A DNA stretch of 64,000 bases, from NCBI RefSeq assembly GCF_902459735.1, contig NZ_CABPRV010000007.1, forward strand, positions 1 to 64,000, written 5' to 3'. Under the pieces are notes generated by a model. That model saw only the letters and a list, made by a program, of their open reading frames with translations. It was not told the origin of the DNA and did no database searches. A program made the translations under genes and the position numbers. Position 1 is the stretch's first letter. Every line of letters starts with the position of its first letter. Of this stretch, positions 1 to 64,000 are shown piece after piece. Source of the DNA: Pandoraea capi. Its GTDB lineage: Bacteria > Pseudomonadota > Gammaproteobacteria > Burkholderiales > Burkholderiaceae.

Positions 1-96
1 ACATCGAGCAACCGCGGACGCTCCTGCCGCTTTCCAGGAGTTGGTTTAACGGGACTTTGCTAGAAGCCCATTGGCCCTATTGAAGGGGGCAGGTCA
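1..96 (-). mobile_element. Putative terminal segment of an insertion sequence (IS3-type end), truncated by the window edge
   Basis: Read on the minus strand, sequence from position 96 begins TGACCTGCCCCC, the kind of TG-initiated, C-rich terminus seen in some IS3-family elements. Its first three bases form the stop codon that ends the ATPase fragment at 94-258 right after an otherwise normal OLD-type N-terminus, which is what an insertion would produce. No transposase reading frame can be judged because the rest lies outside the window. The IS assignment rests on remembered terminal character, not on a comparison. Confidence 0.4.
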
Positions 97-258
97 GATC
101 TTCACTGTGTCGTTGTTGAAGAATATTTCAAGCGCCTCAAGGATCGAAGATTTTCCGATGTCGTTCTTGCCGACAAGCGTCGTTAGGTCGGATATCGGTA
201 CAATCATTTCCTCGCGGTAACAACGAAAGTTCTTGATCGCAAGGGAAATCAGCTTCAT
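94..258 (-). pseudogene. N-terminal fragment of an OLD/RecF-like AAA ATPase, interrupted
   Basis: The frame encodes 54 residues starting MKLISLAIKNFRCYRE, the typical first strand of SMC/OLD-like ABC ATPases, followed by a Walker A motif GKNDIGKSS and SILEALEIFF. It then stops at a TGA formed by the putative IS end. Family members (OLD nucleases, GajA-like ATPases) run to several hundred residues, so only the first nucleotide-binding element remains. It lies 79 bp downstream of the large phosphoribosyltransferase-like gene in the same direction, so it may once have been the last gene of that operon. It is presumably inactive unless the product is completed outside the window. Confidence 0.7.
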
Positions 259-337
259 TTTTTGCCCCGTTGAGTTGATTTTATTCGTTGAATGCGGCTT
301 TTCAGGAAAAAGCGCCCCGCCTTGGGATACTGGCAGG

Positions 338-2548
338 TCACTTCGCAGTTTTATCTACGAGGCCGCAGCCGTACAACGTGTCCCACGACATTCCCTCGCC
401 CCGAAAGAATGCTTCCACGCCCTGCGTCGCAGGGATGGCACCTAATTTCCCCAACGCCCACGCGACAGCGAGCTCGCCGGAAATGATATTTTGTTGAGCG
501 TCTCCCGTATCCAGTGCTGCGGACACCAGAAAGGCTCGTAGGGCGGGGTCAAGTTCTTTGCCCTTTAGAGACCGAATCAAGCCAAGCCATATGAGCCGTT
601 CGGTGTAAAAATCAGACAGTACATTTCTTGCCATGAAGGTAGGGGTGGGGAACAAGTCAGCATTCAGCGGCTTGTCATCTGTCGTTCTTAACTGCTGCAC
701 TGCGCTGGCGCAGGCAAACAACACCTGCATCGCGGTAGCCCCTTGGTGAAGCACCACCGACTCGGCACCAAGCACGGGGGTCTGTGCCGCATGGGGCGCG
801 GAATAGAATGGGGCAGTGGACACCCCGGCAGTCGTCGTTGTCAAATGAGCTATCCGTTCCGACAGCACCCCGTCTAGTTGCCCCTCGCCTTGTGCCAATC
901 GTGTGAGAAGGTGCTGCTCAATGCACCAGGGGCACGTCGGAGCGTCATGCCAATTGGGAAGAGGGACGGTATAGCAATGACTGACAGTGGATTTCCATTT
1001 GTGCCTAGTGGTCATGCCAGTGACGAACTTCCGATAGTCGGCGTCAGACGACGGCGTGGCCAGCACGGTCCAATATTGGATGTGTGAGAGTTTCGGGGCG
1101 CGCTGGGATCGCTTCTCTCTTAGAAAACGATTGATAGACTTGAGCCGATCACCGGTAATCAATACGTCATCCAGAATGAGTGCGCAATTCGCGTCGTGAA
1201 GATTGTCATCAACGGGGCCCGAGCCGCTCGCGATGACATGAGAATCCAGAACGACTAGTGGTCGCCCAACGGCGTCCGCTATCAGTTTTCCGAGCCGCCT
1301 TGCTGTTGCATGATCGGGGCACACAATGACGTCAGGTTGCGGTTCAAATTTCCGTGCGCTAGCCGTTAACTCCGCTTGAAAATCGGAGATATCAAGCAGC
1401 GAACTAACATCAATGTAATACGCGTGGTGACGAGCTGTCGCTTCATTGGGATCGTCGTAGTGCACCCGAAGTACGCCGTCGTGATGCCCCCATCTTTGTA
1501 GGAAGGATTTCTGTTGCTCGAAGTACCTTGGGGGCAGCGGAACGACTGTGTTGGACGTTTGTCCGATAAGGTAACTCGACGAATGGACTTTGACGGCGGA
1601 GCTGTTGGATCCGCAAAGTTTGCAATCCGCCTCACTTTCATAGTGTTTGTATTCCGGTAGCCGAACGTTGCAGAGCGAGACTGTCTGCATGAGTTCTTGT
1701 ACCGCGTAAAGTACGATCACGTCTACTGGACCAACTCTTTCCTTTTCGGCCCAGTCTTGTATGAAGTTGGCGAGCCGACCTGTCGACGCAACCCCAATGG
1801 CTACGAATACAGATCCGCACCGCGCGGCAACTCTGCCCAGCAACTCTATCGTTGCTGTGCGTGATTCAACGTCCGACGGATACATCGGGAAAGCCGCTAC
1901 TTCGAGGGGGATCGGGAGAAGCAGTTGAGCTCGAGCCGCAAGGATGAGCATGCTGGGATGATCTACTAGAAGAGCATGAATCCCAGACGTTTCCATCTGT
2001 GCGCGAGTTTTGATTTCCAGTGATAGCCAATACGCAACTTGGTCGACGATCGCAATGTCTGTGAACGCATCCGCAAGCCGGATAAACTGCGTTGCGTGGG
2101 CGCCGGAAGGTAGCGAAAAGTGATAGTTTTCGCTCGCACATATGACGCTTCTCGCCTTCCCTCGATTGAAAATGCTGTTGAGCTCGGCGGTCCGGATAGT
2201 TTCAAGCTCGCTGCCGCTTACGTGCGTGTGTGTTTGCGATCCCGTCACACCGTCCAATACCTGCAGCGGCGCATTTAGAGCTCCGTTGGCAAACCAGTGC
2301 TCAGCAAGGCTGTGGCCGTCAGGCATCAGATACAAATTAATGCCAGGAGCACGGCGGCTCACGGCCTTTAGACATTCTTCAAAATTGGCGGGAGGGGAAT
2401 TCTGTTGGGTGAGGTTGCGCCACAGCGTTGCATGCGTTCGCAAGACAATGCCGCGTGCATCACGAATATTGGCGTCCGAGATTTGAGCAACCGCATGGTC
2501 TAGGTCTCCTGGGGTCTCGACGAGGAAGTCGCTGAATGCGAAGTCCAT
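338..2548 (-). CDS. Large phosphoribosyltransferase-fold protein with Cys-pair knuckles (function unknown)
   Basis: Protein of 736 residues with no full-length family I can name. Residues 458-469 read ILDDVLITGDRL, the PRPP-binding signature of type I phosphoribosyltransferases (hydrophobic strand, two acidic residues, TG loop). The preceding stretch from about 405 (DVIVCPDHATARRLGK) fits the core Rossmann-like strand. An earlier segment around 144-150 (FSLPSGAH) resembles the hood motif of orotate-type enzymes, and 249-260 (VAIGVASTGRLA) could be a second PRTase-like loop, so the protein may contain a split or duplicated PRTase domain. Cysteine pairs at 309/312 (CKLCG) and 539/542 (CPWC) could bind zinc. 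It starts 6 bp after the GHKL ATPase gene, so the two are probably co-translated. Inferred role: signalling or nucleotide chemistry in a defence or stress system. Confidence 0.75.
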   Translation of the reverse strand: MDFAFSDFLVETPGDLDHAVAQISDANIRDARGIVLRTHATLWRNLTQQNSPPANFEECLKAVSRRAPGINLYLMPDGHSLAEHWFANGALNAPLQVLDGVTGSQTHTHVSGSELETIRTAELNSIFNRGKARSVICASENYHFSLPSGAHATQFIRLADAFTDIAIVDQVAYWLSLEIKTRAQMETSGIHALLVDHPSMLILAARAQLLLPIPLEVAAFPMYPSDVESRTATIELLGRVAARCGSVFVAIGVASTGRLANFIQDWAEKERVGPVDVIVLYAVQELMQTVSLCNVRLPEYKHYESEADCKLCGSNSSAVKVHSSSYLIGQTSNTVVPLPPRYFEQQKSFLQRWGHHDGVLRVHYDDPNEATARHHAYYIDVSSLLDISDFQAELTASARKFEPQPDVIVCPDHATARRLGKLIADAVGRPLVVLDSHVIASGSGPVDDNLHDANCALILDDVLITGDRLKSINRFLREKRSQRAPKLSHIQYWTVLATPSSDADYRKFVTGMTTRHKWKSTVSHCYTVPLPNWHDAPTCPWCIEQHLLTRLAQGEGQLDGVLSERIAHLTTTTAGVSTAPFYSAPHAAQTPVLGAESVVLHQGATAMQVLFACASAVQQLRTTDDKPLNADLFPTPTFMARNVLSDFYTERLIWLGLIRSLKGKELDPALRAFLVSAALDTGDAQQNIISGELAVAWALGKLGAIPATQGVEAFFRGEGMSWDTLYGCGLVDKTAK

Positions 2549-2554
2549 ACCTGG

Positions 2555-3697
2555 TCAACCGCGGGGGCGAGAAAAGAGACTAGGTTGATCCCGATCGATC
2601 GCAAACTCAGGGACGAAAATGGAAATGCATGTGCCGAAAACTGTTTCACTGGGTACTTCGTGAATAGACTCCAGATTCAGTCGGGGGTATTTGTCCTCCC
2701 CGAGTGAGAAGTCCTGCTCCGCGACGAGGTTACCCGACGAGATTCTCAGTAGGGCTTGTAGGCTGTGAGCTGCCGAGATGACGCTAGGTAAGCCAAGGCC
2801 TCGCTTGATGACGCCGACGGGTTTTCTGCTCTCACCGGGCAGAAAGGCTCTTGCCAAGCGTTCCACTGCAGATTCTTGCGGAAGCTCTGCTTTTACTGGC
2901 AACGTGCTTTGAATACCGCTCCCTTGATCTGCCACGGAAATACAAAGGACACCGAGGCCGAGGTCTGACTTGTTCGCCTCGAAAATTCGAAGAAGGTACT
3001 CCTTTAAATCTTCCGATAGGTGGCGTGAAGAGAGTTCTGCACTTTGAAGAACTATTTTTTCAAGTATGAGGGCTCGCGTGCTTCTCGATTTACGCACAGA
3101 GCCTTGCGGGAGGCCGTGCTCCAAACTGTTACGGAGTGCTTCGTAAACGAACGCGACAATGCCGGACTCCTCAGAGGATCCGAGCGCGCGACGAAATCCC
3201 AACGACTCAACTTCGGAATTCAGCAGGACAGAGAACGCCGAGGGAGACGGGAAAATATCGGCCGATGTAGCATTTCTCGTGGAGAGTGCTGGTGCAATTT
3301 GAAAAACCGGGTCGGGGAAGACCACCGCACGGCTCGTTCCTTTGCCAAAAACGCCTTGACTTGATTTGTACATCCCCCCAAGAAGCGGCTTTAGTGTGGG
3401 CGATGCTAAGCCGTTACTAAACTGGATCTGGGACACCAATCGCGATAGCGCGAATCCGAACGGTGATGCGAGCGGTGTTCCTTCAAGCTCCTCGATGCCT
3501 TTAGGCTCGTCGAAGTCGCATACGAGGATCGGCGCGTCTCGGCCAATCCGGATCGACGCGAGTAATGAGAGCGCCAACGCTTGTGCGCCAGGTTCAAATG
3601 CGGATCTGCGGGCCAAGTTGATGGTGTTGCACGCAGCCAGTCGCCAAGATAGAACATCTGCAATGGACGTTCTATCTTGGATTCGGACGAATGTCAT
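2555..3697 (-). CDS. GHKL-type (HATPase_c) ATP-binding protein
   Basis: Protein of 380 residues carrying the Bergerat ATP-binding motifs in order: N box YEALRNSLEHG at 185-195, G1 box VADQGSGI at 255-262, G2 box RGLGLPSV at 299-306 and a closing strand GTCISIFVP at 355-363. There is no receiver, no His-phosphotransfer domain and no membrane segment, so it is not a standard sensor kinase; it is closer to stand-alone GHKL proteins such as anti-sigma or MORC/Hsp90-like conflict-system ATPases. The first 180 residues match nothing I recognise and may be a sensor. The start ATG overlaps the stop of the small upstream ORF (ATGA), and the large PRTase-fold gene follows after 6 bp. Confidence 0.8.
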   Translation of the reverse strand: MTFVRIQDRTSIADVLSWRLAACNTINLARRSAFEPGAQALALSLLASIRIGRDAPILVCDFDEPKGIEELEGTPLASPFGFALSRLVSQIQFSNGLASPTLKPLLGGMYKSSQGVFGKGTSRAVVFPDPVFQIAPALSTRNATSADIFPSPSAFSVLLNSEVESLGFRRALGSSEESGIVAFVYEALRNSLEHGLPQGSVRKSRSTRALILEKIVLQSAELSSRHLSEDLKEYLLRIFEANKSDLGLGVLCISVADQGSGIQSTLPVKAELPQESAVERLARAFLPGESRKPVGVIKRGLGLPSVISAAHSLQALLRISSGNLVAEQDFSLGEDKYPRLNLESIHEVPSETVFGTCISIFVPEFAIDRDQPSLFSRPRG

Positions 3698-3900
3698 ATG
3701 CGATATCCCGAGATGTGGCGGCCGATCTCAAGTGCCGGAACTTTCTGCGCGGTATAAGTGAAAATTCCCGCGCTCCCAGTGAGATAGAGACATTCATCAT
3801 GCCATATAGTGAGCGCATCTGGAACTTTCATGAACCAATTCGCGTTTGCGTTTTTGTTGATATCCTTGAATTCCTGTTGGTCGATCAAGGCATCTTTCAC
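3694..3900 (-). CDS. Small ORF translationally coupled to the GHKL ATPase gene (unknown)
   Basis: A 68-codon frame opens with GTG directly after an in-frame stop and ends in a 4-bp ATGA overlap with the GHKL gene, a hallmark of translational coupling. An AAGGA stretch lies just upstream of the GTG. The product (starting MKDALIDQQEFKD, with WHDECLYLTG in the middle) has no recognised domain; it could be a small partner or sensor of the ATPase. Codon use is AT-rich like the neighbours. The alternative is a chance frame with translation beginning directly at the GHKL ATG. Confidence 0.5.
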   Translation of the reverse strand: MKDALIDQQEFKDINKNANANWFMKVPDALTIWHDECLYLTGSAGIFTYTAQKVPALEIGRHISGYRI

Positions 3901-4086
3901 TCAATCCTTGATAAAGCCGGGGATGGGCTGGTGAGATGATTTAAACAGGCACGCCCACATCGCGCGGAGCGATGGCGCGGGCCTTTAGCTTCATACTGCT
4001 ACGGAGCGCAACTAAAATTTGGCCGACGGACGCCGATAATAGTGTTCCGGGAATAGCTGTCGAGCGACTGTCACACCCGAGTCGAA

Positions 4087-5076
4087 ATGCGAATATACAT
4101 GATCGGCATCAACGCTTACCCAAAAATTGCGAAGACTACGCTTTTTGTGTTTTCTGTAGCTTTTGTTCTATCCGTTGCGTACCTCTTCGCAGCAGAAAAT
4201 CTTGGTTTTCAGCATGAAGCGCTTCGACGAATCGCTGGCTTTGTTTGCGCAGTACTGTTACTCCCCGCGTTTGTGACTGTTCGATATGTCACGAGCGTGG
4301 TTGACTACGCCAACAATGAGTTGCAGATGACACATGACCCGACACTCGCTATGCGACTCTCCTCGGTGCTCGATCAATTACCCCACCCGGTGAGTATCGG
4401 TGTCTACCATTCGGAAGAGATCAACGCTTTTGCTATTTCTTCGATTTTCGGCAATCGGTCTGTGATTGGTTTCTCGTCGGCATTACTGTCGAAGGCTAGT
4501 CATGTGCAACTGTTAGCAATTGGGGCGCATGAAGTGGCTCATATTAGGAGCGGCGACTCGAAGAGCAAAGCATTTGTTCTTGCATTTAATTGTTTTCTTC
4601 GGGTCTACCCATTTCTCCTTGCAACGATGGCCAAGCAGGTATTTAAGAAGGTGTTGCCTTGGATGCTCGGCTCGGCAGTCCTGTTGTTGCTATTGGGTAT
4701 CTATTGGGGGGACGTGAGGCACTCTATCGAGAGCGTGGGGAATGGTCTATTGCCGTTCGCGAAGGTTGCTGCCGCTGCTGTTCTCGTCATCATTGGTTCG
4801 GCCGGATTGGGGAGGCTTCTCGAATGGGGGTTTTCTGCTTACAGTCGTGAACGGGAGTTCGCTGCGGATGTCGGTGCAGCATATATGACCGGGCCGCAGG
4901 CAATGTTATCTGCTCTGGACCTACTTGGTATGGGACAGATTTGCTCGCGGAGTGCCATAAGCATTTTTGACTCACATCCGCCGATAGAAGAGAGAAAGCG
5001 AAGAATTCGGAAAATCGCTATCGGCTTGGGCGTTGATTCGGACGATTCAGCGGTGGCGGATATCGACATCGCGTGA
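4087..5076 (+). CDS. M48-family (HtpX-like) membrane zinc metalloprotease
   Basis: The 329-residue protein has two N-terminal hydrophobic segments (about 14-35 and 46-65), the zinc-binding HEVAH at 148-152, two further membrane segments (about 191-207 and 223-241), and the third ligand in REREFAADVGA (Glu257). This order is that of HtpX/M48B proteases, which cleave misfolded membrane proteins at the cytoplasmic face. The gene is divergent from the GHKL/PRTase operon and shares its lower GC, suggesting it came with the island. ATGs at codons 1 and 5 are both possible starts; no clear Shine-Dalgarno decides. Whether it belongs functionally to the neighbouring cassette is open. Confidence 0.85.
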   Translation: MRIYMIGINAYPKIAKTTLFVFSVAFVLSVAYLFAAENLGFQHEALRRIAGFVCAVLLLPAFVTVRYVTSVVDYANNELQMTHDPTLAMRLSSVLDQLPHPVSIGVYHSEEINAFAISSIFGNRSVIGFSSALLSKASHVQLLAIGAHEVAHIRSGDSKSKAFVLAFNCFLRVYPFLLATMAKQVFKKVLPWMLGSAVLLLLLGIYWGDVRHSIESVGNGLLPFAKVAAAAVLVIIGSAGLGRLLEWGFSAYSREREFAADVGAAYMTGPQAMLSALDLLGMGQICSRSAISIFDSHPPIEERKRRIRKIAIGLGVDSDDSAVADIDIA

Positions 5077-5668
5077 CGTGGTTGCGCACGATTGAGTGAT
5101 GCGTGGTGGACGCGTTGCTCGTAGAACCTGTCTACGGTTTCTCGTTGAGGGGACGGCCCCTCAGCCGACGGCTACACGGCGGACCAATGCTGAAGTCAGT
5201 TGAGCCTCGGTCTCGCCGTTGCACGGCAAGCGCTGGGCTTCCGCATTGGATAGCCCTTGCTAATTTGTAGTCAACAAAGAGCATCCCAAGCGTCCACTAT
5301 GGCTGCAAGTGGCTCTTCGATCGAAGTCGTTAGCACAACCCCCAGGCTGCCGACGTGTAGCAAGGGCCGTTCGATTCGGCGAGATGCTGCAGTGCCATGC
5401 AACAAGCGGTTTGCCGCGTTGCAGCATGAAAATGTTCGCCGAATCCCGTTACGGAGTTCATTGTTTCGTGACGGAGTTCATTGTTTTGCATCACCTCTGA
5501 CCCCAATCAGCACCCGATCAGCACCTCTGCGTGCCGAAACGGCACGAAGCGGCATTTTCCTCCGCCTACACTCCGCTTCCTGAGACTGGCAGACGGTCCG
5601 GCGTGCGCACGCGCGCTTCCGGGCGTCGACATATCGATTTTCAACGCCAGCGATCCAGAGGAGCAGGC
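5077..5668. other. 592-bp gene-free stretch at the edge of the acquired island
   Basis: No convincing gene is visible. The stretch contains a perfect hairpin GAGGGG/CCCCTC at 5147-5162 after the M48 gene (no T-run), a loosely inverted pair of attcggcga...atgctgca sequences around 5377-5445, the 20-bp direct repeats at 5431-5486, and a perfect GTGCCG-aaa-CGGCAC inverted repeat at 5531-5545, about 125 bp upstream of the transporter start, that could be an operator. Confidence 0.5.
5431..5486 (+). repeat. Tandem 20-bp repeats resembling an IS21-type terminus
   Basis: acggagttcattgttt occurs at 5451-5466 and again at 5471-5486 with a 20-bp period, preceded by tgttcgccgaatcccgtt. Multiple short direct repeats next to a TG-starting terminus are typical of IS21-family ends, where the transposase binds. 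No istA/istB gene is present, so this would be a solo end or relic. The repeat is seen directly; the IS identity is inference. Confidence 0.45.
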
Positions 5669-6988
5669 ATGACCGGTAACACCAAACCCCATAACCCGTG
5701 GCGCGAAATCTGCGCGGCGAGTATCGGCAACGCACTTGAGTTCTACGACCTGCTGATCTATGGCTATTTCGCCATCGTGATCGGCCAGTTGTTCTTCCCC
5801 TCGCACGACGCGACCACCTCGCTGCTGCTCTCCGTGGGCACGTTCGGGATCTCGTTCGTCACGCGCCCGCTGGGCTCGATCATTCTCGGCAGCTACGCCG
5901 ACCGCGCTGGCCGCAAGGCGTCGCTCACGGTGTCCATCGGCCTGATGATGGTCGGTACCGCCATGATCGCGTTCGCGCCGACCTACGAGCAGATCGGCAT
6001 CCTTTCGCCGCTCATGATCATCGTCGCGCGCATGCTGCAAGGCTTCTCGACGGGCGGTGAGTTCGGCGCCGCCACGGCATTCATGGTCGAGCACGCCGAC
6101 GCCAAGCGTCGCGGTTTCTTCGCGAGCTGGCAGATGTCCACGCAAGGTCTCGCGACGGTGCTCGCCGCCGGTGTCTCCGCGCTGCTGAGCCTGCTGCTCA
6201 CCGCTGATCAACTGAGCGCATGGGGCTGGCGTATTGCCTTCGCCGTGGGCCTGCTCATCGGACCGGTCGGCCTCTACATTCGCCGCAACATCGACGAGAC
6301 CGCCGACTTCAAGAAGCTCGGCGAGAAGCAACGCGAGAAGTCGCCGCTGCGCGAAGTCTTCGGCCGCGACCGCGCCAACATGCTGCTCGGCGCCGGTGTG
6401 GTTGCCGCAGCCACCGCGTTCAACTACGTGCACAAGCTGTACATGCCGACGTATGCCGTCAAGCAACTGCATATCCCGGCGACGTCGTCGTTCATCGGCG
6501 CCGTCGTGACCGGCGTGATGCTGATGATTGCCGCGCCCGTCGTGGGCCACATGTCGGATCGCTTCGGCCGTATTCGCGTGATGCTCTGGGCGCTCATCGC
6601 CGTGGGCGCGACGACGTACCCGCTGTTCGTCCTGCTCAACCGCTACCCGACGTTCCAGACGCTGCTCCTCGTGCAGGCGCTGGTCGGTCTGCTCATCGCC
6701 GTGAGTCTGGCGCCGCTGCCTGCGCTGCTCGCCGACATCTTCCCGACAAGCACACGCGGGACCGGACTGGCGCTGTCGTACAACTTCTCGGTGACGCTGT
6801 TCGGCGGCTTCGCCCCGCTGATCGTGACCTGGCTCATCGACGCCACACATAACAAGCTCGCCCCGAGTTTCTATGTGATGACGACGGCCGTGCTCAGTAT
6901 CGCTGCCGTTACCGCACTCGGCCGTCGCGTGCGAGCCGGCAAGATTGTGGGTGTCGCGCACGGGTCGCCGCGCGCCACGAAGGCCTGA
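5669..6988 (+). CDS. MFS transporter, metabolite:H+ symporter (MHS) family
   Basis: The 439-residue protein opens MTGNTKPHNPWREICAASIG and shows the MHS hallmark GNALEFYDLLIYG in the first helix, RPLGSIILGSYADRAGRK between helices 2 and 3 (MFS motif A), and QGFSTGGEFGAA in helix 4. MHS proteins import organic acids such as citrate, alpha-ketoglutarate or shikimate by proton symport; the substrate cannot be read here. ATG 5669 is chosen because GAGGAG sits just upstream; the frame stays open further 5' but that part is not MFS-like. The M14-family deacylase gene follows after 124 bp, so the pair may import and hydrolyse an N-acylated or amide-linked acid. Confidence 0.9.
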   Translation: MTGNTKPHNPWREICAASIGNALEFYDLLIYGYFAIVIGQLFFPSHDATTSLLLSVGTFGISFVTRPLGSIILGSYADRAGRKASLTVSIGLMMVGTAMIAFAPTYEQIGILSPLMIIVARMLQGFSTGGEFGAATAFMVEHADAKRRGFFASWQMSTQGLATVLAAGVSALLSLLLTADQLSAWGWRIAFAVGLLIGPVGLYIRRNIDETADFKKLGEKQREKSPLREVFGRDRANMLLGAGVVAAATAFNYVHKLYMPTYAVKQLHIPATSSFIGAVVTGVMLMIAAPVVGHMSDRFGRIRVMLWALIAVGATTYPLFVLLNRYPTFQTLLLVQALVGLLIAVSLAPLPALLADIFPTSTRGTGLALSYNFSVTLFGGFAPLIVTWLIDATHNKLAPSFYVMTTAVLSIAAVTALGRRVRAGKIVGVAHGSPRATKA

Positions 6989-7112
6989 AGCGTGCCTGAC
7001 GCGCATTAGCACCCACACCCGATGCACTGATTTCAGCCGCAACGACGACGTCCGCCTCTCCCCTTGCGCGACGTCGTCACCTTTTTTGTGGCATCCCTGC
7101 GGAGCACTATCC

Positions 7113-8093
7113 ATGACCACGCTCGAAGCGATTCGCGCCGCCTTGCCGGCGTACCCCATCGAAGTCTCGTTCCCGGACATTACCCGTTGGCGCGAGGGCA
7201 ATACCGGCATCGACTATCTGCACACGTTCGATAGCGGCAAGCCCGGCAAGCACGTGATGATTCTCGCGCTCACCCATGGCAACGAAGTCAGCGGCGCGAT
7301 TGCCGTCGATTCGCTGCTGGCGTCGGGCCTGCGTCCCGTTACGGGACGCCTGTCGCTCGGTTTCGGCAATGTTGGCGCCTACGAGCAATTCAGCGCCGAG
7401 AACGCCGACGCCACGCGCTTTCTCGACGAAGACATGAACCGGGTCTGGACGGCGTCGACGCTCGACGGCGAGCGTCAAAGCCGTGAGCTGACGCGCGCAC
7501 GCGCCATGCGTCCTTTCATCGATACGGTCGATCTGCTGCTCGACATTCATTCGATGCACGAAGCCTCGGCGCCGCTGATGATGACCGGCCCGCTGGAGAA
7601 GGCGATTGCGCTGGCCGCCGAGCTTGGCACGCCCGAGCACGTGATCATCGACAAGGGCCACGCCAACGGCACGCGTATGCGCGACTACGGCGGCTTCGGC
7701 AATCCGGCCAGCCCGAAGAACGCACTGCTCATCGAAACGGGCCAGCACTTCGCCAGGAGCGCACGCGATGTGGCGCTCGACAGCGCTGCGCGCTTCCTGC
7801 TGCATGCCGGTGTGGTCGCGCAGGCGGACGTCGCGCAGTTCCTGACGCAAACGACCGGACCGCAGAAGTTTGTCGAGATCACGCAGCCGGTTGTGGCGCG
7901 TTCGATGGATTTCCGTTTCTCGCAACCGTTCACGGGACTCGAAGTGATCGAGAAGGCCGGGACCGAAATCGCCCGCGACGGCGATGAAGTCATCGTCACG
8001 CCGTATGACAACTGCGTGATCGTGCAGCCGTCGATGCGTCATCTCGGCGTGAATGTGACGATGATGCGTCTGGGACGTTTGCTCGATCGCTGA
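7113..8093 (+). CDS. M14-family zinc deacylase (succinylglutamate desuccinylase/aspartoacylase-like)
   Basis: The 326-residue protein has HGNE at 55-58 (His55 and Glu58 as zinc ligands) and the third ligand in LLLDIHSMHE (His146), the arrangement of the AstE/AspA branch of carboxypeptidase-A-fold enzymes. These hydrolyse N-acyl amino acids in the cytoplasm. No ast-operon genes are nearby, so it is unlikely to be AstE itself. It follows the MHS transporter gene in the same direction, and a strong terminator lies 48 bp past its stop, consistent with a two-gene transcription unit. Confidence 0.85.
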   Translation: MTTLEAIRAALPAYPIEVSFPDITRWREGNTGIDYLHTFDSGKPGKHVMILALTHGNEVSGAIAVDSLLASGLRPVTGRLSLGFGNVGAYEQFSAENADATRFLDEDMNRVWTASTLDGERQSRELTRARAMRPFIDTVDLLLDIHSMHEASAPLMMTGPLEKAIALAAELGTPEHVIIDKGHANGTRMRDYGGFGNPASPKNALLIETGQHFARSARDVALDSAARFLLHAGVVAQADVAQFLTQTTGPQKFVEITQPVVARSMDFRFSQPFTGLEVIEKAGTEIARDGDEVIVTPYDNCVIVQPSMRHLGVNVTMMRLGRLLDR

Positions 8094-8140
8094 GGCGTCT
8101 TGCGGGCGCGGGATGGCGTCGGGATGCCTGAGATGTCGCG

Positions 8141-8171
8141 TGGGCCGGTATTGCACCGGCCCATTTTTTTT
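8141..8171 (+). terminator. Rho-independent terminator after the transporter/deacylase unit
   Basis: Perfect 9-bp stem TGGGCCGGT/ACCGGCCCA with a 5-base loop, followed by eight T residues at 8164-8171. Confidence 0.9.
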
Positions 8172-8249
8172 CGTCCGCGTTGGCCTCTGCGCATTGCGAA
8201 TGCTGACGAGCGTCGACGTTGTGGCTTCCAGGGGACGTACGCCGTGGCG

Positions 8250-9698
8250 TCAGAATGTCCCGACCAATGAGCCGACGACGATGACGGCGACGAGCGCGAT
8301 CAATGCGCTCACGATGCTTGTCATGACGATATCCAGATAGCTATCACGATGCGTGCTGCCGCACACCGCGAGCAGCGTCACCACGGCACCGTTATGCGGA
8401 AGACTGTCGAGTGTGCCGGAAGCGATGACCGCCACACGGTGCATCAGCGCCGGATCGATGCCATGCTGTGCGGCGAGGCTGACGTACGCCGGGCCGAGCG
8501 CGTCGAGGGCGATCGTCAGGCCGCCCGACGCGGAACCCGTGATCGCCGCGAGCAGGTTCGCGGACAGGGCGAGCGAGACGAGCGGACCGCCCTCGATGGA
8601 CAACACCCAGTCGCGCACGAGTTCGAAACCCGGCAGTGCGGCAATGACACCGCCGTAGCCGACGAGGCTCGCCGTGCACATGATCGGCAGCACGGAGGCA
8701 TTGGCGCCGGCGTCCATCGTCTTGCGCAGTGCGGGCAGACGTCGCCATTGCAGTATCACCAGCACGACGATGGCGCTGGCCAGTGCCACGCATACGCCCC
8801 AGACACCCGCCACGCTCTGCAACGTAATGCGCCCCCATCTCGGCTCGGCGAGGAAGCTGGCGTCGAGCCGGGGGAAGACGATCACGTTCATTACGAAGTT
8901 CGCGCCGATCACCACGATCAGCGGCAACGCCGCGGTGAGGATGCCCGGCAAGGCGTCGCTGCGGTGTCCCTGCTCGATTTCGGCCGGATCGAACTCGCGC
9001 GCCACGCTGGCACGCTCGCGCACCACGGTCGGATCGGCGGCTTTGTCCCAGACCTCCGTCTGCGCGTAGCCGTGGCCGGCGCGACGCGCTTGCGCTTCAC
9101 GCCACGTGAGCCACCGCAGGCCCACGCCGAGCATGATCGCGGACGCCATCAGCCCCAGTCCCGGCGCCGCGAACGGCGTGGTGCCGAAGAAGGGCATGGG
9201 AATCGCGTTCTGGATGGCAGGCGTGCCGGGCATCGCCGACATGGTGAAGGTCGATGTGCCCAGCGCGATCGCGGCGGGCATCAGCCGCACCGGAATGTTC
9301 GCCTCGCGAAAGAGGGCGTGTGCCATGGGCGCGAGTACGAAGAACGCCACGAACAGGCTCACGCCGCCGTAGGTGACCAGCGCGCCACCGAGTACCACCG
9401 CGAACATCGCGCGACGTGCACCGAGTTTGTCCGTGAGGAACGCGGCGATGGCCCGTACCGCCCCGCTGTCTTCCATCAGCTTGCCGAAGAGCGCGCCGAG
9501 CAGGAACAACGGGAAGAATTGCGCGACGAAGCGCGCCGCGTTCTGCATGAACGTTTGCGTCCAGTGCGCGAGAATCGGCTCGCCGGAGAGTGCGGCCGCG
9601 AGCATGGCGGCCGCAGGGGCGAGCAGCAAGACGCTCCATCCGCGATAGGCCAGCCAGACGAGTAGCGCCAGGCCGATCAGAATGCCGGCAAGCTCCAT
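8250..9698 (-). CDS. GntP-family permease (gluconate/organic acid:H+ symporter type)
   Basis: The 482-residue, highly hydrophobic protein has about a dozen membrane segments and GntP-family features: FFPLFLLGALFGKLMEDSG in the N-terminal third, TYGGVSLFVAFFVLAPMA, MPGTPAIQNAIP, and a C-terminal SGTLDSLPHNGAV motif. GntP members import gluconate, fructuronate or short hydroxy acids; the substrate is not evident. Its ATG directly abuts the stop of the patatin gene (0-bp gap), so it is almost certainly co-transcribed with it. Confidence 0.9.
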   Translation of the reverse strand: MELAGILIGLALLVWLAYRGWSVLLLAPAAAMLAAALSGEPILAHWTQTFMQNAARFVAQFFPLFLLGALFGKLMEDSGAVRAIAAFLTDKLGARRAMFAVVLGGALVTYGGVSLFVAFFVLAPMAHALFREANIPVRLMPAAIALGTSTFTMSAMPGTPAIQNAIPMPFFGTTPFAAPGLGLMASAIMLGVGLRWLTWREAQARRAGHGYAQTEVWDKAADPTVVRERASVAREFDPAEIEQGHRSDALPGILTAALPLIVVIGANFVMNVIVFPRLDASFLAEPRWGRITLQSVAGVWGVCVALASAIVVLVILQWRRLPALRKTMDAGANASVLPIMCTASLVGYGGVIAALPGFELVRDWVLSIEGGPLVSLALSANLLAAITGSASGGLTIALDALGPAYVSLAAQHGIDPALMHRVAVIASGTLDSLPHNGAVVTLLAVCGSTHRDSYLDIVMTSIVSALIALVAVIVVGSLVGTF

Positions 9699-10835
9699 TC
9701 AGAGGGCCTCCTGGAACGGATCGAGGTCCAGCGACGACCGGCGGCCGAGATCGGCGCTGTGCTCGCGCAGGAAGGTATCGGCGCAGCGGCGTCCCTCGTC
9801 GCGCAACATCACGAGGAAATCCCATTCGGCCGAGAGCTTCGACGAGTAGCCGAGCGCCGTCATCATGCTGCTGGCAATCCGGTGCATACGCATTTGCGCC
9901 CAGCGCTTGCCCTCGTCGCTCCCCGCATCCACGACCTTACGCAACACCGCAATCATGCGCAGTTCCTTGAGCAGCGTGGCGTTGAACGAGACCTCGTTCA
10001 CGCGGTTCAGGATCTCGCGCGCGGAGCGAGGCACTTCGTGACGCTCGACCGGATTGACCTGCACGAGGATCGTGTCGCACGACACCGTTTCGCGCACCAG
10101 CGGCGTGATCGACGGATTGCCCGCGTAGCCGCCGTCCCAGTAGGGTTCCCCGTCGATTTCGACGGCGCGATAGAGCATGGGCAGGCAGGCCGAGGCGAGC
10201 AGCACGTCCGGGGTGATCTCGGCGTTGCGGAAGACACGGCCGCGTCCGGTGCGCACGTTGGTGGCGGTGATGAAGAGTTGGATGGGGTTCGTCTGACCGG
10301 CGCGGGAGATGCCGTCGAAATCGATGTGATCGGCCAGCAGACGACGCAGCGGATTGAATTCGAGCGGCGACAGATCGTATGGCGAGACGACGCGCGCGGC
10401 CAGATCGAAGAACATGAAGAACGGCGAGTTGTCGAGCGACCAGCGGCCTAGCACGATGTCGAGCGGTGTGCGGCGCAACGGACTGAACCGGCCGGCGTGG
10501 GCGACGTCGCGCCAGAACTGTTCGAGGGCGCCGCGTGCCGCGTCGGGACCGCCCCGGGCGTAGCCGGTGGCCAGCACGGCGGCGTTCATGGCGCCTGCGG
10601 ACGTGCCCGAGATGCCTTCGATGCGAAATGGCGCGTTGGCCGTGTCGTGCGAAATTGCTTCGAGCAGACGGTCGAGCCCCCCCCAGGTGAACGCGCCGTG
10701 CGCGCCACCGCCCTGAAGGGCGAGATCGATCGGGAGTGCGGTGCGGCCAGTGGCGCGCGCACCGGGCGGCGTGCGGGTCGCGTTAGCGGTGCGGGTGGCG
10801 TGCTGCGCCCGCTTGGGGGATTGGGAGCGTGGCAT
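9699..10835 (-). CDS. Patatin-like phospholipase (RssA-type serine acyl hydrolase)
   Basis: The 378-residue protein carries the oxyanion loop QGGGAHGAF at 41-49, the nucleophile elbow GTSAG with Ser79, and the catalytic DGG (Asp234) in YWDGGYAGN. This is the complete Ser-Asp dyad of patatins, which deacylate phospholipids. The start at 10835 gives a short basic N-terminus (about 30 residues) ahead of the fold; the frame is open further upstream but that sequence looks non-coding. The GntP permease follows with no gap; in several proteobacteria patatin and GntP genes are paired, suggesting a link between lipid breakdown and 3-hydroxy-acid uptake, which is inference here. Confidence 0.88.
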   Translation of the reverse strand: MPRSQSPKRAQHATRTANATRTPPGARATGRTALPIDLALQGGGAHGAFTWGGLDRLLEAISHDTANAPFRIEGISGTSAGAMNAAVLATGYARGGPDAARGALEQFWRDVAHAGRFSPLRRTPLDIVLGRWSLDNSPFFMFFDLAARVVSPYDLSPLEFNPLRRLLADHIDFDGISRAGQTNPIQLFITATNVRTGRGRVFRNAEITPDVLLASACLPMLYRAVEIDGEPYWDGGYAGNPSITPLVRETVSCDTILVQVNPVERHEVPRSAREILNRVNEVSFNATLLKELRMIAVLRKVVDAGSDEGKRWAQMRMHRIASSMMTALGYSSKLSAEWDFLVMLRDEGRRCADTFLREHSADLGRRSSLDLDPFQEAL

Positions 10836-11107
10836 AGTCCCTCGGCGATGCGGCACTGCACAGATAGGCGCTGGCCGCGGGTTCGTTACGAGAGTACCGT
10901 TGCAGGGGGTACGCAGTTTGCGCTGCAACATGACCACTGTCTCAGATAAATATGAATTGGGCAACCTCATGGTGGGGTGGCCCGGTGCGAGGGCTACGCC
11001 GTGCGCATGCCTTGCGCACAGCAGGGGCGGGGACGACGCAATACTTATGCTGAACGGCGATGAGGGGGAGAACGCTGCCGTACCCGGCGGTGGGAACGAT
11101 GTGAGGG

Positions 11108-11521
11108 TTAGGGGTTTGCGTAGGCGTCGACGGCGTCTTCGCTGGTCGTTTCCGCCTGCAACGGCCTGCCGCGCCGCAGACTCAGTTGCGCGAGCACGTC
11201 GGCGTGCCGGTTGCCCCAGCGGTACAGCATCTCGATCGGTTCGATGAACAACTCGCCAAGCGGGGTGAGCGAATACTCGACCTTGGGCGGCACGACGGCG
11301 TACACCTCCCGGTGAATCAGCCCGTCGCGCTCCAGTTCGCGTAGCGTCTGAGTGAGCATTTTCTTCGAGATGCCCGGCAACCGACGCTGCAACTCGCCAG
11401 TGCGCGTGGTGCCGCACTGCAATGCGTAGAGCACCATGCTCGTCCACTTCACGCTGAAGAGCTCCAGTACGCGGCGCGGCACGCAGGTTTCCTCGAAGAC
11501 GAAGGGTTCGCGATTGTTCAT
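11108..11521 (-). CDS. HxlR-family winged-helix transcriptional regulator
   Basis: The 137-residue protein has the HxlR pattern: VLELFSVKWTSMVLYAL near the N-terminus, TGELQRRLPGISKKMLTQTL as the recognition helix-turn-helix, and the wing YSLTPLGELFIEPIE. A single Cys in EETCVPRR could sense thiol-reactive compounds as in YodB/HypR relatives. ATG 11521 is preferred over an in-frame TTG at 11545 because repeated operator-like sequence lies across that TTG. The gene is divergent from a luciferase-like monooxygenase, the usual type of target. Confidence 0.88.
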   Translation of the reverse strand: MNNREPFVFEETCVPRRVLELFSVKWTSMVLYALQCGTTRTGELQRRLPGISKKMLTQTLRELERDGLIHREVYAVVPPKVEYSLTPLGELFIEPIEMLYRWGNRHADVLAQLSLRRGRPLQAETTSEDAVDAYANP

Positions 11522-11524
11522 GGT

Positions 11525-11559
11525 AACCAAATGGTGACTATTCAACTAAAAGGTGCCTA
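11525..11559. promoter_or_regulatory. Two direct repeats in the HxlR/monooxygenase divergent promoter
   Basis: aaccaaatggtgacta (11525-11540) and aactaaaaggtgccta (11544-11559) match at 13 of 16 positions with a 19-bp period. Placed just upstream of the HxlR start, they are probable binding sites for the regulator, controlling itself and the divergent gene. Confidence 0.5.
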
Positions 11560-11672
11560 CTGGGGATTTCGACCCTTCGTCACTATACTTTGTGGCGATA
11601 GTGCGCGTCACCCCATGTGAGTGATCCCGGAGTCGACGGCGGGGCGATGCGCACAAGCTAACGGAGAACCCC

Positions 11673-12674
11673 ATGAGCAGTTTGTCGAAGACAGCCCTCT
11701 CGTTGCTCGATCTGGTGCCGGTGCGCGCCGGCGGCACGGTGGCCGAAGCCCTGAAACAATCCACGGAACTCGCCCAGCACGTCGAACGTCTGGGATTCAC
11801 GCGGTTCTGGCTGGCCGAGCACCACAACATGGACGGCATTGCGAGTTCGGCGACCTCGCTGCTGATCGGTCACGTGGCGGACAAGACGTCGCGTATCCGG
11901 GTGGGCTCTGGCGGTGTGATGTTGCCCAACCATCCGCCGTTGGTCATCGCGGAACAATTCGGTACGTTGGCGGCGCTGTACCCGGGCCGCATCGATCTGG
12001 GGCTGGGGCGTGCGCCCGGCGCGGATCAGGCGACGATGCGCGCATTGCGTCGTGACCGGCTGGGCAATGGCGACGACTTCCCCGAGCAAGTGGCCGAGCT
12101 GCGTGCGTTGCTCGCACCGGCCCAGCCGGGGCAGCGGCTTGTCGCGACGCCGGGCGCCGGGAGCGATATCCCGGTCTGGCTGTTGGGATCGTCACTCTAT
12201 TCCGCGCAACTGGCTGCGCATCTGGGACTGCCCTACGCGTTCGCGTCGCACTTCGCGCCACGTTTCCTTTTCGACGCGATCCGCATCTACCGTGAACTGT
12301 TCCGCCCGTCGGCGGTGCTGGACAAGCCGTATGTCATGGTCGGTGCGCCGGTGATTGCCGCGCCGACCGATGAGGAGGCGGCATTCCTGGCGACGTCGTC
12401 GCAGCAGAAGATTCTGGCGCTCATGCGCGGACAGAGCCTGAAGTTGCAGCCGCCCGTGCACGACATGGACGCGCGTTGGGATCCGGCCGAGCAGCACTCG
12501 GTGGAAGCCTTCCTCGGCGTGGCCGTCGTGGGGGGGGCGGAGCGCGTGAAAGCGGGGTTATCCGATCTCGTCGAGCGCACGCAAGCCGATGAGCTGATGC
12601 TCGTCACCGATATGTACGACCCGGCGCTGCGCTTGCGCTCGTGCGATATCGTGGCGTCCGTCTGGAAGGATTGA
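11673..12674 (+). CDS. LLM-class flavin-dependent oxidoreductase (MsnO8 type)
   Basis: The 333-residue protein fits bacterial luciferase-like monooxygenases: [19 protein letters not shown] at the start (MsnO8-type signature), [17 protein letters not shown], and [20 protein letters not shown] lining the flavin pocket, then [15 protein letters not shown] reduced flavin (FMNH2) supplied by a reductase is expected; no reductase gene is adjacent. AACGGAGAA lies upstream of ATG 11673. Divergent to the HxlR regulator, it is likely induced by an electrophile or quinone-like signal. Confidence 0.9.
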
Positions 12675-12726
12675 GACGCCAGCGAGCGCGGCTTCCGTAA
12701 CGCTTCGACGCTACGATATCGCCCGA

Positions 12727-13995
12727 TTACCGGAAGCGCCCGATAGAAAATGGCGAGAGGTCGATCGTCGGCCGCTCGCCGCTCACCAGCCCTGCGATCG
12801 TGCGCCCCGTGGACGCGGCGGCCGTCAACCCGACGTGCCCGTGTCCGAAGGCGTAGAAAGCGTTGGGCACCTTCGATGCGGCGCCGAGCACCGGCAAAGA
12901 GTCAGGCGTGCTCGGACGGAAACCCTGCCAGCGCGCGCCCTCGACCGACTGCGTCGACTTCACGCCTTGCACCGCGCGGGGGAACATCTTGTGAAGCTGG
13001 CCCAGCAGCAGATCGGCACGTCGCCAGTTCGGCGGCGCCTGAAGACCTGCGAGTTCGACCGTCCCCGCACCACGCAGGCGACCGTCCATCGGCGTGGCGA
13101 ACAACTTGCCCTCCGCCCACATCACCGGGCGCGACGGCACTTCATCAGGTGCCGGGATTTCCACGTGATAGCCGCGCTCGGTGTCGAAGACGATGCTGTC
13201 GCCCAACTGACGCACGAACGGTGCCGACCAGGCGCCCGCGGCAACCACAACCGCGCTCGCCGCCTCGCGCCCCTTGTCGGTATGCACCGCAACGGCGTGC
13301 GCCCCGTTGGTCTCGATTGCCGTAGCGCCGGCATCGACGACGCGACCGCCACGCGCCACCACCTGCGCCGTCAGACGGGCAAGCAACGCGCCGGGATCGG
13401 ACGTGTGCCCCGTCTCGCTGATAAAGCGTGCGCCGATGAAATCGTTGGATAGCGTCGGCTCGAATTCGCGCAGTGCGCCCGCATCCAGCGTTTCGATTTG
13501 CACGCCGTTGTCACGGCGCAGCGCCATGCCGCCTTCGTCGCCCGTCATGCCGCTCTGACTGGAGTAGGCGATCAGGTAGCCGCGACGCGTGACCAGATCG
13601 TTGGCATCGGCGTCGTCGAGCAGTGGCTGATAGGCGTCGAGCGCCGGGCCAAGCAGGGCGCGCAACGCGCGGGCCTGCGCGGCGACTCGGGCCGGCTGAC
13701 TGGCCGCGACGAAGCGCGCGAGCCACGGCACCATACGCGGCAAGTAGCGCCAGCGCAGCACCAGCGGTCCATCCGGTTGCATCAGCCAACCCGGCACTTG
13801 CCACATCACGCCGGGCATGGCGATAGGAACGACCGACGAGCCGTTGATACAACCGGCGTTACCGAGAGAGGCGGCCTGTCGCGCCGAATGCCGGTCGACG
13901 ATGGTGACGCGGTGCCCGGCACGTTGAAGATAGGCGGCGGTACATACGCCGACTAAACCGCCCCCGATAACGACGACGGGATGCGAAGCGCTCAT
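12727..13995 (-). CDS. D-amino-acid dehydrogenase-like FAD oxidoreductase (DadA family)
   Basis: The 422-residue protein begins with an ADP-binding fold VVVIGGGLVGVCTAAYLQR and ends with WQGFRPSTPDSLPVLG and the FAD-contact AFGHGHVGLTAAASTGR, the order seen in DadA. DadA oxidises D-amino acids and passes electrons to the respiratory chain. ATG 13995 is preceded by AGGA at suitable distance; an in-frame TTG at 14010 is less likely. It stands alone without an alanine racemase gene, so the substrate may differ from D-alanine (for example D-hydroxyproline-like or other D-amino acids). Confidence 0.85.
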   Translation of the reverse strand: MSASHPVVVIGGGLVGVCTAAYLQRAGHRVTIVDRHSARQAASLGNAGCINGSSVVPIAMPGVMWQVPGWLMQPDGPLVLRWRYLPRMVPWLARFVAASQPARVAAQARALRALLGPALDAYQPLLDDADANDLVTRRGYLIAYSSQSGMTGDEGGMALRRDNGVQIETLDAGALREFEPTLSNDFIGARFISETGHTSDPGALLARLTAQVVARGGRVVDAGATAIETNGAHAVAVHTDKGREAASAVVVAAGAWSAPFVRQLGDSIVFDTERGYHVEIPAPDEVPSRPVMWAEGKLFATPMDGRLRGAGTVELAGLQAPPNWRRADLLLGQLHKMFPRAVQGVKSTQSVEGARWQGFRPSTPDSLPVLGAASKVPNAFYAFGHGHVGLTAAASTGRTIAGLVSGERPTIDLSPFSIGRFR

Positions 13996-14077
13996 GAAGC
14001 CGTCCTGCAAAAATTCGGAAACGCCTAGTGTACTGCCTCGCGCAGCTACGACCGAGCGCTTCGTCGTTTGCCGCCGA

Positions 14078-14911
14078 TCAGATCATTTCTAGCGGCCGCT
14101 TGCGCGACGGCGCCTCGAAGTGATGATCGAGCAGCGAGAGTTCTTCGGCCGTCAGCGCGATGTCATGAGCCGCCCGGTTGGCGCGGACGTGCGCTTCCGA
14201 TCCGGCTTTCGGGATGGCAATGACGCCCGGTCGGCTCAACACCCAGGCGAGCGCGATCTGCAACGGTTCGACGTGGCGTTTGCGGGCGATGTCACCCAGA
14301 ACGCCGCTCGTCGGCAACCGGCCCTGTTCGATGGGGGAGTACGCCATCATCGGCAGCTTTCTGGCGGCGAGCCACGGCGCCAGATCGTACTCGGGGCCGC
14401 GTCGCGAGAGATTGAACAGCACCTGATCCGTGGCGCATGCGTCGCCGCCCGGCGCGTCGAACAGCTCCTCCATGTCGTCCGTATCGAAGTTGCTCACGCC
14501 CCATTGGCGAATCTTGCCGGCGTCGATCAAGGCTTCGAAGCCGGCAATCGTTTCTTCGAGCGGTACGTCGCCACGCCAGTGCAGCAGATAGAGATCGATG
14601 CGATCGGTCTGCAAGCGGGCGAGACTTCGCTCGCAGGCGGCGATCACACCGCGTCGCGAGGCGTTGTGCGGATAGACCTTGCTCACGAGGAACACTTCGT
14701 CGCGCAGCCCGTCGAGCGCTTCGCCGACGAGACGCTCCGTCGCCCCTTCGCCGTACATTTCTGCGGTGTCCACCAGCGTCATGCCCAACGAGACCCCAAG
14801 CCGTAACGCAGCGATTTCTTCGCGACGCCGCTCGGGCTTCTCGCCCATCATCCATGTGCCCTGACCCAGCACCGGCACGGTGTCGCCCTGAGGGAAAGTG
14901 ATGTTTCGCAT
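14078..14911 (-). CDS. Aldo/keto reductase
   Basis: The 277-residue (alpha/beta)8-barrel protein has the complete catalytic tetrad: Asp48 and Tyr53 in VDTAEMYG, Lys78 in LVSKVYP, and His111 in LYLLHWRG, plus the cofactor loop IPKAGSEAHVRANR near the C-terminus. AKR enzymes reduce aldehydes or ketones with NADPH in the cytoplasm. The start is fixed by AGGAGG eight bases before the ATG at 14911. It has no obvious partner gene; the physiological substrate is not evident. Confidence 0.92.
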   Translation of the reverse strand: MRNITFPQGDTVPVLGQGTWMMGEKPERRREEIAALRLGVSLGMTLVDTAEMYGEGATERLVGEALDGLRDEVFLVSKVYPHNASRRGVIAACERSLARLQTDRIDLYLLHWRGDVPLEETIAGFEALIDAGKIRQWGVSNFDTDDMEELFDAPGGDACATDQVLFNLSRRGPEYDLAPWLAARKLPMMAYSPIEQGRLPTSGVLGDIARKRHVEPLQIALAWVLSRPGVIAIPKAGSEAHVRANRAAHDIALTAEELSLLDHHFEAPSRKRPLEMI

Positions 14912-15305
14912 GATCTGTCCTCCTGGATTTTTGTGATCATTATCAGCCTGCAAGTCGAGCGATGACCAGTGCCTTGAGGGCTTCGCGCAACACTTCGAGG
15001 TGCCGTCCTATCTTTTGACTCGGATTCGTCCTAGGCACGGTACGGACATCTCCGCTTTTGCATTCGTACCCTCGATCTCTCGGATAGTTCACAAGCTTTT
15101 TTCCGGGGCGTCGCGATAAGCTGGCTTCACCGATGCACATTGCAAATGTTGCTCCGCAGCGAGACGGCTCGGTGATGGCTTCCGCGATGTGCATCGGCTC
15201 GCGATGTCGGTTCCAACGTGTTGGATTGTTGCGACGAAAAAAAGAAAGCCCCGCGAACGGGGCTTTAAAGGCCGGCCGGAGGCGCGCCGGCCAAGGAGGT
15301 CATCG
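14912..15305. other. 394-bp intergenic region ending in a structured leader
   Basis: The left part carries the aldo/keto reductase promoter region with no clear motif. The right end (15237-15300) holds an A-run, a terminator-like hairpin (15245-15266), a second GC-rich hairpin (GGCCGGC/GCCGGCC at 15270-15292) and a perfect Shine-Dalgarno for the small ORF at 15306. Confidence 0.5.
15245..15266 (-). terminator. Terminator-like hairpin upstream of a small ORF
   Basis: AAAGCCCC-GCGAAC-GGGGCTTT forms an 8-bp stem, preceded on the plus strand by an A-rich run (15237-15247), so on the minus strand it reads as a hairpin followed by T residues. No minus-strand gene ends here, so it may end an unseen small RNA or act as 5' structure of the plus-strand small ORF. 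Confidence 0.45.
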
Positions 15306-15410
15306 ATGAAGCGCGAAGCCCTTACGGGCAAGCGCCAAGGACATATTGTCGGCATGGTTCGTCTAGCCATGGGAAGGAGGAATCCGAATGTCGTTAGCGA
15401 ATTCGAGTAA
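15306..15410 (+). CDS. Small basic protein, 34 codons, with perfect Shine-Dalgarno (unknown)
   Basis: AAGGAGG lies eight bases before ATG 15306, the strongest ribosome-binding site in this part of the window. The product starts MKREALTGKRQGHIVG and continues with a further basic patch (RLAMGRRNPN) before an acidic end; predicted strongly cationic, without signal peptide or membrane segment. A GC-rich hairpin ends 3 bases before the Shine-Dalgarno, so translation could be controlled by folding. Cytochrome b561 starts 90 bp later on the same strand. No function can be assigned. Confidence 0.5.
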   Translation: MKREALTGKRQGHIVGMVRLAMGRRNPNVVSEFE

Positions 15411-15500
15411 CAAAATGTGACGATTTGCGACCTTTTCGTGACATGGGACGACCGCGATAATGGGAGATACCCCCCAAAACAGCACAGGAGTCCCCACGAG

Positions 15501-16073
15501 ATGGCCAAAGCGATCAAGTTCAATTCACTCGGCCCGTCGCTCATGTCAGTCGAGCGTTACGCACCGCCGGCGATCTTTTTTCATTGGGCGATCGCGTTGC
15601 TGATCGTGGTTGCCTATGCCGCGGTGATCACGAAGGGATACCTGCCCAAAGGGAGTGCGCCGCGTGCGCTGGCGATGACGATTCACGAATGGGCGGGGAT
15701 TGCCGTGCTGGTGTTGGCGGTGCCGAGGTTGCTGTGGCGACTTGTCAAAGGCGCACCTGCGGCGTTGCCCGGTCAGGGATGGCTGGTGCGCGTGGGGTCG
15801 TCTCTCGTGCATTTGTTGCTTTACGCGTTCCTCTTCGCGCAGCCGGTGTTGGGCTACCTGACGTTAAACGCAGGTGGGCATGTCCTCACGATTCCGGGGC
15901 TGGATATCGCGTTGCCGCAGTTCGTGGGGAAGGACGTTGAACTGCGCCGCTCCATCAAGGAGATTCACGAGACGCTGGGAAGCGCGTTCTACTGGGTTAT
16001 CGGCTTGCACGCCCTGGCGGCGCTATGGCACCACTACTTCCGTCGCGACGACACGCTGCGTCGCATGATGTAA
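15501..16073 (+). CDS. Cytochrome b561 (membrane dihaem protein)
   Basis: The 190-residue protein has four membrane helices with the CybB-type histidines: His28 in IFFHWAIALL, His62 in TIHEWAGIAV, and the C-terminal IHETLG and LHALAALWHHYF segments. Bacterial b561 proteins move electrons between the quinone pool and periplasmic or superoxide-related acceptors. CAGGAG precedes ATG 15501. In Burkholderiaceae it is often followed by YceI-like genes; none is present here. Confidence 0.92.
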   Translation: MAKAIKFNSLGPSLMSVERYAPPAIFFHWAIALLIVVAYAAVITKGYLPKGSAPRALAMTIHEWAGIAVLVLAVPRLLWRLVKGAPAALPGQGWLVRVGSSLVHLLLYAFLFAQPVLGYLTLNAGGHVLTIPGLDIALPQFVGKDVELRRSIKEIHETLGSAFYWVIGLHALAALWHHYFRRDDTLRRMM

Positions 16074-16181
16074 CGCCAATTGTCCTGTCGACCGGAAGCG
16101 GGCGACGTGCAACGCCATGAACGACGTTGCACATCGCGGATGCCCTCAGCCGGCGCTTGTCGAGCCAGCGCCAGCCATCGA

Positions 16182-18455
16182 TCAAAACGCGAACCTGACA
16201 CCCGCGAACACACTGCGCCCGTCACCCGGATAGAACACGGCAGTGTTGGCGGTCCGGGCATCGGTCACGGTGCTGAAGTCCGAGACGTAACGCTTGTCGG
16301 TCAGATTGCGGGCGTCGACGTAGAACATCACGCCGCGTTGCACCAGATACGACGCCTGCAAGCCGATCAGCGTGTACCCGGGCACGCGCATCGTATTGGC
16401 ATAGTCGACCCACGCGCCGGTCGGCACCCAGTCCAGCGATGCCGCAATCTGGAAGCGGTTCGTGAGCGCGTAACCCAGGGTCGTGCGCAGCACTTGTGTC
16501 GGCACGCCGGCGATGCGGTTGTTGCCGTATTGCGGATCGTCGCGGAAACGGAAATCGCTGTAGTTCCAGATTTGCGACAGCGTGATGCGATCGCCGGTGG
16601 CCACGACGTTCTTTAACAAATCGACAGATGCACCGAGTTCAAGGCCTTGCAATACCGTCTTGTTCGCGTTGAACGTGGACGCCGGAACGTCAGGGTTCGT
16701 CGTGTACTGAAGCAGTTGATCGCGCACGAGCGAGCGGTAGGCGGTGACGTCCCACGCCACGCGATCGAGCTTGCCTCGGGTGCCGGCTTCGATCGTCCAC
16801 GCATGCTGCGAAGCCAGCGGCACGAAGCGCGATGTTGCCCCGAACGTTTGCGAGAGGTCGGTGAAGTCCGGCACGTCGGCGCTGCGCGTCACGTCGATGA
16901 AAGCCTGGATGTCCTTGCGCGGCTCCCAGATCAGGCCGATCTTGGGGTTGACGCCGGAGTAGGCGGCGCTTGTCGACCGGTAATTCACGTCCCCCGGCAG
17001 ACCCCCGTAGTCGATGTACTGACGAACGTCGCGATAGGCCTTGGCGCCGACCATCAGGCCCAGCGTGGGCAGGAAGAACAGACGGTTCTCGAAATACGCT
17101 TCGTAGTTGTAGGCACTCTGACGGGAGTCGAGCGTTTGCGCGCCGCGATTACCGTTCACGTTCACATACTGATCCGCCTTCGTGTTGCCACCGAAGAAGC
17201 GCGCGCCGACGATCAGGTCGTTGCGCATGCCCCCAAGCGTCAGGTTGGCGGTGTAGCGAGGTGCGACGCCGTAGGTCCAGCCGTCCTGATCGATGACCTG
17301 GAAGATCGGGTGGTACAGGCTCTTGTGAATGACCCACGAGGCGATGTCGAGTTGGCCGACGTCGAACCGGAGGGTCGTCAGGTTGCCGAGCCGCTCGGTG
17401 CGGGTGTTACGCGCCTGATCCCCGGAGACGGCCGAAGCGGCGGCCTTCGTGGGATTGTTGAGCGCGTCGAACAGAGACAGCGTGCCGGGCAGCTTCTGAT
17501 CGACGATGTACGCGCCGAAGAAGAATCGCGTTTCCACGCGTGGCGAGAACTTATAGCCGATGTTGGCGTTGATCTGGGCGTAGTTGCCTTTAGCGTGGTC
17601 ACGGTAACCGTCCGAGCGGTTGAGCGTGACGGTGGCCAGCGCGTCGAGCGGTCCGAAGATTCGCGACATCTGGCCACTGGCCCGCACGGTGCCGAAGCTG
17701 CCGCCTTCGAGACGGAACTGGTTGGGCGCCTCTGCGGTGTAGGCCGTGGGGGTCACAAAGTTGAGTGCGCCGCCGAGCGTCGTGGCGCCGTAGGTGAGGC
17801 CGTTGCCGCCCTTGTAGATTTCGGTCGAGCGCAGCCCCATCGGGTCGATCTGGTAGTAATCGCCGCTGCCGTCGGCCGAGTTCGTCGGAATGCCGTCTTG
17901 CAGGATTTCGAGGCCACGGACATGGTAGCCGCGTGCAATGCCCGAGCCGCGAATCGACACGCGCAACTCCTGGCCATACCGGTTCTGCACGAACACGCCG
18001 GGACTGTCCTTCAACACGTCGCGCAGGTTGAAGGCGTAAGTGTTCTGGTAGCTGTCGGCGTCGACGAAGCCGACCGAACCCGCCGTCTGGAAAAGGTTGG
18101 CCTTCTGCTCCTCGACGCTCGGTGACGTGAGCGATTCCGCGGGCGCTACGACGTTTGTGGCGGGTAACGTCGCCACCTGGGCGGCCGTGCTTCCCGGAGC
18201 GGCCGGGACGGTCGTCTGCGCCAGTAATAGCGGGGACGCTTCCGTCGGCGCAGCCGCTGCTGCGCCGGGCACGAACGCGGCCGTATAGGTGTCTGTATGC
18301 TTGCCGGTGTGCGTGGAGGCGTGCGTCGCATCGACGGCGACGCTCAGGCCAGTGGTTGCCGGATCGTTAGTGAGTGCGTGTGCGGTGCCGCCCAGCGAGG
18401 CCAGGGCGAGCGCGATGGCCGTTTGCAACGGCTTCTGCATCGTGGAACGTGACAT
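16182..18455 (-). CDS. TonB-dependent outer-membrane receptor (probably metal transport)
   Basis: The 757-residue precursor has a signal peptide (about 1-27, ending GGTAHA), a low-complexity Ala/Thr/His stretch (HASTHTGKHTDTY, about 45-57), a plug domain starting near 130 with SIRGSGIARGYHVRGLEI, and a 22-strand-type barrel ending in aromatic VRFAF, the BamA recognition end. The FecA-like plug (DVLKDSPGVFVQNRYGQEL) suggests a ferric or copper complex. The DUF2946 gene lies upstream in the same direction, a pairing seen with copper-linked receptors, so copper or another metal is the inferred ligand. No TonB-box or adjacent ExbBD/TonB genes are evident. Confidence 0.88.
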   Translation of the reverse strand: MSRSTMQKPLQTAIALALASLGGTAHALTNDPATTGLSVAVDATHASTHTGKHTDTYTAAFVPGAAAAAPTEASPLLLAQTTVPAAPGSTAAQVATLPATNVVAPAESLTSPSVEEQKANLFQTAGSVGFVDADSYQNTYAFNLRDVLKDSPGVFVQNRYGQELRVSIRGSGIARGYHVRGLEILQDGIPTNSADGSGDYYQIDPMGLRSTEIYKGGNGLTYGATTLGGALNFVTPTAYTAEAPNQFRLEGGSFGTVRASGQMSRIFGPLDALATVTLNRSDGYRDHAKGNYAQINANIGYKFSPRVETRFFFGAYIVDQKLPGTLSLFDALNNPTKAAASAVSGDQARNTRTERLGNLTTLRFDVGQLDIASWVIHKSLYHPIFQVIDQDGWTYGVAPRYTANLTLGGMRNDLIVGARFFGGNTKADQYVNVNGNRGAQTLDSRQSAYNYEAYFENRLFFLPTLGLMVGAKAYRDVRQYIDYGGLPGDVNYRSTSAAYSGVNPKIGLIWEPRKDIQAFIDVTRSADVPDFTDLSQTFGATSRFVPLASQHAWTIEAGTRGKLDRVAWDVTAYRSLVRDQLLQYTTNPDVPASTFNANKTVLQGLELGASVDLLKNVVATGDRITLSQIWNYSDFRFRDDPQYGNNRIAGVPTQVLRTTLGYALTNRFQIAASLDWVPTGAWVDYANTMRVPGYTLIGLQASYLVQRGVMFYVDARNLTDKRYVSDFSTVTDARTANTAVFYPGDGRSVFAGVRFAF

Positions 18456-18648
18456 GAATGTCTCTCTCGCGACCGTACGACGGTCGCCTGATGAACGTGG
18501 GGTGGCGAGCGCAACTGACGTGTTCCTCGCAGGCACGGCATGCGGCGCATCCACGCGGGATGCGCGTACGACAACGCGAGCTATCGGAACTCAGTACGCA
18601 CGACAGACGCCGCCGGCATCGACAGGCAATGCGCGGAGGCAGTAACGA

Positions 18649-19155
18649 TCAAACGGCGAGAGACGGCGGCGCACGCGCTAAGGCGTCGGAGAAACGGGCG
18701 CGCGGATCGTGCGACACCGGTGCCCGGGGGGCGGCAGCGATGCCAGTCTGCGCGGCAGGCGGGGGGGTATGAAAATCGGTTGTGACGAGCGGTTGATGCG
18801 CCCAGAGCGCGCAATAGCCGCACTTTTCCCAGTGGTCTTCGGAGGCGAGGGAATGGTCTGCGCCACCGTGGCTGCTATGCAGGCCCGCCGGTTGGGCCTG
18901 TGCGGGCGGCGCCTGGGCGTCGTCGTGACCAGTGTGCCCGTCGTGCGTCGGCTGACGTTGGGCGTCGGCACGCGGCGTGGTCTTCGTCCCGAGCGCCGTT
19001 TGTGCCGTTTGCGTGCCCTGCACCGTGCAATAGACCGCAAACGGGTCCTGCTGCATCGCGGCACGCCATTGCGCAATCGCCGGCATGAGCGCGGCCAGCA
19101 GGATCGCCAGCAGGGCGATCCCGATTGCGACGCGATGCTGACGGAGCTTGCGCAT
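18649..19155 (-). CDS. DUF2946-type membrane protein, His-rich
   Basis: The 168-residue protein has one N-terminal membrane segment (IGIALLAILLAALMPAIAQW, about 10-29), then a soluble part rich in His (DGHTGHDD, HSSHGGADH), a Cys pair CGYCALWAHQP, and a Pro/Ala-rich tail. This is the layout of DUF2946 proteins found near copper receptors and copper-export genes. The His/Cys content fits periplasmic metal binding. It precedes the TonB receptor by 193 bp, so they may share an operon or regulator. The start is set by the position of the membrane segment. Confidence 0.75.
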   Translation of the reverse strand: MRKLRQHRVAIGIALLAILLAALMPAIAQWRAAMQQDPFAVYCTVQGTQTAQTALGTKTTPRADAQRQPTHDGHTGHDDAQAPPAQAQPAGLHSSHGGADHSLASEDHWEKCGYCALWAHQPLVTTDFHTPPPAAQTGIAAAPRAPVSHDPRARFSDALARAPPSLAV

Positions 19156-19339
19156 GCCTTGGCCGGGTTCAGGGGAAATGGGCGAAACCGAAGGCGTCGC
19201 GCGATAACGTGATGACGCTATCGGATAAGCGCGGCGCTCAGGGAACCAGGCATTGTAGGGGCTGTCGTCTTGCGGCGTAAATGCCTTGCGTTCGCATGTA
19301 GGGAGGGCGCGACAATTTGACGCATCGCTGCCCGGAACC

Positions 19340-19375
19340 AAAAAAAGAGGACGCCACGGCCCCCCAGCGCGTGGC
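19340..19375 (-). terminator. Probable terminator of ompW
   Basis: On the minus strand CGCCAC and GTGGCG arms are followed by CCTC and a run of seven T residues (19341-19347), 28 bp past the ompW stop. Confidence 0.5.
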
Positions 19376-19402
19376 GCCGCGCGTGGCGCCCTGCACCGGA
19401 TA

Positions 19403-20089
19403 TCAGAACTTCATCCCCACACCGACGCCGACGATGAGCGGATCGATGTGAAGGGTGCCGAGATCAGTGCCTGCGAGCGAGGTATCCGTCTTCATCCAGA
19501 TTTTCTTGATGTCGATGTTGAAGAACAGGTTTTTCGTCATCTGAATATCGACCCCGGCTTGCAGGGCCGGACCTACGCTGTGGTTCTTGATGTCGATGGG
19601 CGTGCCGCCCGCGTTCAGATTGCTGTTCCAGAAGCGCGTGTAGTTGATCCCCGCGCCGACATACGGACGGACCTTGCCTGCGTGATTGAAGTGGTACTGC
19701 AACAGCAGCGTCGGCGGCAGGACGTTGACACCGCCCAGATGCCCGAGGCTCGACGTGAGCTGGTGACGCGACATGCCGAGAATGAGTTCGACGCCGACGT
19801 TGTCGAGAATCATGTACGTGAAGTCGAGCTCCGGCACGATGGCATTGTTCACCGTGACGCCGAGCGTCGGCAGCACGCTGCCGCTTGCGTGGGAGTCGGG
19901 CATGATGCCGATCGCGCGCACGCGGGCGAGGATGTCTCCGGCGTAAATGCCCTGTGAGCTGTCCTTGATGAAGCCGAAGGTCTTCGGGGTGTCGGGCGTG
20001 GTGCTTTGCGCGGCGGCCGGTGCACTGAACAGGCCGGCCCCGGCAACCAGTGCGGCTGCGATGGCCGCGGCGCCGAGTGAGTGCTTCAT
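19403..20089 (-). CDS. ompW: OmpW-family outer-membrane beta-barrel protein
   Basis: The 228-residue precursor has a signal peptide (MKHSLGAAAIAAALVAGAG, cleaved near APAAAQ), OmpW-type strands (LDFTYMILDNVGVELILG, LLLQYHF, VRPYVGAGINYTRFW) and the C-terminal VGVGVGMKF. OmpW forms a narrow eight-stranded channel for small hydrophobic molecules. In enterobacteria it is induced by FNR and ArcA during oxygen limitation; here an FNR-like box lies 62 bp upstream. The start is fixed by the signal peptide. Confidence 0.92.
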   Translation of the reverse strand: MKHSLGAAAIAAALVAGAGLFSAPAAAQSTTPDTPKTFGFIKDSSQGIYAGDILARVRAIGIMPDSHASGSVLPTLGVTVNNAIVPELDFTYMILDNVGVELILGMSRHQLTSSLGHLGGVNVLPPTLLLQYHFNHAGKVRPYVGAGINYTRFWNSNLNAGGTPIDIKNHSVGPALQAGVDIQMTKNLFFNIDIKKIWMKTDTSLAGTDLGTLHIDPLIVGVGVGMKF

Positions 20090-20150
20090 GATGTTTTCCA
20101 AAGTCGTGAGTGAGCACGAGCGATGGTAGAAGCCTGCGGCGTTGCCGAAT

Positions 20151-20164
20151 TTGATGCGCGTCAA
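20151..20164 (-). promoter_or_regulatory. FNR/ANR-type box upstream of ompW
   Basis: On the minus strand TTGACGCGCATCAA matches TTGAT-N4-ATCAA at 9 of 10 conserved bases. A -10-like TACCAT lies at 20123-20128, placing the box centre about 41 bp before a start site near 20116, the classic class II activator position. Confidence 0.6.
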
Positions 20165-20388
20165 GCAAGGGGAAACGCGTGTGCCGTGTGCGACAAACTG
20201 TCGCGAACGCGGTGAGGTGCGGCGTTGTGACACGTGATTCCGACCCACGACAATGTCATGGCGATGGTCGACGTGTGTCGGCGAGAGACATCGGTCCCGG
20301 CCGATGCCGACACGGCCCTCATCGCTCGTCCGCCGGGCAGGCCTGCCGGTTTTGGTAGGATGCGGACTTTGCCACGCTGTCCCTCATC

Positions 20389-22887
20389 GTGAAGCGCCCG
20401 ATTTCGTCGCTGTTTTCATCGTTGTTGCAGACCGTCGCCCAGGCGGGCCGGTATGGTCTGCGACTGTTGCAGCCGCTGCATCCTTACGCCGCACGCGGCT
20501 GGTATCACCTGCGTCACCCCACGCGTCGCGGGGTGCTGATCGCCATTGCCGCGTTGCCGTGTCTGCTCGTCGCCTACACGCTGATCCTGATTCCGTTCAC
20601 GCCGAGCATTCGCGATATCCGGCGGGCGAAGATCGACCAGCCCGCGCAAGTGCTGTCTGCCGACGGCAAAGTGCTCGCCGAATTCCGGCCGTCGAATCGC
20701 GAATGGGTGTCGCTCAAGGATGTGTCGCCCAATGTCGTGAAGGCGCTGGTGTCGACCGAAGACCATCGCTTCTACGAGCACCACGGCATTGACCTCAAGC
20801 GCACGGCAGGGGCGGCGCTTCGTACGTTCTCCGGCGATCGTCAGGGCGGCTCGACGATCACGCAGCAGCTCGCGCGCAACCTGTACCCCGACGAAATCGG
20901 TCGTGCCCCGACGCTGACTCGCAAGATCAAGGAGGCCATCACGGCCCTCAAGATCGAAGCGCTGTACACCAAGCCCGAGATTCTCGAGACGTACCTGAAC
21001 ACGGTGCCGTTCCTGTACAACGCGTACGGCATCGAAATGGCTGCCCGCACCTACTTCGACAAGTCGGCCGATCAGTTGGATGTCGTCGAAGCCGCCACGC
21101 TCGTCGGCATGCTCAAGGGCAACAGCTATTACAATCCGGTGATCAATCCCGAGCGGGCGCTGCAACGCCGTAACACCGTGCTCGCGCAGATGGTCAAGTT
21201 CGGCGATCTCGATGCGTCGAAACTCGCCGCGCTGCAAAAGCGTCCGCTGCGCATCGACTTCGAGCGTCAGACGGAAGAACCCGGCCCGGCGCCGCACTTC
21301 GCGCAGCAACTGCGCAAATGGCTGATCGGCTGGGCGGATCGCAACGACTACAACATTTACTCCGACGGTCTGGTGGTGCACACCACCATCGATTCGCGTT
21401 TGCAGACGATGGCGACGCAGGCGCTCACGCGTCAGGCGAATCAGTTGCAGACGATTGCCGATGCGAACTGGTCGGCGCGCGGCGGCTGGCGTGACAGCAC
21501 GGCACTCGTGCAGACGTTTGTGCGGGAGTCGGCGGAGTATCGCAACGCGGTTGCGGCGGGTGAAGCGCCTGAAGCCGTCATGAAGCGCCTGTTCGCCGAC
21601 AAGACGTTCATGCAGAACCTGCGTGCAACCAAGACACGTTTGCAGGCGGGGTTCCTCGCTCTCGATCCGCGTACGGGGGAGATTCGTGCGTGGGTGGGTA
21701 GCCGTGACTTTACGACGGACCCGTTCGATCACGTTCAGCAGGCGCGTCGCCAGCCGGGATCGACATTCAAGCCGTTCGTCTACGGCGCGGCGTTTATCAA
21801 GGGCCGCTCGCCGGATGACACGATCGTCGATCAGCCTGTCGAAATCCCGCTTGCCGGGGGCGAGATCTGGCGTCCCAGCGACGACACAGCCCCGACCAAC
21901 AAGCCGATGAAACTGAGCGACGCGCTCGCGCAGTCGCGCAACACTGTCACGGCACAGTTGATGCAGGATGTCGGACCGTCGCGTGTCGTCGGGCTGGCGC
22001 GTGCGATGGGCGTGCGCGAGAGCAAGCTCGACCCGGTGCCCTCGCTGGCGCTCGGCACGAGCCCTGTCTCGCTCAAGGAGATGGTGGCGGCTTACGGCAC
22101 CATCGCGGACGGTGGCGAGTATCGCGAGCCGACGATGGTGACGGAAATCACGAACAGCGAAGGCGAGGTGCTGGCGACGTTCTCGCCGGCGCGTCCCGAG
22201 CGAGCGCTGTCGAAGGACGACGATTACACGTTGCTCGATACGATGCGCGGGGTCATCAATCGAGGCACGGGCAACGCCATTCGCACGCGATTCGGCATTC
22301 GTGCCGACGTCGCGGGCAAGACCGGGACGACGCAGAACAACACCGATGGCTGGTTCATCCTCATGCAGCCGCAACTGGTGGCCGGCGCGTGGGTCGGGTT
22401 CAACGACAGTCGAATCACATTGCGTAGCGACTATTGGGGGCAGGGGGCGCACAGCGCCTTGCCGATCGTGGGTGACGTATTCTCACGGGCCCTGCGTGCC
22501 AAGGTCATTGACGGCAGTGCGAAGTTCGACGCGCCGGATAACCACCATTGGTATAGCGATCTTTGGACGCGTGCTTCCGACTGGGTGACAAGCCTTTTCG
22601 CGAAAAAGCCCGAGCCGAAGACCAAGGCGCCGGTGAAGCGTCCGGCGGCGCCTGCACCGGCGCCCGCGCCAACGAGTCCGACGGTGTCGACGCCGGAGGT
22701 CGCGAGCGATAGCGGGCCGCTGCCGGTCCCTGTCGCGTCGGCGGTACTGGCGCAGCCGGAGTATCAGGCGCCCGCCAGCGCACCGTATGGAAACACGATT
22801 CCCGGTGTGCCGGGGGAATGGAACGGCCCGGGGGGCGCGTCGGCATCACCGTCTCCCGCCTCGAACGCCGCATCCGAAATCCAATAA
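20389..22887 (+). CDS. Class A penicillin-binding protein (bifunctional glycosyltransferase/transpeptidase)
   Basis: The 832-residue protein starts with GTG, has one membrane anchor (about 48-70), a GT51 domain with catalytic Glu124 in STEDHRFYEHHG and GGSTITQQLARN at 153-164, and a transpeptidase domain with SxxK (Ser458-Lys461), SRN (516-518) and KTGT (644-647). It polymerises lipid II and cross-links peptidoglycan in the periplasm. The region 340-440 between domains is longer than in compact PBP1s. The last ~95 residues are a Pro/Ala/Ser-rich tail (AKKPEPKTKAPVKR and on), probably flexible. A class close to PBP1C/PBP1a-like proteins of Burkholderiales is likely; the exact subgroup is uncertain. 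Confidence 0.92.
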   Translation: MKRPISSLFSSLLQTVAQAGRYGLRLLQPLHPYAARGWYHLRHPTRRGVLIAIAALPCLLVAYTLILIPFTPSIRDIRRAKIDQPAQVLSADGKVLAEFRPSNREWVSLKDVSPNVVKALVSTEDHRFYEHHGIDLKRTAGAALRTFSGDRQGGSTITQQLARNLYPDEIGRAPTLTRKIKEAITALKIEALYTKPEILETYLNTVPFLYNAYGIEMAARTYFDKSADQLDVVEAATLVGMLKGNSYYNPVINPERALQRRNTVLAQMVKFGDLDASKLAALQKRPLRIDFERQTEEPGPAPHFAQQLRKWLIGWADRNDYNIYSDGLVVHTTIDSRLQTMATQALTRQANQLQTIADANWSARGGWRDSTALVQTFVRESAEYRNAVAAGEAPEAVMKRLFADKTFMQNLRATKTRLQAGFLALDPRTGEIRAWVGSRDFTTDPFDHVQQARRQPGSTFKPFVYGAAFIKGRSPDDTIVDQPVEIPLAGGEIWRPSDDTAPTNKPMKLSDALAQSRNTVTAQLMQDVGPSRVVGLARAMGVRESKLDPVPSLALGTSPVSLKEMVAAYGTIADGGEYREPTMVTEITNSEGEVLATFSPARPERALSKDDDYTLLDTMRGVINRGTGNAIRTRFGIRADVAGKTGTTQNNTDGWFILMQPQLVAGAWVGFNDSRITLRSDYWGQGAHSALPIVGDVFSRALRAKVIDGSAKFDAPDNHHWYSDLWTRASDWVTSLFAKKPEPKTKAPVKRPAAPAPAPAPTSPTVSTPEVASDSGPLPVPVASAVLAQPEYQAPASAPYGNTIPGVPGEWNGPGGASASPSPASNAASEIQ

Positions 22888-22926
22888 CAGTTATGCGACA
22901 TTCTCATGACTAGCCTGTTATGGCTT

Positions 22927-22952
22927 GCGCTATATTCATGAATATATAGCGG
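22927..22952. promoter_or_regulatory. Near-perfect palindrome upstream of LysR gene
   Basis: CGCTATAT-TCATGA-ATATATAGCG: 8-bp arms around a TCATGA core with a 2-bp insertion on one side. A second TCATGA occurs about 30 bp further upstream (near 22904). It lies about 70-95 bp before the LysR start, a plausible autoregulatory or target site. Confidence 0.5.
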
Positions 22953-23020
22953 TGACCGAATGCGTCTGCCGCAGCCTTTGCACCATGGACGGTGCAGAGT
23001 GACCTGGGGGAGACACAGGC

Positions 23021-23932
23021 ATGTTCATCCGGCAGTTGAGTTATCTCGTAGCGCTCGCGCAGGCGCAGCATTTCCGGCGCGCTGCCGAACTGTGCAACGT
23101 GTCGCAGCCGACACTCTCCGGCGCCATCCGGAGCATCGAGGAGGAGTTCGGGCTGCCGATCGTGCGGCGCGGCCGCCGCTTCGAAGGCTTTACGCCGGAG
23201 GGGGAGCGGGTGCTGGCGTGGGCGCGTCAGGTGCTGGCCGACTGCGAGGGGTTGCGTCAGGAGGCGAGTGCCAGTCGTCGTGAGGTCACCGGATGCCTGC
23301 GCATTGGTGCGATTCCCACGGCGTTGCCGCTGGTGCCATTGCTTACCGACGCGTGTCTGCGCGACTTCCCCGGCATGCGCCATGAAGTCTTCACGCTGTC
23401 GGCCACGCAGGCGCTGCGACAACTCTCCGAACTCGATCTGGATGTGGGGCTCAGCTATCTCGACGATCCGCATCTGCGCGAGTTCGAGACCATCTCCCTG
23501 TTTCGCGAGCGTTACGTGCTGATTGCCCGTGACGAGTCGGCGCTGGCCGGGCGCACGTCATTGTCATGGCACGAGGCCGCGAAGCTGCCGCTATGCCTGC
23601 TCACGGGCAATATGCAGTGCCGTCAGGGGATCGATGCGGCGCTGGCGAGGGCGGGCACCTCGGCGTCGCCACGAGTCGAGACGGATTCGCTCATGGCGTT
23701 GTACGCGCATGTGCGATGCGCCGGTCTCTTCAGCATCGTGCCGCACAGCGTGCTGTGCCTGGCCGAGATGCGCGACGAGTTGCATGCGGTACCGCTGCAA
23801 CCCGCGTTGCACCGCGAGATCGGCCTGATTCTGCGCGAACGACAACCGCGTCCCCCGTTGCTGGAAGCGGCTGTTGCGTCGTTCAGAGCGGTGGACTTGC
23901 AGACGCGACTCGATGCCTTGCTGACCGTCTGA
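23021..23932 (+). CDS. LysR-family transcriptional regulator
   Basis: The 303-residue protein has the LysR helix-turn-helix (HFRRAAELCNVSQPTLSGAI, about 17-36) and an effector domain beginning near 92 (LRIGAIPTALPLVPLL). GGGGAG precedes the ATG. Similar LysR proteins (MFIRQLSYLVALA start) sit beside formate dehydrogenase genes in related genomes; a formate dehydrogenase is indeed encoded 1.8 kb downstream, but two genes intervene, so the link is only suggestive. No divergent target gene is adjacent. Confidence 0.88.
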   Translation: MFIRQLSYLVALAQAQHFRRAAELCNVSQPTLSGAIRSIEEEFGLPIVRRGRRFEGFTPEGERVLAWARQVLADCEGLRQEASASRREVTGCLRIGAIPTALPLVPLLTDACLRDFPGMRHEVFTLSATQALRQLSELDLDVGLSYLDDPHLREFETISLFRERYVLIARDESALAGRTSLSWHEAAKLPLCLLTGNMQCRQGIDAALARAGTSASPRVETDSLMALYAHVRCAGLFSIVPHSVLCLAEMRDELHAVPLQPALHREIGLILRERQPRPPLLEAAVASFRAVDLQTRLDALLTV

Positions 23933-24024
23933 CGCGACGAGCGGGTGACATGGACCTCATGCCGCTCGCTGGAACCGGCGGGCAGGCCGTGCCCGGGCCG
24001 TGAGTGCGGGCATACAATGCCGCC

Positions 24025-24531
24025 ATGACGCTCATCATCCGAAACGAGACCCCCGCCGACATCGATGCCATCCACGCGCTGACGATCGCCGCATTTCGCG
24101 ACGCACCGCACACGGCACATACCGAACAGTTCATCGTCGCAGCACTTCGCCGCGAGGGGCAATTGACGGTGTCGCTCGTGGCGCTCGATCACGACACCGT
24201 CATCGGTCACGTCGCCGTATCGCCGGTAACGATTTCCGATGGCAGTGCGCATTGGTATGGCCTCGGGCCGATTTCCGTCGCGCCTGACCGGCAACGCGGC
24301 GGCGTCGGCAGCCGGCTCATGCATGAGGCGCTCGATGCGCTGCGTCGTCTCGGCGCCTCGGGCTGTGTGGTGCTTGGCGACCCTGCGTACTATGGACGAT
24401 TCGGATTCCGCGCCGAGCCGGGCGTTTCGCTCCCGGGCGTGCCTGCCGAGTATTTCCAGATCATCGCGTTCGAAAACAACGTGCCGTCGGGAACCGTGCG
24501 TTATCACGACGCGTTCGATGCCACGGCGTGA
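24025..24531 (+). CDS. GNAT-family N-acetyltransferase (YhbS-like)
   Basis: The 168-residue protein carries the acetyl-CoA site in GLGPISVAPDRQRGGVGSRL (motif A, RQRGGVGS) and the YhbS-type GCVVLGDPAYYGRFGF. It should transfer acetyl from acetyl-CoA to a small molecule or protein amine. ATG 24025 matches the first beta strand (MTLIIRNETPADID). The gene stands alone, 92 bp after the LysR gene. Confidence 0.88.
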   Translation: MTLIIRNETPADIDAIHALTIAAFRDAPHTAHTEQFIVAALRREGQLTVSLVALDHDTVIGHVAVSPVTISDGSAHWYGLGPISVAPDRQRGGVGSRLMHEALDALRRLGASGCVVLGDPAYYGRFGFRAEPGVSLPGVPAEYFQIIAFENNVPSGTVRYHDAFDATA

Positions 24532-24578
24532 TGGCATCGAACGTTGCGGTCCGCGCGGGCACGTCGTGAAAATAGCGC

Positions 24579-24609
24579 TTGACCTCAAGTCGGCTTGAAT
24601 TGGCACACT
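24579..24609 (+). promoter_or_regulatory. MerR-type long-spacer promoter upstream of the methyltransferase
   Basis: TTGACC (24579-24584) and CACACT (24604-24609) are separated by 19 bp, and the spacer contains the palindrome TCAAG-tcgg-CTTGA (24585-24598). A 19-bp spacer with dyad symmetry is the signature of promoters activated by MerR-family regulators such as SoxR. No merR-type gene lies in the window. Confidence 0.55.
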
Positions 24610-24709
24610 CGATGACGTGCGCGATACCGGACGGACGCCGGAACATCATGGGGATCGACTGACGTCCGTGCGGCGTGCACCTCAAACACAGGCTTCATGA
24701 GGTTTGCCA

Positions 24710-25609
24710 ATGACCGATCCACGCAACGAATCCATCGCCGCAGCCAACACTGCCCCCATCACGTCATCCAATCGCGATCAGTCCGAGCTTTGGAACGGAC
24801 GGTCGGGCAACGCATGGGTGAACAATCGCGCCGTACTCGACCAGATGTTCGTGCCGCTCGCGAGATTCCTCATCGACCGCGCTCGCGACGTCGCACAGCA
24901 CACGCCGTCGGGGCGCATGCTCGACGTCGGTTGTGGCACCGGGGGGACGACGCTGGCGCTCGCCAACGCGTTGGGACATCCGTGGCAACTCACCGGGGCG
25001 GACATTTCCGCACCGATGATTGCCGAAGCGCGCACTCGCGCGGCGCATGCACGTTCGCCGGTAACGTTTGTGTGTGCCGACGCGCAAACGCACGCATTCC
25101 CGCCCGCGCACTTCGACGTCATCGTCTCGCGACTCGGGGTGATGTTCTTCGACGATCCTGTGGCGGCGTTCAGCAACCTGCGTGCGTGTGCACGGCCCGG
25201 GGCATCGCTGCATGCCCTCGCGTGGCGTGGCGCCGACGACAATGCGTTCATGACGGTTTCCGATCGCGCCGCCAGACCACTACTGAGCGACTTGCCAACG
25301 CGACGGGCGGGCGCGCCGGGGCAGTTCGGCTTTGCGGATCGGGAACGCGTCTCCGGCATTCTGACGTCTGCCGGATGGGCCGATGTCACGCTCTCGCCGG
25401 TGGACTTCGAGTGCTCGTTCGCACAGGCCGATCTGCGGGATTACGCGTCGCAGGTGGGCCCGGTCGGCCTGGCGCTGACGCGGCTGGCACCGCTGGATCG
25501 CGAACGGGTCGTCGATACGATCGTCGAGGCCTTTGCCCCGTTCGTGCGCGACGGCGTCGTGCGATTTACGTCCGCCTGCTGGCACCTCTCGGCCTTCGCC
25601 AACGATTGA
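24710..25609 (+). CDS. Class I SAM-dependent methyltransferase
   Basis: The 299-residue protein has motif I MLDVGCGTGGTTLALA, an acidic end of strand 2 (TGADISAPMIAEAR), motif II around FVCADAQTHAFPPAHFDVI, and the following strand LGVMFFDDPVAAF. It belongs to the UbiE/Ubi-like small-molecule methyltransferases; the substrate is not evident. ATG 24710 follows GAGG; a TTG two codons earlier is also open. A MerR-type promoter about 100 bp upstream suggests inducible expression, perhaps detoxification or stress. Confidence 0.85.
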   Translation: MTDPRNESIAAANTAPITSSNRDQSELWNGRSGNAWVNNRAVLDQMFVPLARFLIDRARDVAQHTPSGRMLDVGCGTGGTTLALANALGHPWQLTGADISAPMIAEARTRAAHARSPVTFVCADAQTHAFPPAHFDVIVSRLGVMFFDDPVAAFSNLRACARPGASLHALAWRGADDNAFMTVSDRAARPLLSDLPTRRAGAPGQFGFADRERVSGILTSAGWADVTLSPVDFECSFAQADLRDYASQVGPVGLALTRLAPLDRERVVDTIVEAFAPFVRDGVVRFTSACWHLSAFAND

Positions 25610-25748
25610 TAGGTCTCGCCGATCAACCGATCAGCCGGAACGATTTTCCAGACGAAACACATACACCGATCATTGGCCTCAATGCAGCGACGCCGGCATG
25701 CGCCGCCAAGCAGACATCTTGCAAATAACCATTCAGGAGCGAGACACC

Positions 25749-26951
25749 ATGGCCAAGATTGTTTGTGTTCTGTACGACGACCCCGTTACCGGATACCCGA
25801 AGACCTACGCCCGCGACGATCTGCCGAAGATCGAGTGCTACCCCGACGGTCAGACGCTGCCGACGCCGCGCGCCATCGACTTCCAGCCGGGCGCACTGCT
25901 TGGCAGCGTGTCGGGCGAGCTGGGCCTGCGCAAGTACCTCGAATCGAACGGTCACCAACTCGTGGTGACGTCGAGCAAGGATGGCGACAACAGCGTGCTC
26001 GATCGCGAACTGGCCGATGCCGAAATCGTGATCTCGCAACCGTTCTGGCCTGCTTACATGACGGCCGAGCGCATCAAGCGCGCCAAGAAGCTGAAGATGA
26101 TCGTGACCGCCGGTATCGGCTCGGATCACACCGATCTTCAGGCAGCGATGGAGCATGGCATCACCGTCGCGGAAGTCACGTATTGCAACAGCAACAGCGT
26201 TGCCGAACACGTGATGACGACGCTCGCCCTCGTGCGTAACTACCTGCCGTCGTACAACTGGGTGCTCAAGGGCGGCTGGAACATCGCCGATTGCGTCGAG
26301 CGTTCGTACGATCTGGAAGGCATGCACGTCGGCACGGTTGCCGCAGGGCGTATCGGCCTGCGGGTGCTGCGTCTGATGAAGCCGTTCGGCACGCATCTGC
26401 ACTATCTCGATCGCCACCGTCTGCCGGAGTCGGTCGAGAAGGAACTGAACCTCACGCACCACACGAGCCTGGAAAGCCTCGCGAAGGCTTGCGACGTGGT
26501 TACGCTGAACTGCCCGCTGCACCCGGAAACGGAGCACATGATCAACGCCGACAGCCTGAAGCACTTCAAGCGTGGCGCCTACCTGATCAACACGGCACGC
26601 GGCAAGCTGTGCGATCGCGACGCGGTCGCTGCCGCCCTCGAGAGCGGTCAGCTTGCAGGCTACGGCGGTGATGTGTGGTTCCCGCAACCGGCACCGGCCG
26701 ATCACCCGTGGCGCACCATGCCGCATCACGGCATGACGCCGCACATCTCCGGCACGAGCCTCTCGGCGCAAACGCGTTACGCCGCCGGGACGCGCGAAAT
26801 TCTGGAGTGCTATTTCGAGAATCGTCCGATCCGCAACGAGTATCTGATCGTGCAGGGCGGCAAGCTCGCCGGCGTGGGCGCGCACTCGTACAGTGCCGGT
26901 AACGCCACGGGCGGCTCGGAAGAAGCGGCGCGCTTCAAGAAGTCTGCCTAA
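25749..26951 (+). CDS. fdh: NAD-dependent formate dehydrogenase (D-2-hydroxyacid dehydrogenase fold)
   Basis: The 400-residue protein is collinear with the well-known Pseudomonas sp. 101 enzyme: MAKIVCVLYDDP start, SQPFWPAYMT loop, GTVAAGRIGLRVLR Rossmann glycine motif (195-208), Asp221 in HYLDRHR selecting NAD over NADP, catalytic Arg284 in NTARGK, and His332 in TPHISGTS. It oxidises formate to CO2 with NAD, without metal, in the cytoplasm. CAGGAG precedes the ATG, and a terminator follows. It stands alone, so it likely serves NADH supply or formate detoxification, for example formate from C1 or oxalate metabolism. Confidence 0.96.
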   Translation: MAKIVCVLYDDPVTGYPKTYARDDLPKIECYPDGQTLPTPRAIDFQPGALLGSVSGELGLRKYLESNGHQLVVTSSKDGDNSVLDRELADAEIVISQPFWPAYMTAERIKRAKKLKMIVTAGIGSDHTDLQAAMEHGITVAEVTYCNSNSVAEHVMTTLALVRNYLPSYNWVLKGGWNIADCVERSYDLEGMHVGTVAAGRIGLRVLRLMKPFGTHLHYLDRHRLPESVEKELNLTHHTSLESLAKACDVVTLNCPLHPETEHMINADSLKHFKRGAYLINTARGKLCDRDAVAAALESGQLAGYGGDVWFPQPAPADHPWRTMPHHGMTPHISGTSLSAQTRYAAGTREILECYFENRPIRNEYLIVQGGKLAGVGAHSYSAGNATGGSEEAARFKKSA

Positions 26952-27057
26952 CCTTGTGCAGTCTTGTAGTTCTCTTCTTGCTGTTCCTGTTGTACCCGCC
27001 GGGTCGTCGGTCCGACGTCCGGCGGGGTGTTACCTCCTCGTGCAACATCGCGATCTC

Positions 27058-27092
27058 AAGCCGGCCATCTCATCGATGCGCCGGCTTTTTTT
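27058..27092 (+). terminator. Rho-independent terminator after fdh
   Basis: AAGCCGGC and GCCGGCTT arms (27058-27065 and 27080-27087) followed by a run of T residues to 27092. Confidence 0.85.
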
Positions 27093-27127
27093 CCTGAGGC
27101 AGATCGCGATATCGCAAGGCGTGGCGC

Positions 27128-27847
27128 TCAGGCGGGGCGCTTCGGAATGTCCAGCCCGCGAATCACGGCCGGGCGGGCGACGAATGCCCCCAAGGCGCGC
27201 TGCACGTGCTTGAACTGATCGAAGCCGATCAGTTCGCCGGCTTCATAGAAACCGACGAGATTGCGGATCCACGGGAACGTGGCGATGTCGGCAATGGTGT
27301 ACTCGTCGCCCATGATCCACTGGTGATCGGCCAGACGCGCGTCGAGCACGGCGAGCAGACGCTTCGATTCGGCAACGTAGCGGTCGCGCGGACGCTTATC
27401 TTCATACTCTTTGCCGGCGAACTTGTGGAAGAAGCCCAGTTGCCCGAACATCGGGCCGACGCCGCCCATCTGGAACATCACCCATTGCAGCGTTTCGTAG
27501 CGCGCGGCCGGATCGACGGGCAGCAGCTTGCCGGTCTTCTCGGCGAGGTACCAGAGAATGGCGCCTGACTCGAACAGCGGCAGCGGCTTGCCGCCGGGGC
27601 CGTTCGGATCGACGATCGCGGGAATCTTGTTGTTGGGGTTGAGTGACAGGAATTCCGACGAGAATTGGTCGTCGGTCTGAAAGCTCACGAGATGGACTTC
27701 GTAAGGCAGCCCGATTTCTTCGAGCATGATCGATACCTTCACGCCGTTGGGCGTGGGCAGCGAATACAGTTGCAGACGTTCCGGATGCGCAGCAGGCCAC
27801 TTGCGCGTGATCGGAAACTGGGACAATTCGGCGGACGGATCGGACAT
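27128..27847 (-). CDS. Glutathione S-transferase (YfcG/YghU, nu-class type)
   Basis: The 239-residue protein has the thioredoxin-fold start LQLYSLPTPNGVKVSIMLEE (TPNG in place of a classic Tyr/Ser motif, typical of nu-class enzymes with disulfide reductase activity), NPNNKIPAIVDPN with the cis-Pro, LFESGAILWYLAEKTG, and the C-terminal helical motif YTIADIATFPW. The start at 27847 is by family length; a GTG at 27883 in frame is also possible. No operon partner. Confidence 0.9.
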   Translation of the reverse strand: MSDPSAELSQFPITRKWPAAHPERLQLYSLPTPNGVKVSIMLEEIGLPYEVHLVSFQTDDQFSSEFLSLNPNNKIPAIVDPNGPGGKPLPLFESGAILWYLAEKTGKLLPVDPAARYETLQWVMFQMGGVGPMFGQLGFFHKFAGKEYEDKRPRDRYVAESKRLLAVLDARLADHQWIMGDEYTIADIATFPWIRNLVGFYEAGELIGFDQFKHVQRALGAFVARPAVIRGLDIPKRPA

Positions 27848-28382
27848 GGGGATCGACGCATTCGTGTAAGCGGCCGACAACACCGCGGGACGCCCAATAT
27901 AACGCCAAGCGCCCGGACGTGCTGGCGAGTCGATCGGGCCGGTCGTCGCGTCTTGCTACGTCCGACGGGCCTCGCTACCGCCGCACCCGCCTGCAACATC
28001 AGGATCCCTTTCATGACAGACGTGAGCGAGGTTTCGTGAATGTCACTCATTTGCGCGTCAAAAATTTTCACCTTGCAACTGCGCTCACCGACGCCTTAAA
28101 TTGAAAGCCTTCGCCGCCGTTGGTCAACGTGCCGACGTGCGAAGTCCTGTCACACTGGCCGGCCGTTGGTTTTGCTGCGATTTGGGCTGAGCGGCTGTGT
28201 TTCCCGCCGCTGTCTCTCGCCGTCATTTCATGCAGTAATTTCACGCAGTAATTTCAATTACGCCGCGCTGTCAGTCGTGTCGTGACGTGGCATCCCCCGC
28301 CTTCACCGGCGCCACGTCGCGACCCCTCGCTATCGTTCTTAGGTTTCGTAGGTTCTACCGCGCATCGCGCAAGGATGACACC
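27848..28382. other. 535-bp divergent intergenic region
   Basis: It separates the glutathione transferase from the chloroperoxidase-like hydrolase. No gene with coding character is visible. The only distinct element is a 12-bp direct repeat gcagtaatttca at 28233-28244 and 28246-28257 (13-bp period), followed by its partial inverse caattacg. Confidence 0.5.
28233..28257 (+). repeat. Tandem 12-bp repeat upstream of the hydrolase gene
   Basis: gcagtaatttca occurs twice with a 13-bp period, about 130-150 bp before the hydrolase start; possible regulator binding site. Confidence 0.4.
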
Positions 28383-29210
28383 ATGAGCACGTTCAAGACG
28401 AAGGATGGCACTTCGATTTTCTACAAGGACTGGGGCAGTGGCCGCCCGGTCGTGTTCTCCCACGGCTGGCCGCTCAGCGCCGACGCCTGGGACGCCCAGA
28501 TGCTGTTCCTGGTTCAGCACGGCTTTCGCGTGATCGCGCACGATCGTCGCGGCCACGGCCGCTCTGACCAGCCGGGCACCGGCAACGACATGGACACTTA
28601 CGCCGACGACCTCGCGGCCCTCGTCGAGCATCTCGATCTGAAGGACGCCACGTTCATCGGCCACTCCACGGGGGGCGGCGAAGTCGCGCACTACCTCGGA
28701 CGTCATGGCACGAAGCGTGCCGCACAGGCCGTGCTCATCGGCGCCGTGCCGCCCGTCATGGTGAAGTCGGACAAGAACCCCGGCGGCCTGCCCATCGCGG
28801 TATTCGACGAAATTCGCACGAACGTCGCCGCCAATCGCTCGCAGTTCTACAAGGATCTGGCGGTGCCGTTTTACGGCTACAACCGTCCGAACGCCAAGCA
28901 GTCGCAAGGCGTGATCGATGCGTTCTGGTTGCAGGGGATGTGGGGCTCGCACCTCGGCCAGTATCTGTGCGTCAAAGAGTTCTCCGAGGTCGATTACACC
29001 GAAGACCTGAAGAAGATCGACGTACCGACGCTGGTGCTGCACGGCGACGACGACCAGATCGTGCCCATCGACGATTCGGGCAAGCTCACGGCGCAGATCG
29101 TCAAGAACGCCACGTTGAAGATCTATCCGGGCGGCGCGCACGGCATGTGCACGGTCGAAGCGGACAAGGTGAATGCCGATCTGCTGGCGTTCCTGCGCAA
29201 GGCGTCGTGA
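28383..29210 (+). CDS. Alpha/beta hydrolase of the non-haem chloroperoxidase family
   Basis: The 275-residue protein has the nucleophile elbow GHSTGG with Ser95, oxyanion segment [22 protein letters not shown], the acid in [10 protein letters not shown], and the catalytic His in GGAHGMC. This is the pattern of cofactor-free bacterial chloroperoxidases/perhydrolases, which are esterases in vivo. ATG 28383 matches the family start [10 protein letters not shown]. It is followed by a symmetrical terminator and stands alone. Confidence 0.92.
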
Positions 29211-29240
29211 AGCGTCGGAATGCATGATGGATGACGCATA

Positions 29241-29271
29241 AAAAAAGGGACGGCAGTTGCCGTCCCTTTTT
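29241..29271. terminator. Bidirectional terminator between hydrolase and tyrB
   Basis: AAAAAGGGACGGCA and the complementary TGCCGTCCCTTTTT arms (about 29242-29271) form a strong stem flanked by A and T runs, serving the convergent genes on both strands. Confidence 0.85.
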
Positions 29272-29341
29272 CGTCAGCGTTCGATCGGTGTTCCGGCGAA
29301 GCCCCGGTCATTGACCGGGATTCAACCGCTCCCGGCGATCC

Positions 29342-30538
29342 TCAGCCGTTCAACACCTTGGCGATGCTCTCGGCCACCACGGCAACGTTGCTCTCGTTCA
29401 GACCGGCCACGCACATACGGCCCGAGCGGATGAGATAGACGCCATGGGTTTCGCGCAACACGTCGACCTGTGCGGCCGTCAGACCCGTGTACGTGAACAT
29501 GCCGCGCTGTTCCAGATAACGCGTGAGCATGTTGTCCGGCACGTGACCGCGCAGACCTTCATGGATGGCGCCGCGCATGCGGGTGATGCGCTGGCACATC
29601 GCCGAGAGTTCGTCTTCCCACGACTTGCGCAGCTCCGGCGTGCTCAGCACCTTCGCAACGATCTTCGCGCCATGCGTCGGCGGGTTGCTGTAGTTCGAGC
29701 GCACGGCGCTCGTCAGTTGACCCAGCACACGGTCGGCTGCTTCCGACGATTCGCAGATGACCGACAGGCCGCCGCAACGCTCGCCGTACAGCGAGAAGTT
29801 CTTCGAGAACGAATTGGCGACAAAAGCCGGCAGACCCTGACGCGCCAGTTCGCGAATCACGAACGCATCGGCGTCGATGCCCGAACCGAAGCCCTGGTAC
29901 GCCATGTCGACGAAGGGCAGCAGTTCGCGCTGCTTGATCACTTCGATCAGTTGCACCCATTGCGCGTCGTTCAGGTCGACACCGGTCGGGTTGTGGCAGC
30001 ACGCGTGCAGCAGTACCACGCTGCGCGCCGGCAGCTTGTCGATGGCGTCGACCATCGCTTCGAATTGCAGGCCGCCGGTGGCTTCGTCGTAATACGGGTA
30101 CGTATTCACGGTGAAACCGGCGCGCTCGAAGATGAAGCGGTGGTTGTCCCACGTCGGATCGCTCACCCACACCTGCGAATCCGGGAAGTAGCGCTTGATG
30201 AAGTCGGCGCCGACCTTGAGTGCACCCGAGCCGCCGAGCGTCTGCACAGTGGCGATGCTGCCGTTCTTGCGCGCCGGCGAATCTTCACCGAACACCAGAC
30301 CTTGCACGGCGTCGCGATAGTTGGCGAAACCGGCCATCGGCAGATACGGCTTCGGACCGACTTCGGCCAGCAGCAGGGCCTCGGCCTGACGGACCGCATT
30401 CATGACCGGCAGACGTCCGGCGTCGTCGTAATAGATGCCGATGCTCAGGTTGACCTTGTTGGTACGCGGATCCTTCGCGAAGTTTTCGTTCAGCGAGAGG
30501 ATCGGGTCACCGGGATAGGCATCGATGTGTTCGAACAT
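29342..30538 (-). CDS. tyrB: Aromatic amino-acid aminotransferase (class I, TyrB/AspC type)
   Basis: The 398-residue protein matches the TyrB/AspC subgroup: start MFEHIDAYPGDPILSLNE, substrate-domain LSIGIYYDDAGRLPV, HACCHNPTGVDL, pyridoxal-phosphate Lys246 in NSFSKNFSLYGER with the phosphate-binding Arg254, and the C-terminal substrate Arg in YLIRSGRMCVAGL. It interconverts Tyr/Phe/Asp with their 2-oxo acids. An aromatic amino-acid permease and 4-hydroxyphenylpyruvate dioxygenase genes lie next on the same strand, so its job here is the first step of Tyr/Phe breakdown. Confidence 0.94.
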   Translation of the reverse strand: MFEHIDAYPGDPILSLNENFAKDPRTNKVNLSIGIYYDDAGRLPVMNAVRQAEALLLAEVGPKPYLPMAGFANYRDAVQGLVFGEDSPARKNGSIATVQTLGGSGALKVGADFIKRYFPDSQVWVSDPTWDNHRFIFERAGFTVNTYPYYDEATGGLQFEAMVDAIDKLPARSVVLLHACCHNPTGVDLNDAQWVQLIEVIKQRELLPFVDMAYQGFGSGIDADAFVIRELARQGLPAFVANSFSKNFSLYGERCGGLSVICESSEAADRVLGQLTSAVRSNYSNPPTHGAKIVAKVLSTPELRKSWEDELSAMCQRITRMRGAIHEGLRGHVPDNMLTRYLEQRGMFTYTGLTAAQVDVLRETHGVYLIRSGRMCVAGLNESNVAVVAESIAKVLNG

Positions 30539-30762
30539 GGCAGTTCCTGAAAAAACGAAAGAAAGTCGGTGATGCGGGCGCATGAGCGCCGGCCCAGCCC
30601 CTGCCCGAGCGCGGTGCCGGTCATGGACTGCGGAGGACGTCGGGCGCTGTCGGGCGTCGTCGGTTGCCTCAAACGACTGATGATACCGCTAGTGCGGCAC
30701 TGCCGGGTGCGCCCCGGGCGGCAGACGCCCGGAGCGGCATGGGGTGACGCGTTGACCGATAT

Positions 30763-32148
30763 TTAACGCGTTGCGCTGACCGGAACCGGGGCGGCGCTGT
30801 TTTTCTGACGCAGGCGGTATCCGATGCCCAGCGCGACCAGCCACACCGGAATCAGATAGACGGACAGGCGCAGATCGGGGATCAGGTACATCACGACCAG
30901 AATCCCGGCGAGGAACGCGAGGCAAAGGTAGTTCGTGAGCGGATAACCGAGACTCCTGAAGACCGTGCTCTGCCCGGCGCGTGCCTTGGCACGGCGAAAC
31001 GCGAGGTGAATCACGCTGATCATCGCCCAGTTGATGATGAGGGCCGAGACGACCAGCCCCATCAGCAGTTCGAACGCCTTGCCCGGCATGAAGTAGTTGA
31101 TCACCACGCACACGGCGGTCGCGGCGGCAGACACGCCGAGCGCGGCCAGCGGAATGCCTCGGGAATTGACCTTGAGCAGCGCGCGCGGCGCATTGCCCTG
31201 ACCGGCCAGACCGTAAAGCATGCGGCTGTTGCAGTACACACCGCTGTTGTAGACGGACAGGGCGGCGGTGAGCACCACGGCGTTGAGCACATGCGCGACG
31301 AAGTTGCTGTTCAGCTCATGGAAGATCAGCACGAACGGGCTGCCGCCGGTCACGACTTTCTCCCACGGATACAGCGAGAGCAGCACGCCGAGCGCACCCA
31401 CGTAGAAGATCAGAATGCGGTAGATGACCTGATTGGTGGCGCGCGGAATGGTGCGCGACGGATCGTCCGCTTCCGCTGCCGTAATGCCGACCAGTTCGAG
31501 CCCGCCGAAGGAGAACATGATGACGGCCATCGCCATGACGAGGCCGGACACGCCATTCGGGAAGAAGCCGCCGTGTTGCCACAGGTTGGCGACGCTCGCT
31601 TCGGGGCCGGCGTTGCCGGAGAAGAGCAGGTAGCCGCCGAACCCGATCATGCCGACGATGGCGGCGACCTTGATGATGGCGAACCAGAATTCCATCTCGC
31701 CATACGACTTCACGCTGGAGAGATTGATGGCGTTGATGATGCCGAAGCACACGAGTGCCGAGACCCACGTGGGAATCGCGGGCCACCAGTACTGCACGTA
31801 GATGCCGACGGCGGAGAGTTCTGCCATCGAGACCAGCACGTACAACACCCAGTAGTTCCATCCGGACACGAAGCCCGCGAACTGACCGCAATACTTGTTG
31901 GCGAAGTAACTGAACGAACCGGCGACGGGTTCGTCGACGACCATTTCGCCGAGCTGTCGCATGATGAAGAACGCGACGATGCCGGCGATGGCGTAGCCCA
32001 GCAGAACGGAGGGGCCGGCGGTCTTGATGGTTTGGGCGATGCCGAGAAAGAGGCCGGTGCCGATCGCGCCACCTAGCGCGATCAATTGGATGTGACGATT
32101 GTTCAGGCCGCGGTGAAGCGAGCCGTCTTGTGCTGCATTGGCGGACAT
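30763..32148 (-). CDS. aroP: Amino acid permease of the AroP/PheP type (APC family)
   Basis: The 461-residue protein begins with LHRGLNNRHIQLIALGGAI and GTGLFLGIAQTIKTAGPSV, the APC (AAT subfamily) signature, followed by twelve predicted helices and the typical GLELVGITAAEADDPSRTIP and YNSGVYCNSRMLYGLAGQG motifs. AAGGAA precedes the ATG. These carriers import aromatic or other neutral amino acids by proton symport; placement between tyrB and hpd supports Tyr/Phe as substrate. Possible alternative: GABA or proline specificity. Confidence 0.88.
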   Translation of the reverse strand: MSANAAQDGSLHRGLNNRHIQLIALGGAIGTGLFLGIAQTIKTAGPSVLLGYAIAGIVAFFIMRQLGEMVVDEPVAGSFSYFANKYCGQFAGFVSGWNYWVLYVLVSMAELSAVGIYVQYWWPAIPTWVSALVCFGIINAINLSSVKSYGEMEFWFAIIKVAAIVGMIGFGGYLLFSGNAGPEASVANLWQHGGFFPNGVSGLVMAMAVIMFSFGGLELVGITAAEADDPSRTIPRATNQVIYRILIFYVGALGVLLSLYPWEKVVTGGSPFVLIFHELNSNFVAHVLNAVVLTAALSVYNSGVYCNSRMLYGLAGQGNAPRALLKVNSRGIPLAALGVSAAATAVCVVINYFMPGKAFELLMGLVVSALIINWAMISVIHLAFRRAKARAGQSTVFRSLGYPLTNYLCLAFLAGILVVMYLIPDLRLSVYLIPVWLVALGIGYRLRQKNSAAPVPVSATR

Positions 32149-32192
32149 GTCGTTCCTTACCCTATTGTTACCCTGCGGCGCGGTGCTCTCTT

Positions 32193-32211
32193 TTCGTTCG
32201 GTCGGAACGAA
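32193..32211. promoter_or_regulatory. Perfect palindrome upstream of the aroP-like gene
   Basis: TTCGTTC-GGTCG-GAACGAA, two 7-bp arms with a 5-bp centre, 45 bp before the permease ATG; a probable repressor or Lrp-type site. Confidence 0.5.
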
Positions 32212-32317
32212 CCGGCACCGTTGAGCCGCCACGGCGCGGCGCTTATGACGCCGTCACCGTGTCCTTTGGGATCGTCCGCGCAATCGCGTGTGCGGACGAC
32301 CACGTCTCCCCCGGAAC

Positions 32318-33391
32318 TCAGACCTTGAGCGTGCCGCGCTCGATCTGGTCGCGTTCGAGCGATTCGAACAGCGCCTTGAAGTTGCCTTCGCCGAACCCGT
32401 CGTCGCCTTCGCGTTGAATGAATTCGAAGAACACCGGGCCGAGCAACGTCTTCGAGAAGATTTGCAGCAGCAGACGCGGCTTGCCGTTCTCGGTCGTGCC
32501 GTCGAGCAGAATGCCGCGCGCCTTGAGCTCGCCCACCGGCTGACCATGACCCGGGAGACGGGTTTCGAGCGCATCGTAGTAGAAGTCGTTCGGCGCGGTC
32601 ATGAGGTCGACGCCTGCCATTTGCAGGTTGTCGATGACCTGGATCAGATTGTCGGTGAGGAAGGCGATGTGCTGAATGCCTTCGCCGTTGAAGGCCATCA
32701 GGAATTCTTCGATCTGGCCGCTGCCCTTGGCCGATTCCTCGTTCAGGGGAATGCGGATTTTACCATCGGGCGCCGTCATCGCCTTGGACGCCAGGCCCGT
32801 GTATTCGCCCGAAATGTCGAAGTAACGGATCTCACGGAAGTTGAACAGCTTCTCGTAGAAGTTGGCCCAGTAGCTCATGCGGCCACGATAGACGTTGTGC
32901 GTCAGGTGGTCGATGAGGCGCAGGCCGTGGCCGACCGGGTGACGGTCGACACCTTCGAGGTATTCGAAATCGATGTCATAGATCGACTTGCCTTCTTCGA
33001 AGCGATCGATCAGATACAGCGGCGCGCCGCCGATGCCCTTGATGGCGGGCAGACGCAGTTCCATCGGCCCCGTCTCGATCTCGACGGGCTGCGCGCCGAG
33101 TTCCAGCGCACGGGCGTACGCCTTGTGCGAGTCTTTGACACGGAACGCCATGCCGCAGGCGCTCGGGCCATGTTCGGCCGCGAAGTAGGCCGCTTCGCTG
33201 TTCGGCTCGCGATTCACGATGAAGTTGACTTCGCCCTGACGGTACAGCAGCACGTCCTTCGAGCGGTGCCGCGCGATGAGCGAGAAGCCCATCTGTTCGA
33301 AAATCGGTTCGAGGACATTGGGCGTGGGGGAGGCGAATTCCACGAATTCGAAGCCCATCAGTTGCATCGGGTTGTCAAACAGGTCGGCCAT
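32318..33391 (-). CDS. hpd: 4-Hydroxyphenylpyruvate dioxygenase
   Basis: The 357-residue protein has the three iron ligands His162 (IDHLTHNV), His241 (EGIQHIAF) and Glu323 ([17 protein letters not shown]), one residue offset from the Pseudomonas enzyme, and the C-terminal helix [18 protein letters not shown]. It converts 4-hydroxyphenylpyruvate to homogentisate with O2. The frame is open to 33538 but ATG 33391 ([20 protein letters not shown]) is the family start. It is divergent from an Lrp/AsnC gene. Genes for homogentisate dioxygenase and later steps are not in the window. Confidence 0.96.
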
Positions 33392-33653
33392 GATCGTCTC
33401 AACTGGGTGAAGTGATTTGCAGGGATGACGGTTGATTGGACGCACGTCCCGGCCGAAGGTCATTTCCGGCCGCTGCCCACGGCGCGCGAGGGAGAAACAA
33501 AATTGTGTATATCTGACCGAAGGGTCGGGATATGGCAATTTGTCCGTTCCGAGTGTCGGAACCCTTGCTGCTGCTGGCTTCGTGCGTGACTTTGCGTCAT
33601 TTCATGAGGGGCAGTGTAAGTGTGTCGGGACAAAATAGGATTTCGTAACTGCG

Positions 33654-33668
33654 CTAGGGAAACCCTAG
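33654..33668. promoter_or_regulatory. Perfect palindrome in the hpd/Lrp divergent region
   Basis: CTAGGG-AAA-CCCTAG lies 46 bp before the regulator start in the 322-bp region between hpd and the Lrp-type gene. A second imperfect inverted repeat (ATATC...GATAT around GACC/GGTC) lies at 33509-33532. Both are candidate sites for the divergent Lrp-family regulator; nothing else is seen in this gap. Confidence 0.5.
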
Positions 33669-33713
33669 GTTATGCACTAATATTTCTGAATTGGCATTCG
33701 ATGGGAAATAAAA

Positions 33714-34190
33714 GTGCGTGACATTGAGATGGACCGGATTGACGTACGCTTGCTGGGGATATTGCAGTCTCACGGGCGGATTTCGAATCTCGAACTGGCC
33801 GAAGCGATCAAGCTGTCGCCGGCGCAGACACTGCGCCGTCATCGCCGTCTCGAGGAACTGGGCGTGATCAAGGGGTATGACGCCCGGCTCGACGCACAGC
33901 GCCTCGGGCTCGGCGTGGTCGCCTTCGTCCACGTGACGATGGAGCGCGGCCACATCCGCGACCTGTCGAACTTCAAGGGACTGGTCGCGGAGCTGGCGCA
34001 GATTCAGGAGTGCTTTTCCGTGACGGGCGACATCGACTACGTGCTTAAGGTCGTGGCCCGCGATCTGAAGGCGCTGTCGGACTTCCTGCTCGATACGCTC
34101 ATGCGCATTCCTGGCGTGAGTGCCGTGAAATCGAGCGTCTGTCTCGATGAAATCAAATGCACTTCGGCCGTGCCGCTGGAGGCGCGGTGA
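33714..34190 (+). CDS. Lrp/AsnC-family transcriptional regulator
   Basis: The 158-residue protein has the Lrp start (MDRIDVRLLGILQSHGRISN), a helix-turn-helix ELAEAIKLSPAQTLRRHRRL, and the RAM ligand domain (SVTGDIDYVLKVVARDLKAL and the closing VKSSVCLDEIKC). GTG 33714 is preceded by GGGAA; an in-frame ATG at 33729 gives the canonical Lrp length. Lrp proteins respond to amino acids. Divergence from hpd makes it the likely regulator of Tyr/Phe breakdown (BkdR/HpdR-like role), which is inference from position. Confidence 0.92.
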   Translation: MRDIEMDRIDVRLLGILQSHGRISNLELAEAIKLSPAQTLRRHRRLEELGVIKGYDARLDAQRLGLGVVAFVHVTMERGHIRDLSNFKGLVAELAQIQECFSVTGDIDYVLKVVARDLKALSDFLLDTLMRIPGVSAVKSSVCLDEIKCTSAVPLEAR

Positions 34191-34223
34191 GGTGATGTCG
34201 AGGGAGGAGGCGACACATCATGG

Positions 34224-34253
34224 TTGACAGCGTCCGAAAATCTGTGCTCTCAT
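34224..34253 (+). promoter_or_regulatory. Probable sigma-70 promoter of the leuA leader
   Basis: A consensus TTGACA (34224-34229) is followed after 18 bp by TCTCAT (34248-34253). The expected start site, about 7 bp on, falls at or next to the ATG of the leader ORF (34261), which would make the leader mRNA leaderless. Confidence 0.55.
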
Positions 34254-34260
34254 GTGCCAC

Positions 34261-34347
34261 ATGATCACCGCGCAATTCTCCCTCTCGCTACGACTACTAG
34301 CCCGCTCCACCGGGCTTGGTCCGTTGCTGCGCGCGTGCATCGTCTGA
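34261..34347 (+). CDS. Leucine-rich leader peptide upstream of leuA (putative attenuator)
   Basis: A 28-codon frame reads MITAQFSLSLRLLARSTGLG and on, ending RACIV. Seven codons are leucine, clustered at 8, 10, 12, 13, 19, 22 and 23; three of them are CTA, the rarest Leu codon in such GC-rich DNA. Leader peptides rich in the end-product amino acid with rare codons are used in ribosome-mediated attenuation of leucine operons. After the stop, a hairpin (GACCT/AGGTC outside, CCGGTT/AACCGG inside, 34388-34419) could respond to ribosome stalling, but it lacks a T-run, so the exact mechanism is open. Confidence 0.6.
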   Translation: MITAQFSLSLRLLARSTGLGPLLRACIV

Positions 34348-34394
34348 ATTCCTCACTGAAGCACCGCTGATTTTCCCCAGTTACGCCGACCTGA

Positions 34395-36194
<1,800 letters not shown>

Positions 36195-36357
36195 GCCGCG
36201 CGAACGTCAAAGAACGACGGGAAGGACTGAAGGAGACCTAGGGCAGAGACGCCCCACCCGGCACTGATCGTGCGGAGGGGACGTCGGGAGCGGCGTGGCG
36301 AGACTTACCGGATCTCGCGTGCGCTCCCGGCCCTGAAACATCGGCGGTGAGGTTGTC

Positions 36358-37560
36358 TTACACCGCTTCGATGGCGATAGCGATGCCCTGGCCGACCCCA
36401 ATGCACATCGTACACAGCGCGAAGCGTCCACCCGTGCGCCTGAGCTGATACATCGCCGTCGTGACCAGACGTGCGCCGCTCATGCCGAGCGGATGGCCCA
36501 ACGCAATGGCGCCACCGTTCGGATTGACGCGCAGATCGTCGTCGGCCACACCGAGTTGTCGCAACACGGCCAGGCCCTGGCTCGCAAACGCTTCGTTGAG
36601 TTCGATGACGTCGAACTGATCGAGCGACATACCGAGCCGCGCGAGCAGTTTTTGCGTTGCGGGAGCCGGACCGATGCCCATGATGCGCGGTGCCACCCCT
36701 GCCGTCGCCATGCCTAGTACCCGGGCGCGCGGCGTCAGGCCGAAGCGCGCCGCACTCGCCTCGTCTGCCAGCAGCAGTGCGCAGGCGCCGTCGTTGACGC
36801 CAGAAGCGTTACCGGCGGTCACGGTGCCATCAGGGCGTACCACGCCCTTGAGTCTGGCGAGCGCTTCCATGCTCGTCGCACGCGGATGTTCATCGCGATC
36901 CACAATGATCGCTTCGCCCTTCTTCTGGGCGATGGACACCGGCGTGATTTCCTCGGCCAGCGTGCCGTTCGCCTGAGCGCGCGCTGCCTTCTCCTGCGAG
37001 CGCACCGCAAAGCGATCCTGATCTTCACGGCTGATGCCGAAGTCGGTCGCCACGTTCTCGCCCGTCTCGGGCATCGAATCCACACCGTACTGCGCCTTCA
37101 TCAACGGATTGACGAAGCGCCAGCCGATGGTCGTGTCGTAAATCTCCGCCTGACGCGAAAACGCGCTCGCTGCCTTGCCCATCACGAACGGGGCACGGCT
37201 CATGCTCTCCACGCCGCCGGCGATCATCAGGCCCGCTTCGCCCGCCTTGATCGCGCGCGCCGCCGTGCCGATGGCGTCCATCCCCGAGCCGCACAGGCGG
37301 TTGATCGTCGCGCCCGGCACGTCTTGCGGCAGGCCCGCCAGCAGCGACGACATACGCGCGACGTTACGGTTGTCTTCACCGGCCTGATTGGCGCAGCCGT
37401 AGATCACGTCGGCCACTTGTGTCCAGTCGACGTTGGCGTTGCGCGCCATGAGCGCCTTGAGAGGGATGGCGCCGAGATCGTCGGCACGCACCGACGACAG
37501 CGCGCCGCCATAGCGACCGATGGGGGTGCGGATTGCGTCGCAGATAAAGACTTCACTCAT
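36358..37560 (-). CDS. pcaF: 3-Oxoadipyl-CoA thiolase (beta-ketoadipyl-CoA thiolase)
   Basis: The 400-residue thiolase has nucleophile Cys90 in NRLCGSGMDA, the catalytic GHP (His356) and Cys386 in ALCTMCIGVGQG. The sequence start (VFICDAIRTPIGRYGGALS) and the linkage to pcaIJ identify the 3-oxoadipyl-CoA thiolase, which splits 3-oxoadipyl-CoA to succinyl-CoA and acetyl-CoA, the last step of the beta-ketoadipate pathway. Its ATG overlaps the pcaJ stop by 4 bp (ATGA), indicating coupled translation. Confidence 0.95.
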   Translation of the reverse strand: MSEVFICDAIRTPIGRYGGALSSVRADDLGAIPLKALMARNANVDWTQVADVIYGCANQAGEDNRNVARMSSLLAGLPQDVPGATINRLCGSGMDAIGTAARAIKAGEAGLMIAGGVESMSRAPFVMGKAASAFSRQAEIYDTTIGWRFVNPLMKAQYGVDSMPETGENVATDFGISREDQDRFAVRSQEKAARAQANGTLAEEITPVSIAQKKGEAIIVDRDEHPRATSMEALARLKGVVRPDGTVTAGNASGVNDGACALLLADEASAARFGLTPRARVLGMATAGVAPRIMGIGPAPATQKLLARLGMSLDQFDVIELNEAFASQGLAVLRQLGVADDDLRVNPNGGAIALGHPLGMSGARLVTTAMYQLRRTGGRFALCTMCIGVGQGIAIAIEAV

Positions 37561-38204
37561 TGGTTTACTCCATTAAGTAGCGCCACACCGCTCAGGCGTT
37601 GCAGTTCGTCGAACGACAGCCCCTCGACCATGTCGATGACACGCAGTCCATCGGACGTCACGTCGATCACCGCGAGGTCGGTGTAGATGCGCGTCACGCA
37701 TCCCACACCCGTGAGCGGATACGTGCACTGCTCGACGATCTTGCTTTCGCCTTGCTTGGTCTGATGTTCCATCATCACGAAGACCTGCTTGGCACCGCTC
37801 GCGAGGTCCATCGCGCCGCCGACGGCCGGAATCGCATCGGGTGCGCCGGTGTGCCAGTTGGCGAGGTCGCCGGTCTTCGAGACCTGGAATGCGCCGAGCA
37901 CGCAGAAGTCGAGGTGGCCGCCGCGCATCATCGCGAACGAGTCGGCGTGGTGGAAGAACGCGCCGCCCGGTTTGAGCGTGACGGGTTGCTTGCCGGCGTT
38001 GATGAGGTCTTCGTCCTCTTCGCTCTTTGCGGGGGCCGGGCCCATGCCGATCACGCCGTTTTCGCTCTGGAGAATGATCTCCTTCTCGGCGGGCAGATGA
38101 TTGGCGACGGCCGTGGGCAGGCCGATGCCGAGGTTCACATAAGCGCCGTCAGGAATGTCCTGGGCAACGCGGGCGGCCATCTGGTCGCGGGTCAGTCGGT
38201 TCAT
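37557..38204 (-). CDS. pcaJ: 3-Oxoadipate CoA-transferase subunit B
   Basis: The 215-residue protein has the beta-subunit signature LGIGLPTAVANHL and the active-site LQSENGVIGMG with nucleophile Glu48, and GGAMDLASGAKQVFVMMEH. With PcaI it transfers CoA from succinyl-CoA to 3-oxoadipate. GGAGC precedes the ATG. It lies 24 bp after pcaI and overlaps pcaF by 4 bp. Confidence 0.95.
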   Translation of the reverse strand: MNRLTRDQMAARVAQDIPDGAYVNLGIGLPTAVANHLPAEKEIILQSENGVIGMGPAPAKSEEDEDLINAGKQPVTLKPGGAFFHHADSFAMMRGGHLDFCVLGAFQVSKTGDLANWHTGAPDAIPAVGGAMDLASGAKQVFVMMEHQTKQGESKIVEQCTYPLTGVGCVTRIYTDLAVIDVTSDGLRVIDMVEGLSFDELQRLSGVALLNGVNQ

Positions 38205-38228
38205 GTCTTGCTCCGGTTCAGATGGGGA

Positions 38229-38906
38229 TCAGGCGCGCGCAGCGCTTGGGACCGCGACAACGCGTTGCACGAAGATGCCGGGCGTGACCACGGCTTCCGG
38301 ATCGAGGTCGCCGAGTTCGACGACTTCGTCCACCTGAACGATGGCGCACTTGGCCGCCGTGGCCATGATCGGGCCGAAGTTGCGGGCGGTCTTGCGATAC
38401 ACGAGGTTGCCCCAGCGGTCGCCCTTGAGCGCCTTGATGAGTGCGAAGTCGGCATGAATCGGCGATTCGAGTACGTACGACTTGCCGTCGATCACGCGCG
38501 TTTCCTTGCCTTCGGCCAGCAGCGTGCCGAAGCCGGTCGGAGTGAAGAAGCCGCCGATGCCGGCGCCGGCCGCGCGAATGCGCTCGGCGAGGTTGCCCTG
38601 CGGCACCAGTTCCAGCTCGATCTTGCCCGAGCGGTAAAGACCGTCGAACACCTGCGAGTCGGTCTGGCGCGGGAACGAACAGATGATCTTGCGCACGCGC
38701 CCGGCCTTGAGGAGTGCGGCCAGACCCGTTTCGCCGTTACCGGCGTTGTTGTTGACGATGGTCAGCTCGCGCGCGCCCTGCTCGATCAGGGCGTCGATCA
38801 GGGCCGACGGCATCCCGGCGTTACCGAAGCCGCCAATCATGATCGTCGCGCCGTCGTGAACGTCCGCGACCGCGCTGGCGAGCGAGTCGTAAATCTTGTT
38901 GATCAC
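38229..38906 (-). CDS. pcaI: 3-Oxoadipate CoA-transferase subunit A
   Basis: The 225-residue protein has GATIMIGGFGNAGMPSALI, the CoA-transferase A signature, and VPQGNLAERIRAAGAGIGGF. It starts with GTG preceded by AGGAGG. First gene of the pcaIJF operon, divergent from pcaR, with a long palindrome 117 bp upstream of its start. Confidence 0.95.
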   Translation of the reverse strand: MINKIYDSLASAVADVHDGATIMIGGFGNAGMPSALIDALIEQGARELTIVNNNAGNGETGLAALLKAGRVRKIICSFPRQTDSQVFDGLYRSGKIELELVPQGNLAERIRAAGAGIGGFFTPTGFGTLLAEGKETRVIDGKSYVLESPIHADFALIKALKGDRWGNLVYRKTARNFGPIMATAAKCAIVQVDEVVELGDLDPEAVVTPGIFVQRVVAVPSAARA

Positions 38907-39022
38907 ACGTGCCTCCTGGGCAATTCCATCATTTCCATGGGCTCGCGGGCGGATACCCGCGCTCCTGCTGGCTGTCTCCCGGGCGATGGCGTCTTGTCCG
39001 GCGGCATCGTTCGGTTCACAAT

Positions 39023-39056
39023 GTTCTTATAGCGAACAAATATTCGCTATAAGAAC
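39023..39056. promoter_or_regulatory. 34-bp perfect palindrome, probable PcaR operator
   Basis: Two 14-bp arms, GTTCTTATAGCGAA and its exact complement, flank a 6-bp centre (caaata, 39037-39042). It lies in the 303-bp region between pcaI and pcaR, which holds no other feature apart from a run of short G/C-rich sequence. IclR-family pca regulators bind palindromes of this kind. Position and symmetry support control of pcaIJF and perhaps pcaR. Confidence 0.8.
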
Positions 39057-39209
39057 AGCGTAAGCGTTCCCTTGTCGGGCGTCAAGCGAGGGGCGTCCCG
39101 GAGACCGGCGGATGTGCACGCCGTGAGATTGCCTGTCTCGTGCGGTAGAACAGGCGACGCAAATCCTTTACGCTTGCCGTTCACACGAAGATTGCCAACC
39201 CTTTGATAC

Positions 39210-40028
39210 ATGACCTCTGCCACGACCGGCCCTGCCGACCCCAACGAACCGACCGACCCGACTGACAAGAAGCCGGGGGACTCCTACGTGCAGTCGTTTG
39301 CGCGCGGGCTGGCCGTGGTCAAGGCGTTCAATGCGGCACGTCCGGCGCAGACGCTCTCCGAGGTGGCGCAAGCCTCCGGTCTCACGCGCGCCGGTGCACG
39401 TCGCATTCTGCTTACGCTCGAAGCACTGGGTTACGTGCGCAGCGAAGGGCGGCTGTTCCGCCTCACGCCACGTATTCTCGACCTCGGTTTCTCGTATCTG
39501 ACGTCGATGCCGCTGTGGAATCTGGCCGAACCGTTCATGGAAGCGCTGGTGCAGCAGGTGCAGGAGAGCAGTTCGGCCTCGGTGCTCGATGGCGACGACA
39601 TCGTCTATGTGTTGCGTGTGCCGGTGCGCAAGGTCATGTCGATCAACCTGTCGATCGGCAGTCGTCTGCCGGCGTGGTGCACGTCGATGGGACGCGTGAT
39701 GCTCTCGGCGCTGCCCGACGCCGAACTCGACGCCGTGCTGCGTCGCGCCGAACTACGTCAGCACACCGGGCGCACCGTCACGGACATCGACACGCTGCGC
39801 GCGCGCATCCTCGACGTGCGCGCGAAGGGGTGGGCGCTGGTCGATCAGGAACTGGAGGAAGGGCTGATTTCGATCGCCGCGCCGATCCGCAATCGCGCCG
39901 GTCAGGTGATCGCAGCGATGAACGTGAGCGGTCAGGCCAACCGGACGTCGGCCGCCGAGATGGAAGCGAAGTTTCTTGCGCCGCTGCAACAGGCCGCGCA
40001 AAAGATTTCGCAGATGGTGGTGGTGTAA
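39210..40028 (+). CDS. pcaR: IclR-family regulator of the beta-ketoadipate pathway
   Basis: The 272-residue protein has an N-terminal winged helix (SFARGLAVVKAFNAARPAQT and SEVAQASGLTRAGARRIL) and the IclR effector domain (RVMLSALPDAELDAVL, GWALVDQELEEGLISIAAPI). The first 25 residues are Pro/Asp/Thr-rich and disordered. It is divergent from pcaIJF, the classic PcaR/PcaU location, where 3-oxoadipate or protocatechuate is effector. Confidence 0.92.
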   Translation: MTSATTGPADPNEPTDPTDKKPGDSYVQSFARGLAVVKAFNAARPAQTLSEVAQASGLTRAGARRILLTLEALGYVRSEGRLFRLTPRILDLGFSYLTSMPLWNLAEPFMEALVQQVQESSSASVLDGDDIVYVLRVPVRKVMSINLSIGSRLPAWCTSMGRVMLSALPDAELDAVLRRAELRQHTGRTVTDIDTLRARILDVRAKGWALVDQELEEGLISIAAPIRNRAGQVIAAMNVSGQANRTSAAEMEAKFLAPLQQAAQKISQMVVV

Positions 40029-40089
40029 CGTCTGCCGGGGGCGGACGTTGTCATGGCCGCCACCGCGGCGACACCGACAACACCAACAA

Positions 40090-40121
40090 GAAAGGGGCGC
40101 TCCATTTGGGGCGCCCCTTTC
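40090..40121. terminator. Bidirectional terminator between pcaR and the DUF2783 gene
   Basis: GAAAGGGGCGC and GCGCCCCTTTC arms pair with a 10-base loop between convergent genes. Confidence 0.8.
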
Positions 40122-40135
40122 GCTTCACTGACGGC

Positions 40136-40354
40136 TTACTGCGCAGCGCTATCCCGCTGACCGAGCGCCCCGGCGCGTGCGAGACGTAGCGCCGAGAGCA
40201 ATGTGTCGTGGTCGCCGACCTGATTGGCGAGCAACAGAATCAGTTGGGCGTTGGCGGCCTGACTCTGTGCGTCGTCGAGATCGCGATGCATGTCGATCAG
40301 CGCTTCGTAGAAATCGTCGGGGCGCGTCAGACGCGGTTGGGTATCCAGTGCCAT
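40136..40354 (-). CDS. DUF2783 small protein
   Basis: The 72-residue protein (core DDFYEALIDMHRDLDDAQ, then LILLLANQVGD) fits the DUF2783 family, usually encoded next to FAD aromatic hydroxylases. AAGGAGA precedes ATG 40354. It follows the FAD hydroxylase gene by 82 bp in the same direction and may be an accessory subunit or stabiliser; function is unknown. Confidence 0.75.
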   Translation of the reverse strand: MALDTQPRLTRPDDFYEALIDMHRDLDDAQSQAANAQLILLLANQVGDHDTLLSALRLARAGALGQRDSAAQ

Positions 40355-40436
40355 GAAGTGTCTCCTTCCTGCCAAATGCTTGCGATTTGTCGCGTGATCG
40401 GTCACGAGGACCGATGCGTCGCCGTGCTATCTCTCG

Positions 40437-42170
40437 TCATGCCGCGCATTGCAGCGGTGCCACTTGCGGCGCCGTGCGACCCAATGCGCGTTCGCGGGCC
40501 GCAGCAATCGCGCTCGCGTCAACCTTGCGCCAGCGCGCGCAGACGTGCTGATCCGGACGAATCAGATACACGGTGCCGGGCGCGGCGTCGTAGCGCTGTG
40601 CGGCCAGCCCTTCCGAGTCGTGCCAGACGCTGTGTGTGTCATGCGCATCGAGTGCGGCCTCGGCATCCGGGGTGACGAACACTGGCACGACGGGCACGTT
40701 GTCGCCGGCAAGCGCCTCAAGAGAAGCGAGCACCGGCGCATCGAGCGACGACGGCGAGCCGAACACCAGCGCGACGAAGCGTCCGCCCAGACGTGGCAGC
40801 AACCAGCCTGCCTGCGCGTGGCGCGAGAGCGGTGCATCGACGCACGCGGCCCCCGGCGTCATGCGCCCGGCGAACGTGTCGCATTCAGCGGTGTTCAACG
40901 TCGACTCGTGCAACACGGCGGGCACGGACAACCGTCCGCTGTTGACCAACTGGCGCGCAAACGCATGATCGCGGGCGAGGGTGAGCACCGCGTCGCGGAA
41001 CACGCGCGACACCGGGCTCTTCGGCGTAATGAAGTCGGTCGAGCGTGTCGAGTTGCGGATGTTTTCGTCGGCCGCGTATTCGCGTTCACGGGCGTAGGTG
41101 TCGAGCAGGGCGTCGGGCGCGTGGCCCGCGAGCACAAGCGCGAGTTTCCACGCGAGATTCTCCGCATCCTGCACGCCGCTGTTCGCGCCGCGTGCGCCGA
41201 AAGGCGACACGCCGTGCGCGGAATCCCCGGCGAACAGCACGTGGCCGTGGCGGAAGTCGTCCATGCGCAGGCAGGCGAACGTGTAGACGCTGACCCACTC
41301 CAGCGTGAATTTGGCGTCAGGGCCGAGCAGTGCCTGCACGCGGGGAATCACGCGCTCGGGGGCTTTCTCGGCGACGGGATCGGCGTCCCATCCCAACTGG
41401 AAGTCGATGCGCCAGACATCGTCCGGCTGGCGATGCAGCAGGACCGACTGATTCGGATGGAATGGCGGGTCGAACCAGAACCAGCGCTCGGCAGGGAAGT
41501 CCGCCGTCATCTTCACGTCGGCGATCAGGAAGCGGTCCTTGAACGTGCGTCCGTGGCTGTCCACGCCGATGAGCTTGCGCACGGGGCTGCGCGAACCGTC
41601 GGCGGCGACCACATAGCGTGCGGTCGTCCGGTATTCGCCGTCCGGCGTCTCGACGGTGAGGGTGACGCTGGCGTCCGCCGTACCGGGCGTGCCCTGCTGC
41701 GTGAGACCGACGACCTTGTTTTTCCAGCGGATCTCGATGTTCGGCAACTCGCGTGCGCGCTCGAACAGATAGCCTTCGACGTAATACTGCTGGAGGTTGA
41801 TGAAGGCCGGACGATGGTGCCCCGCTTCGGGCAGCAGATCGAAGTTGTAGACCTCCTGATCGCGCAGGAACACGCGGCCGACATTCCACCGCACGCCTTT
41901 ATCCACCATGCGCTCGCCGCAGCCGAGACGGTCGAAGATATCGAGCGTGCGCTTGGCGAAACAGATGGCGCGCGAGCCGGTCGAGAGCGTGCAGTCATCG
42001 TCGAGAACGATCACGGACACGCCTTGCTGCGCGAGGTCGATGGCCGTGGCGAGGCCGATCGGGCCGGCGCCGACCACGATGACCGGATGTACCGCGTTCG
42101 CGCCGTTGTCGGACTGTTCCGCGCACGGCCGATAGTCGAACGTGAGGCGCTGGTAATCGATGCTGCTCAT
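40437..42170 (-). CDS. FAD-dependent aromatic hydroxylase (MhpA/PheA/TfdB-like)
   Basis: The 577-residue protein has GAGPIG at 34-39 (FAD ADP part), the DG motif VAADGSRSPVRK, and the GD motif FAGDSAHGVSPFGARGANSG, in the order of group A flavoprotein monooxygenases, plus a thioredoxin-like C-terminal domain typical of phenol hydroxylase relatives. It should hydroxylate a phenolic acid with NAD(P)H and O2. GGAGA precedes ATG 42170. Genes for DUF2783, an MBL-fold hydrolase and two IclR regulators make a catabolic cluster; the substrate cannot be named from sequence. Confidence 0.88.
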   Translation of the reverse strand: MSSIDYQRLTFDYRPCAEQSDNGANAVHPVIVVGAGPIGLATAIDLAQQGVSVIVLDDDCTLSTGSRAICFAKRTLDIFDRLGCGERMVDKGVRWNVGRVFLRDQEVYNFDLLPEAGHHRPAFINLQQYYVEGYLFERARELPNIEIRWKNKVVGLTQQGTPGTADASVTLTVETPDGEYRTTARYVVAADGSRSPVRKLIGVDSHGRTFKDRFLIADVKMTADFPAERWFWFDPPFHPNQSVLLHRQPDDVWRIDFQLGWDADPVAEKAPERVIPRVQALLGPDAKFTLEWVSVYTFACLRMDDFRHGHVLFAGDSAHGVSPFGARGANSGVQDAENLAWKLALVLAGHAPDALLDTYAREREYAADENIRNSTRSTDFITPKSPVSRVFRDAVLTLARDHAFARQLVNSGRLSVPAVLHESTLNTAECDTFAGRMTPGAACVDAPLSRHAQAGWLLPRLGGRFVALVFGSPSSLDAPVLASLEALAGDNVPVVPVFVTPDAEAALDAHDTHSVWHDSEGLAAQRYDAAPGTVYLIRPDQHVCARWRKVDASAIAAARERALGRTAPQVAPLQCAA

Positions 42171-42313
42171 GCAAAGTCTCCATCGTCGGCACCGCACCGG
42201 CGGTTGCACGCCGGCGGGTGACGTTTTTCTACTTCTGCTTTGGCTTGCTGCTTATCGTGTGCGGCGCGGCATTCGGGCTCGCGCCGGGGTTCGTGCCAAC
42301 GAACTCAGTCCTG

Positions 42314-43273
42314 TCAGTCTTGCAGGGCGGCCCACATTTCCTTGTCGCGCTGTGCCGTCCAGATGCGCGGATGCGTGATGCCGGCCGCTTCATCGAATGC
42401 GCGCGTCACGTCGAACGGCAGGCAGTGTTCGTAGATGAACACGTGCCCGAACTTCGGATCCATCTTGCTGCGCGTGAGCGCCATCGCGCCCTTGAGGTCG
42501 AGCTTCTGTTCGACGGCCTGCTTGCCGGCTTCGAACAGCGTCGTCACGAAGTCCTTGGTGTAGGCGAGGCCCTTGGCGACTTCTTCCGGCGTAACGAGTG
42601 CCGGACCGCGTCCCGGCACGAGCTTCTCGGCGCCGAGTGCCCCGAGCGCGTCGAGCGTGGCGGGCCACTCGGCCAGTTGGGCGTCGCCGGTGTAGCAGGC
42701 GGCGTCGTATTCGACGAGGTCACCCGAGAACAGCACCTTTTGCGACGGCACCCACACCACGGTGTCGCCCTTCGTGTGACCCGAGCCGAGGTGCGCGATC
42801 TTCACTTCGAGCTTGCCGAGGAACAGCGTCATTTCCTTCTCGAAGACGAGCGTCGGCCACGTGAGGCCCGGCACCGTCTCCACACCTGCGAACAGGCGCG
42901 GGAAGCGTTCGATTTCCGACTTCATGTCGGCTTCGCCGCGCTCGACGATCATCTCGTACGTGCCACGGCTGGCGATGATCTGCTGCGCGCCTTCTTCGAA
43001 GTAGGCCGATGCGCCGAGCACACGCACGGCGTGATAGTGCGAGAGCACTACGTACTTGATCGGCTTGTCGGTGATCGTGCGGATCTTGGCGATCAGGTCC
43101 TGCGCCATGGCGGGCGTGGCCGTGGTGTCGACGATCATCACGCCGTCGTCGCCGATGATGACGCCGGAGTTCGGATCGCCCTCGGCGGTGTACGCCCAAG
43201 TGTTTTCCGACAGTTGGGTGAACGTGACCTTCTTGGCTTCCAGGTCGGCTTGCGAGGCGAATGCTTTGGCCAT
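42314..43273 (-). CDS. MBL-fold hydrolase with altered HxHxDH motif
   Basis: The 319-residue protein has the metallo-beta-lactamase fold: DGVMIVDTTATPAMAQDLI, VVLSHYHAVRVLGAS in the place of HxHxDH, LGSGHTKGDTVVW with the next His, and KVLFSGDLVEYDAAC with the bridging Asp. In the HxHxDH position it reads HYHAVR, lacking the Asp and His that build the second metal site. It may use one metal or have another role. Start at 43273 is preceded by GAGAGAGA. Same strand and just upstream of the FAD hydroxylase, so probably one operon; it could hydrolyse a ring-cleavage product or thioester. Confidence 0.82.
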   Translation of the reverse strand: MAKAFASQADLEAKKVTFTQLSENTWAYTAEGDPNSGVIIGDDGVMIVDTTATPAMAQDLIAKIRTITDKPIKYVVLSHYHAVRVLGASAYFEEGAQQIIASRGTYEMIVERGEADMKSEIERFPRLFAGVETVPGLTWPTLVFEKEMTLFLGKLEVKIAHLGSGHTKGDTVVWVPSQKVLFSGDLVEYDAACYTGDAQLAEWPATLDALGALGAEKLVPGRGPALVTPEEVAKGLAYTKDFVTTLFEAGKQAVEQKLDLKGAMALTRSKMDPKFGHVFIYEHCLPFDVTRAFDEAAGITHPRIWTAQRDKEMWAALQD

Positions 43274-43345
43274 GCTTGTCTCTCTCTTATCTCGTCTGCG
43301 GGGATGGTGCTGCTGGATGAGGGCATCTTACGAAACGCCCAGAAT

Positions 43346-43362
43346 ATTTGTCAATGACAAAT
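43346..43362. promoter_or_regulatory. Perfect 17-bp palindrome between MBL-fold and IclR genes
   Basis: ATTTGTCA-A-TGACAAAT, 8-bp arms with a 1-bp centre, 73 bp before the MBL-fold start and within the divergent promoter shared with the tandem IclR genes; probable operator. Confidence 0.7.
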
Positions 43363-43539
43363 CTGATTGTTATTTGCTAATGTTGCGGCGTGAGCCATCG
43401 AGGGACGTTTTTATCGCGGCTTAAACACGGGTTAAGCACGGGTTTACCCTGTGACGTCGGGCGAATAGGCCAGAACCTGCGCGCCGACTTGTTTAAAATC
43501 TAGGCCATTTTTCCGAGGGAGCCTGTCTCCCAAGACTGC

Positions 43540-44385
43540 ATGAACCGAATTCCGATGGACGGCGCGGCCGATGCCGCAAGCCAGTCCGAATCTGGCCAGC
43601 CGGGCCGTGGCTCGCGCGGCGTACAAAGCGTGGATGTCGCGGCGCGGGTGCTTCAGGCGCTGGCACAGGCGCGCCGCCCGCTGGGGCCGGGCGATCTGGC
43701 ATCGCTTGCGGGTCTGCCGCCGGCGCAGGCGCATCCGTATCTGGTGAGCCTGACGCGGCTCGGCCTGCTCAAGCGCGATCCGATGTCCGGTGACTACGCG
43801 CCGGGCCCGATGACGCTGCGTCTCGCCCTGCTGCATCTCGAAAACGATTCGGCCTATCGCGCCGCGGTGCCGCGTGTGGTGACGTTCGCCCGCGAGACGG
43901 GTTTCTGCGTCGCAATCTGCACCAGCGCACCGCAAGGGCCGGTAGTCGTGCACGTTGAGCGCGCGGCGTTTCCGTTGCATGTGAACCTGCACGTGGGCTC
44001 GGTAATGTCGCTCACCACGACGTCGACCGGCCGCGCGTTCTGCGCCTTCACGCCGCAGGATCGATGGCCGCAGGCATGGCACGAACAGATGCCCGATTCG
44101 GTCGCGATGGCCGACGAGTGCAGGCGTTTCGACACGCTGCTCGACGAGACGCGTGAACACGGCATGTCGCGCAGCGTGAACGCCCCGAGTCCGTCGGTCA
44201 GCAGTCTGTGCGCCCCGGTGTTCGATGCGAGCGGACGTCTTCGACTGGCGCTCACCGCTATCGGTCCGACGGCGGCGCTCGATGTCGCATGGGACGGTGC
44301 GGCGGCTGGCGCCTTGCGGGCGACGGCGAAAGCGATCGCGTCGCAGATCGATGCCTTGGGCGAGCGCGTGGAGTCGGTGTCATGA
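43540..44385 (+). CDS. IclR-family regulator, first of a tandem pair
   Basis: The 281-residue protein has the IclR winged helix (GVQSVDVAARVLQALAQARR, then LAGLPPAQAHPYLVSL) and effector domain (CVAICTSAPQGPVVVHVERA, VMSLTTTSTGRAFCAF). It is divergent from the MBL-fold/FAD hydroxylase genes, so it is their likely regulator. Its stop overlaps the ATG of a second IclR gene (ATGA at 44382-44385). ATG 43540 or 43555 could be used. Confidence 0.88.
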   Translation: MNRIPMDGAADAASQSESGQPGRGSRGVQSVDVAARVLQALAQARRPLGPGDLASLAGLPPAQAHPYLVSLTRLGLLKRDPMSGDYAPGPMTLRLALLHLENDSAYRAAVPRVVTFARETGFCVAICTSAPQGPVVVHVERAAFPLHVNLHVGSVMSLTTTSTGRAFCAFTPQDRWPQAWHEQMPDSVAMADECRRFDTLLDETREHGMSRSVNAPSPSVSSLCAPVFDASGRLRLALTAIGPTAALDVAWDGAAAGALRATAKAIASQIDALGERVESVS

Positions 44386-45242
44386 GCACGACCGCGAAAC
44401 CGCAGCGCGGCATTCAGGCGCTGGAGAGCACGGGCACCTTGCTCGAAGCGTTGGTGACGGCAGGGCGTCCGTTGCCGCTCAATGCACTCGCACGTGAAGC
44501 CGGCATGGCGCCGGCGAAGGCGCATCCGCATCTGGTGAGTTTGCAGCGCGCGGGCTTGCTGTCGCGCGATGCGAGTGGCAATTTCGAAGCGGGTGGTCTG
44601 AGTCTGGCGCTCGGGCTGATGGCGTTGCAACGTCTCTCGCCCACCGGGGAGGCCGAGCCGGAAATACTCGCGCTCGCGCAAGCGACCGGGTTGTCGGCGG
44701 CCATGGCGGTGCTCGGGCCTGTCGGGCCGACCGTCGTTCGGCTGGAAGAGGCGATGCGTCCGCAGCACGTGAGCTTGCGCATCGGTACGGTGCTTTCGCT
44801 GGTGAACACAGCCATCGGACGCACCTTCGCCGCTTTCCTGCCCGAGCCGGTGCTCGACGGCCTGCTCGCGCAGGAGCCGGTGCGCATGGCGGGCTTGGGG
44901 GCTGAATCCAGCACTGAATCCAGCGACGATGCGCGCACGATGAAACCGCCTGCGGATTACATCGCCCGGTTGTCGACGATTCGCGATCAACGTTTCGACA
45001 CGGCGCTGAGCAATCCGGTCCCCGGCATCGATACCATCGCCGTGCCGGTGTTCGATCACACGGGCGAGGTCACGCTGGTGCTTGCGCTGATGGGGTCGAC
45101 GGGCAGCTTCGAGACAGCGTTCGACGCAGAGGCATCACAGGCCTTGCGCGCGGCGGCGCATCGGCTGTCGTGGCGATTCGGCGCGGTGGGGCGGATGGAC
45201 CGGGTGGAGCGGATGGACCGGGTGGACGATACGGGCAACTGA
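44382..45242 (+). CDS. IclR-family regulator, second of a tandem pair
   Basis: The 286-residue protein parallels its neighbour closely: GIQALESTGTLLEALVTAGR, then AGMAPAKAHPHLVSLQRAGL, and VVRLEEAMRPQHVSLRIGTV in the effector domain. The shared APAKAHPHLVSL/PPAQAHPYLVSL recognition region suggests duplication and perhaps a heterodimer. Start overlaps the first gene by 4 bp. The end carries an exact 18-bp tandem repeat (45191-45226) encoding RMDRVE/RMDRVD, an elongated charged tail. Confidence 0.88.
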   Translation: MSTTAKPQRGIQALESTGTLLEALVTAGRPLPLNALAREAGMAPAKAHPHLVSLQRAGLLSRDASGNFEAGGLSLALGLMALQRLSPTGEAEPEILALAQATGLSAAMAVLGPVGPTVVRLEEAMRPQHVSLRIGTVLSLVNTAIGRTFAAFLPEPVLDGLLAQEPVRMAGLGAESSTESSDDARTMKPPADYIARLSTIRDQRFDTALSNPVPGIDTIAVPVFDHTGEVTLVLALMGSTGSFETAFDAEASQALRAAAHRLSWRFGAVGRMDRVERMDRVDDTGN

Positions 45243-45398
45243 TCGGCGGTCGCGGATTCCGGTGCAGATGCCGATGTGAATGCGCCGGATCCCGAAATCG
45301 ACGTATTTCCGCCACGCTCGCGGGCCGTGTGCGGTCGCGTCACGGGACGCACGGTAAGATGGACGCCAACGCCGTCCCCGTCACCCCGACCTGCCGCC

Positions 45399-46895
45399 AT
45401 GACTGCTGCCCCGAATCGTGTGATGACTCGTGATTCCGTTCGCTTTGCCGATGGGCCGGAGGGCCGTCAGGTGCATGACGGCCCCCTGACGCTTCCCGCC
45501 ATCGTGCAGCGGCGCATGCCATGGCGCACAGGCGTTGCCGCGCTGATCATCGCCGGTGTGCTGAGCGCCTGTACGACGTCAGCCCCGCCGCCGGCTGGTC
45601 CGGCAAAACCGCCCGAGTCGGCGGCTCGCATCGACGGCATGCCCGCAGACTGGACACTCGTCTCGACGGTGATCGTCAGTCGTCACGGCGTTCGTTCCCC
45701 GACGCATGCCCATCCCCCGTTAGACAAACTGAGCCCCGATGCGTGGCCCGGCTGGCCGGTGCCCGCGGGCTATCTGACGGCGCGCGGCGGTTCGCTCGCC
45801 GAGCGCATGGGACGGTACTACGGCGACTGGCTGCGCGCGCGCCGGGTGCTGCCCGATAACGCGTGTCCGGCGCCGGGCACTGTGTACGGCTGGGCCGATA
45901 TCGATCAGCGCACGCGCGAGTCGGGCAATGCGTTGTTGCAGGGCATTGCGCCGGGATGCGACATGCGCACCTCGCATCAGGCCGATCTCACGACTTACGA
46001 TGCCGTGTTCCAGCCGGTGGCGGCGGGCGATTGTCCGCTGGATCCGGGCGCGGCACGCGGCGCCATCGACGCGCGTCTGGCGCCAGACGGCGTGGCGGGC
46101 CTCAACAAGCGCTACGCCGCAACGATCGCGCGCGTGGGCGAGGTGCTGGACTACGCGCACAGTCCGGCGTGCGGCGCATCGGGTGACTGCAAGCTGGAGG
46201 ATGTGCCTACGCGCCTGCGTGTGGAGGGGGACGGCAGCGGTGTGACGCTGCGCGGTGCACTCGGCAGTGCTGCGAAGGCGTCGGAAGTCTTCCTGTTGCA
46301 GTACGGCGAGGGGTTGCCGGATAACGCGGTCGCATGGGGACGCATTCGTGACGACAAGGACTGGGCGCTGCTGCTCGAAGCCCACAACGCGCAGCGCGAT
46401 CTGCTGAACAAGACGCCGTACCTTGCGACGACGAACGGCACGCCGCTATTGGCGACGGTGCTCAATGCGCTCACGCGCGCCGAGACGGCCGGTGCGCCGC
46501 CGCCTGCCCCCGTACGCGGACCGACATTGCCTGTCGGCAACCGTGTCTACGTTCTCACGGGTCACGACACGAATATCGCCAACCTCGCCGGCATGCTGAA
46601 GCTCGACTGGCGTCTGACCGATCAGCCGGACAATACGCCGCCCGATGGCGCGCTGGTCTTCTCGCTGTGGCGCAATCCAGCGGGCGAGCCTTTCGTCCGT
46701 GTGGAGATCGTGTATCAGTCGATGCATCAGTTGCGTCATCTCACGGCGCTTTCACTGGACGAGCCCGCCAAACGCGAAACGCTGTCCATGGCCGATTGCA
46801 ACGATGGGCCGGATGCGAAGGCGTGCAAGTGGTCGACGTTTGCGCAGCGGGTCAGGACCTCGCTGTCGCCCGCCTGTCTCGAAGGCGTGAAGTAA
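45399..46895 (+). CDS. Histidine acid phosphatase-family lipoprotein (phytase/AppA-like)
   Basis: The product (498 residues from this start) has the histidine phosphatase signature SRHGVRSPTHAHP with the nucleophile His, and the distal GHDTNIANLAG (HD proton donor), both diagnostic of branch 2 acid phosphatases. A lipobox is visible in ALIIAGVLSACTT. From an internal ATG at 45516 the signal peptide would be an ideal 19 residues, so that may be the true start; 45423 is a third option. It should dephosphorylate sugar or inositol phosphates in the periplasm, anchored to a membrane by lipid. Confidence 0.85.
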   Translation: MTAAPNRVMTRDSVRFADGPEGRQVHDGPLTLPAIVQRRMPWRTGVAALIIAGVLSACTTSAPPPAGPAKPPESAARIDGMPADWTLVSTVIVSRHGVRSPTHAHPPLDKLSPDAWPGWPVPAGYLTARGGSLAERMGRYYGDWLRARRVLPDNACPAPGTVYGWADIDQRTRESGNALLQGIAPGCDMRTSHQADLTTYDAVFQPVAAGDCPLDPGAARGAIDARLAPDGVAGLNKRYAATIARVGEVLDYAHSPACGASGDCKLEDVPTRLRVEGDGSGVTLRGALGSAAKASEVFLLQYGEGLPDNAVAWGRIRDDKDWALLLEAHNAQRDLLNKTPYLATTNGTPLLATVLNALTRAETAGAPPPAPVRGPTLPVGNRVYVLTGHDTNIANLAGMLKLDWRLTDQPDNTPPDGALVFSLWRNPAGEPFVRVEIVYQSMHQLRHLTALSLDEPAKRETLSMADCNDGPDAKACKWSTFAQRVRTSLSPACLEGVK

Positions 46896-46943
46896 CGCGC
46901 GAAGTCAAACCCGTGTAGGAGACCACGTAAGGGGGAGTCAGCG

Positions 46944-47651
46944 ATGCACAAGATGATTCGAATCACGCCCGCCGCTGTCATGTCGTTCGTTGCTATGTTC
47001 ACGCCGCCCGTATATGCCGACACGACGGTAAGTTCGACCGCCGAATTAGTGAAAAGCGAAAAGGCGATGCAGTATGTGTTTTCCGAGCGGGCGATGCTGG
47101 TGATGTACCAGCTCGGCGTTGAGGAGGACAAGAAATTCAATCTGCAAACGGACTGCAAATCGAAGTATCAGGTGAAGCCCGTCGGCGCGGTGCTGCTCAA
47201 GCCAGTGACGTTCCCTGACGGCGATCAGAACCCGAGATCGGGTGTTTGGCTCACGCGTTATCAACTGGCCCGCTGTGGAGACGCCAAGACCTACAACGCG
47301 GTATTCGTTGCCGATGCCAATGGCGGCAATCCGGCGCCGACGCCGTTCTATCCGGGCAGTCCGCGCGGCGGTCCCGTGCTGGTTCAGGAGGCGGTGATGT
47401 CAGCCGTCACGACTGCGCTCGCCAAGTCGGGACAGTCCGGTTGCCGCAAGGTGGAAGCCTTCGACATGAAGGTGACGAAGCCGCCTCACGATGTTGTCGA
47501 AGGCGGCAGGACACTCAAGGGCGTCTGGCGTGAGCGTTGGACGTTCCGGGTTTGCGGGCAGATGGTCGACGTCGACATGACCTTTACTCCCGACGCTGAC
47601 GGCGGCGGAACCTCCTTCAAGAGCGAGTCGGTGAAGCCGACGCAGGGCTAG
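46944..47651 (+). CDS. Secreted protein of unknown function
   Basis: The 235-residue product has a signal peptide (about 1-25, ending PPVYADT) and four Cys that could form disulfides (TDCKSKY, ARCGDAK, SGCRKVE, RVCGQMV). GGGGGAG precedes the ATG. The middle (YNAVFVADANGGNPAPTPF) and C-terminus (MVDVDMTFTPDADGGGTSF) look like a small periplasmic beta-rich domain. No family recognised. It is 48 bp after the phosphatase gene in the same direction and may be co-transcribed. Confidence 0.75.
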   Translation: MHKMIRITPAAVMSFVAMFTPPVYADTTVSSTAELVKSEKAMQYVFSERAMLVMYQLGVEEDKKFNLQTDCKSKYQVKPVGAVLLKPVTFPDGDQNPRSGVWLTRYQLARCGDAKTYNAVFVADANGGNPAPTPFYPGSPRGGPVLVQEAVMSAVTTALAKSGQSGCRKVEAFDMKVTKPPHDVVEGGRTLKGVWRERWTFRVCGQMVDVDMTFTPDADGGGTSFKSESVKPTQG

Positions 47652-47715
47652 CGTCGAGCTTGAGCGGGGGGGGCCGAGGTGCCCCCTGTTGGCAACACTT
47701 GCGTATCGAATCCAC

Positions 47716-48096
47716 TCAGGCGTAGTGCGCCACCCCATTGCCTAGCGACCAGTTCTCCTTCACGACCTCGACGAGGTTCACGAACACGTCTTCCTTCCGA
47801 ATGCCGGGGTTCTCGGCCAGCAGCGCGACGATGCGTTGAAACAGCGCCTTCTTCTGTTCCACGGTGCGCGTGTTGTTGGCGGTGATCTGGATGAACACGA
47901 GATCGTCGCTTCGACTCACGTCGAGATACGACTTGCCGTATCGGAAGTTGGCGGCGTCGTGCTCGGTCAGCACCATGAACTGATCGTCGTCCGGCACGTT
48001 GAACGTCTCGCGCAGGGCGTCGTAGACGCCGTCGAAGATGGCCTGGCGATAAGCCTCCGGCTTGCCGGAGCGCAATGCAATGTTGACGAATGGCAT
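47716..48096 (-). CDS. Tautomerase-superfamily protein
   Basis: The 126-residue protein begins MPFVNIALRSGK; in the tautomerase superfamily the N-terminal Pro (after Met removal) is the catalytic base. The length is about twice that of 4-oxalocrotonate tautomerase monomers, with a C-terminal half (FVNLVEVVKENWSLGNG) as in fused tautomerases (cis-CaaD/MSAD-like group). AAGGAGGAG precedes the ATG. It is divergent from a LysR gene, a typical regulator-target pair. Confidence 0.88.
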   Translation of the reverse strand: MPFVNIALRSGKPEAYRQAIFDGVYDALRETFNVPDDDQFMVLTEHDAANFRYGKSYLDVSRSDDLVFIQITANNTRTVEQKKALFQRIVALLAENPGIRKEDVFVNLVEVVKENWSLGNGVAHYA

Positions 48097-48180
48097 CGTG
48101 GGTTCTCCTCCTTGTGGATTCATTTCATCTTAACTATGCTTTTTGCTTATTGATGATTATTTCAAAGATAAGCGTCTGAA

Positions 48181-49038
48181 ATGATTGAGCGCCCTCTCGA
48201 CCTCGATGCCGTCAAAGCCTTCGTTTGTGTTGCCGAGTTAGGCAGCTTCACGCGTGCCGCTGAGGCCATGCAGACGACGCAAGCCGCCGTCAGTCTGAAG
48301 TTAAAGCGACTCGAAGACCGGCTGGGTCTTCGGCTCGTCGAACGCACGCCCCGGTACGTGGAGCTTTCCGCAAACGGGGTGACCTTTCTCGAACATGCCC
48401 GCGAGTTGCTCGATGCGCATGATCGCGCGCTCGGCGCGTTTGCGGGCGCCCGGCAGCGGCTGACGATCGGCGTGAGCGATCACGTGGCCGGGCCTGAACT
48501 TCCCGCGCTGATCGCGAGAATGAACGCACAGGATCCGGAGTTGATGATCGAAGTGCGGATTGCGTCGTCGGGCGATCTGTTGCAGAGCTTCGACCGGCGT
48601 GAATTGGATACGGTGATCGTGCGCCTGCATGCCGGTCGGGGCGACGGCGAAGTGCTTGCCGAAGAAAGCCTCGGCTGGTTCGCCGCGCCTCACTGGCAAC
48701 ACCGCGCGGACGAACCGTTACCGGTGGCCACGCTCGCCGAGCCGTGCGGTGTGCGGGCGATGGCGGCGCGATTGCTCGATGCCGCCTCGATACCGTGGCG
48801 CGAGGTCTTCGTCGGTGGCGGCATTCCGTCGGTGGCCGCCGCGGTCATGGCGGGCCTCGGTGTCGCGGCGATGGCGCCCCGGATGTTGCCCTTCGGCGCG
48901 CTCGACGTCGGCGCCAAACTCGGACTGCCAGAAATACCCCGGCTGCCCGTGCTGCTGCACACGCGTGTCAAAGCGGGGCGTGAGCACGATGCGTTGATCG
49001 CCCTGTCAGCGGCGTTTCGTAGTGTCGTGAGAGGGTAG
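48181..49038 (+). CDS. LysR-family transcriptional regulator
   Basis: The 285-residue protein has a LysR helix-turn-helix (SFTRAAEAMQTTQAAVSLKL) and a shorter effector domain (LTIGVSDHVAGPELPALI). It is divergent from the tautomerase gene over 84 bp of AT-rich DNA that must hold both promoters, so it likely controls that gene. Confidence 0.88.
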   Translation: MIERPLDLDAVKAFVCVAELGSFTRAAEAMQTTQAAVSLKLKRLEDRLGLRLVERTPRYVELSANGVTFLEHARELLDAHDRALGAFAGARQRLTIGVSDHVAGPELPALIARMNAQDPELMIEVRIASSGDLLQSFDRRELDTVIVRLHAGRGDGEVLAEESLGWFAAPHWQHRADEPLPVATLAEPCGVRAMAARLLDAASIPWREVFVGGGIPSVAAAVMAGLGVAAMAPRMLPFGALDVGAKLGLPEIPRLPVLLHTRVKAGREHDALIALSAAFRSVVRG

Positions 49039-49159
49039 TCGACTTACATCGACATCGACGTCGGCGCTCGGGACGACACTTAGCACGACGGCATCGTCGA
49101 CGCGATGCCTTGCCGCATGCTTCCCGGCGCGAGGCGCCAGGTCGTCGCCTCACGACATC

Positions 49160-49591
49160 TCAATGAATCGCCAGCGCGTTTGCCTGTGCGTTGGCGACGC
49201 CTGCCGCCACATTCACACCGATGTTGCCCGCCGCGCCCATCAGGGCGCGATCGCCGAGCGAGGCGTTCATTGCGCCCGTCACCGTCGCCGCATTGCGGAT
49301 CGTCTGACGGGTATCGACGGAAATGTTCGACGCGGTGGCCAGCACGATCTGATTCGACTGGACGTTGAGAGCGCCCGCAGCAACGTTCACGCCGAAGCTG
49401 CCGTGAGCGTCGCGCAGCGCATCGGCGCCGAGCGTGGCCACGGTGCCCGAGCGGGCGTTGAAGACCACGTCGGTGGCGATGGTCTGGCGGGTGGAGAGTT
49501 GAACGACGTTGATGTCGTCGGGGGTAGCAGCGAAGGCGGGCGCGCAAACGGCGGCCAGCACCAAAGCACTCAGCAAAGCGAGACGCGGCAT
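49160..49591 (-). CDS. Small secreted protein with two Fap-amyloid-like repeats
   Basis: The 143-residue precursor has a signal peptide (MPRLALLSALVLAAVCAPAF, cleaved near AFA-AT). The mature part is two tandem repeats of about 60 residues, each starting TRQTI (34-38 and 94-98) and ending with GSFGVNVAAGALNVQSN (64-80) or GNIGVNVAAGVANAQAN (122-138). The G-x-x-G-V-N-x-A-A-G-x-x-N-x-Q-x-N pattern resembles repeat motifs of Pseudomonas functional-amyloid subunits FapB/FapC. No fapA-F genes are next to it. Good GGGGAAG ribosome site. Function as extracellular amyloid is inference. Confidence 0.65.
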   Translation of the reverse strand: MPRLALLSALVLAAVCAPAFAATPDDINVVQLSTRQTIATDVVFNARSGTVATLGADALRDAHGSFGVNVAAGALNVQSNQIVLATASNISVDTRQTIRNAATVTGAMNASLGDRALMGAAGNIGVNVAAGVANAQANALAIH

Positions 49592-49847
49592 GTTGATCTT
49601 CCCCAGATCGTCCGTTGGGACGGATATCTGGATAACGGCGCCCGAGGCGCTCGGGTTGAATGATTTTTTCGTGTACCGCGTACGCGTCGGGCAATCATTG
49701 TTGTGCCCCTGCGCCGACGTGTGCTGTACCGAAAGCCGCAGTCGTTCCCGTGACCGCTGCGGCGCGCATTCTCGCATGACGGCACGCCGCTGTGCCGTCA
49801 TGCCTGCACGCCCGAATGCCGCTATCGGGCGTGCTTGACGCGCGAGA

Positions 49848-51227
49848 TCAAGCCGGTTCTCCCGCGCCGTTCGCCAATCCTGCGGAAGGGTTTTTTGACT
49901 GCGCTGCGGCCTGCTGCTGCACCGACGCCGATTTCTTGTGGTCGATGAGCAACACGGCAATCACGGCGACGACAGCGGGAATGGCGATCGCCATAAAGTT
50001 TTGCTGCAACGGCAGCGACATGCTCACGAGGATACCGATCACGATCGGTGCGAGAATCGCGCCGCTGCGACCCACGCCCGAGGCCCAGCCGATGCCCGTG
50101 CCGCGTGCGGCCATCGGGTAGAACTGACCGGCGTAGGCGTACGTCACGATCTGCGTGCCGATGGTCGACGCGCCCGCGAGTCCGACGAGCACGAACAGCA
50201 CCGGCGTCGGCACCTTCACGCCGAGCAGCGTGATCGACACGGCGGCGAGCGCGTACATGCCCACGAGCACGTACTTGATGTTGAAACGATCCGCGAGCCA
50301 GCCGCCGCCGATCGCGCCGAGCATCGCGCCGAAGTTCAGCACGAGCACGAACGTGAGCGCGGAGCCCAGGCTGTAACCGGCACTCGCCATGAGCTTCGCG
50401 AGCCACGAGCTGAGCGCATACACCATGAACAGGCACATGAAGAACGCCACCCACAGCATGACCGTGCTGAAACCGCGACCGTCCTGAAACAGGCGCGAGA
50501 GCGGGGCAGCCTGTTTGCGATCGGCGCTTGGCAGTGCGAACTGATCCCCCGATTGCGCGACGTAGTCCGGCGTGAGACGGCCGAGCACTTGTCTCAGGGC
50601 GTCGAGGCGTCCGGTGCGGATCAGGAACGGCATCGATTCCGGCAACGCGCGCATCGCAAACGGCACGAGCAGCGCAGGCAGACCCGCAGCGAGAAACACC
50701 GATTGCCAGCCATACGATTCGATCAGGCCCTTGCCGAGCAGTGCGGCCAGCATGCCGCCCACCGAGTAGCCCGAGAACATCAGCGTGACGAGCGTGCCAC
50801 GCAGTCGACGCGGCGAGTATTCCGTCATCTGCGCAACGACGATGGGCATCACGCCGCCGATGCCGACACCGGCGAGAAAGCGCGTAACCGAGAAGCTGAT
50901 GGGCTCGTGTGTGAGGCCGGCGGCCGCAGTGAAGAGCGAGAACATCAGCACACAGATAGCGATGGCTTTGCGACGGCCGATGCTGTCGGCCACCATGCCC
51001 ATCACGATGGCGCCGAACATCATGCCGAAGAGCGCCGCGCTGACCATGAAGCCGGCGCTGGTCGCGTCGACGTTCATCGCTTTCATGATCGACGGCAGCG
51101 CAATGCCCGCGACCGCGAGGTCGTAGCCGTCGAAGATGATGATGAGGGCGCACCAGAGCAGGATGCGTCCGTGATAGCCGTTGAAGCGCGCTTCGTCGGC
51201 CAGATGGTGTACGTCGATGTGTCGCAT
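49848..51227 (-). CDS. MFS transporter, aromatic acid:H+ symporter (AAHS) family
   Basis: The 459-residue protein has twelve predicted helices, the AAHS signature DGYDLAVAGIALPSIM in helix 1, motif A GMVADSIGRRKAIAICV, and RFLAGVGIGGVMPIVVAQMTE. It is of the BenK/PcaK group that imports aromatic acids such as benzoate, 4-hydroxybenzoate or related compounds. GGAGA precedes ATG 51227. It is apart from the pca genes, and the substrate is not evident. Confidence 0.9.
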   Translation of the reverse strand: MRHIDVHHLADEARFNGYHGRILLWCALIIIFDGYDLAVAGIALPSIMKAMNVDATSAGFMVSAALFGMMFGAIVMGMVADSIGRRKAIAICVLMFSLFTAAAGLTHEPISFSVTRFLAGVGIGGVMPIVVAQMTEYSPRRLRGTLVTLMFSGYSVGGMLAALLGKGLIESYGWQSVFLAAGLPALLVPFAMRALPESMPFLIRTGRLDALRQVLGRLTPDYVAQSGDQFALPSADRKQAAPLSRLFQDGRGFSTVMLWVAFFMCLFMVYALSSWLAKLMASAGYSLGSALTFVLVLNFGAMLGAIGGGWLADRFNIKYVLVGMYALAAVSITLLGVKVPTPVLFVLVGLAGASTIGTQIVTYAYAGQFYPMAARGTGIGWASGVGRSGAILAPIVIGILVSMSLPLQQNFMAIAIPAVVAVIAVLLIDHKKSASVQQQAAAQSKNPSAGLANGAGEPA

Positions 51228-51366
51228 GCGGGTGTCTCCATAACGAATCCGCCCTCCGTCGAAACGCGGAGGGTTCTTTGGAATCTTTTTATGACCGACG
51301 CAAGCGGCACCGAGGCCGAGCCCCTTCGACGACGGATGACCGGCGTCGATGAAGCAAACCACCTCT

Positions 51367-51406
51367 ATGCACAACGGGGGTGGCTATTCATGCAATATTG
51401 TGCATG
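51367..51406. promoter_or_regulatory. Paired inverted repeats in the region upstream of the AAHS transporter
   Basis: ATGCACAA (51367-51374) and its exact complement TTGTGCAT (51398-51405) are 23 bp apart, and CATGCA-ATATTG-TGCATG (51389-51406) forms a second, nested inverted repeat. The 346-bp gap 51228-51573 holds nothing else of note. Possible operators for a regulator of the transporter. Confidence 0.45.
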
Positions 51407-51573
51407 TAGTAAACGCGAAATGCCCATCGACTGCAAGGCAAATTTGCAGTGGCTAGGGTTTTACATGAGAAGACTAGATTCGTAAGTGCCTGTTTAATTG
51501 AGGCGGATGACAGTCTTCGGGGGAGGGAAAGTGCGGCGACAGAACGTCGCCGCACCGCAGGACTTAATGCAAC

Positions 51574-53169
51574 TTATTGCTTGGCTACCGAGAACGGCGG
51601 GAGCTGATAGCTCCAGGTCTCGCTGATCGGCTTGCCGCCGGAGACGAGTGCCGCACGCAGTTCCACGACCTTGGCCGGGTCCTTGACCATGACGCGCAGG
51701 TTCAGGCGCATGCCATGCGTGACCGGATTCGGTTGCAGCGTCTGCTCGATGATGGTGGCGTTGTCGCTCACGCTGACTTGCGGCGTGACCGAACCGGCGG
51801 GCAGCGTGGCGAGCGGGCCGCCGTCGAAGTCCACGATCAGGCCGGTGCTGCCGTCGAAGTGACGAATCAGGTTGGCCTGCGTGATTTCACCGGCGGTGCG
51901 AAGCGTTTGCTTCACCCAGGCGAGATTGCGATCGATGATGCCGCGCTCGTTCATCGTCCAGCGGATCGTGTAATCGGCCTGCAACGGCTGGCCCTTGGGC
52001 GGGAGTTGATCAGGCGTCCAGAACGCGCCGATGTTGTCGTTGGTCTCGTCCGGCGACGGAATCTCGACCAGTTCGACATGCCCCTTGCCCCAGTCGCCTT
52101 GCGGCTCGACCCATGCGCTCGGGCGCAGATCGTAGCGATCCTTCAGGTCTTCGTACTGCGAGAAATCGCGTCCGCGCTGAAGCAGGCCGAAGCCGCGCGG
52201 ATTCGTCACCTGGAACTGGCTGATCGCGAGGTTGCGCGGATTGTTCAGCGGACGCCAGATCCACTCGCCATTGCCCGCGTGAATCGCCAGACCGTTCGAG
52301 TCGTGCAATGCGGGACGGAAGTTGTACGGATCGCGCTGCTGATTCGGCCCGAACAGGAACATGCTGGTGAGTGGCGCAATGCCGAGCTTCGTCACCTTGT
52401 CGCGCATGAACACGCGCGCCTGCACCTTCAGTACCGAATCGTCTCCTGGTGTGAGATCGAAGCGGTACGCACCGGTCGCGCGCTTCGAGTCGAGCAGGGC
52501 ATAGAACACGAGATGCTTGTCGCCCGCGTTCGGACGCTCGATCCAGAACTCGCGAAACGCCGGGAATTCTTCAGCGATGGGCAGGCCCGTATCGATGGCG
52601 AGTCCGCGTGCGGAGAGGCCGTAGATCTGGCCCTTGCCGATGACGCGGAAATAACTCGCGCCGAGCACGCTCATGATCTCGTCGAGCTTGCCCGGTTCGT
52701 TGATCGGGTACAGCACGCGAAAGCCCGCGTAACCCAGGTTATGCGTGGCGCTGCGGTCGAGCTTGAGGTCGCCGAAGTCGAAGCGGTTGCTGTCGTACTT
52801 GATCTCGTCGATCTTTGCGTTGCTGCCGTTGCCGACGATTTCGTTGATCTTCACCGGCGTGCTGAACTGCATGCCTTGATGATAGAAGCCGAGCTTGAAC
52901 GCGGTGGGCTGATCGTTCCATTCGAACGCTTCGCGGCGCGGCTGAATCTTGATGTAGTCGCCGAACTGCATCTTCGCGAAGGCGGGCGTGAGGTTGCTTA
53001 CCGGGGCCGCGTAGGGCTTGTCGGCGAGCGCTTTCGCGCGGGCGGTCACATCGTCGAGGGAGAACGCATGAGCATGCGCGGCACCCAGCAGGGTGGCACC
53101 GGCCAGGAGCGTGGGCACGAGCGCGCGTGCGCGTCGTTGCCAGGACATGGCGGGGGAAAACGAAACCAC
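51574..53169 (-). CDS. opgG: Periplasmic glucan biosynthesis protein (OpgG/MdoG)
   Basis: The 531-residue precursor has a signal peptide (to about 35, [10 protein letters not shown] region) and the MdoG beta-sandwich domain with [52 protein letters not shown] and the acidic cleft around [19 protein letters not shown]. It is needed for the backbone or branching of osmoregulated periplasmic glucans. GTG 53169 is preceded by GGAGAG at good spacing; ATG 53148 is an alternative. The partner glucosyltransferase opgH is not in the window; bglX is divergent. Confidence 0.92.
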
Positions 53170-53248
53170 GAATCTCTCCAGTTGTTAGGGCGTGACGGCA
53201 CAGCATACCGTGCGTGCCGTTCTGCCTGGCTTGGGCGGGCGAAAACCG

Positions 53249-53284
53249 CAGTTGTGTTCGCAGTTGCGTTCGCTGTTGCGTTGG
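53249..53284 (+). repeat. Three tandem 12-bp repeats between opgG and bglX
   Basis: cagttgtgttcg, cagttgcgttcg and ctgttgcgttgg follow one another in the 346-bp divergent region 53170-53515. They are imperfect copies and could be regulator half-sites or slippage products. The rest of the gap is AT-rich and shows no other element. Confidence 0.4.
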
Positions 53285-53515
53285 TACGTAACGGTTTTCG
53301 TCGAAAATGAAGCGAAATCTCTCAGAAAATACCAATTGTGGCAAAGTATCGCACTTCGCGTTATGCATCCCGACAGGTATCGATTTCGTTTTTGATTTCG
53401 ATGTGCTGCGTCGCATAACTCCAGTTGATACGGCGGGGACGAGGTTCGATGCAGCGGCAGATGACGCCCGACATCGCGAATCACGGCCCGTCGCGCCACA
53501 TTGGATCGCCATCAG

Positions 53516-55873
53516 ATGAGAATGTTCTCCGCACTGGCCCTCGCGGCCAGTCTCGCCGCAGGTACCGCCGTCGTCATGCAGGCACCGGCCTTTGCCAGCA
53601 CCGCTCAAGCCTCCGACAACGGTAAGCAGGGCGACGTTCCCGTCGCCATGCCGTCGGCCGCCGCCAAGCAGCGTTTCGTCGACGATCTCATCGCGCGCAT
53701 GACGCTCGAAGAGAAGATCGGCCAGTTGCGCCTGATCAGCATCGGCTCGGAAATGCCGCAGCCGCAGCTCATCAAGGAAATCGCCGCCGGTCGCGTGGGC
53801 GGCACGTTCAACTCGGTCACGCGCAGCGAGAACCGTCCGTTGCAGGACGCGGCCGTCAAGCAAAGCCGTCTGAAGATTCCGATGTTCTTCGCGTACGACA
53901 TCGTGCACGGGCATCGCACGGTGTTCCCGATCAGCCTCGGTCTCGCGTCGAGCTGGAATATGGATGTCGTGAAGCGCGCGGCGCGCGTGTCCGCCGTGGA
54001 AGCCGGCGCCGACGGCGTGGACGCCACGTTTGCGCCGATGGTCGACATCTCGCGCGATCCGCGCTGGGGACGCACCTCCGAAGGTTTCGGCGAAGATCCC
54101 TATCTGGTGTCGCAAAGCGCTCGCGCGAGTGTCGAGGGGTTTCAGGGCTCGTCGCCCGCCAATCCGGACAGCCTGATGGCGTTCGTGAAGCACTTCGCGT
54201 TGTACGGCGCCGTGGAGGGCGGGCGCGATTACAACGTCGTCGACATGAGCCCGATGCGCATGTATCAGGACTATCTGCCGCCGTATCGCGCGGGCATCGA
54301 CGCGGGCGCGGGCGGCGTGATGATTGCGCTGAACTCGATCAACGGCACGCCCGCCACGTCGAACAAATGGCTGCTGCGCGACGTGTTGCGCGGCGAGTGG
54401 GGTTTCAAGGGCGTGACGGTGAGCGATCACGGCGCCATTGAAGAGCTGATGCGCCACGGTGTCGCCAGGGACGGCCGCGAAGCCGCCAAACTCGCGATCG
54501 AGGCCGGCGTGGACATGAGCATGGCCGATCAGCAGTACCTCAAGCAGTTGCCCGATCTCGTGAAGTCGGGCGACGTGCCGGTGAGCGTGATCGACGGCGC
54601 CGTGCGCGAGGTGCTCGGTGCGAAGTACGACATGGGGCTGTTCGCCGATCCCTATCGTCGCATCGGCAACGCCGCGCAGGATCCAAAGGACGTGAATGCG
54701 GAAGACCGTCTGCATCGCGACGCCGCGCGCGACATCGCGCGTCGCTCGCTCGTCCTGCTGGAGAACCGGCACGACACGCTGCCGCTACGCAAGACAGGCA
54801 AGGTGGCGGTGATCGGTCCGCTCGCCGATTCGAAGCTGGACATGCTCGGTAGCTGGTCGGCGGCGGGTAAGCCCGCGCAGGCGGTCTCGCTGCTGCAAGG
54901 CGTGCGCGACGCCCTGGGCACGAACGCTCACGTGACATACGCACGCGGCGCGAACATCACCGACGACCCGCGTGTGGTCGAGTACCTCAACTTCCTCGAC
55001 TGGGACAACCCGGAAGTCGTGCAGGACAAGCGCACGCCGCAGCAGATGATCGACGAAGCGGTGCAGGTCGCCCGCAATGCCGACACGCTGGTCGTGGCCG
55101 TGGGCGAGTCGCGCGGCATGTCGCATGAGGCATCGAGCCGTACTAGCCTGATGCTGCCGGGCAGTCAACTAGCGCTGTTGCAGGCGCTGGGAGCGACGGG
55201 CAAGCCGCTGGTCGTCGTGCTGATGAACGGTCGTCCGCTCGATCTGAACTGGGCGAAGGCGAACGCCGACGCCATGCTCGAAACCTGGTACGCCGGCACC
55301 GAAGGCGGCCATGCGATTGCGGATGTGCTGTTCGGCGATTACAACCCGTCGGGCAAGCTGCCGATCTCGTTCCCGCGCTCCATCGGCCAGATCCCGACGT
55401 ACTACAACCAGTTGCGCATCGGCCGTCCGTTCACACCGGGCAAGCCGGCGAACTACACGTCCCAATACTTCGAGGAAGACTCCGGCCCGTTGTATGCCTT
55501 CGGCTACGGCCTGAGCTACACGACGTTCGATGTCTCGAAGGTCAAACTCTCGGCGAAGACGCTCGCGAGCGGCGGCAAGCTCGATGCGAGCGTGACCGTG
55601 CGTAACACGGGCAAGCGCGAAGGCGAGACCGTCGTGCAGTTGTACTTGCAGGATGTCGCGGCGTCGATCGTGCGGCCGATCAAGGAGTTGAAGGGCTTTC
55701 AGAACGTGAGCCTGAAGCCGGGCGAAGCGCGCACCGTGCATTTCGCCATCGACGAAAGCCTGCTGAAGTTCTACAACGCGAAGCTGCAATACGTGGCCGA
55801 GCCGGGTGACTTCAATGTCCAGATCGGGCTTGACTCGCAGCAGGTCGAGCAGGCGACGTTCACGCTTCAGTAA
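53516..55873 (+). CDS. bglX: Periplasmic beta-glucosidase, glycoside hydrolase family 3 (BglX)
   Basis: The 785-residue precursor has a signal peptide (about 1-28, ending APAFAS), a GH3 barrel (MTLEEKIGQLRLI, KHFALYGAVEGGRDYN, nucleophile Asp304 in VTVSDHGAIEEL), the second alpha/beta domain (VVAVGESRGMSHEASSRT, GNYNPSGKLPISFPRS-like motif as GDYNPSGKLP) and a C-terminal Fn3-like domain. It hydrolyses beta-glucosides in the periplasm. ATG 53516 follows an open upstream region and fits the signal peptide. Divergent from opgG, it may trim or recycle periplasmic glucan. Confidence 0.93.
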   Translation: MRMFSALALAASLAAGTAVVMQAPAFASTAQASDNGKQGDVPVAMPSAAAKQRFVDDLIARMTLEEKIGQLRLISIGSEMPQPQLIKEIAAGRVGGTFNSVTRSENRPLQDAAVKQSRLKIPMFFAYDIVHGHRTVFPISLGLASSWNMDVVKRAARVSAVEAGADGVDATFAPMVDISRDPRWGRTSEGFGEDPYLVSQSARASVEGFQGSSPANPDSLMAFVKHFALYGAVEGGRDYNVVDMSPMRMYQDYLPPYRAGIDAGAGGVMIALNSINGTPATSNKWLLRDVLRGEWGFKGVTVSDHGAIEELMRHGVARDGREAAKLAIEAGVDMSMADQQYLKQLPDLVKSGDVPVSVIDGAVREVLGAKYDMGLFADPYRRIGNAAQDPKDVNAEDRLHRDAARDIARRSLVLLENRHDTLPLRKTGKVAVIGPLADSKLDMLGSWSAAGKPAQAVSLLQGVRDALGTNAHVTYARGANITDDPRVVEYLNFLDWDNPEVVQDKRTPQQMIDEAVQVARNADTLVVAVGESRGMSHEASSRTSLMLPGSQLALLQALGATGKPLVVVLMNGRPLDLNWAKANADAMLETWYAGTEGGHAIADVLFGDYNPSGKLPISFPRSIGQIPTYYNQLRIGRPFTPGKPANYTSQYFEEDSGPLYAFGYGLSYTTFDVSKVKLSAKTLASGGKLDASVTVRNTGKREGETVVQLYLQDVAASIVRPIKELKGFQNVSLKPGEARTVHFAIDESLLKFYNAKLQYVAEPGDFNVQIGLDSQQVEQATFTLQ

Positions 55874-55923
55874 GGTTTCAATAAGGTTTCGGCAACGTCG
55901 CGCGTTGCCGACTTCACCGGACC

Positions 55924-56835
55924 TCACGCCTGCGTCTGGAACTCTCCCGCGAGGAATTCCACGCAGGCGCGCACTTTGGCCGACGACGCCACGCGCGACG
56001 GATACACCGCCCACACGTTGGCCGGTTGCGTGACGTCCGGCAGCACCTGCACCAGATCCCCGCGCGCGATCAGCGCCCCTACATCCCACATCGAACGCAA
56101 CACGATGCCCTGACCGTCGAGCGCCCACTGCACGGCGACCTCGCCGTGGTTCGTCGAGAGCGGCCCGGTCACCTTGAGCGAGACGGATTCGCCGCGCTGC
56201 TGCAACCGCCACATGCCGAACGGGTGATCGCGTTCCTTGATGACGATGCAGGCATGCCCGGCCAGATCGCTCAACTGACGCGGTGTGCCGTGCGTCTCCA
56301 GATACGCGGCGGACGCGCATAGCACGCGGTGGTTGTCCGCCAGTTTGCGCGCGATCAGGTGCGGGGCGATCTCGTCGCCGATGCGCACGTCGAGATCGTA
56401 GCCTTCTGCGGCCACGTCGACGATCCGGTCGAACAGATCCAGTCGCACATTGAGTTGCGGATGCAGCGCGCGCAAGCGCGACATGGCGGGCGCCACCACG
56501 TGCCGCCCGAACCCGAAGCTGCTCGACACCCGCAGCGTGCCGCGCGGCACCTGACGCGTGCTCGATACGTCTTCCATCAGGTGATTCACGTCGTCGAGAA
56601 TCTTCTCGGCCCACGCGTAGACACGCTCGCCTGCGTCGGTGATCGCCACGCGCCGGGTCGAGCGATGCAGCAGCCGCGTGCCGAGATCGGCCTCCAGCAC
56701 GCCCACGCGCTTGCTGACATAGGCGGGCGAGACCCCCAGCGCCTCGGCGGCGGCGGAGAAGCTGGCGCGGCGCGCGACCTGGCAGAACACACGGAGGTCG
56801 TCGAGATTGGGATTGACGGGCAGGGGTTTATTCAC
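55924..56835 (-). CDS. LysR-family transcriptional regulator (DmlR-like)
   Basis: The protein (303 residues from GTG 56835) has the helix-turn-helix ASFSAAAEALGVSPAYVSKR and a LysR effector domain (GRHVVAPAMSRLRALHPQL, YDLDVRIGDEIAPHLIARK). The frame remains open to 56904 but the upstream part overlaps the promoter. It is divergent from a tartrate/malate-type dehydrogenase gene over about 95 bp, matching the dmlR-dmlA/ttuA arrangement. Confidence 0.88.
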   Translation of the reverse strand: MNKPLPVNPNLDDLRVFCQVARRASFSAAAEALGVSPAYVSKRVGVLEADLGTRLLHRSTRRVAITDAGERVYAWAEKILDDVNHLMEDVSSTRQVPRGTLRVSSSFGFGRHVVAPAMSRLRALHPQLNVRLDLFDRIVDVAAEGYDLDVRIGDEIAPHLIARKLADNHRVLCASAAYLETHGTPRQLSDLAGHACIVIKERDHPFGMWRLQQRGESVSLKVTGPLSTNHGEVAVQWALDGQGIVLRSMWDVGALIARGDLVQVLPDVTQPANVWAVYPSRVASSAKVRACVEFLAGEFQTQA

Positions 56836-56930
56836 GATTTGTGGATAGTGGATTAACCGATTGAGGGATTTTATCCGCCTTGGAATGGAATAATCTAGCG
56901 GCATCCATCAAACGTCCAGGAGACAAGACC

Positions 56931-58040
56931 ATGACCGAAACGTCCCAACGCGCCCAGCGTCCGTTCAAGATCGCCGTGATCCCGGGCGACGGCATCGGCA
57001 AGGAAGTGATGCCGGAAGGCCTGCGCGTGCTCGACGCGGCCAGCAAGCGCTTCGGTATCCCCGTCGAGTACCAGCACATCGAGTGGGCGAGCTGCGATTA
57101 CTACGTCGAGCATGGTCAGATGATGCCGGACGACTGGAAGCAGCAACTCGACGGCGTGGACGCGATTCTCTTCGGCGCGGTCGGCTGGCCCGAGACGGTG
57201 CCCGATCACATCTCGCTGTGGGGCTCGTTGCTGAAGTTCCGTCGCGAGTTCGATCAGTACATCAATCTGCGTCCCGCGCGGCTGTTCGACGGCGTGCCGT
57301 CACCGCTGGCGAATCGCAAGGCGGGCGACATCGATTTCATGATCGTGCGCGAGAACACCGAAGGCGAGTACTCGTCGGTCGGCGGGGTGATGTTCGAAGG
57401 CACGGAGCGTGAGTTTGTCGTGCAGGAGTCGGTGTTCACGCGTCACGGCACGGAGCGCGTGCTGAAGTTCGCATTCGATCTCGCACAGCAGCGTGAGCGC
57501 AAGCACGTGACCGTCGCGACCAAGAGCAACGGCATCTCGATCTCCATGCCGTGGTGGGACAAGCGTGCCGCCGAGACGGCCGCGAAGTATCCCGACATCA
57601 CGTGGGACAAGCAGCACATCGACATTCTTTGCGCGCGCTTCGTACTCAATCCGGATCGTTTCGATGTGGTCGTCGCGTCGAATCTGTTCGGCGACATCCT
57701 GTCGGACCTCGGCCCGGCGTGTACCGGCACCATCGGCATTGCGCCGTCGGGCAACCTGAACCCGGAAGGCAAGTTCCCGTCGCTGTTCGAACCGGTGCAC
57801 GGCTCGGCGCCGGACATTGCGGGCAAGAACATTGCCAACCCGATCGGCATGATCTGGACCGCCGCGATGATGCTCGACTTCATCGGTCGCGGCGATCAAC
57901 GCACGCGCGACGCGCACGATGCAATCCTCGCGGCCATCACACAGGTGATCAAGGACGGTCCGCGCACCGGCGACATGGGCGGGCGCGCGAACACGACCGA
58001 AGTCGGTCAGGCGATTGCGGCCGTCGTATCGGCCGGCTGA
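56931..58040 (+). CDS. Tartrate/D-malate dehydrogenase (isopropylmalate dehydrogenase family)
   Basis: The 369-residue protein has the NAD-dependent beta-decarboxylating pattern: IAVIPGDGIGKEVMPEG, RENTEGEYSSVGG (tyrosine and glutamate of the active site), DRFDVVVASNLFGDILSD with metal-binding Asp residues, and EPVHGSAPDIAGKNIANPIG. The subgroup features (WASCDYYVEHGQMMP) are those of tartrate dehydrogenase/DmlA rather than LeuB. It oxidises tartrate or D-malate with NAD. CAGGAGA precedes the ATG. The 3' end overlaps the convergent monooxygenase gene by 34 bp. Confidence 0.93.
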   Translation: MTETSQRAQRPFKIAVIPGDGIGKEVMPEGLRVLDAASKRFGIPVEYQHIEWASCDYYVEHGQMMPDDWKQQLDGVDAILFGAVGWPETVPDHISLWGSLLKFRREFDQYINLRPARLFDGVPSPLANRKAGDIDFMIVRENTEGEYSSVGGVMFEGTEREFVVQESVFTRHGTERVLKFAFDLAQQRERKHVTVATKSNGISISMPWWDKRAAETAAKYPDITWDKQHIDILCARFVLNPDRFDVVVASNLFGDILSDLGPACTGTIGIAPSGNLNPEGKFPSLFEPVHGSAPDIAGKNIANPIGMIWTAAMMLDFIGRGDQRTRDAHDAILAAITQVIKDGPRTGDMGGRANTTEVGQAIAAVVSAG

Positions 58041-59470
58041 TGGGCTGGCTGATTGGCTGAGTGATCGGCTGAGGGATCGATCGGCTGATCGAGTGAGGCC
58101 GGCATCGTGACGCCCGCCGCCGACGCAACGTCGCGCGGCGGGAAGTGACGGTTGGGCACCGCCGGCACACCGAGGTTCTCGCGGAACGTGCGGCCTTCGT
58201 ACTGCGTGCGGAACAGGCCGCGACGCTGCAATTCCGGCACCACGAGATCGACGAAGGACGTAATCCCCACGGGCGCGCTCGGAAACATGATGTTGAAGCC
58301 GTCGGCCGCGCCCGTCTCGAACCAGTGCTGGAACTCGTCCGCAATCGATTGCGGCGTGCCAACCAGCACCCGGTGCCCACCTCCGGTAAAGCGCGTGTAA
58401 AGCTGACGCACCGTCGGCTGCTCGCGTCGTATCCAGTCCACCAGCAGCTTCTGACGGCTCTTGTGCGAGTTCGTCTCCGGCACCGTGTCGGGGAGCGGCA
58501 CTTTCGCATCGAAGGGCAGGCTGGCGAGATCGATGCCGAGGCTCGCGTAGTTCGTGAGCGCGTTCAGCACGACCGCCGGATCGCGATGCGAGAGCAGGCT
58601 GTCGTAGAGGTCTTCCGCTTCCCCTTGCGTGCGTCCCACGATGGGCGAGACGCCCGGCAGAATGAAGATGTGTTCCGGCCGGCGGCCGTACTTCAGCGCA
58701 CGCGTCTTCACATCGGCATAGAAGGCGCGCGCATCTTCGATGTCCTGTGCGGCCGTGTAAAGCAGTTCACCTGCGCGTGCGGCCAGTTCACGTCCCGCTT
58801 CGCTCGACCCGGCCTGTGCGATCACCGGCCAGCCCTGCACCGGGCGCGGCGCGCTGAGGGGCCCGCGCACACGGAAGTGCTTGCCGCGATGATCCAGTGT
58901 GCGAATCCGTGACGGGTCTGCCCATTGACCGGTCGCCTTGTCGCGCGGGAAGGCGTCGGCGGCATGGCTGTCCCACAGACCCGTGACCACGTCGTAAAAC
59001 TCGTTCGCACGCTCGTAGCGCACCGCATGATCGACGTGATCGTCGCGATTGAAGTTCTCGCCGCCGCCCGTGGACGTCACCAGATTCCAGCCGGCTCGAC
59101 CGCCCGACAGATGGTCGAGCGACGCGAAGGCGCGCGCCACGTTGTAAGGCTCGCTGTAGGTCGTACTCACGGAGGCGACAAGGCCGATGTGCTTCGTCGC
59201 ACCGGCCAGTCCGGCGAGCAGTACGACGGGGTCCCAGCGTGGTGCGCCGGGGCTGTGGGCGAGCGCGATCGGGTCCGTCGATACGAAGAGGTTGTCGAAG
59301 AAAAACAGCGCGTCGAAGTAACCGCGTTCGAGTTCCTGGGCGTAATGACGATAGCGTGCGAATTGCGAATAGGCGTCGGTGTCGGTATCGGGGTGACGCC
59401 AGCTATCGCCCTGCACGCCGGAACCCGACATGTAGGCGCCCAGCCGGAGTTTGCGGGCAGGTTGGCTCAT
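58007..59470 (-). CDS. NtaA/SnaA/DszA-type flavin-dependent monooxygenase
   Basis: The 487-residue protein belongs to the luciferase-like NtaA family: LRLGAYMSGSGVQGDSWRHP, FFFDNLFVSTDP, LVASVSTTYSEPYNVARAFA, SGGRAGWNLVTSTGGGENF, and QAGSSEAGRELAARAGELLY. These oxidise sulfur or nitrogen compounds (nitrilotriacetate, dibenzothiophene sulfone, sulfonates) with FMNH2 and O2. The last ~25 residues (IDPSADHSANQPAHQPAD) are a repetitive extension encoded by degenerate GGCTGAT repeats overlapping the dehydrogenase 3' end. Divergent from a sulfonate-type binding protein, so a role in sulfur scavenging is likely. Confidence 0.9.
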   Translation of the reverse strand: MSQPARKLRLGAYMSGSGVQGDSWRHPDTDTDAYSQFARYRHYAQELERGYFDALFFFDNLFVSTDPIALAHSPGAPRWDPVVLLAGLAGATKHIGLVASVSTTYSEPYNVARAFASLDHLSGGRAGWNLVTSTGGGENFNRDDHVDHAVRYERANEFYDVVTGLWDSHAADAFPRDKATGQWADPSRIRTLDHRGKHFRVRGPLSAPRPVQGWPVIAQAGSSEAGRELAARAGELLYTAAQDIEDARAFYADVKTRALKYGRRPEHIFILPGVSPIVGRTQGEAEDLYDSLLSHRDPAVVLNALTNYASLGIDLASLPFDAKVPLPDTVPETNSHKSRQKLLVDWIRREQPTVRQLYTRFTGGGHRVLVGTPQSIADEFQHWFETGAADGFNIMFPSAPVGITSFVDLVVPELQRRGLFRTQYEGRTFRENLGVPAVPNRHFPPRDVASAAGVTMPASLDQPIDPSADHSANQPAHQPADTTAAIA

Positions 59471-59545
59471 GAGCTTGCTCTCGTTCGATTTCGGTAGACG
59501 GTCACGATAAGTGAGCCGGGCGCCAGACCACAAACAACGAAAGTC

Positions 59546-59573
59546 CATAAGCAAACCCGCATAAGCAAACCTG
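59546..59573 (+). repeat. Tandem 14-bp repeat in the monooxygenase/binding-protein promoter region
   Basis: cataagcaaacccg and cataagcaaacctg lie directly next to each other (13 of 14 identical) in the 214-bp divergent region. They may be activator sites (CysB/Cbl/SsuR-type control would fit the gene types). Confidence 0.45.
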
Positions 59574-59684
59574 CGCGCGACGCGCTATGGATCGCATCAA
59601 TCGATGGTTGGGGATGCGCGATCGCGTGCCTAGACTGGCGCATCCTCCACTGTTCCGGCCGCGTTTCCCGCGTGGCGATAACAC

Positions 59685-60833
59685 ATGACGACATCTGCCT
59701 TTCATGCCGCCGAGCCGGTGAACCCGGTGCTGGACGCGTTTATCGCCGCGTCCGCCATTGCCTTTGGGCTCTATGTGTCGCCGCCGTCGCGGGCTGCGAT
59801 GGTACGCGCGACCCTCGCACGCTCTGCGAAGCGCGACCTGCGTGCGCGGGCGCGTAATGCCTGGCCGCTTTGGCGCACGCGGTTGCGTCGCGCTACGGCA
59901 GCGGCGCTGAGCGTCGCCGCCATTCTGCCGTTTGCCGGCAAGGCGGCGGACAAGCCGGTGCTCGTCGTGGGCGATCAGGCGTACAACGCACAGAGTCTCT
60001 TCGAAGCGTCCGGCGCGTTGCAGGACGCGCCCTATACCGTCTCATGGAAGCAGTTCCCCGCAGGCACGCCGGTGATCGAAGCGGTGAACGCCGGTGCGCT
60101 CGACATCGGCCTGCAAGGTGACGGACCGGTGCTGTTCCTCGCCGCGCAGGGCGCGTCGGTCAAGGTCATCGGGATCTATCGCGACAGTCCCGACAGTGTG
60201 GTGCTGCTCGCCGGTCCGCACACGCAAATCAGGACGGTGGCCGATCTGAAGGGCAAGACGGTCGCCATTACGCGCGGCGGCTGGTCGCAGCAACTGGTGC
60301 AGGCGGCGCTGACGTCCGCAGGCTTGCCGCTCGATGCCGTGAAGTACTCGTACCTCGCCTCGGTCGACTCGGCGGCGGCGTTGCAGGCGGGCAAGGTGGA
60401 TGCGACGGCGACGTGGGAGCCGTACGTCACGCGCTTGCGTCAGGCGGGCGCGCGTACGGTGGTGACCGCACGCGGGCTGATCGCGGCGCAGAGCTATCTG
60501 TCGACGACGCAGAAGGTCATCGACACCAAGCGCGAGTTACTGGGGGATTTCGTGCAGCGCTATCAACGCGCGCGTGAATGGTCGCTGGCGGACCCGCGTC
60601 ATATCGAGCGTTATGCCGACGTGTGGGCGGGTAAGTCGCGCGTCGATCCGAAGCTCGCGCATCAATGGTTCAGCACGTCGCGCATTCGCTACGAACCGCT
60701 CACAGATGCTGCGATTGCCGAAGCGCAGAAGAGTGTCGACGACTTCGTGAAGACCGGCACGCTCACCAAGGGCTTTGACGTGCGCGGTCTGTTCGATACG
60801 TCGTTCAACAAGTTCACGCAGGCTGCGCACTGA
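59685..60833 (+). CDS. Aliphatic sulfonate-type ABC substrate-binding protein (SsuA-like), with long N-terminal extension
   Basis: The 382-residue product has the SsuA/NMT1 binding fold from about residue 91 (VLVVGDQAYNAQSLFEASGA, then VADLKGKTVAITRGGWSQQL, AALQAGKVDATATWEPYV). A signal-like helix (LRRATAAALSVAAILPFAG, about 67-85) precedes it, but another 66 residues come first, unusual for an exported protein; ATG at 59799 would shorten this to 28. It binds sulfonates or similar for import. No permease or ATPase gene is adjacent; divergence from the NtaA-type monooxygenase suggests sulfur-compound use. Confidence 0.85.
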   Translation: MTTSAFHAAEPVNPVLDAFIAASAIAFGLYVSPPSRAAMVRATLARSAKRDLRARARNAWPLWRTRLRRATAAALSVAAILPFAGKAADKPVLVVGDQAYNAQSLFEASGALQDAPYTVSWKQFPAGTPVIEAVNAGALDIGLQGDGPVLFLAAQGASVKVIGIYRDSPDSVVLLAGPHTQIRTVADLKGKTVAITRGGWSQQLVQAALTSAGLPLDAVKYSYLASVDSAAALQAGKVDATATWEPYVTRLRQAGARTVVTARGLIAAQSYLSTTQKVIDTKRELLGDFVQRYQRAREWSLADPRHIERYADVWAGKSRVDPKLAHQWFSTSRIRYEPLTDAAIAEAQKSVDDFVKTGTLTKGFDVRGLFDTSFNKFTQAAH

Positions 60834-61752
60834 CGCGCGGCACACGCTGCACGCGCTCGCTGCCGAAGGCCCGCGGGCGCGGTGCATCGACCCGTTCGCG
60901 CAGCAGCGCCACGGCGCGTTGCGCGCGCGCCGAGAGCGGCCACTCTGCGCGGTGAATCAACCACAGCGTGTCGACCACGGGCGGGCCGCAATCCACAACG
61001 CGAATGGCATCCTGCGAGGCGAAGGCCTGTCGCGCGTACTGCGGAATGACGGTGAAGCCGAGACCGCGTGCGACATATTCGAGAATCAGACTGATCTGGT
61101 TCGTACAACCCTTGCACGGCAGGCTTTGCACGCCCGGATTGCCGGGGAAGCGACGGCTCAGCAAGCGCGTGGACATCGCCTCGCCGTCGGGGTGCTCGAT
61201 GAAGCCGATACGCTTGAGGTCGTCCCACGTATGCACGTCTTCCCCCGCCGGCACCACGAGTTCGAGCGGTTCCTGCGTGAACGGCGTGGCCGTGAGCCGG
61301 GGATCGTCGGGGCGCAGCGTCACCAGTCCCAGTTCGAAGTGATTCTGTAGCACGCCCTCCAGCACTTCCCGGTCGGGCGCGAAACGGTGCCGCACCGCCA
61401 TGGCCGGATTCGCCTGCTGCATGTCGAGCAGGATCGGGCACAGATACAACCCGATGCTGCCCGGCGTAATGAGCGTGATGTTGCCGCACTCCTCGTTGGC
61501 GTCCTCCAGACTGGAGCGCAGATGCCGCGCCGCGCACTCCACCTGCTCGCAGTAGACGAGTAACGCCTGCCCGGCTGGCGTGAGTTCGATCGCGCGCGGG
61601 CGACGCACCAGCAACGCCCCGAATTCCTCTTCCAGATGCTTGATGTGCTGACTCACGGCGGCCTGCGTGAGGCTCAGATGATCGGCCGTGCGCGTGAAGT
61701 TACCCAGCTCGGCGAGCGTGGCGAAGGATTTGAGCCACTGAGGATTTACCAT
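60814..61752 (-). CDS. LysR-family transcriptional regulator
   Basis: The 312-residue protein has MVNPQWLKSFATLAELGNFT and the helix-turn-helix TRTADHLSLTQAAVSQHIKH, then the effector domain (ITLITPGSIGLYLCPILLDM). A Cys pair in LPCKGCTNQIS is notable and could be redox- or metal-sensitive. It is divergent from the Old Yellow Enzyme gene; the 3' end overlaps the binding-protein gene by 20 bp (convergent). Confidence 0.9.
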   Translation of the reverse strand: MVNPQWLKSFATLAELGNFTRTADHLSLTQAAVSQHIKHLEEEFGALLVRRPRAIELTPAGQALLVYCEQVECAARHLRSSLEDANEECGNITLITPGSIGLYLCPILLDMQQANPAMAVRHRFAPDREVLEGVLQNHFELGLVTLRPDDPRLTATPFTQEPLELVVPAGEDVHTWDDLKRIGFIEHPDGEAMSTRLLSRRFPGNPGVQSLPCKGCTNQISLILEYVARGLGFTVIPQYARQAFASQDAIRVVDCGPPVVDTLWLIHRAEWPLSARAQRAVALLRERVDAPRPRAFGSERVQRVPRVSAQPA

Positions 61753-61761
61753 AATGAAGTG

Positions 61762-61776
61762 TTATCGAATCGATAA
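61762..61776. promoter_or_regulatory. Perfect 15-bp palindrome in the LysR/OYE divergent promoter
   Basis: TTATCGA-A-TCGATAA begins 10 bp from the LysR start codon. It is suited to LysR binding and autoregulation and may also control the divergent flavoenzyme. Confidence 0.7.
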
Positions 61777-61928
61777 TTTGCAGATAGTTTCCATTATAGC
61801 GATGTGCGTCTACCATTGCTCACGTCGACCTTTTGACGGTCGAGGCGCCGGAAAAGCCGCCGTGGGCCGCAGGCTCCGCCTTCTCAGGCGCCGCTATCCC
61901 CTGACAACCCCCCGAATCGAGAATTCTC

Positions 61929-63035
61929 ATGTCTGCCCTGTTTTCCCCGTTTGAACTGAAAAGCGTGAAGCTGCGCAACCGCGTGGCGATTCCGCCGATG
62001 TGCCAGTACAGCGCCGTCGATGGCGTGACCAACGACTGGCACCTGGCCCATTACGCCAGCCTCGCGCGCGGTGGCGCCGGTCTGGTGATCGTGGAGGCGA
62101 CCGCCGTCTCGCCCGAAGGCCGCATTACGCCGGGATGCACCGGTCTGTGGAACGACGAACAGGCGCAGGGCATGGCGCGCATCGCTGCGGCCATCAAGTC
62201 GCACGGCGCGGTGCCCGGTATCCAGATCGCCCACGCCGGTCGCAAGGCCAGCGCGAACCGTCCGTGGGAAGGCGACGATCACATCGCTGAAGACGATTCG
62301 CGTGGCTGGCCGACGATTGCGCCGTCCGCCGTGGCGTTCGGCAAGCATCTCGGCAAGGTGCCCACGGCCATGACGCTCGACGACATCGCACGGGTGAAGG
62401 CCGATTTCGTGGCGGCTGCGCGTCGTGCGCTCGCCGCCGGTTTCGAGTGGCTGGAGCTGCACTTCGCGCACGGCTATCTGGCGCAGAGCTTCTTCTCGTT
62501 GCATTCGAATCAGCGCGACGACGCCTACGGTGGCGACCTCGCCGGCCGCGGCCGCTTCCTGCTGGAGACGTTGGCCGCCGTGCGTGAAGTGTGGCCGGAC
62601 CATTTGCCGCTCACGGCCCGTTTCGGCGTGCTCGAATACGACGGTCGCGACGAAGAGACGCTCGCGGAATCGATCGAACTCACGCGTCAGATGCGTGAAG
62701 GCGGTCTGGATCTGCTCAACGTGAGCGTGGGTTTCTCGACGTATGAAGCGAAGATTCCCTGGGGTTCGGCATTCCTCGCGCCCATCGCCGAGCGTGTGAA
62801 GAAGGAAGCGGGCATCGCCGTCGCCTCGTCGTGGGGGATCGACGACCCGCACGCGGCCAATCGTGTGGTGGCCGATGGGCAGATGGACCTCGTGATGATC
62901 GGCCGCGCACTGCTCGCCAACCCGCACTGGCCGTACTACGCCGCTCGCGAACTCGATCTGGACCGTCCGTCGTGGGTGCTGCCCGCGCCGTATGCGCACT
63001 GGCTTGAGCGTTACGCCGTGCAGCGCGCCGCGTAA
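61929..63035 (+). CDS. Old Yellow Enzyme-family NADH:flavin oxidoreductase (XenA/YqjM type)
   Basis: The 368-residue TIM-barrel protein has the XenA/YqjM marks: Cys25 in IPPMCQYSA, QIAHAGRKASANRPW, FEWLELHFAHGYLAQSFFS, and YGGDLAGRGRFLLE. It reduces activated C=C bonds, quinones or nitro compounds with FMN and NAD(P)H. The gene starts 176 bp from the divergent LysR gene, which probably induces it in response to electrophiles. Confidence 0.95.
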   Translation: MSALFSPFELKSVKLRNRVAIPPMCQYSAVDGVTNDWHLAHYASLARGGAGLVIVEATAVSPEGRITPGCTGLWNDEQAQGMARIAAAIKSHGAVPGIQIAHAGRKASANRPWEGDDHIAEDDSRGWPTIAPSAVAFGKHLGKVPTAMTLDDIARVKADFVAAARRALAAGFEWLELHFAHGYLAQSFFSLHSNQRDDAYGGDLAGRGRFLLETLAAVREVWPDHLPLTARFGVLEYDGRDEETLAESIELTRQMREGGLDLLNVSVGFSTYEAKIPWGSAFLAPIAERVKKEAGIAVASSWGIDDPHAANRVVADGQMDLVMIGRALLANPHWPYYAARELDLDRPSWVLPAPYAHWLERYAVQRAA

Positions 63036-63154
63036 TTCACCGCGCAATACAGCGAGTAATACGCCACGTAATTCGTCGCGTAGCGTGCCGCACAGTGCGC
63101 GCAGGCACAGACCCGTCGGCTCGGCGGGCGAAAGCACCAACGCATGAAAGACAG

Positions 63155-63185
63155 CGCCCCCGGACGTCGGAAGACGCCGGGGGCG
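63155..63185. terminator. Hairpin between the convergent OYE and amidotransferase genes
   Basis: CGCCCCCGG (63155-63163) pairs with CCGGGGGCG (63177-63185). A strong stem without a clear T-run, in the 172-bp space between two convergent genes; the left part of this space (63035-63090) contains degenerate CGCGTAATTC-like repeats. Confidence 0.55.
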
Positions 63186-63207
63186 TTGTCGTATCCCGCG
63201 CGCCGGA

Positions 63208-64000
63208 TCAGGTCGCGCTGGTGGTGACGGGCCGCAGCGTCTGCGGCTGCTTGAGGTCTTCGAGAACGGTTTTCTTCGTGCGATGCGCGTCGGAGGCATC
63301 GGAGAGAATTTTCCAGAAGTCGTTGTTGGTCGACGACATCGTGATGTTCTGCCCCAGATCGGCGAGTTCGGTGAGCAGTGTGGCTGCTGTCGTGGCGCGA
63401 TAGAACTCCGGATGGAATTGCAACATGACGGCGGGTGCTGCGCCTGAATGCGCACCTTCCACCGCTTTGACGAGGTCCTTGTACACGACCGACGGTTTGA
63501 GGCTGCCCGCCGGCGCCTGCATCGACACGGGAATCGCCTGGTGATGCGCCACGGTGCTCAGAATCGATTTGCGCATGGCCTCACCGTACAGCCCGTTGCG
63601 GCTCTCTTCCGTCAGCTTGAAGCGTTGCAGGCCCTTGTGACCCTCCACGTGCTGCTGCATCTGCGCGCCGAAGTACACGTTGGCCATCTGGAAGCCACGG
63701 CACACGGCGAGCATCGGAATGCCCTTGTTGGTGGACTCGCGAATGAGCGCCAGTTCCAGCGCGGAGCGCCGGTAGTCGCCACCCCAGTTCGTCTTCGGAT
63801 CCTGCGCGGCGCCGTACAAGGCGGGCGGCACGTCTTCACCGCCGGGCAGGACGATGGCGTTCACATGCTCGCCGAGCTTCTGCGCCTTGGCGACGATGGA
63901 CGACAACTGCGGATGAGCGTCGGGATGGTCGTCGATCTCACGCAACAGCCGTTGACCGATAGGAAGGTCGTGAGGCGTGTATTCGCCGACCGTGCCGAGG
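63208..64000 (-). CDS. Class I glutamine amidotransferase-like hydrolase (PuuD-like, peptidase C26), 5' end outside the window
   Basis: At least 263 codons are present and the frame runs to the window edge (the first visible residues read LGTVGEYTPHDLPIGQR). The fold has NAIVLPGGEDVPPALYG, the nucleophile Cys in MLAVCRGFQMANVYFG, and LQFHPEFY with the catalytic His-Glu. Gamma-glutamyl-GABA hydrolase (PuuD) and related enzymes share these. The tail of about 50 residues after the HPE motif (NNDFWKILSDASDAHRTKK) is longer than usual. No puu genes are visible on this side. Confidence 0.85.
   Translation of the reverse strand, partial: LGTVGEYTPHDLPIGQRLLREIDDHPDAHPQLSSIVAKAQKLGEHVNAIVLPGGEDVPPALYGAAQDPKTNWGGDYRRSALELALIRESTNKGIPMLAVCRGFQMANVYFGAQMQQHVEGHKGLQRFKLTEESRNGLYGEAMRKSILSTVAHHQAIPVSMQAPAGSLKPSVVYKDLVKAVEGAHSGAAPAVMLQFHPEFYRATTAATLLTELADLGQNITMSSTNNDFWKILSDASDAHRTKKTVLEDLKQPQTLRPVTTSAT

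Follow-up and report, generated by a model that had tools for sequence, protein, structure and literature searches.

What do two closely spaced genes at the very start of a Pandoraea capi contig encode, and what might they do for their host? The stretch analysed here, called the window, covers 64,000 nucleotides (NZ_CABPRV010000007.1, positions 1 to 64,000) and carries gene A, for a GHKL ATPase, and gene B, for a phosphoribosyltransferase-like (PRTase-like) protein (Table 1). The initial annotation joined them with a small ORF into a possible undescribed three-gene system, in which ATP binding controls a PRTase-like reaction.

Table 1. Features of the locus in window coordinates
Feature	Position	Strand	Basis or remark
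End of repeat, 96 bp	1..96	.	repeated at contig ends of the same genome
OLD-like AAA_15 ATPase gene, first 54 codons	97..258	-	Pfam 2.6e-21; interrupted by repeat end
Gene B, PRTase-like protein, 736 aa, PDC-M65B-like	338..2548	-	ORF and PADLOC match
C539PWC542 of B	923..934	-	4/25 B proteins, window branch only
B domain 2, residues 386-538	935..1393	-	Pfam and PDB profile matches
PRPP-type loop of B, residues 456-468, ALILDDVLITGDR	1145..1183	-	D460-D461
C309xxC312 pair of B	1613..1624	-	15/25 B proteins
B domain 1, residues 117-300, possible degenerate OPRT-like	1649..2200	-	one PDB match
Gene A, GHKL (Bergerat-fold) ATPase, 380 aa, PDC-M65A-like	2555..3697	-	motifs, weak PADLOC match
G2 box of A, residues 299-306, GxG	2780..2803	-	G300-x-G302
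G1 box of A, residues 255-262, DxGxG	2912..2935	-	D257-x-G259-x-G261
N-box of A, residues 185-195	3113..3145	-	E186/N190
68-aa ORF	3694..3900	-	GTG start; ATGA overlap with A start

Two genes of a candidate defence family

PADLOC-DB 2.0.0 already holds both proteins as candidate PDC-M65A and PDC-M65B (models PDLC04764 and PDLC04765), so the system can no longer be called undescribed. Judged by score, which may differ from PADLOC's own cut-offs, coverage and adjacency rules, window B (P0001) matched PDC-M65B with E=7.1e-15 and 52.3 bits (best stretch 294-583), and window A matched PDC-M65A with E=0.0046 and 13.9 bits. At E<=1 B matched no other PADLOC model, including those for retrons and the DprA-PRTase system. 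A pair from the main branch of the family (L049) reached 84 and 210 bits against the A and B models. Among the nearest relatives of the window pair, B matched in L051 (1.7e-6) and L077 (1.1e-7) and gave no match at E<=1 in plasmid pHG1; A matched in pHG1 (9.2e-6) and L077 (3.5e-5) and gave none in L051. By these scores the window pair appears to match the PDC-M65 models marginally, being the same proteins by detectable homology. The PDC models reportedly come from a 2024 bioRxiv paper by Payne et al. The defence label of PDC-M65 derives from a guilt-by-association database and is that of an unvalidated candidate. In the excerpts of papers that use PDC labels, PDC systems are described as not experimentally validated, and the PDC-M matches in two of these excerpts are PDC-M30; among the literature matches listed, seen as excerpts, no description, published chemistry or functional test of the PDC-M65 pair was found.

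The frames of A and B go beyond chance: each is matched in pHG1 by a long homologue, with 34.7% identity across 98% of A and 27.8% across 95% of B. A lies upstream of B on the same strand in all 26 loci with a substantial B, and the view of A and B as a unit that recurs across homologue neighbourhoods has held. Gap sizes depend on start codons chosen by us or by annotation; as read, A and B are separated by -40 to +12 bp in 22/26 loci (6 bp in the window), the others being L028 (-88), L026 (-91), L059 (+90) and L057 (+405), where a 139-aa ORF stands between the genes and B is without its N-terminus. L050, in which B is split in two frames, was counted for gene order and for A and left out of the B motifs. 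Five loci with fragments of B (L031-L034 and L036; L032 is from congener G133) gave no A match in the stretch examined and were left out of all counts. Moreover, identities of A and B correlate over 25 pairs (Spearman 0.75, with none of 2000 permutations as high), and both gene trees show the same deep split with support of 100/100.

The tight spacing described at first is real, with the ATGA overlap between the 68-aa ORF and A and the 6-bp gap from A to B. However, the three-gene reading has not survived comparison. Searched by blastp at E<=0.5 against the open frames of 25 further pair loci, the 68-aa ORF, the AAA_15 fragment and the M48 protease (4087-5076, plus strand) all came out without a match, and we rejected all three as members; a comparison of the 68-aa ORF and the protease with 12 loci, of which 7 have a substantial pair, showed no more than chance-level matches. 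Judged by these searches, the 68-aa ORF is no conserved component of the system; it may help translation of A. The AAA_15 gene is cut because the window begins at a contig edge, and it is probably a separate gene of the island, the fourth on the minus strand.

The block that holds these genes is AT-rich, as was noticed at first, with 53.0% GC at 97-5076 versus 64.0% at 5501-64000. Of the insertion sequence (IS) ends said to flank it, the left one stands in part. The sequence of bases 1-96 (20-96 in one copy) is found again at three further contig ends in this genome (the other end of C7, C10 and C19), and because of this recurrence we read them as probably the end of an insertion sequence; no transposase was identified for this repeat. 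No IS end was seen on the right side, where DNA common to congeners starts at about 5442-5530. In congeners this island was not seen.

A conserved ATP site and a divided PRTase-like family

The ATP-site residues of A are essentially invariant across the family alignment: N190, D257, G259, G261, G300 and G302 are kept in 26/26 A proteins and E186 in 25/26. Window A (P0002) matched no Pfam family at E<=1, which takes in the phospho-acceptor and receiver domains of histidine kinases, and complete Bergerat motifs unaccompanied by other kinase domains were thus rightly described. Pfam HATPase_c matches 3/23 A proteins, window A not among them. In a PDB profile search with whole A, a proteasome subunit came first (0.13), which we took as chance, followed by CheA (0.17). 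About 170 N-terminal residues precede the GHKL motifs; they were matched to no family, and against PDB this region gave chance-level matches only.

B is, as first described, a 736-residue protein with a PRPP-type loop and two Cys pairs (C309/C312 and C539/C542). Domain 2 likely has a PRTase fold, although support by sequence is weak: Pfam Pribosyltran (PF00156) matched with E=0.008, under the Pfam cut-off, and matches 1/22 B proteins. With a family profile of 22 sequences the best PDB match was the OPRT 4fym (E=0.0057, the best value obtained), followed by PRPP synthetases, and 6/8 matches were PRTases or PRPP synthetases; a profile of three sequences from the window branch gave no PDB match. 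The loop ALILDDVLITGDR carries the adjacent acidic pair D460-D461. The loop departs from the usual pattern (I-T-G in the window, Y-G-S in pHG1, V-S-G in L077), and the full PROSITE PRPP pattern is matched by 0/25 B proteins. Domain 1 possibly is a degenerate OPRT-like domain, to judge from its one PDB match, an OPRT with E=0.09. At its expected PRPP-loop site it has GVASTG, mostly ISASxSG in relatives, and a phosphate-loop-like [ST]G closes this loop in 20/25 B proteins. An internal duplication in B was considered and dropped, since similarity of the two domains in hhalign was not significant (E 0.028, probability 1.8%; branch-only profiles 0.49 and 0.65). The C-terminal region of B gave chance-level PDB matches only.

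The window pair belongs to a branch of four members, with pHG1, L051 and L077, supported by 100/100 in both the A and the B trees. The trees are unrooted and have no outgroup, and the direction of change between branches is not readable from them. The Asp-Asp pair, His413 and CPWC co-occur in 4/4 branch members and in 0/21 other intact B proteins. These 21 main-branch relatives are without the pair, the His and CPWC, yet their A proteins retain the ATP-site glycines. What is new here, as the alignments read, is this branch, the sole carrier of Asp-Asp in the PRPP loop together with His and CPWC. Because 21/25 intact B proteins are without the acidic PRPP pair, PRTase catalysis cannot be the family-wide mechanism, and the claim that ATP binding controls a PRTase reaction has to be given up as a general one. 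A catalytic PRTase step may apply to the window branch and would at best be specific to it. The four members are separated by very long branches in the tree, and retention of all three features over such distances suggests selection for function of the loop.

The window branch is rare. Among 78 genomes of the window's order, G909 alone gave a further member; 330 genomes of the order added G1090 alone, and the last profile search, of 258 class genomes, found no branch member besides the window's own genome.

Distribution and neighbours of the pair

Counting the window's own genome, the pair is present in 10/200 family genomes and 3/369 class genomes, and 11/26 loci are on plasmids. Pattern scans, which miss divergent members, gave no match in genome contigs or viral contigs, and tblastn gave none in phage records. 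Weak matches were seen in G755, G850 and G991, and a Caballeronia plasmid match (H30) had 11% coverage.

The expected enrichment of defence genes around homologues was found, many loci being rich in them. Tallied as PADLOC families at E<=1e-10 and not as proteins, where several models may match one protein, there were at least 220 among 82 neighbours at 11 genome loci and at least 92 among 109 neighbours at 11 plasmid loci, against 9, among the matches listed, in 115 control proteins from 10 stretches (9 pair-holding genomes and G000, none on plasmids). This control has no stretch from G106 and G040 and 4,981 bases only from G909, and one long protein of 116 (L066:6011-10684) was excluded; its 9 families include dGTPase (two proteins), mad2, mad3, DolB and RT-Protease models. 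The neighbour survey leaves out L077-L079. In six of the 11 plasmid loci the stretch examined shows no neighbour annotated for defence, and several loci sit among metabolic genes. In three rhizobial plasmids, whose pairs are closely related, thyX lies immediately upstream of A (the two tested match Pfam Thy1 with E of about 1e-56 to 1e-55), and dgt adjoins one of these pairs; the position of thyX is a hint of nucleotide metabolism.

Proposed function and alternatives

Our reading of function draws on genomic context and motifs. Tentatively, and with a little less than even confidence, we place A and B in the candidate two-gene defence system PDC-M65, as a divergent branch that sits on an island and would work through an ATP switch and a PRTase mechanism. 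According to this model, A would bind ATP, dimerise like other GHKL proteins and keep B in check or in wait, until an infection cue alters its nucleotide state. B would then engage a phosphoribosyl or nucleotide ligand through its PRTase-fold domains, of which one is likely and the other possible. Domain 2 of the window branch has probably kept the use of PRPP, or of a related ribose phosphate, with nucleotides as its target; its counterpart in the main branch most likely binds a nucleotide phosphate and does no more. Depletion of nucleotides, or production of a nucleotide-like signal, would stop growth or phage replication.

More specifically, the window branch could be a PRPP-using immune enzyme under a GHKL ATP switch and the wider PDC-M65 an inactive nucleotide sensor on the same scaffold; in this full form we consider the idea fairly improbable. 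The enzyme reading may cover ribose-phosphate transfer to a nucleotide or macromolecule, a nucleotide-like signal or destruction of PRPP. Alternatively, B may be a non-enzymatic nucleotide sensor in all branches and A a working ATPase, told by B of shifts in nucleotide pools during infection. PyrR is a precedent in principle for a nucleotide-sensing PRTase-like protein. Such a sensor would agree with GHKL residues kept throughout, an acidic PRPP pair missing from most B proteins and a common [ST]G at the end of the domain-1 loop; we hold it unlikely while giving it appreciable weight, as the joint retention of Asp-Asp, H413 and CPWC in four distant members, with the selection it suggests, speaks against it.

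Two further explanations leave out an anti-phage role. Linkage to thyX and dgt in rhizobia, and loci amid metabolic genes, would fit an accessory metabolic or stress operon whose PRTase-like protein adjusts how much pyrimidine or thymidylate is supplied. Its patchy spread over genomes and the unrelated defence systems close by in many loci make this improbable. The pair could also resemble a toxin-antitoxin module that stabilises plasmids and islands, with B inhibiting growth and A restraining it in an ATP-dependent way. We consider this quite improbable: the tight coupling of A and B and the plasmid-borne loci favour it, but the first gene encodes a conserved ATPase bigger than the usual antitoxin, and many neighbours match defence families, in a survey made with PADLOC families.

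Should the enzyme-and-sensor reading be true, one family would show an immune enzyme and its sensor relative together, and in rhizobia ThyX would be their linked partner in the nucleotide pool. Pfam covers PDC-M65 proteins poorly, and we found no mechanism published for them; the four-member branch is a natural contrast, with the same type of partner ATPase and with versus without the putative PRPP-holding residues. A workable model is at hand in pHG1, a plasmid of Cupriavidus necator H16, and the choice between enzyme and sensor thereby becomes directly testable.

Comparison with PDC-M65 finds the same two proteins by detectable homology, with A preceding B in our loci; the window branch differs in its acid pair, His413 and CPWC, all absent from the 21 main-branch B proteins. 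Other known systems are compared here as excerpts of the cited papers describe them. The DprA-PRTase system of P2-like prophages (PMC9122126) also has a PRTase in a two-protein anti-phage system, but its partner is a DprA-like protein in place of a GHKL ATPase. A PRTase-like domain is likewise the presumed effector of a type III retron (PMC12548924), whereas no reverse transcriptase was annotated in the 11 plasmid loci. Ter systems (PMC7824862) place nucleobase PRTases in a conflict setting and are proposed to make a nucleotide-derived signal; their partners are TerB/C/D/F and TelA, none of which was annotated in those 11 loci. In VcSduA, a Shedu protein with an N-terminal GHKL domain (PMC12137116), a GHKL ATPase is again proposed to control a defence effector, but that effector is a fused DUF4263 nuclease, and here it would be a separate PRTase-like protein.

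The A–B pair and its family

The initial annotation had described gene spacing and sequence motifs for a 68-aa ORF, a 380-aa GHKL ATPase protein (A) and a 736-aa PRTase-like protein (B), and these match the re-examined sequence. The pair is a member of a known but uncharacterised kind, the candidate two-gene defence system PDC-M65 of PADLOC-DB; B matches model PDC-M65B at E=7.1e-15 and A matches PDC-M65A at E=0.0046.

Coordinates of genes in the window and of selected genes in homologous loci
Locus	Feature	Coordinates	Strand	Remark
Window	68-aa ORF	3694-3900	-	
Window	A, GHKL protein, 380 aa	2555-3697	-	
Window	B, 736 aa	338-2548	-	
Window	OLD-like AAA_15 ATPase gene, start of	97-258	-	begins at 258; downstream of B; interrupted around base 96, where a repeat begins
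Window	HtpX-like M48 membrane protease	4087-5076	+	inside low-GC island; divergent from A–B pair
L032 (G133)	B-gene fragment, 190 aa	6531-7103		A not detectable
L053	thyX	5559-6497		
L058	thyX	5258-6196		
L060	thyX	4613-5551		
L057 (Spirosoma)	B, short ORF	7597-8013		
L057 (Spirosoma)	B, 637-aa ORF	8010-9923		
L079	radical-SAM gene	2007-2915	+	CxxxCxxC

Homologues came from profile searches of genomes and from plasmid records. Profile matches at E≤0.001, counted with the own genome included and some of them fragments or weak, were found in 10/200 family genomes, 5/330 order genomes, 3/369 class genomes and 10/398 phylum genomes; another class set (1/258) held the own genome, and the order of G909, one of the genomes searched, held G909 itself (1/78). 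Among 72,556 plasmid records, tblastn with the window query returned two, both records of plasmid pHG1, and queries from loci L048 and L055 returned 10 and 11, respectively. Searches of 50,697 phage records gave no match. The PDC-M65 models were matched at E≤0.01 by 22 of 23 A and 21 of 22 B proteins, the misses being A of L051 and B of pHG1, both from the window's branch described below.

A lies upstream of B on the same strand in all 26 loci with a substantial B, with a gap of -40 to +12 bp in 22 of them, and was not found in five loci that hold only B fragments. Moreover, A and B identities across 25 pairs were correlated (Spearman 0.75), and none of 2000 permutations reached this value. 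B of L057 appears as two ORFs, which may mean that its N-terminus is naturally separate.

Two branches, fold and proposed mechanism

Trees of A and of B (25 pairs each) both set the window, pHG1 (L010), L051 and L077 apart from the other 21 pairs (the main branch) with support 100/100, and the split was also found in trees without L077–L079. The tree tool flagged L051 as a meeting point of long branches. In the domain-2 loop of B, residues 460-461 are DD in 4/4 members of the window's branch and in 0/21 others, where SS, AA, SA, AP, DP and so on are found. H413 and C539/C542 of B follow the same division (4/4 versus 0/21). The Fisher value of 8e-5 for this association overstates independence, because the residue pattern represents one evolutionary split. 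Unlike the B loop, the ATP-site residues of A are not divided by branch: N190, D257, G259, G261, G300 and G302 are present in 26/26 proteins and E186 in 25/26. The main-branch B also carries a strongly conserved C-terminal motif, PENFxRFNDGxIQAxLLRAAxPSEL (residues about 600-670), which is eroded in the window's branch; a PDB search with this region gave no convincing match.

A PRTase fold is likely in domain 2 of B (residues 386-538), judging from profile comparisons. This domain of the window protein matches Pfam PF00156 at E=0.008, under the family cut-off, and in PDB a 22-sequence profile had its best match with an orotate PRTase at 0.0057, followed by PRPP synthetases at 0.086 and enzymes of the HGPRT type near 1; two of its eight matches are unrelated. 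A three-sequence profile of the window's branch found no match in PDB. Domain 1 (residues 117-300) had a single PDB match, to orotate PRTase at 0.09, and its alignment with domain 2 was not significant. For A, CheA matched at 0.17 and above; the top match, proteasome at 0.13, was taken as chance.

The A–B unit, its ATP site, the branch-specific PRPP acid pair and the context of the pair are established, and a mechanism built on them stays conditional. An unvarying ATP site together with a variable B loop suggests that A is the constant engine of the pair. A would act as an ATP-driven switch; B would be a nucleotide-handling effector in the window's branch, whereas main-branch B would probably do no more than bind. 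We put forward this specific mechanism tentatively, at somewhat less than even chances. In the portions of the literature consulted, PRTase components are known in a DprA pair (PMC9122126) and in type III retrons (PMC12548924), those of Ter systems are suggested to produce a signal derived from nucleotides (PMC7824862), and GHKL control of a nuclease has been hypothesised for VcSduA (PMC12137116). A figure legend of PMC13092281 mentions a validated system bearing a PRTase, which may overlap with the PDC-M65 family. No description of the A–B pair was found in the titles, abstract openings and passages searched.

The variable junction of the island

GC content is 53.0% in 97-5076 versus 64.0% in 5501-64000, and the left edge of the window is the contig edge. 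The repeat that cuts the AAA_15 gene is also present at three other contig ends, and from this recurrence it is probably an insertion sequence. The M48 protease has no counterpart near the 25 other pairs.

With window 3800-9000 as query, the locus was matched in at least 27 of 31 other genus genomes, and among the matches listed all begin at 5442-5530, with none further left. Left of this point the window was unmatched by DNA of all eight congeners fetched. One of these, L090, matched the other seven solely in the common right flank, and its left flank gave only two short weak matches in the genome that holds the window. Position ~5442-5530 is a variable chromosomal junction, with a right side common to congeners and a left side that is not. 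Since B as query against 299 family genomes recovered the own genome and one weak match in another genus (G078), the window's B is unseen in the congeners sampled. The PDC-M65B model found a B fragment in congener G133 (L032), possibly a decayed main-branch copy.

Defence genes and thyX near the pair

We consider a defence role of the pair probable. Neighbouring proteins (≥120 aa, within 6.5 kb) were compared with PADLOC families at E≤1e-10, and the counts refer to families, so that one protein may match several models. Around 11 genome loci, 220 families were matched among 82 neighbours (Zorya, AbiE, Wadjet, type I RM, pAgo and others), and around 11 plasmid loci 92 among 109 (Qat, ThsB-like TIR, E1-E2), pooled over loci with the locus given for ZorB only (L027); the control, ten stretches with none on plasmids, gave 9 among 115 proteins. 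By annotation, a named defence or conflict gene is close by in five of the 11 plasmid loci (Avs1; multiubiquitin/ThiF; ThiF and nucleases; TIR and multiubiquitin; Qat), and none is named in L052, L054, L055, L056, L058 and L059. Protein starts, judged by eye, place type I RM genes next to L035 and L047. Near the pair of L079 lies a radical-SAM gene that, by eye, looks like prokaryotic viperin.

In three rhizobial plasmids (L053, L058 and L060) thyX, encoding FAD-dependent thymidylate synthase, lies directly upstream of A, and a thyX–A–B unit may travel together; because the three pairs are closely related, this linkage may represent one event. L060 also carries dgt.
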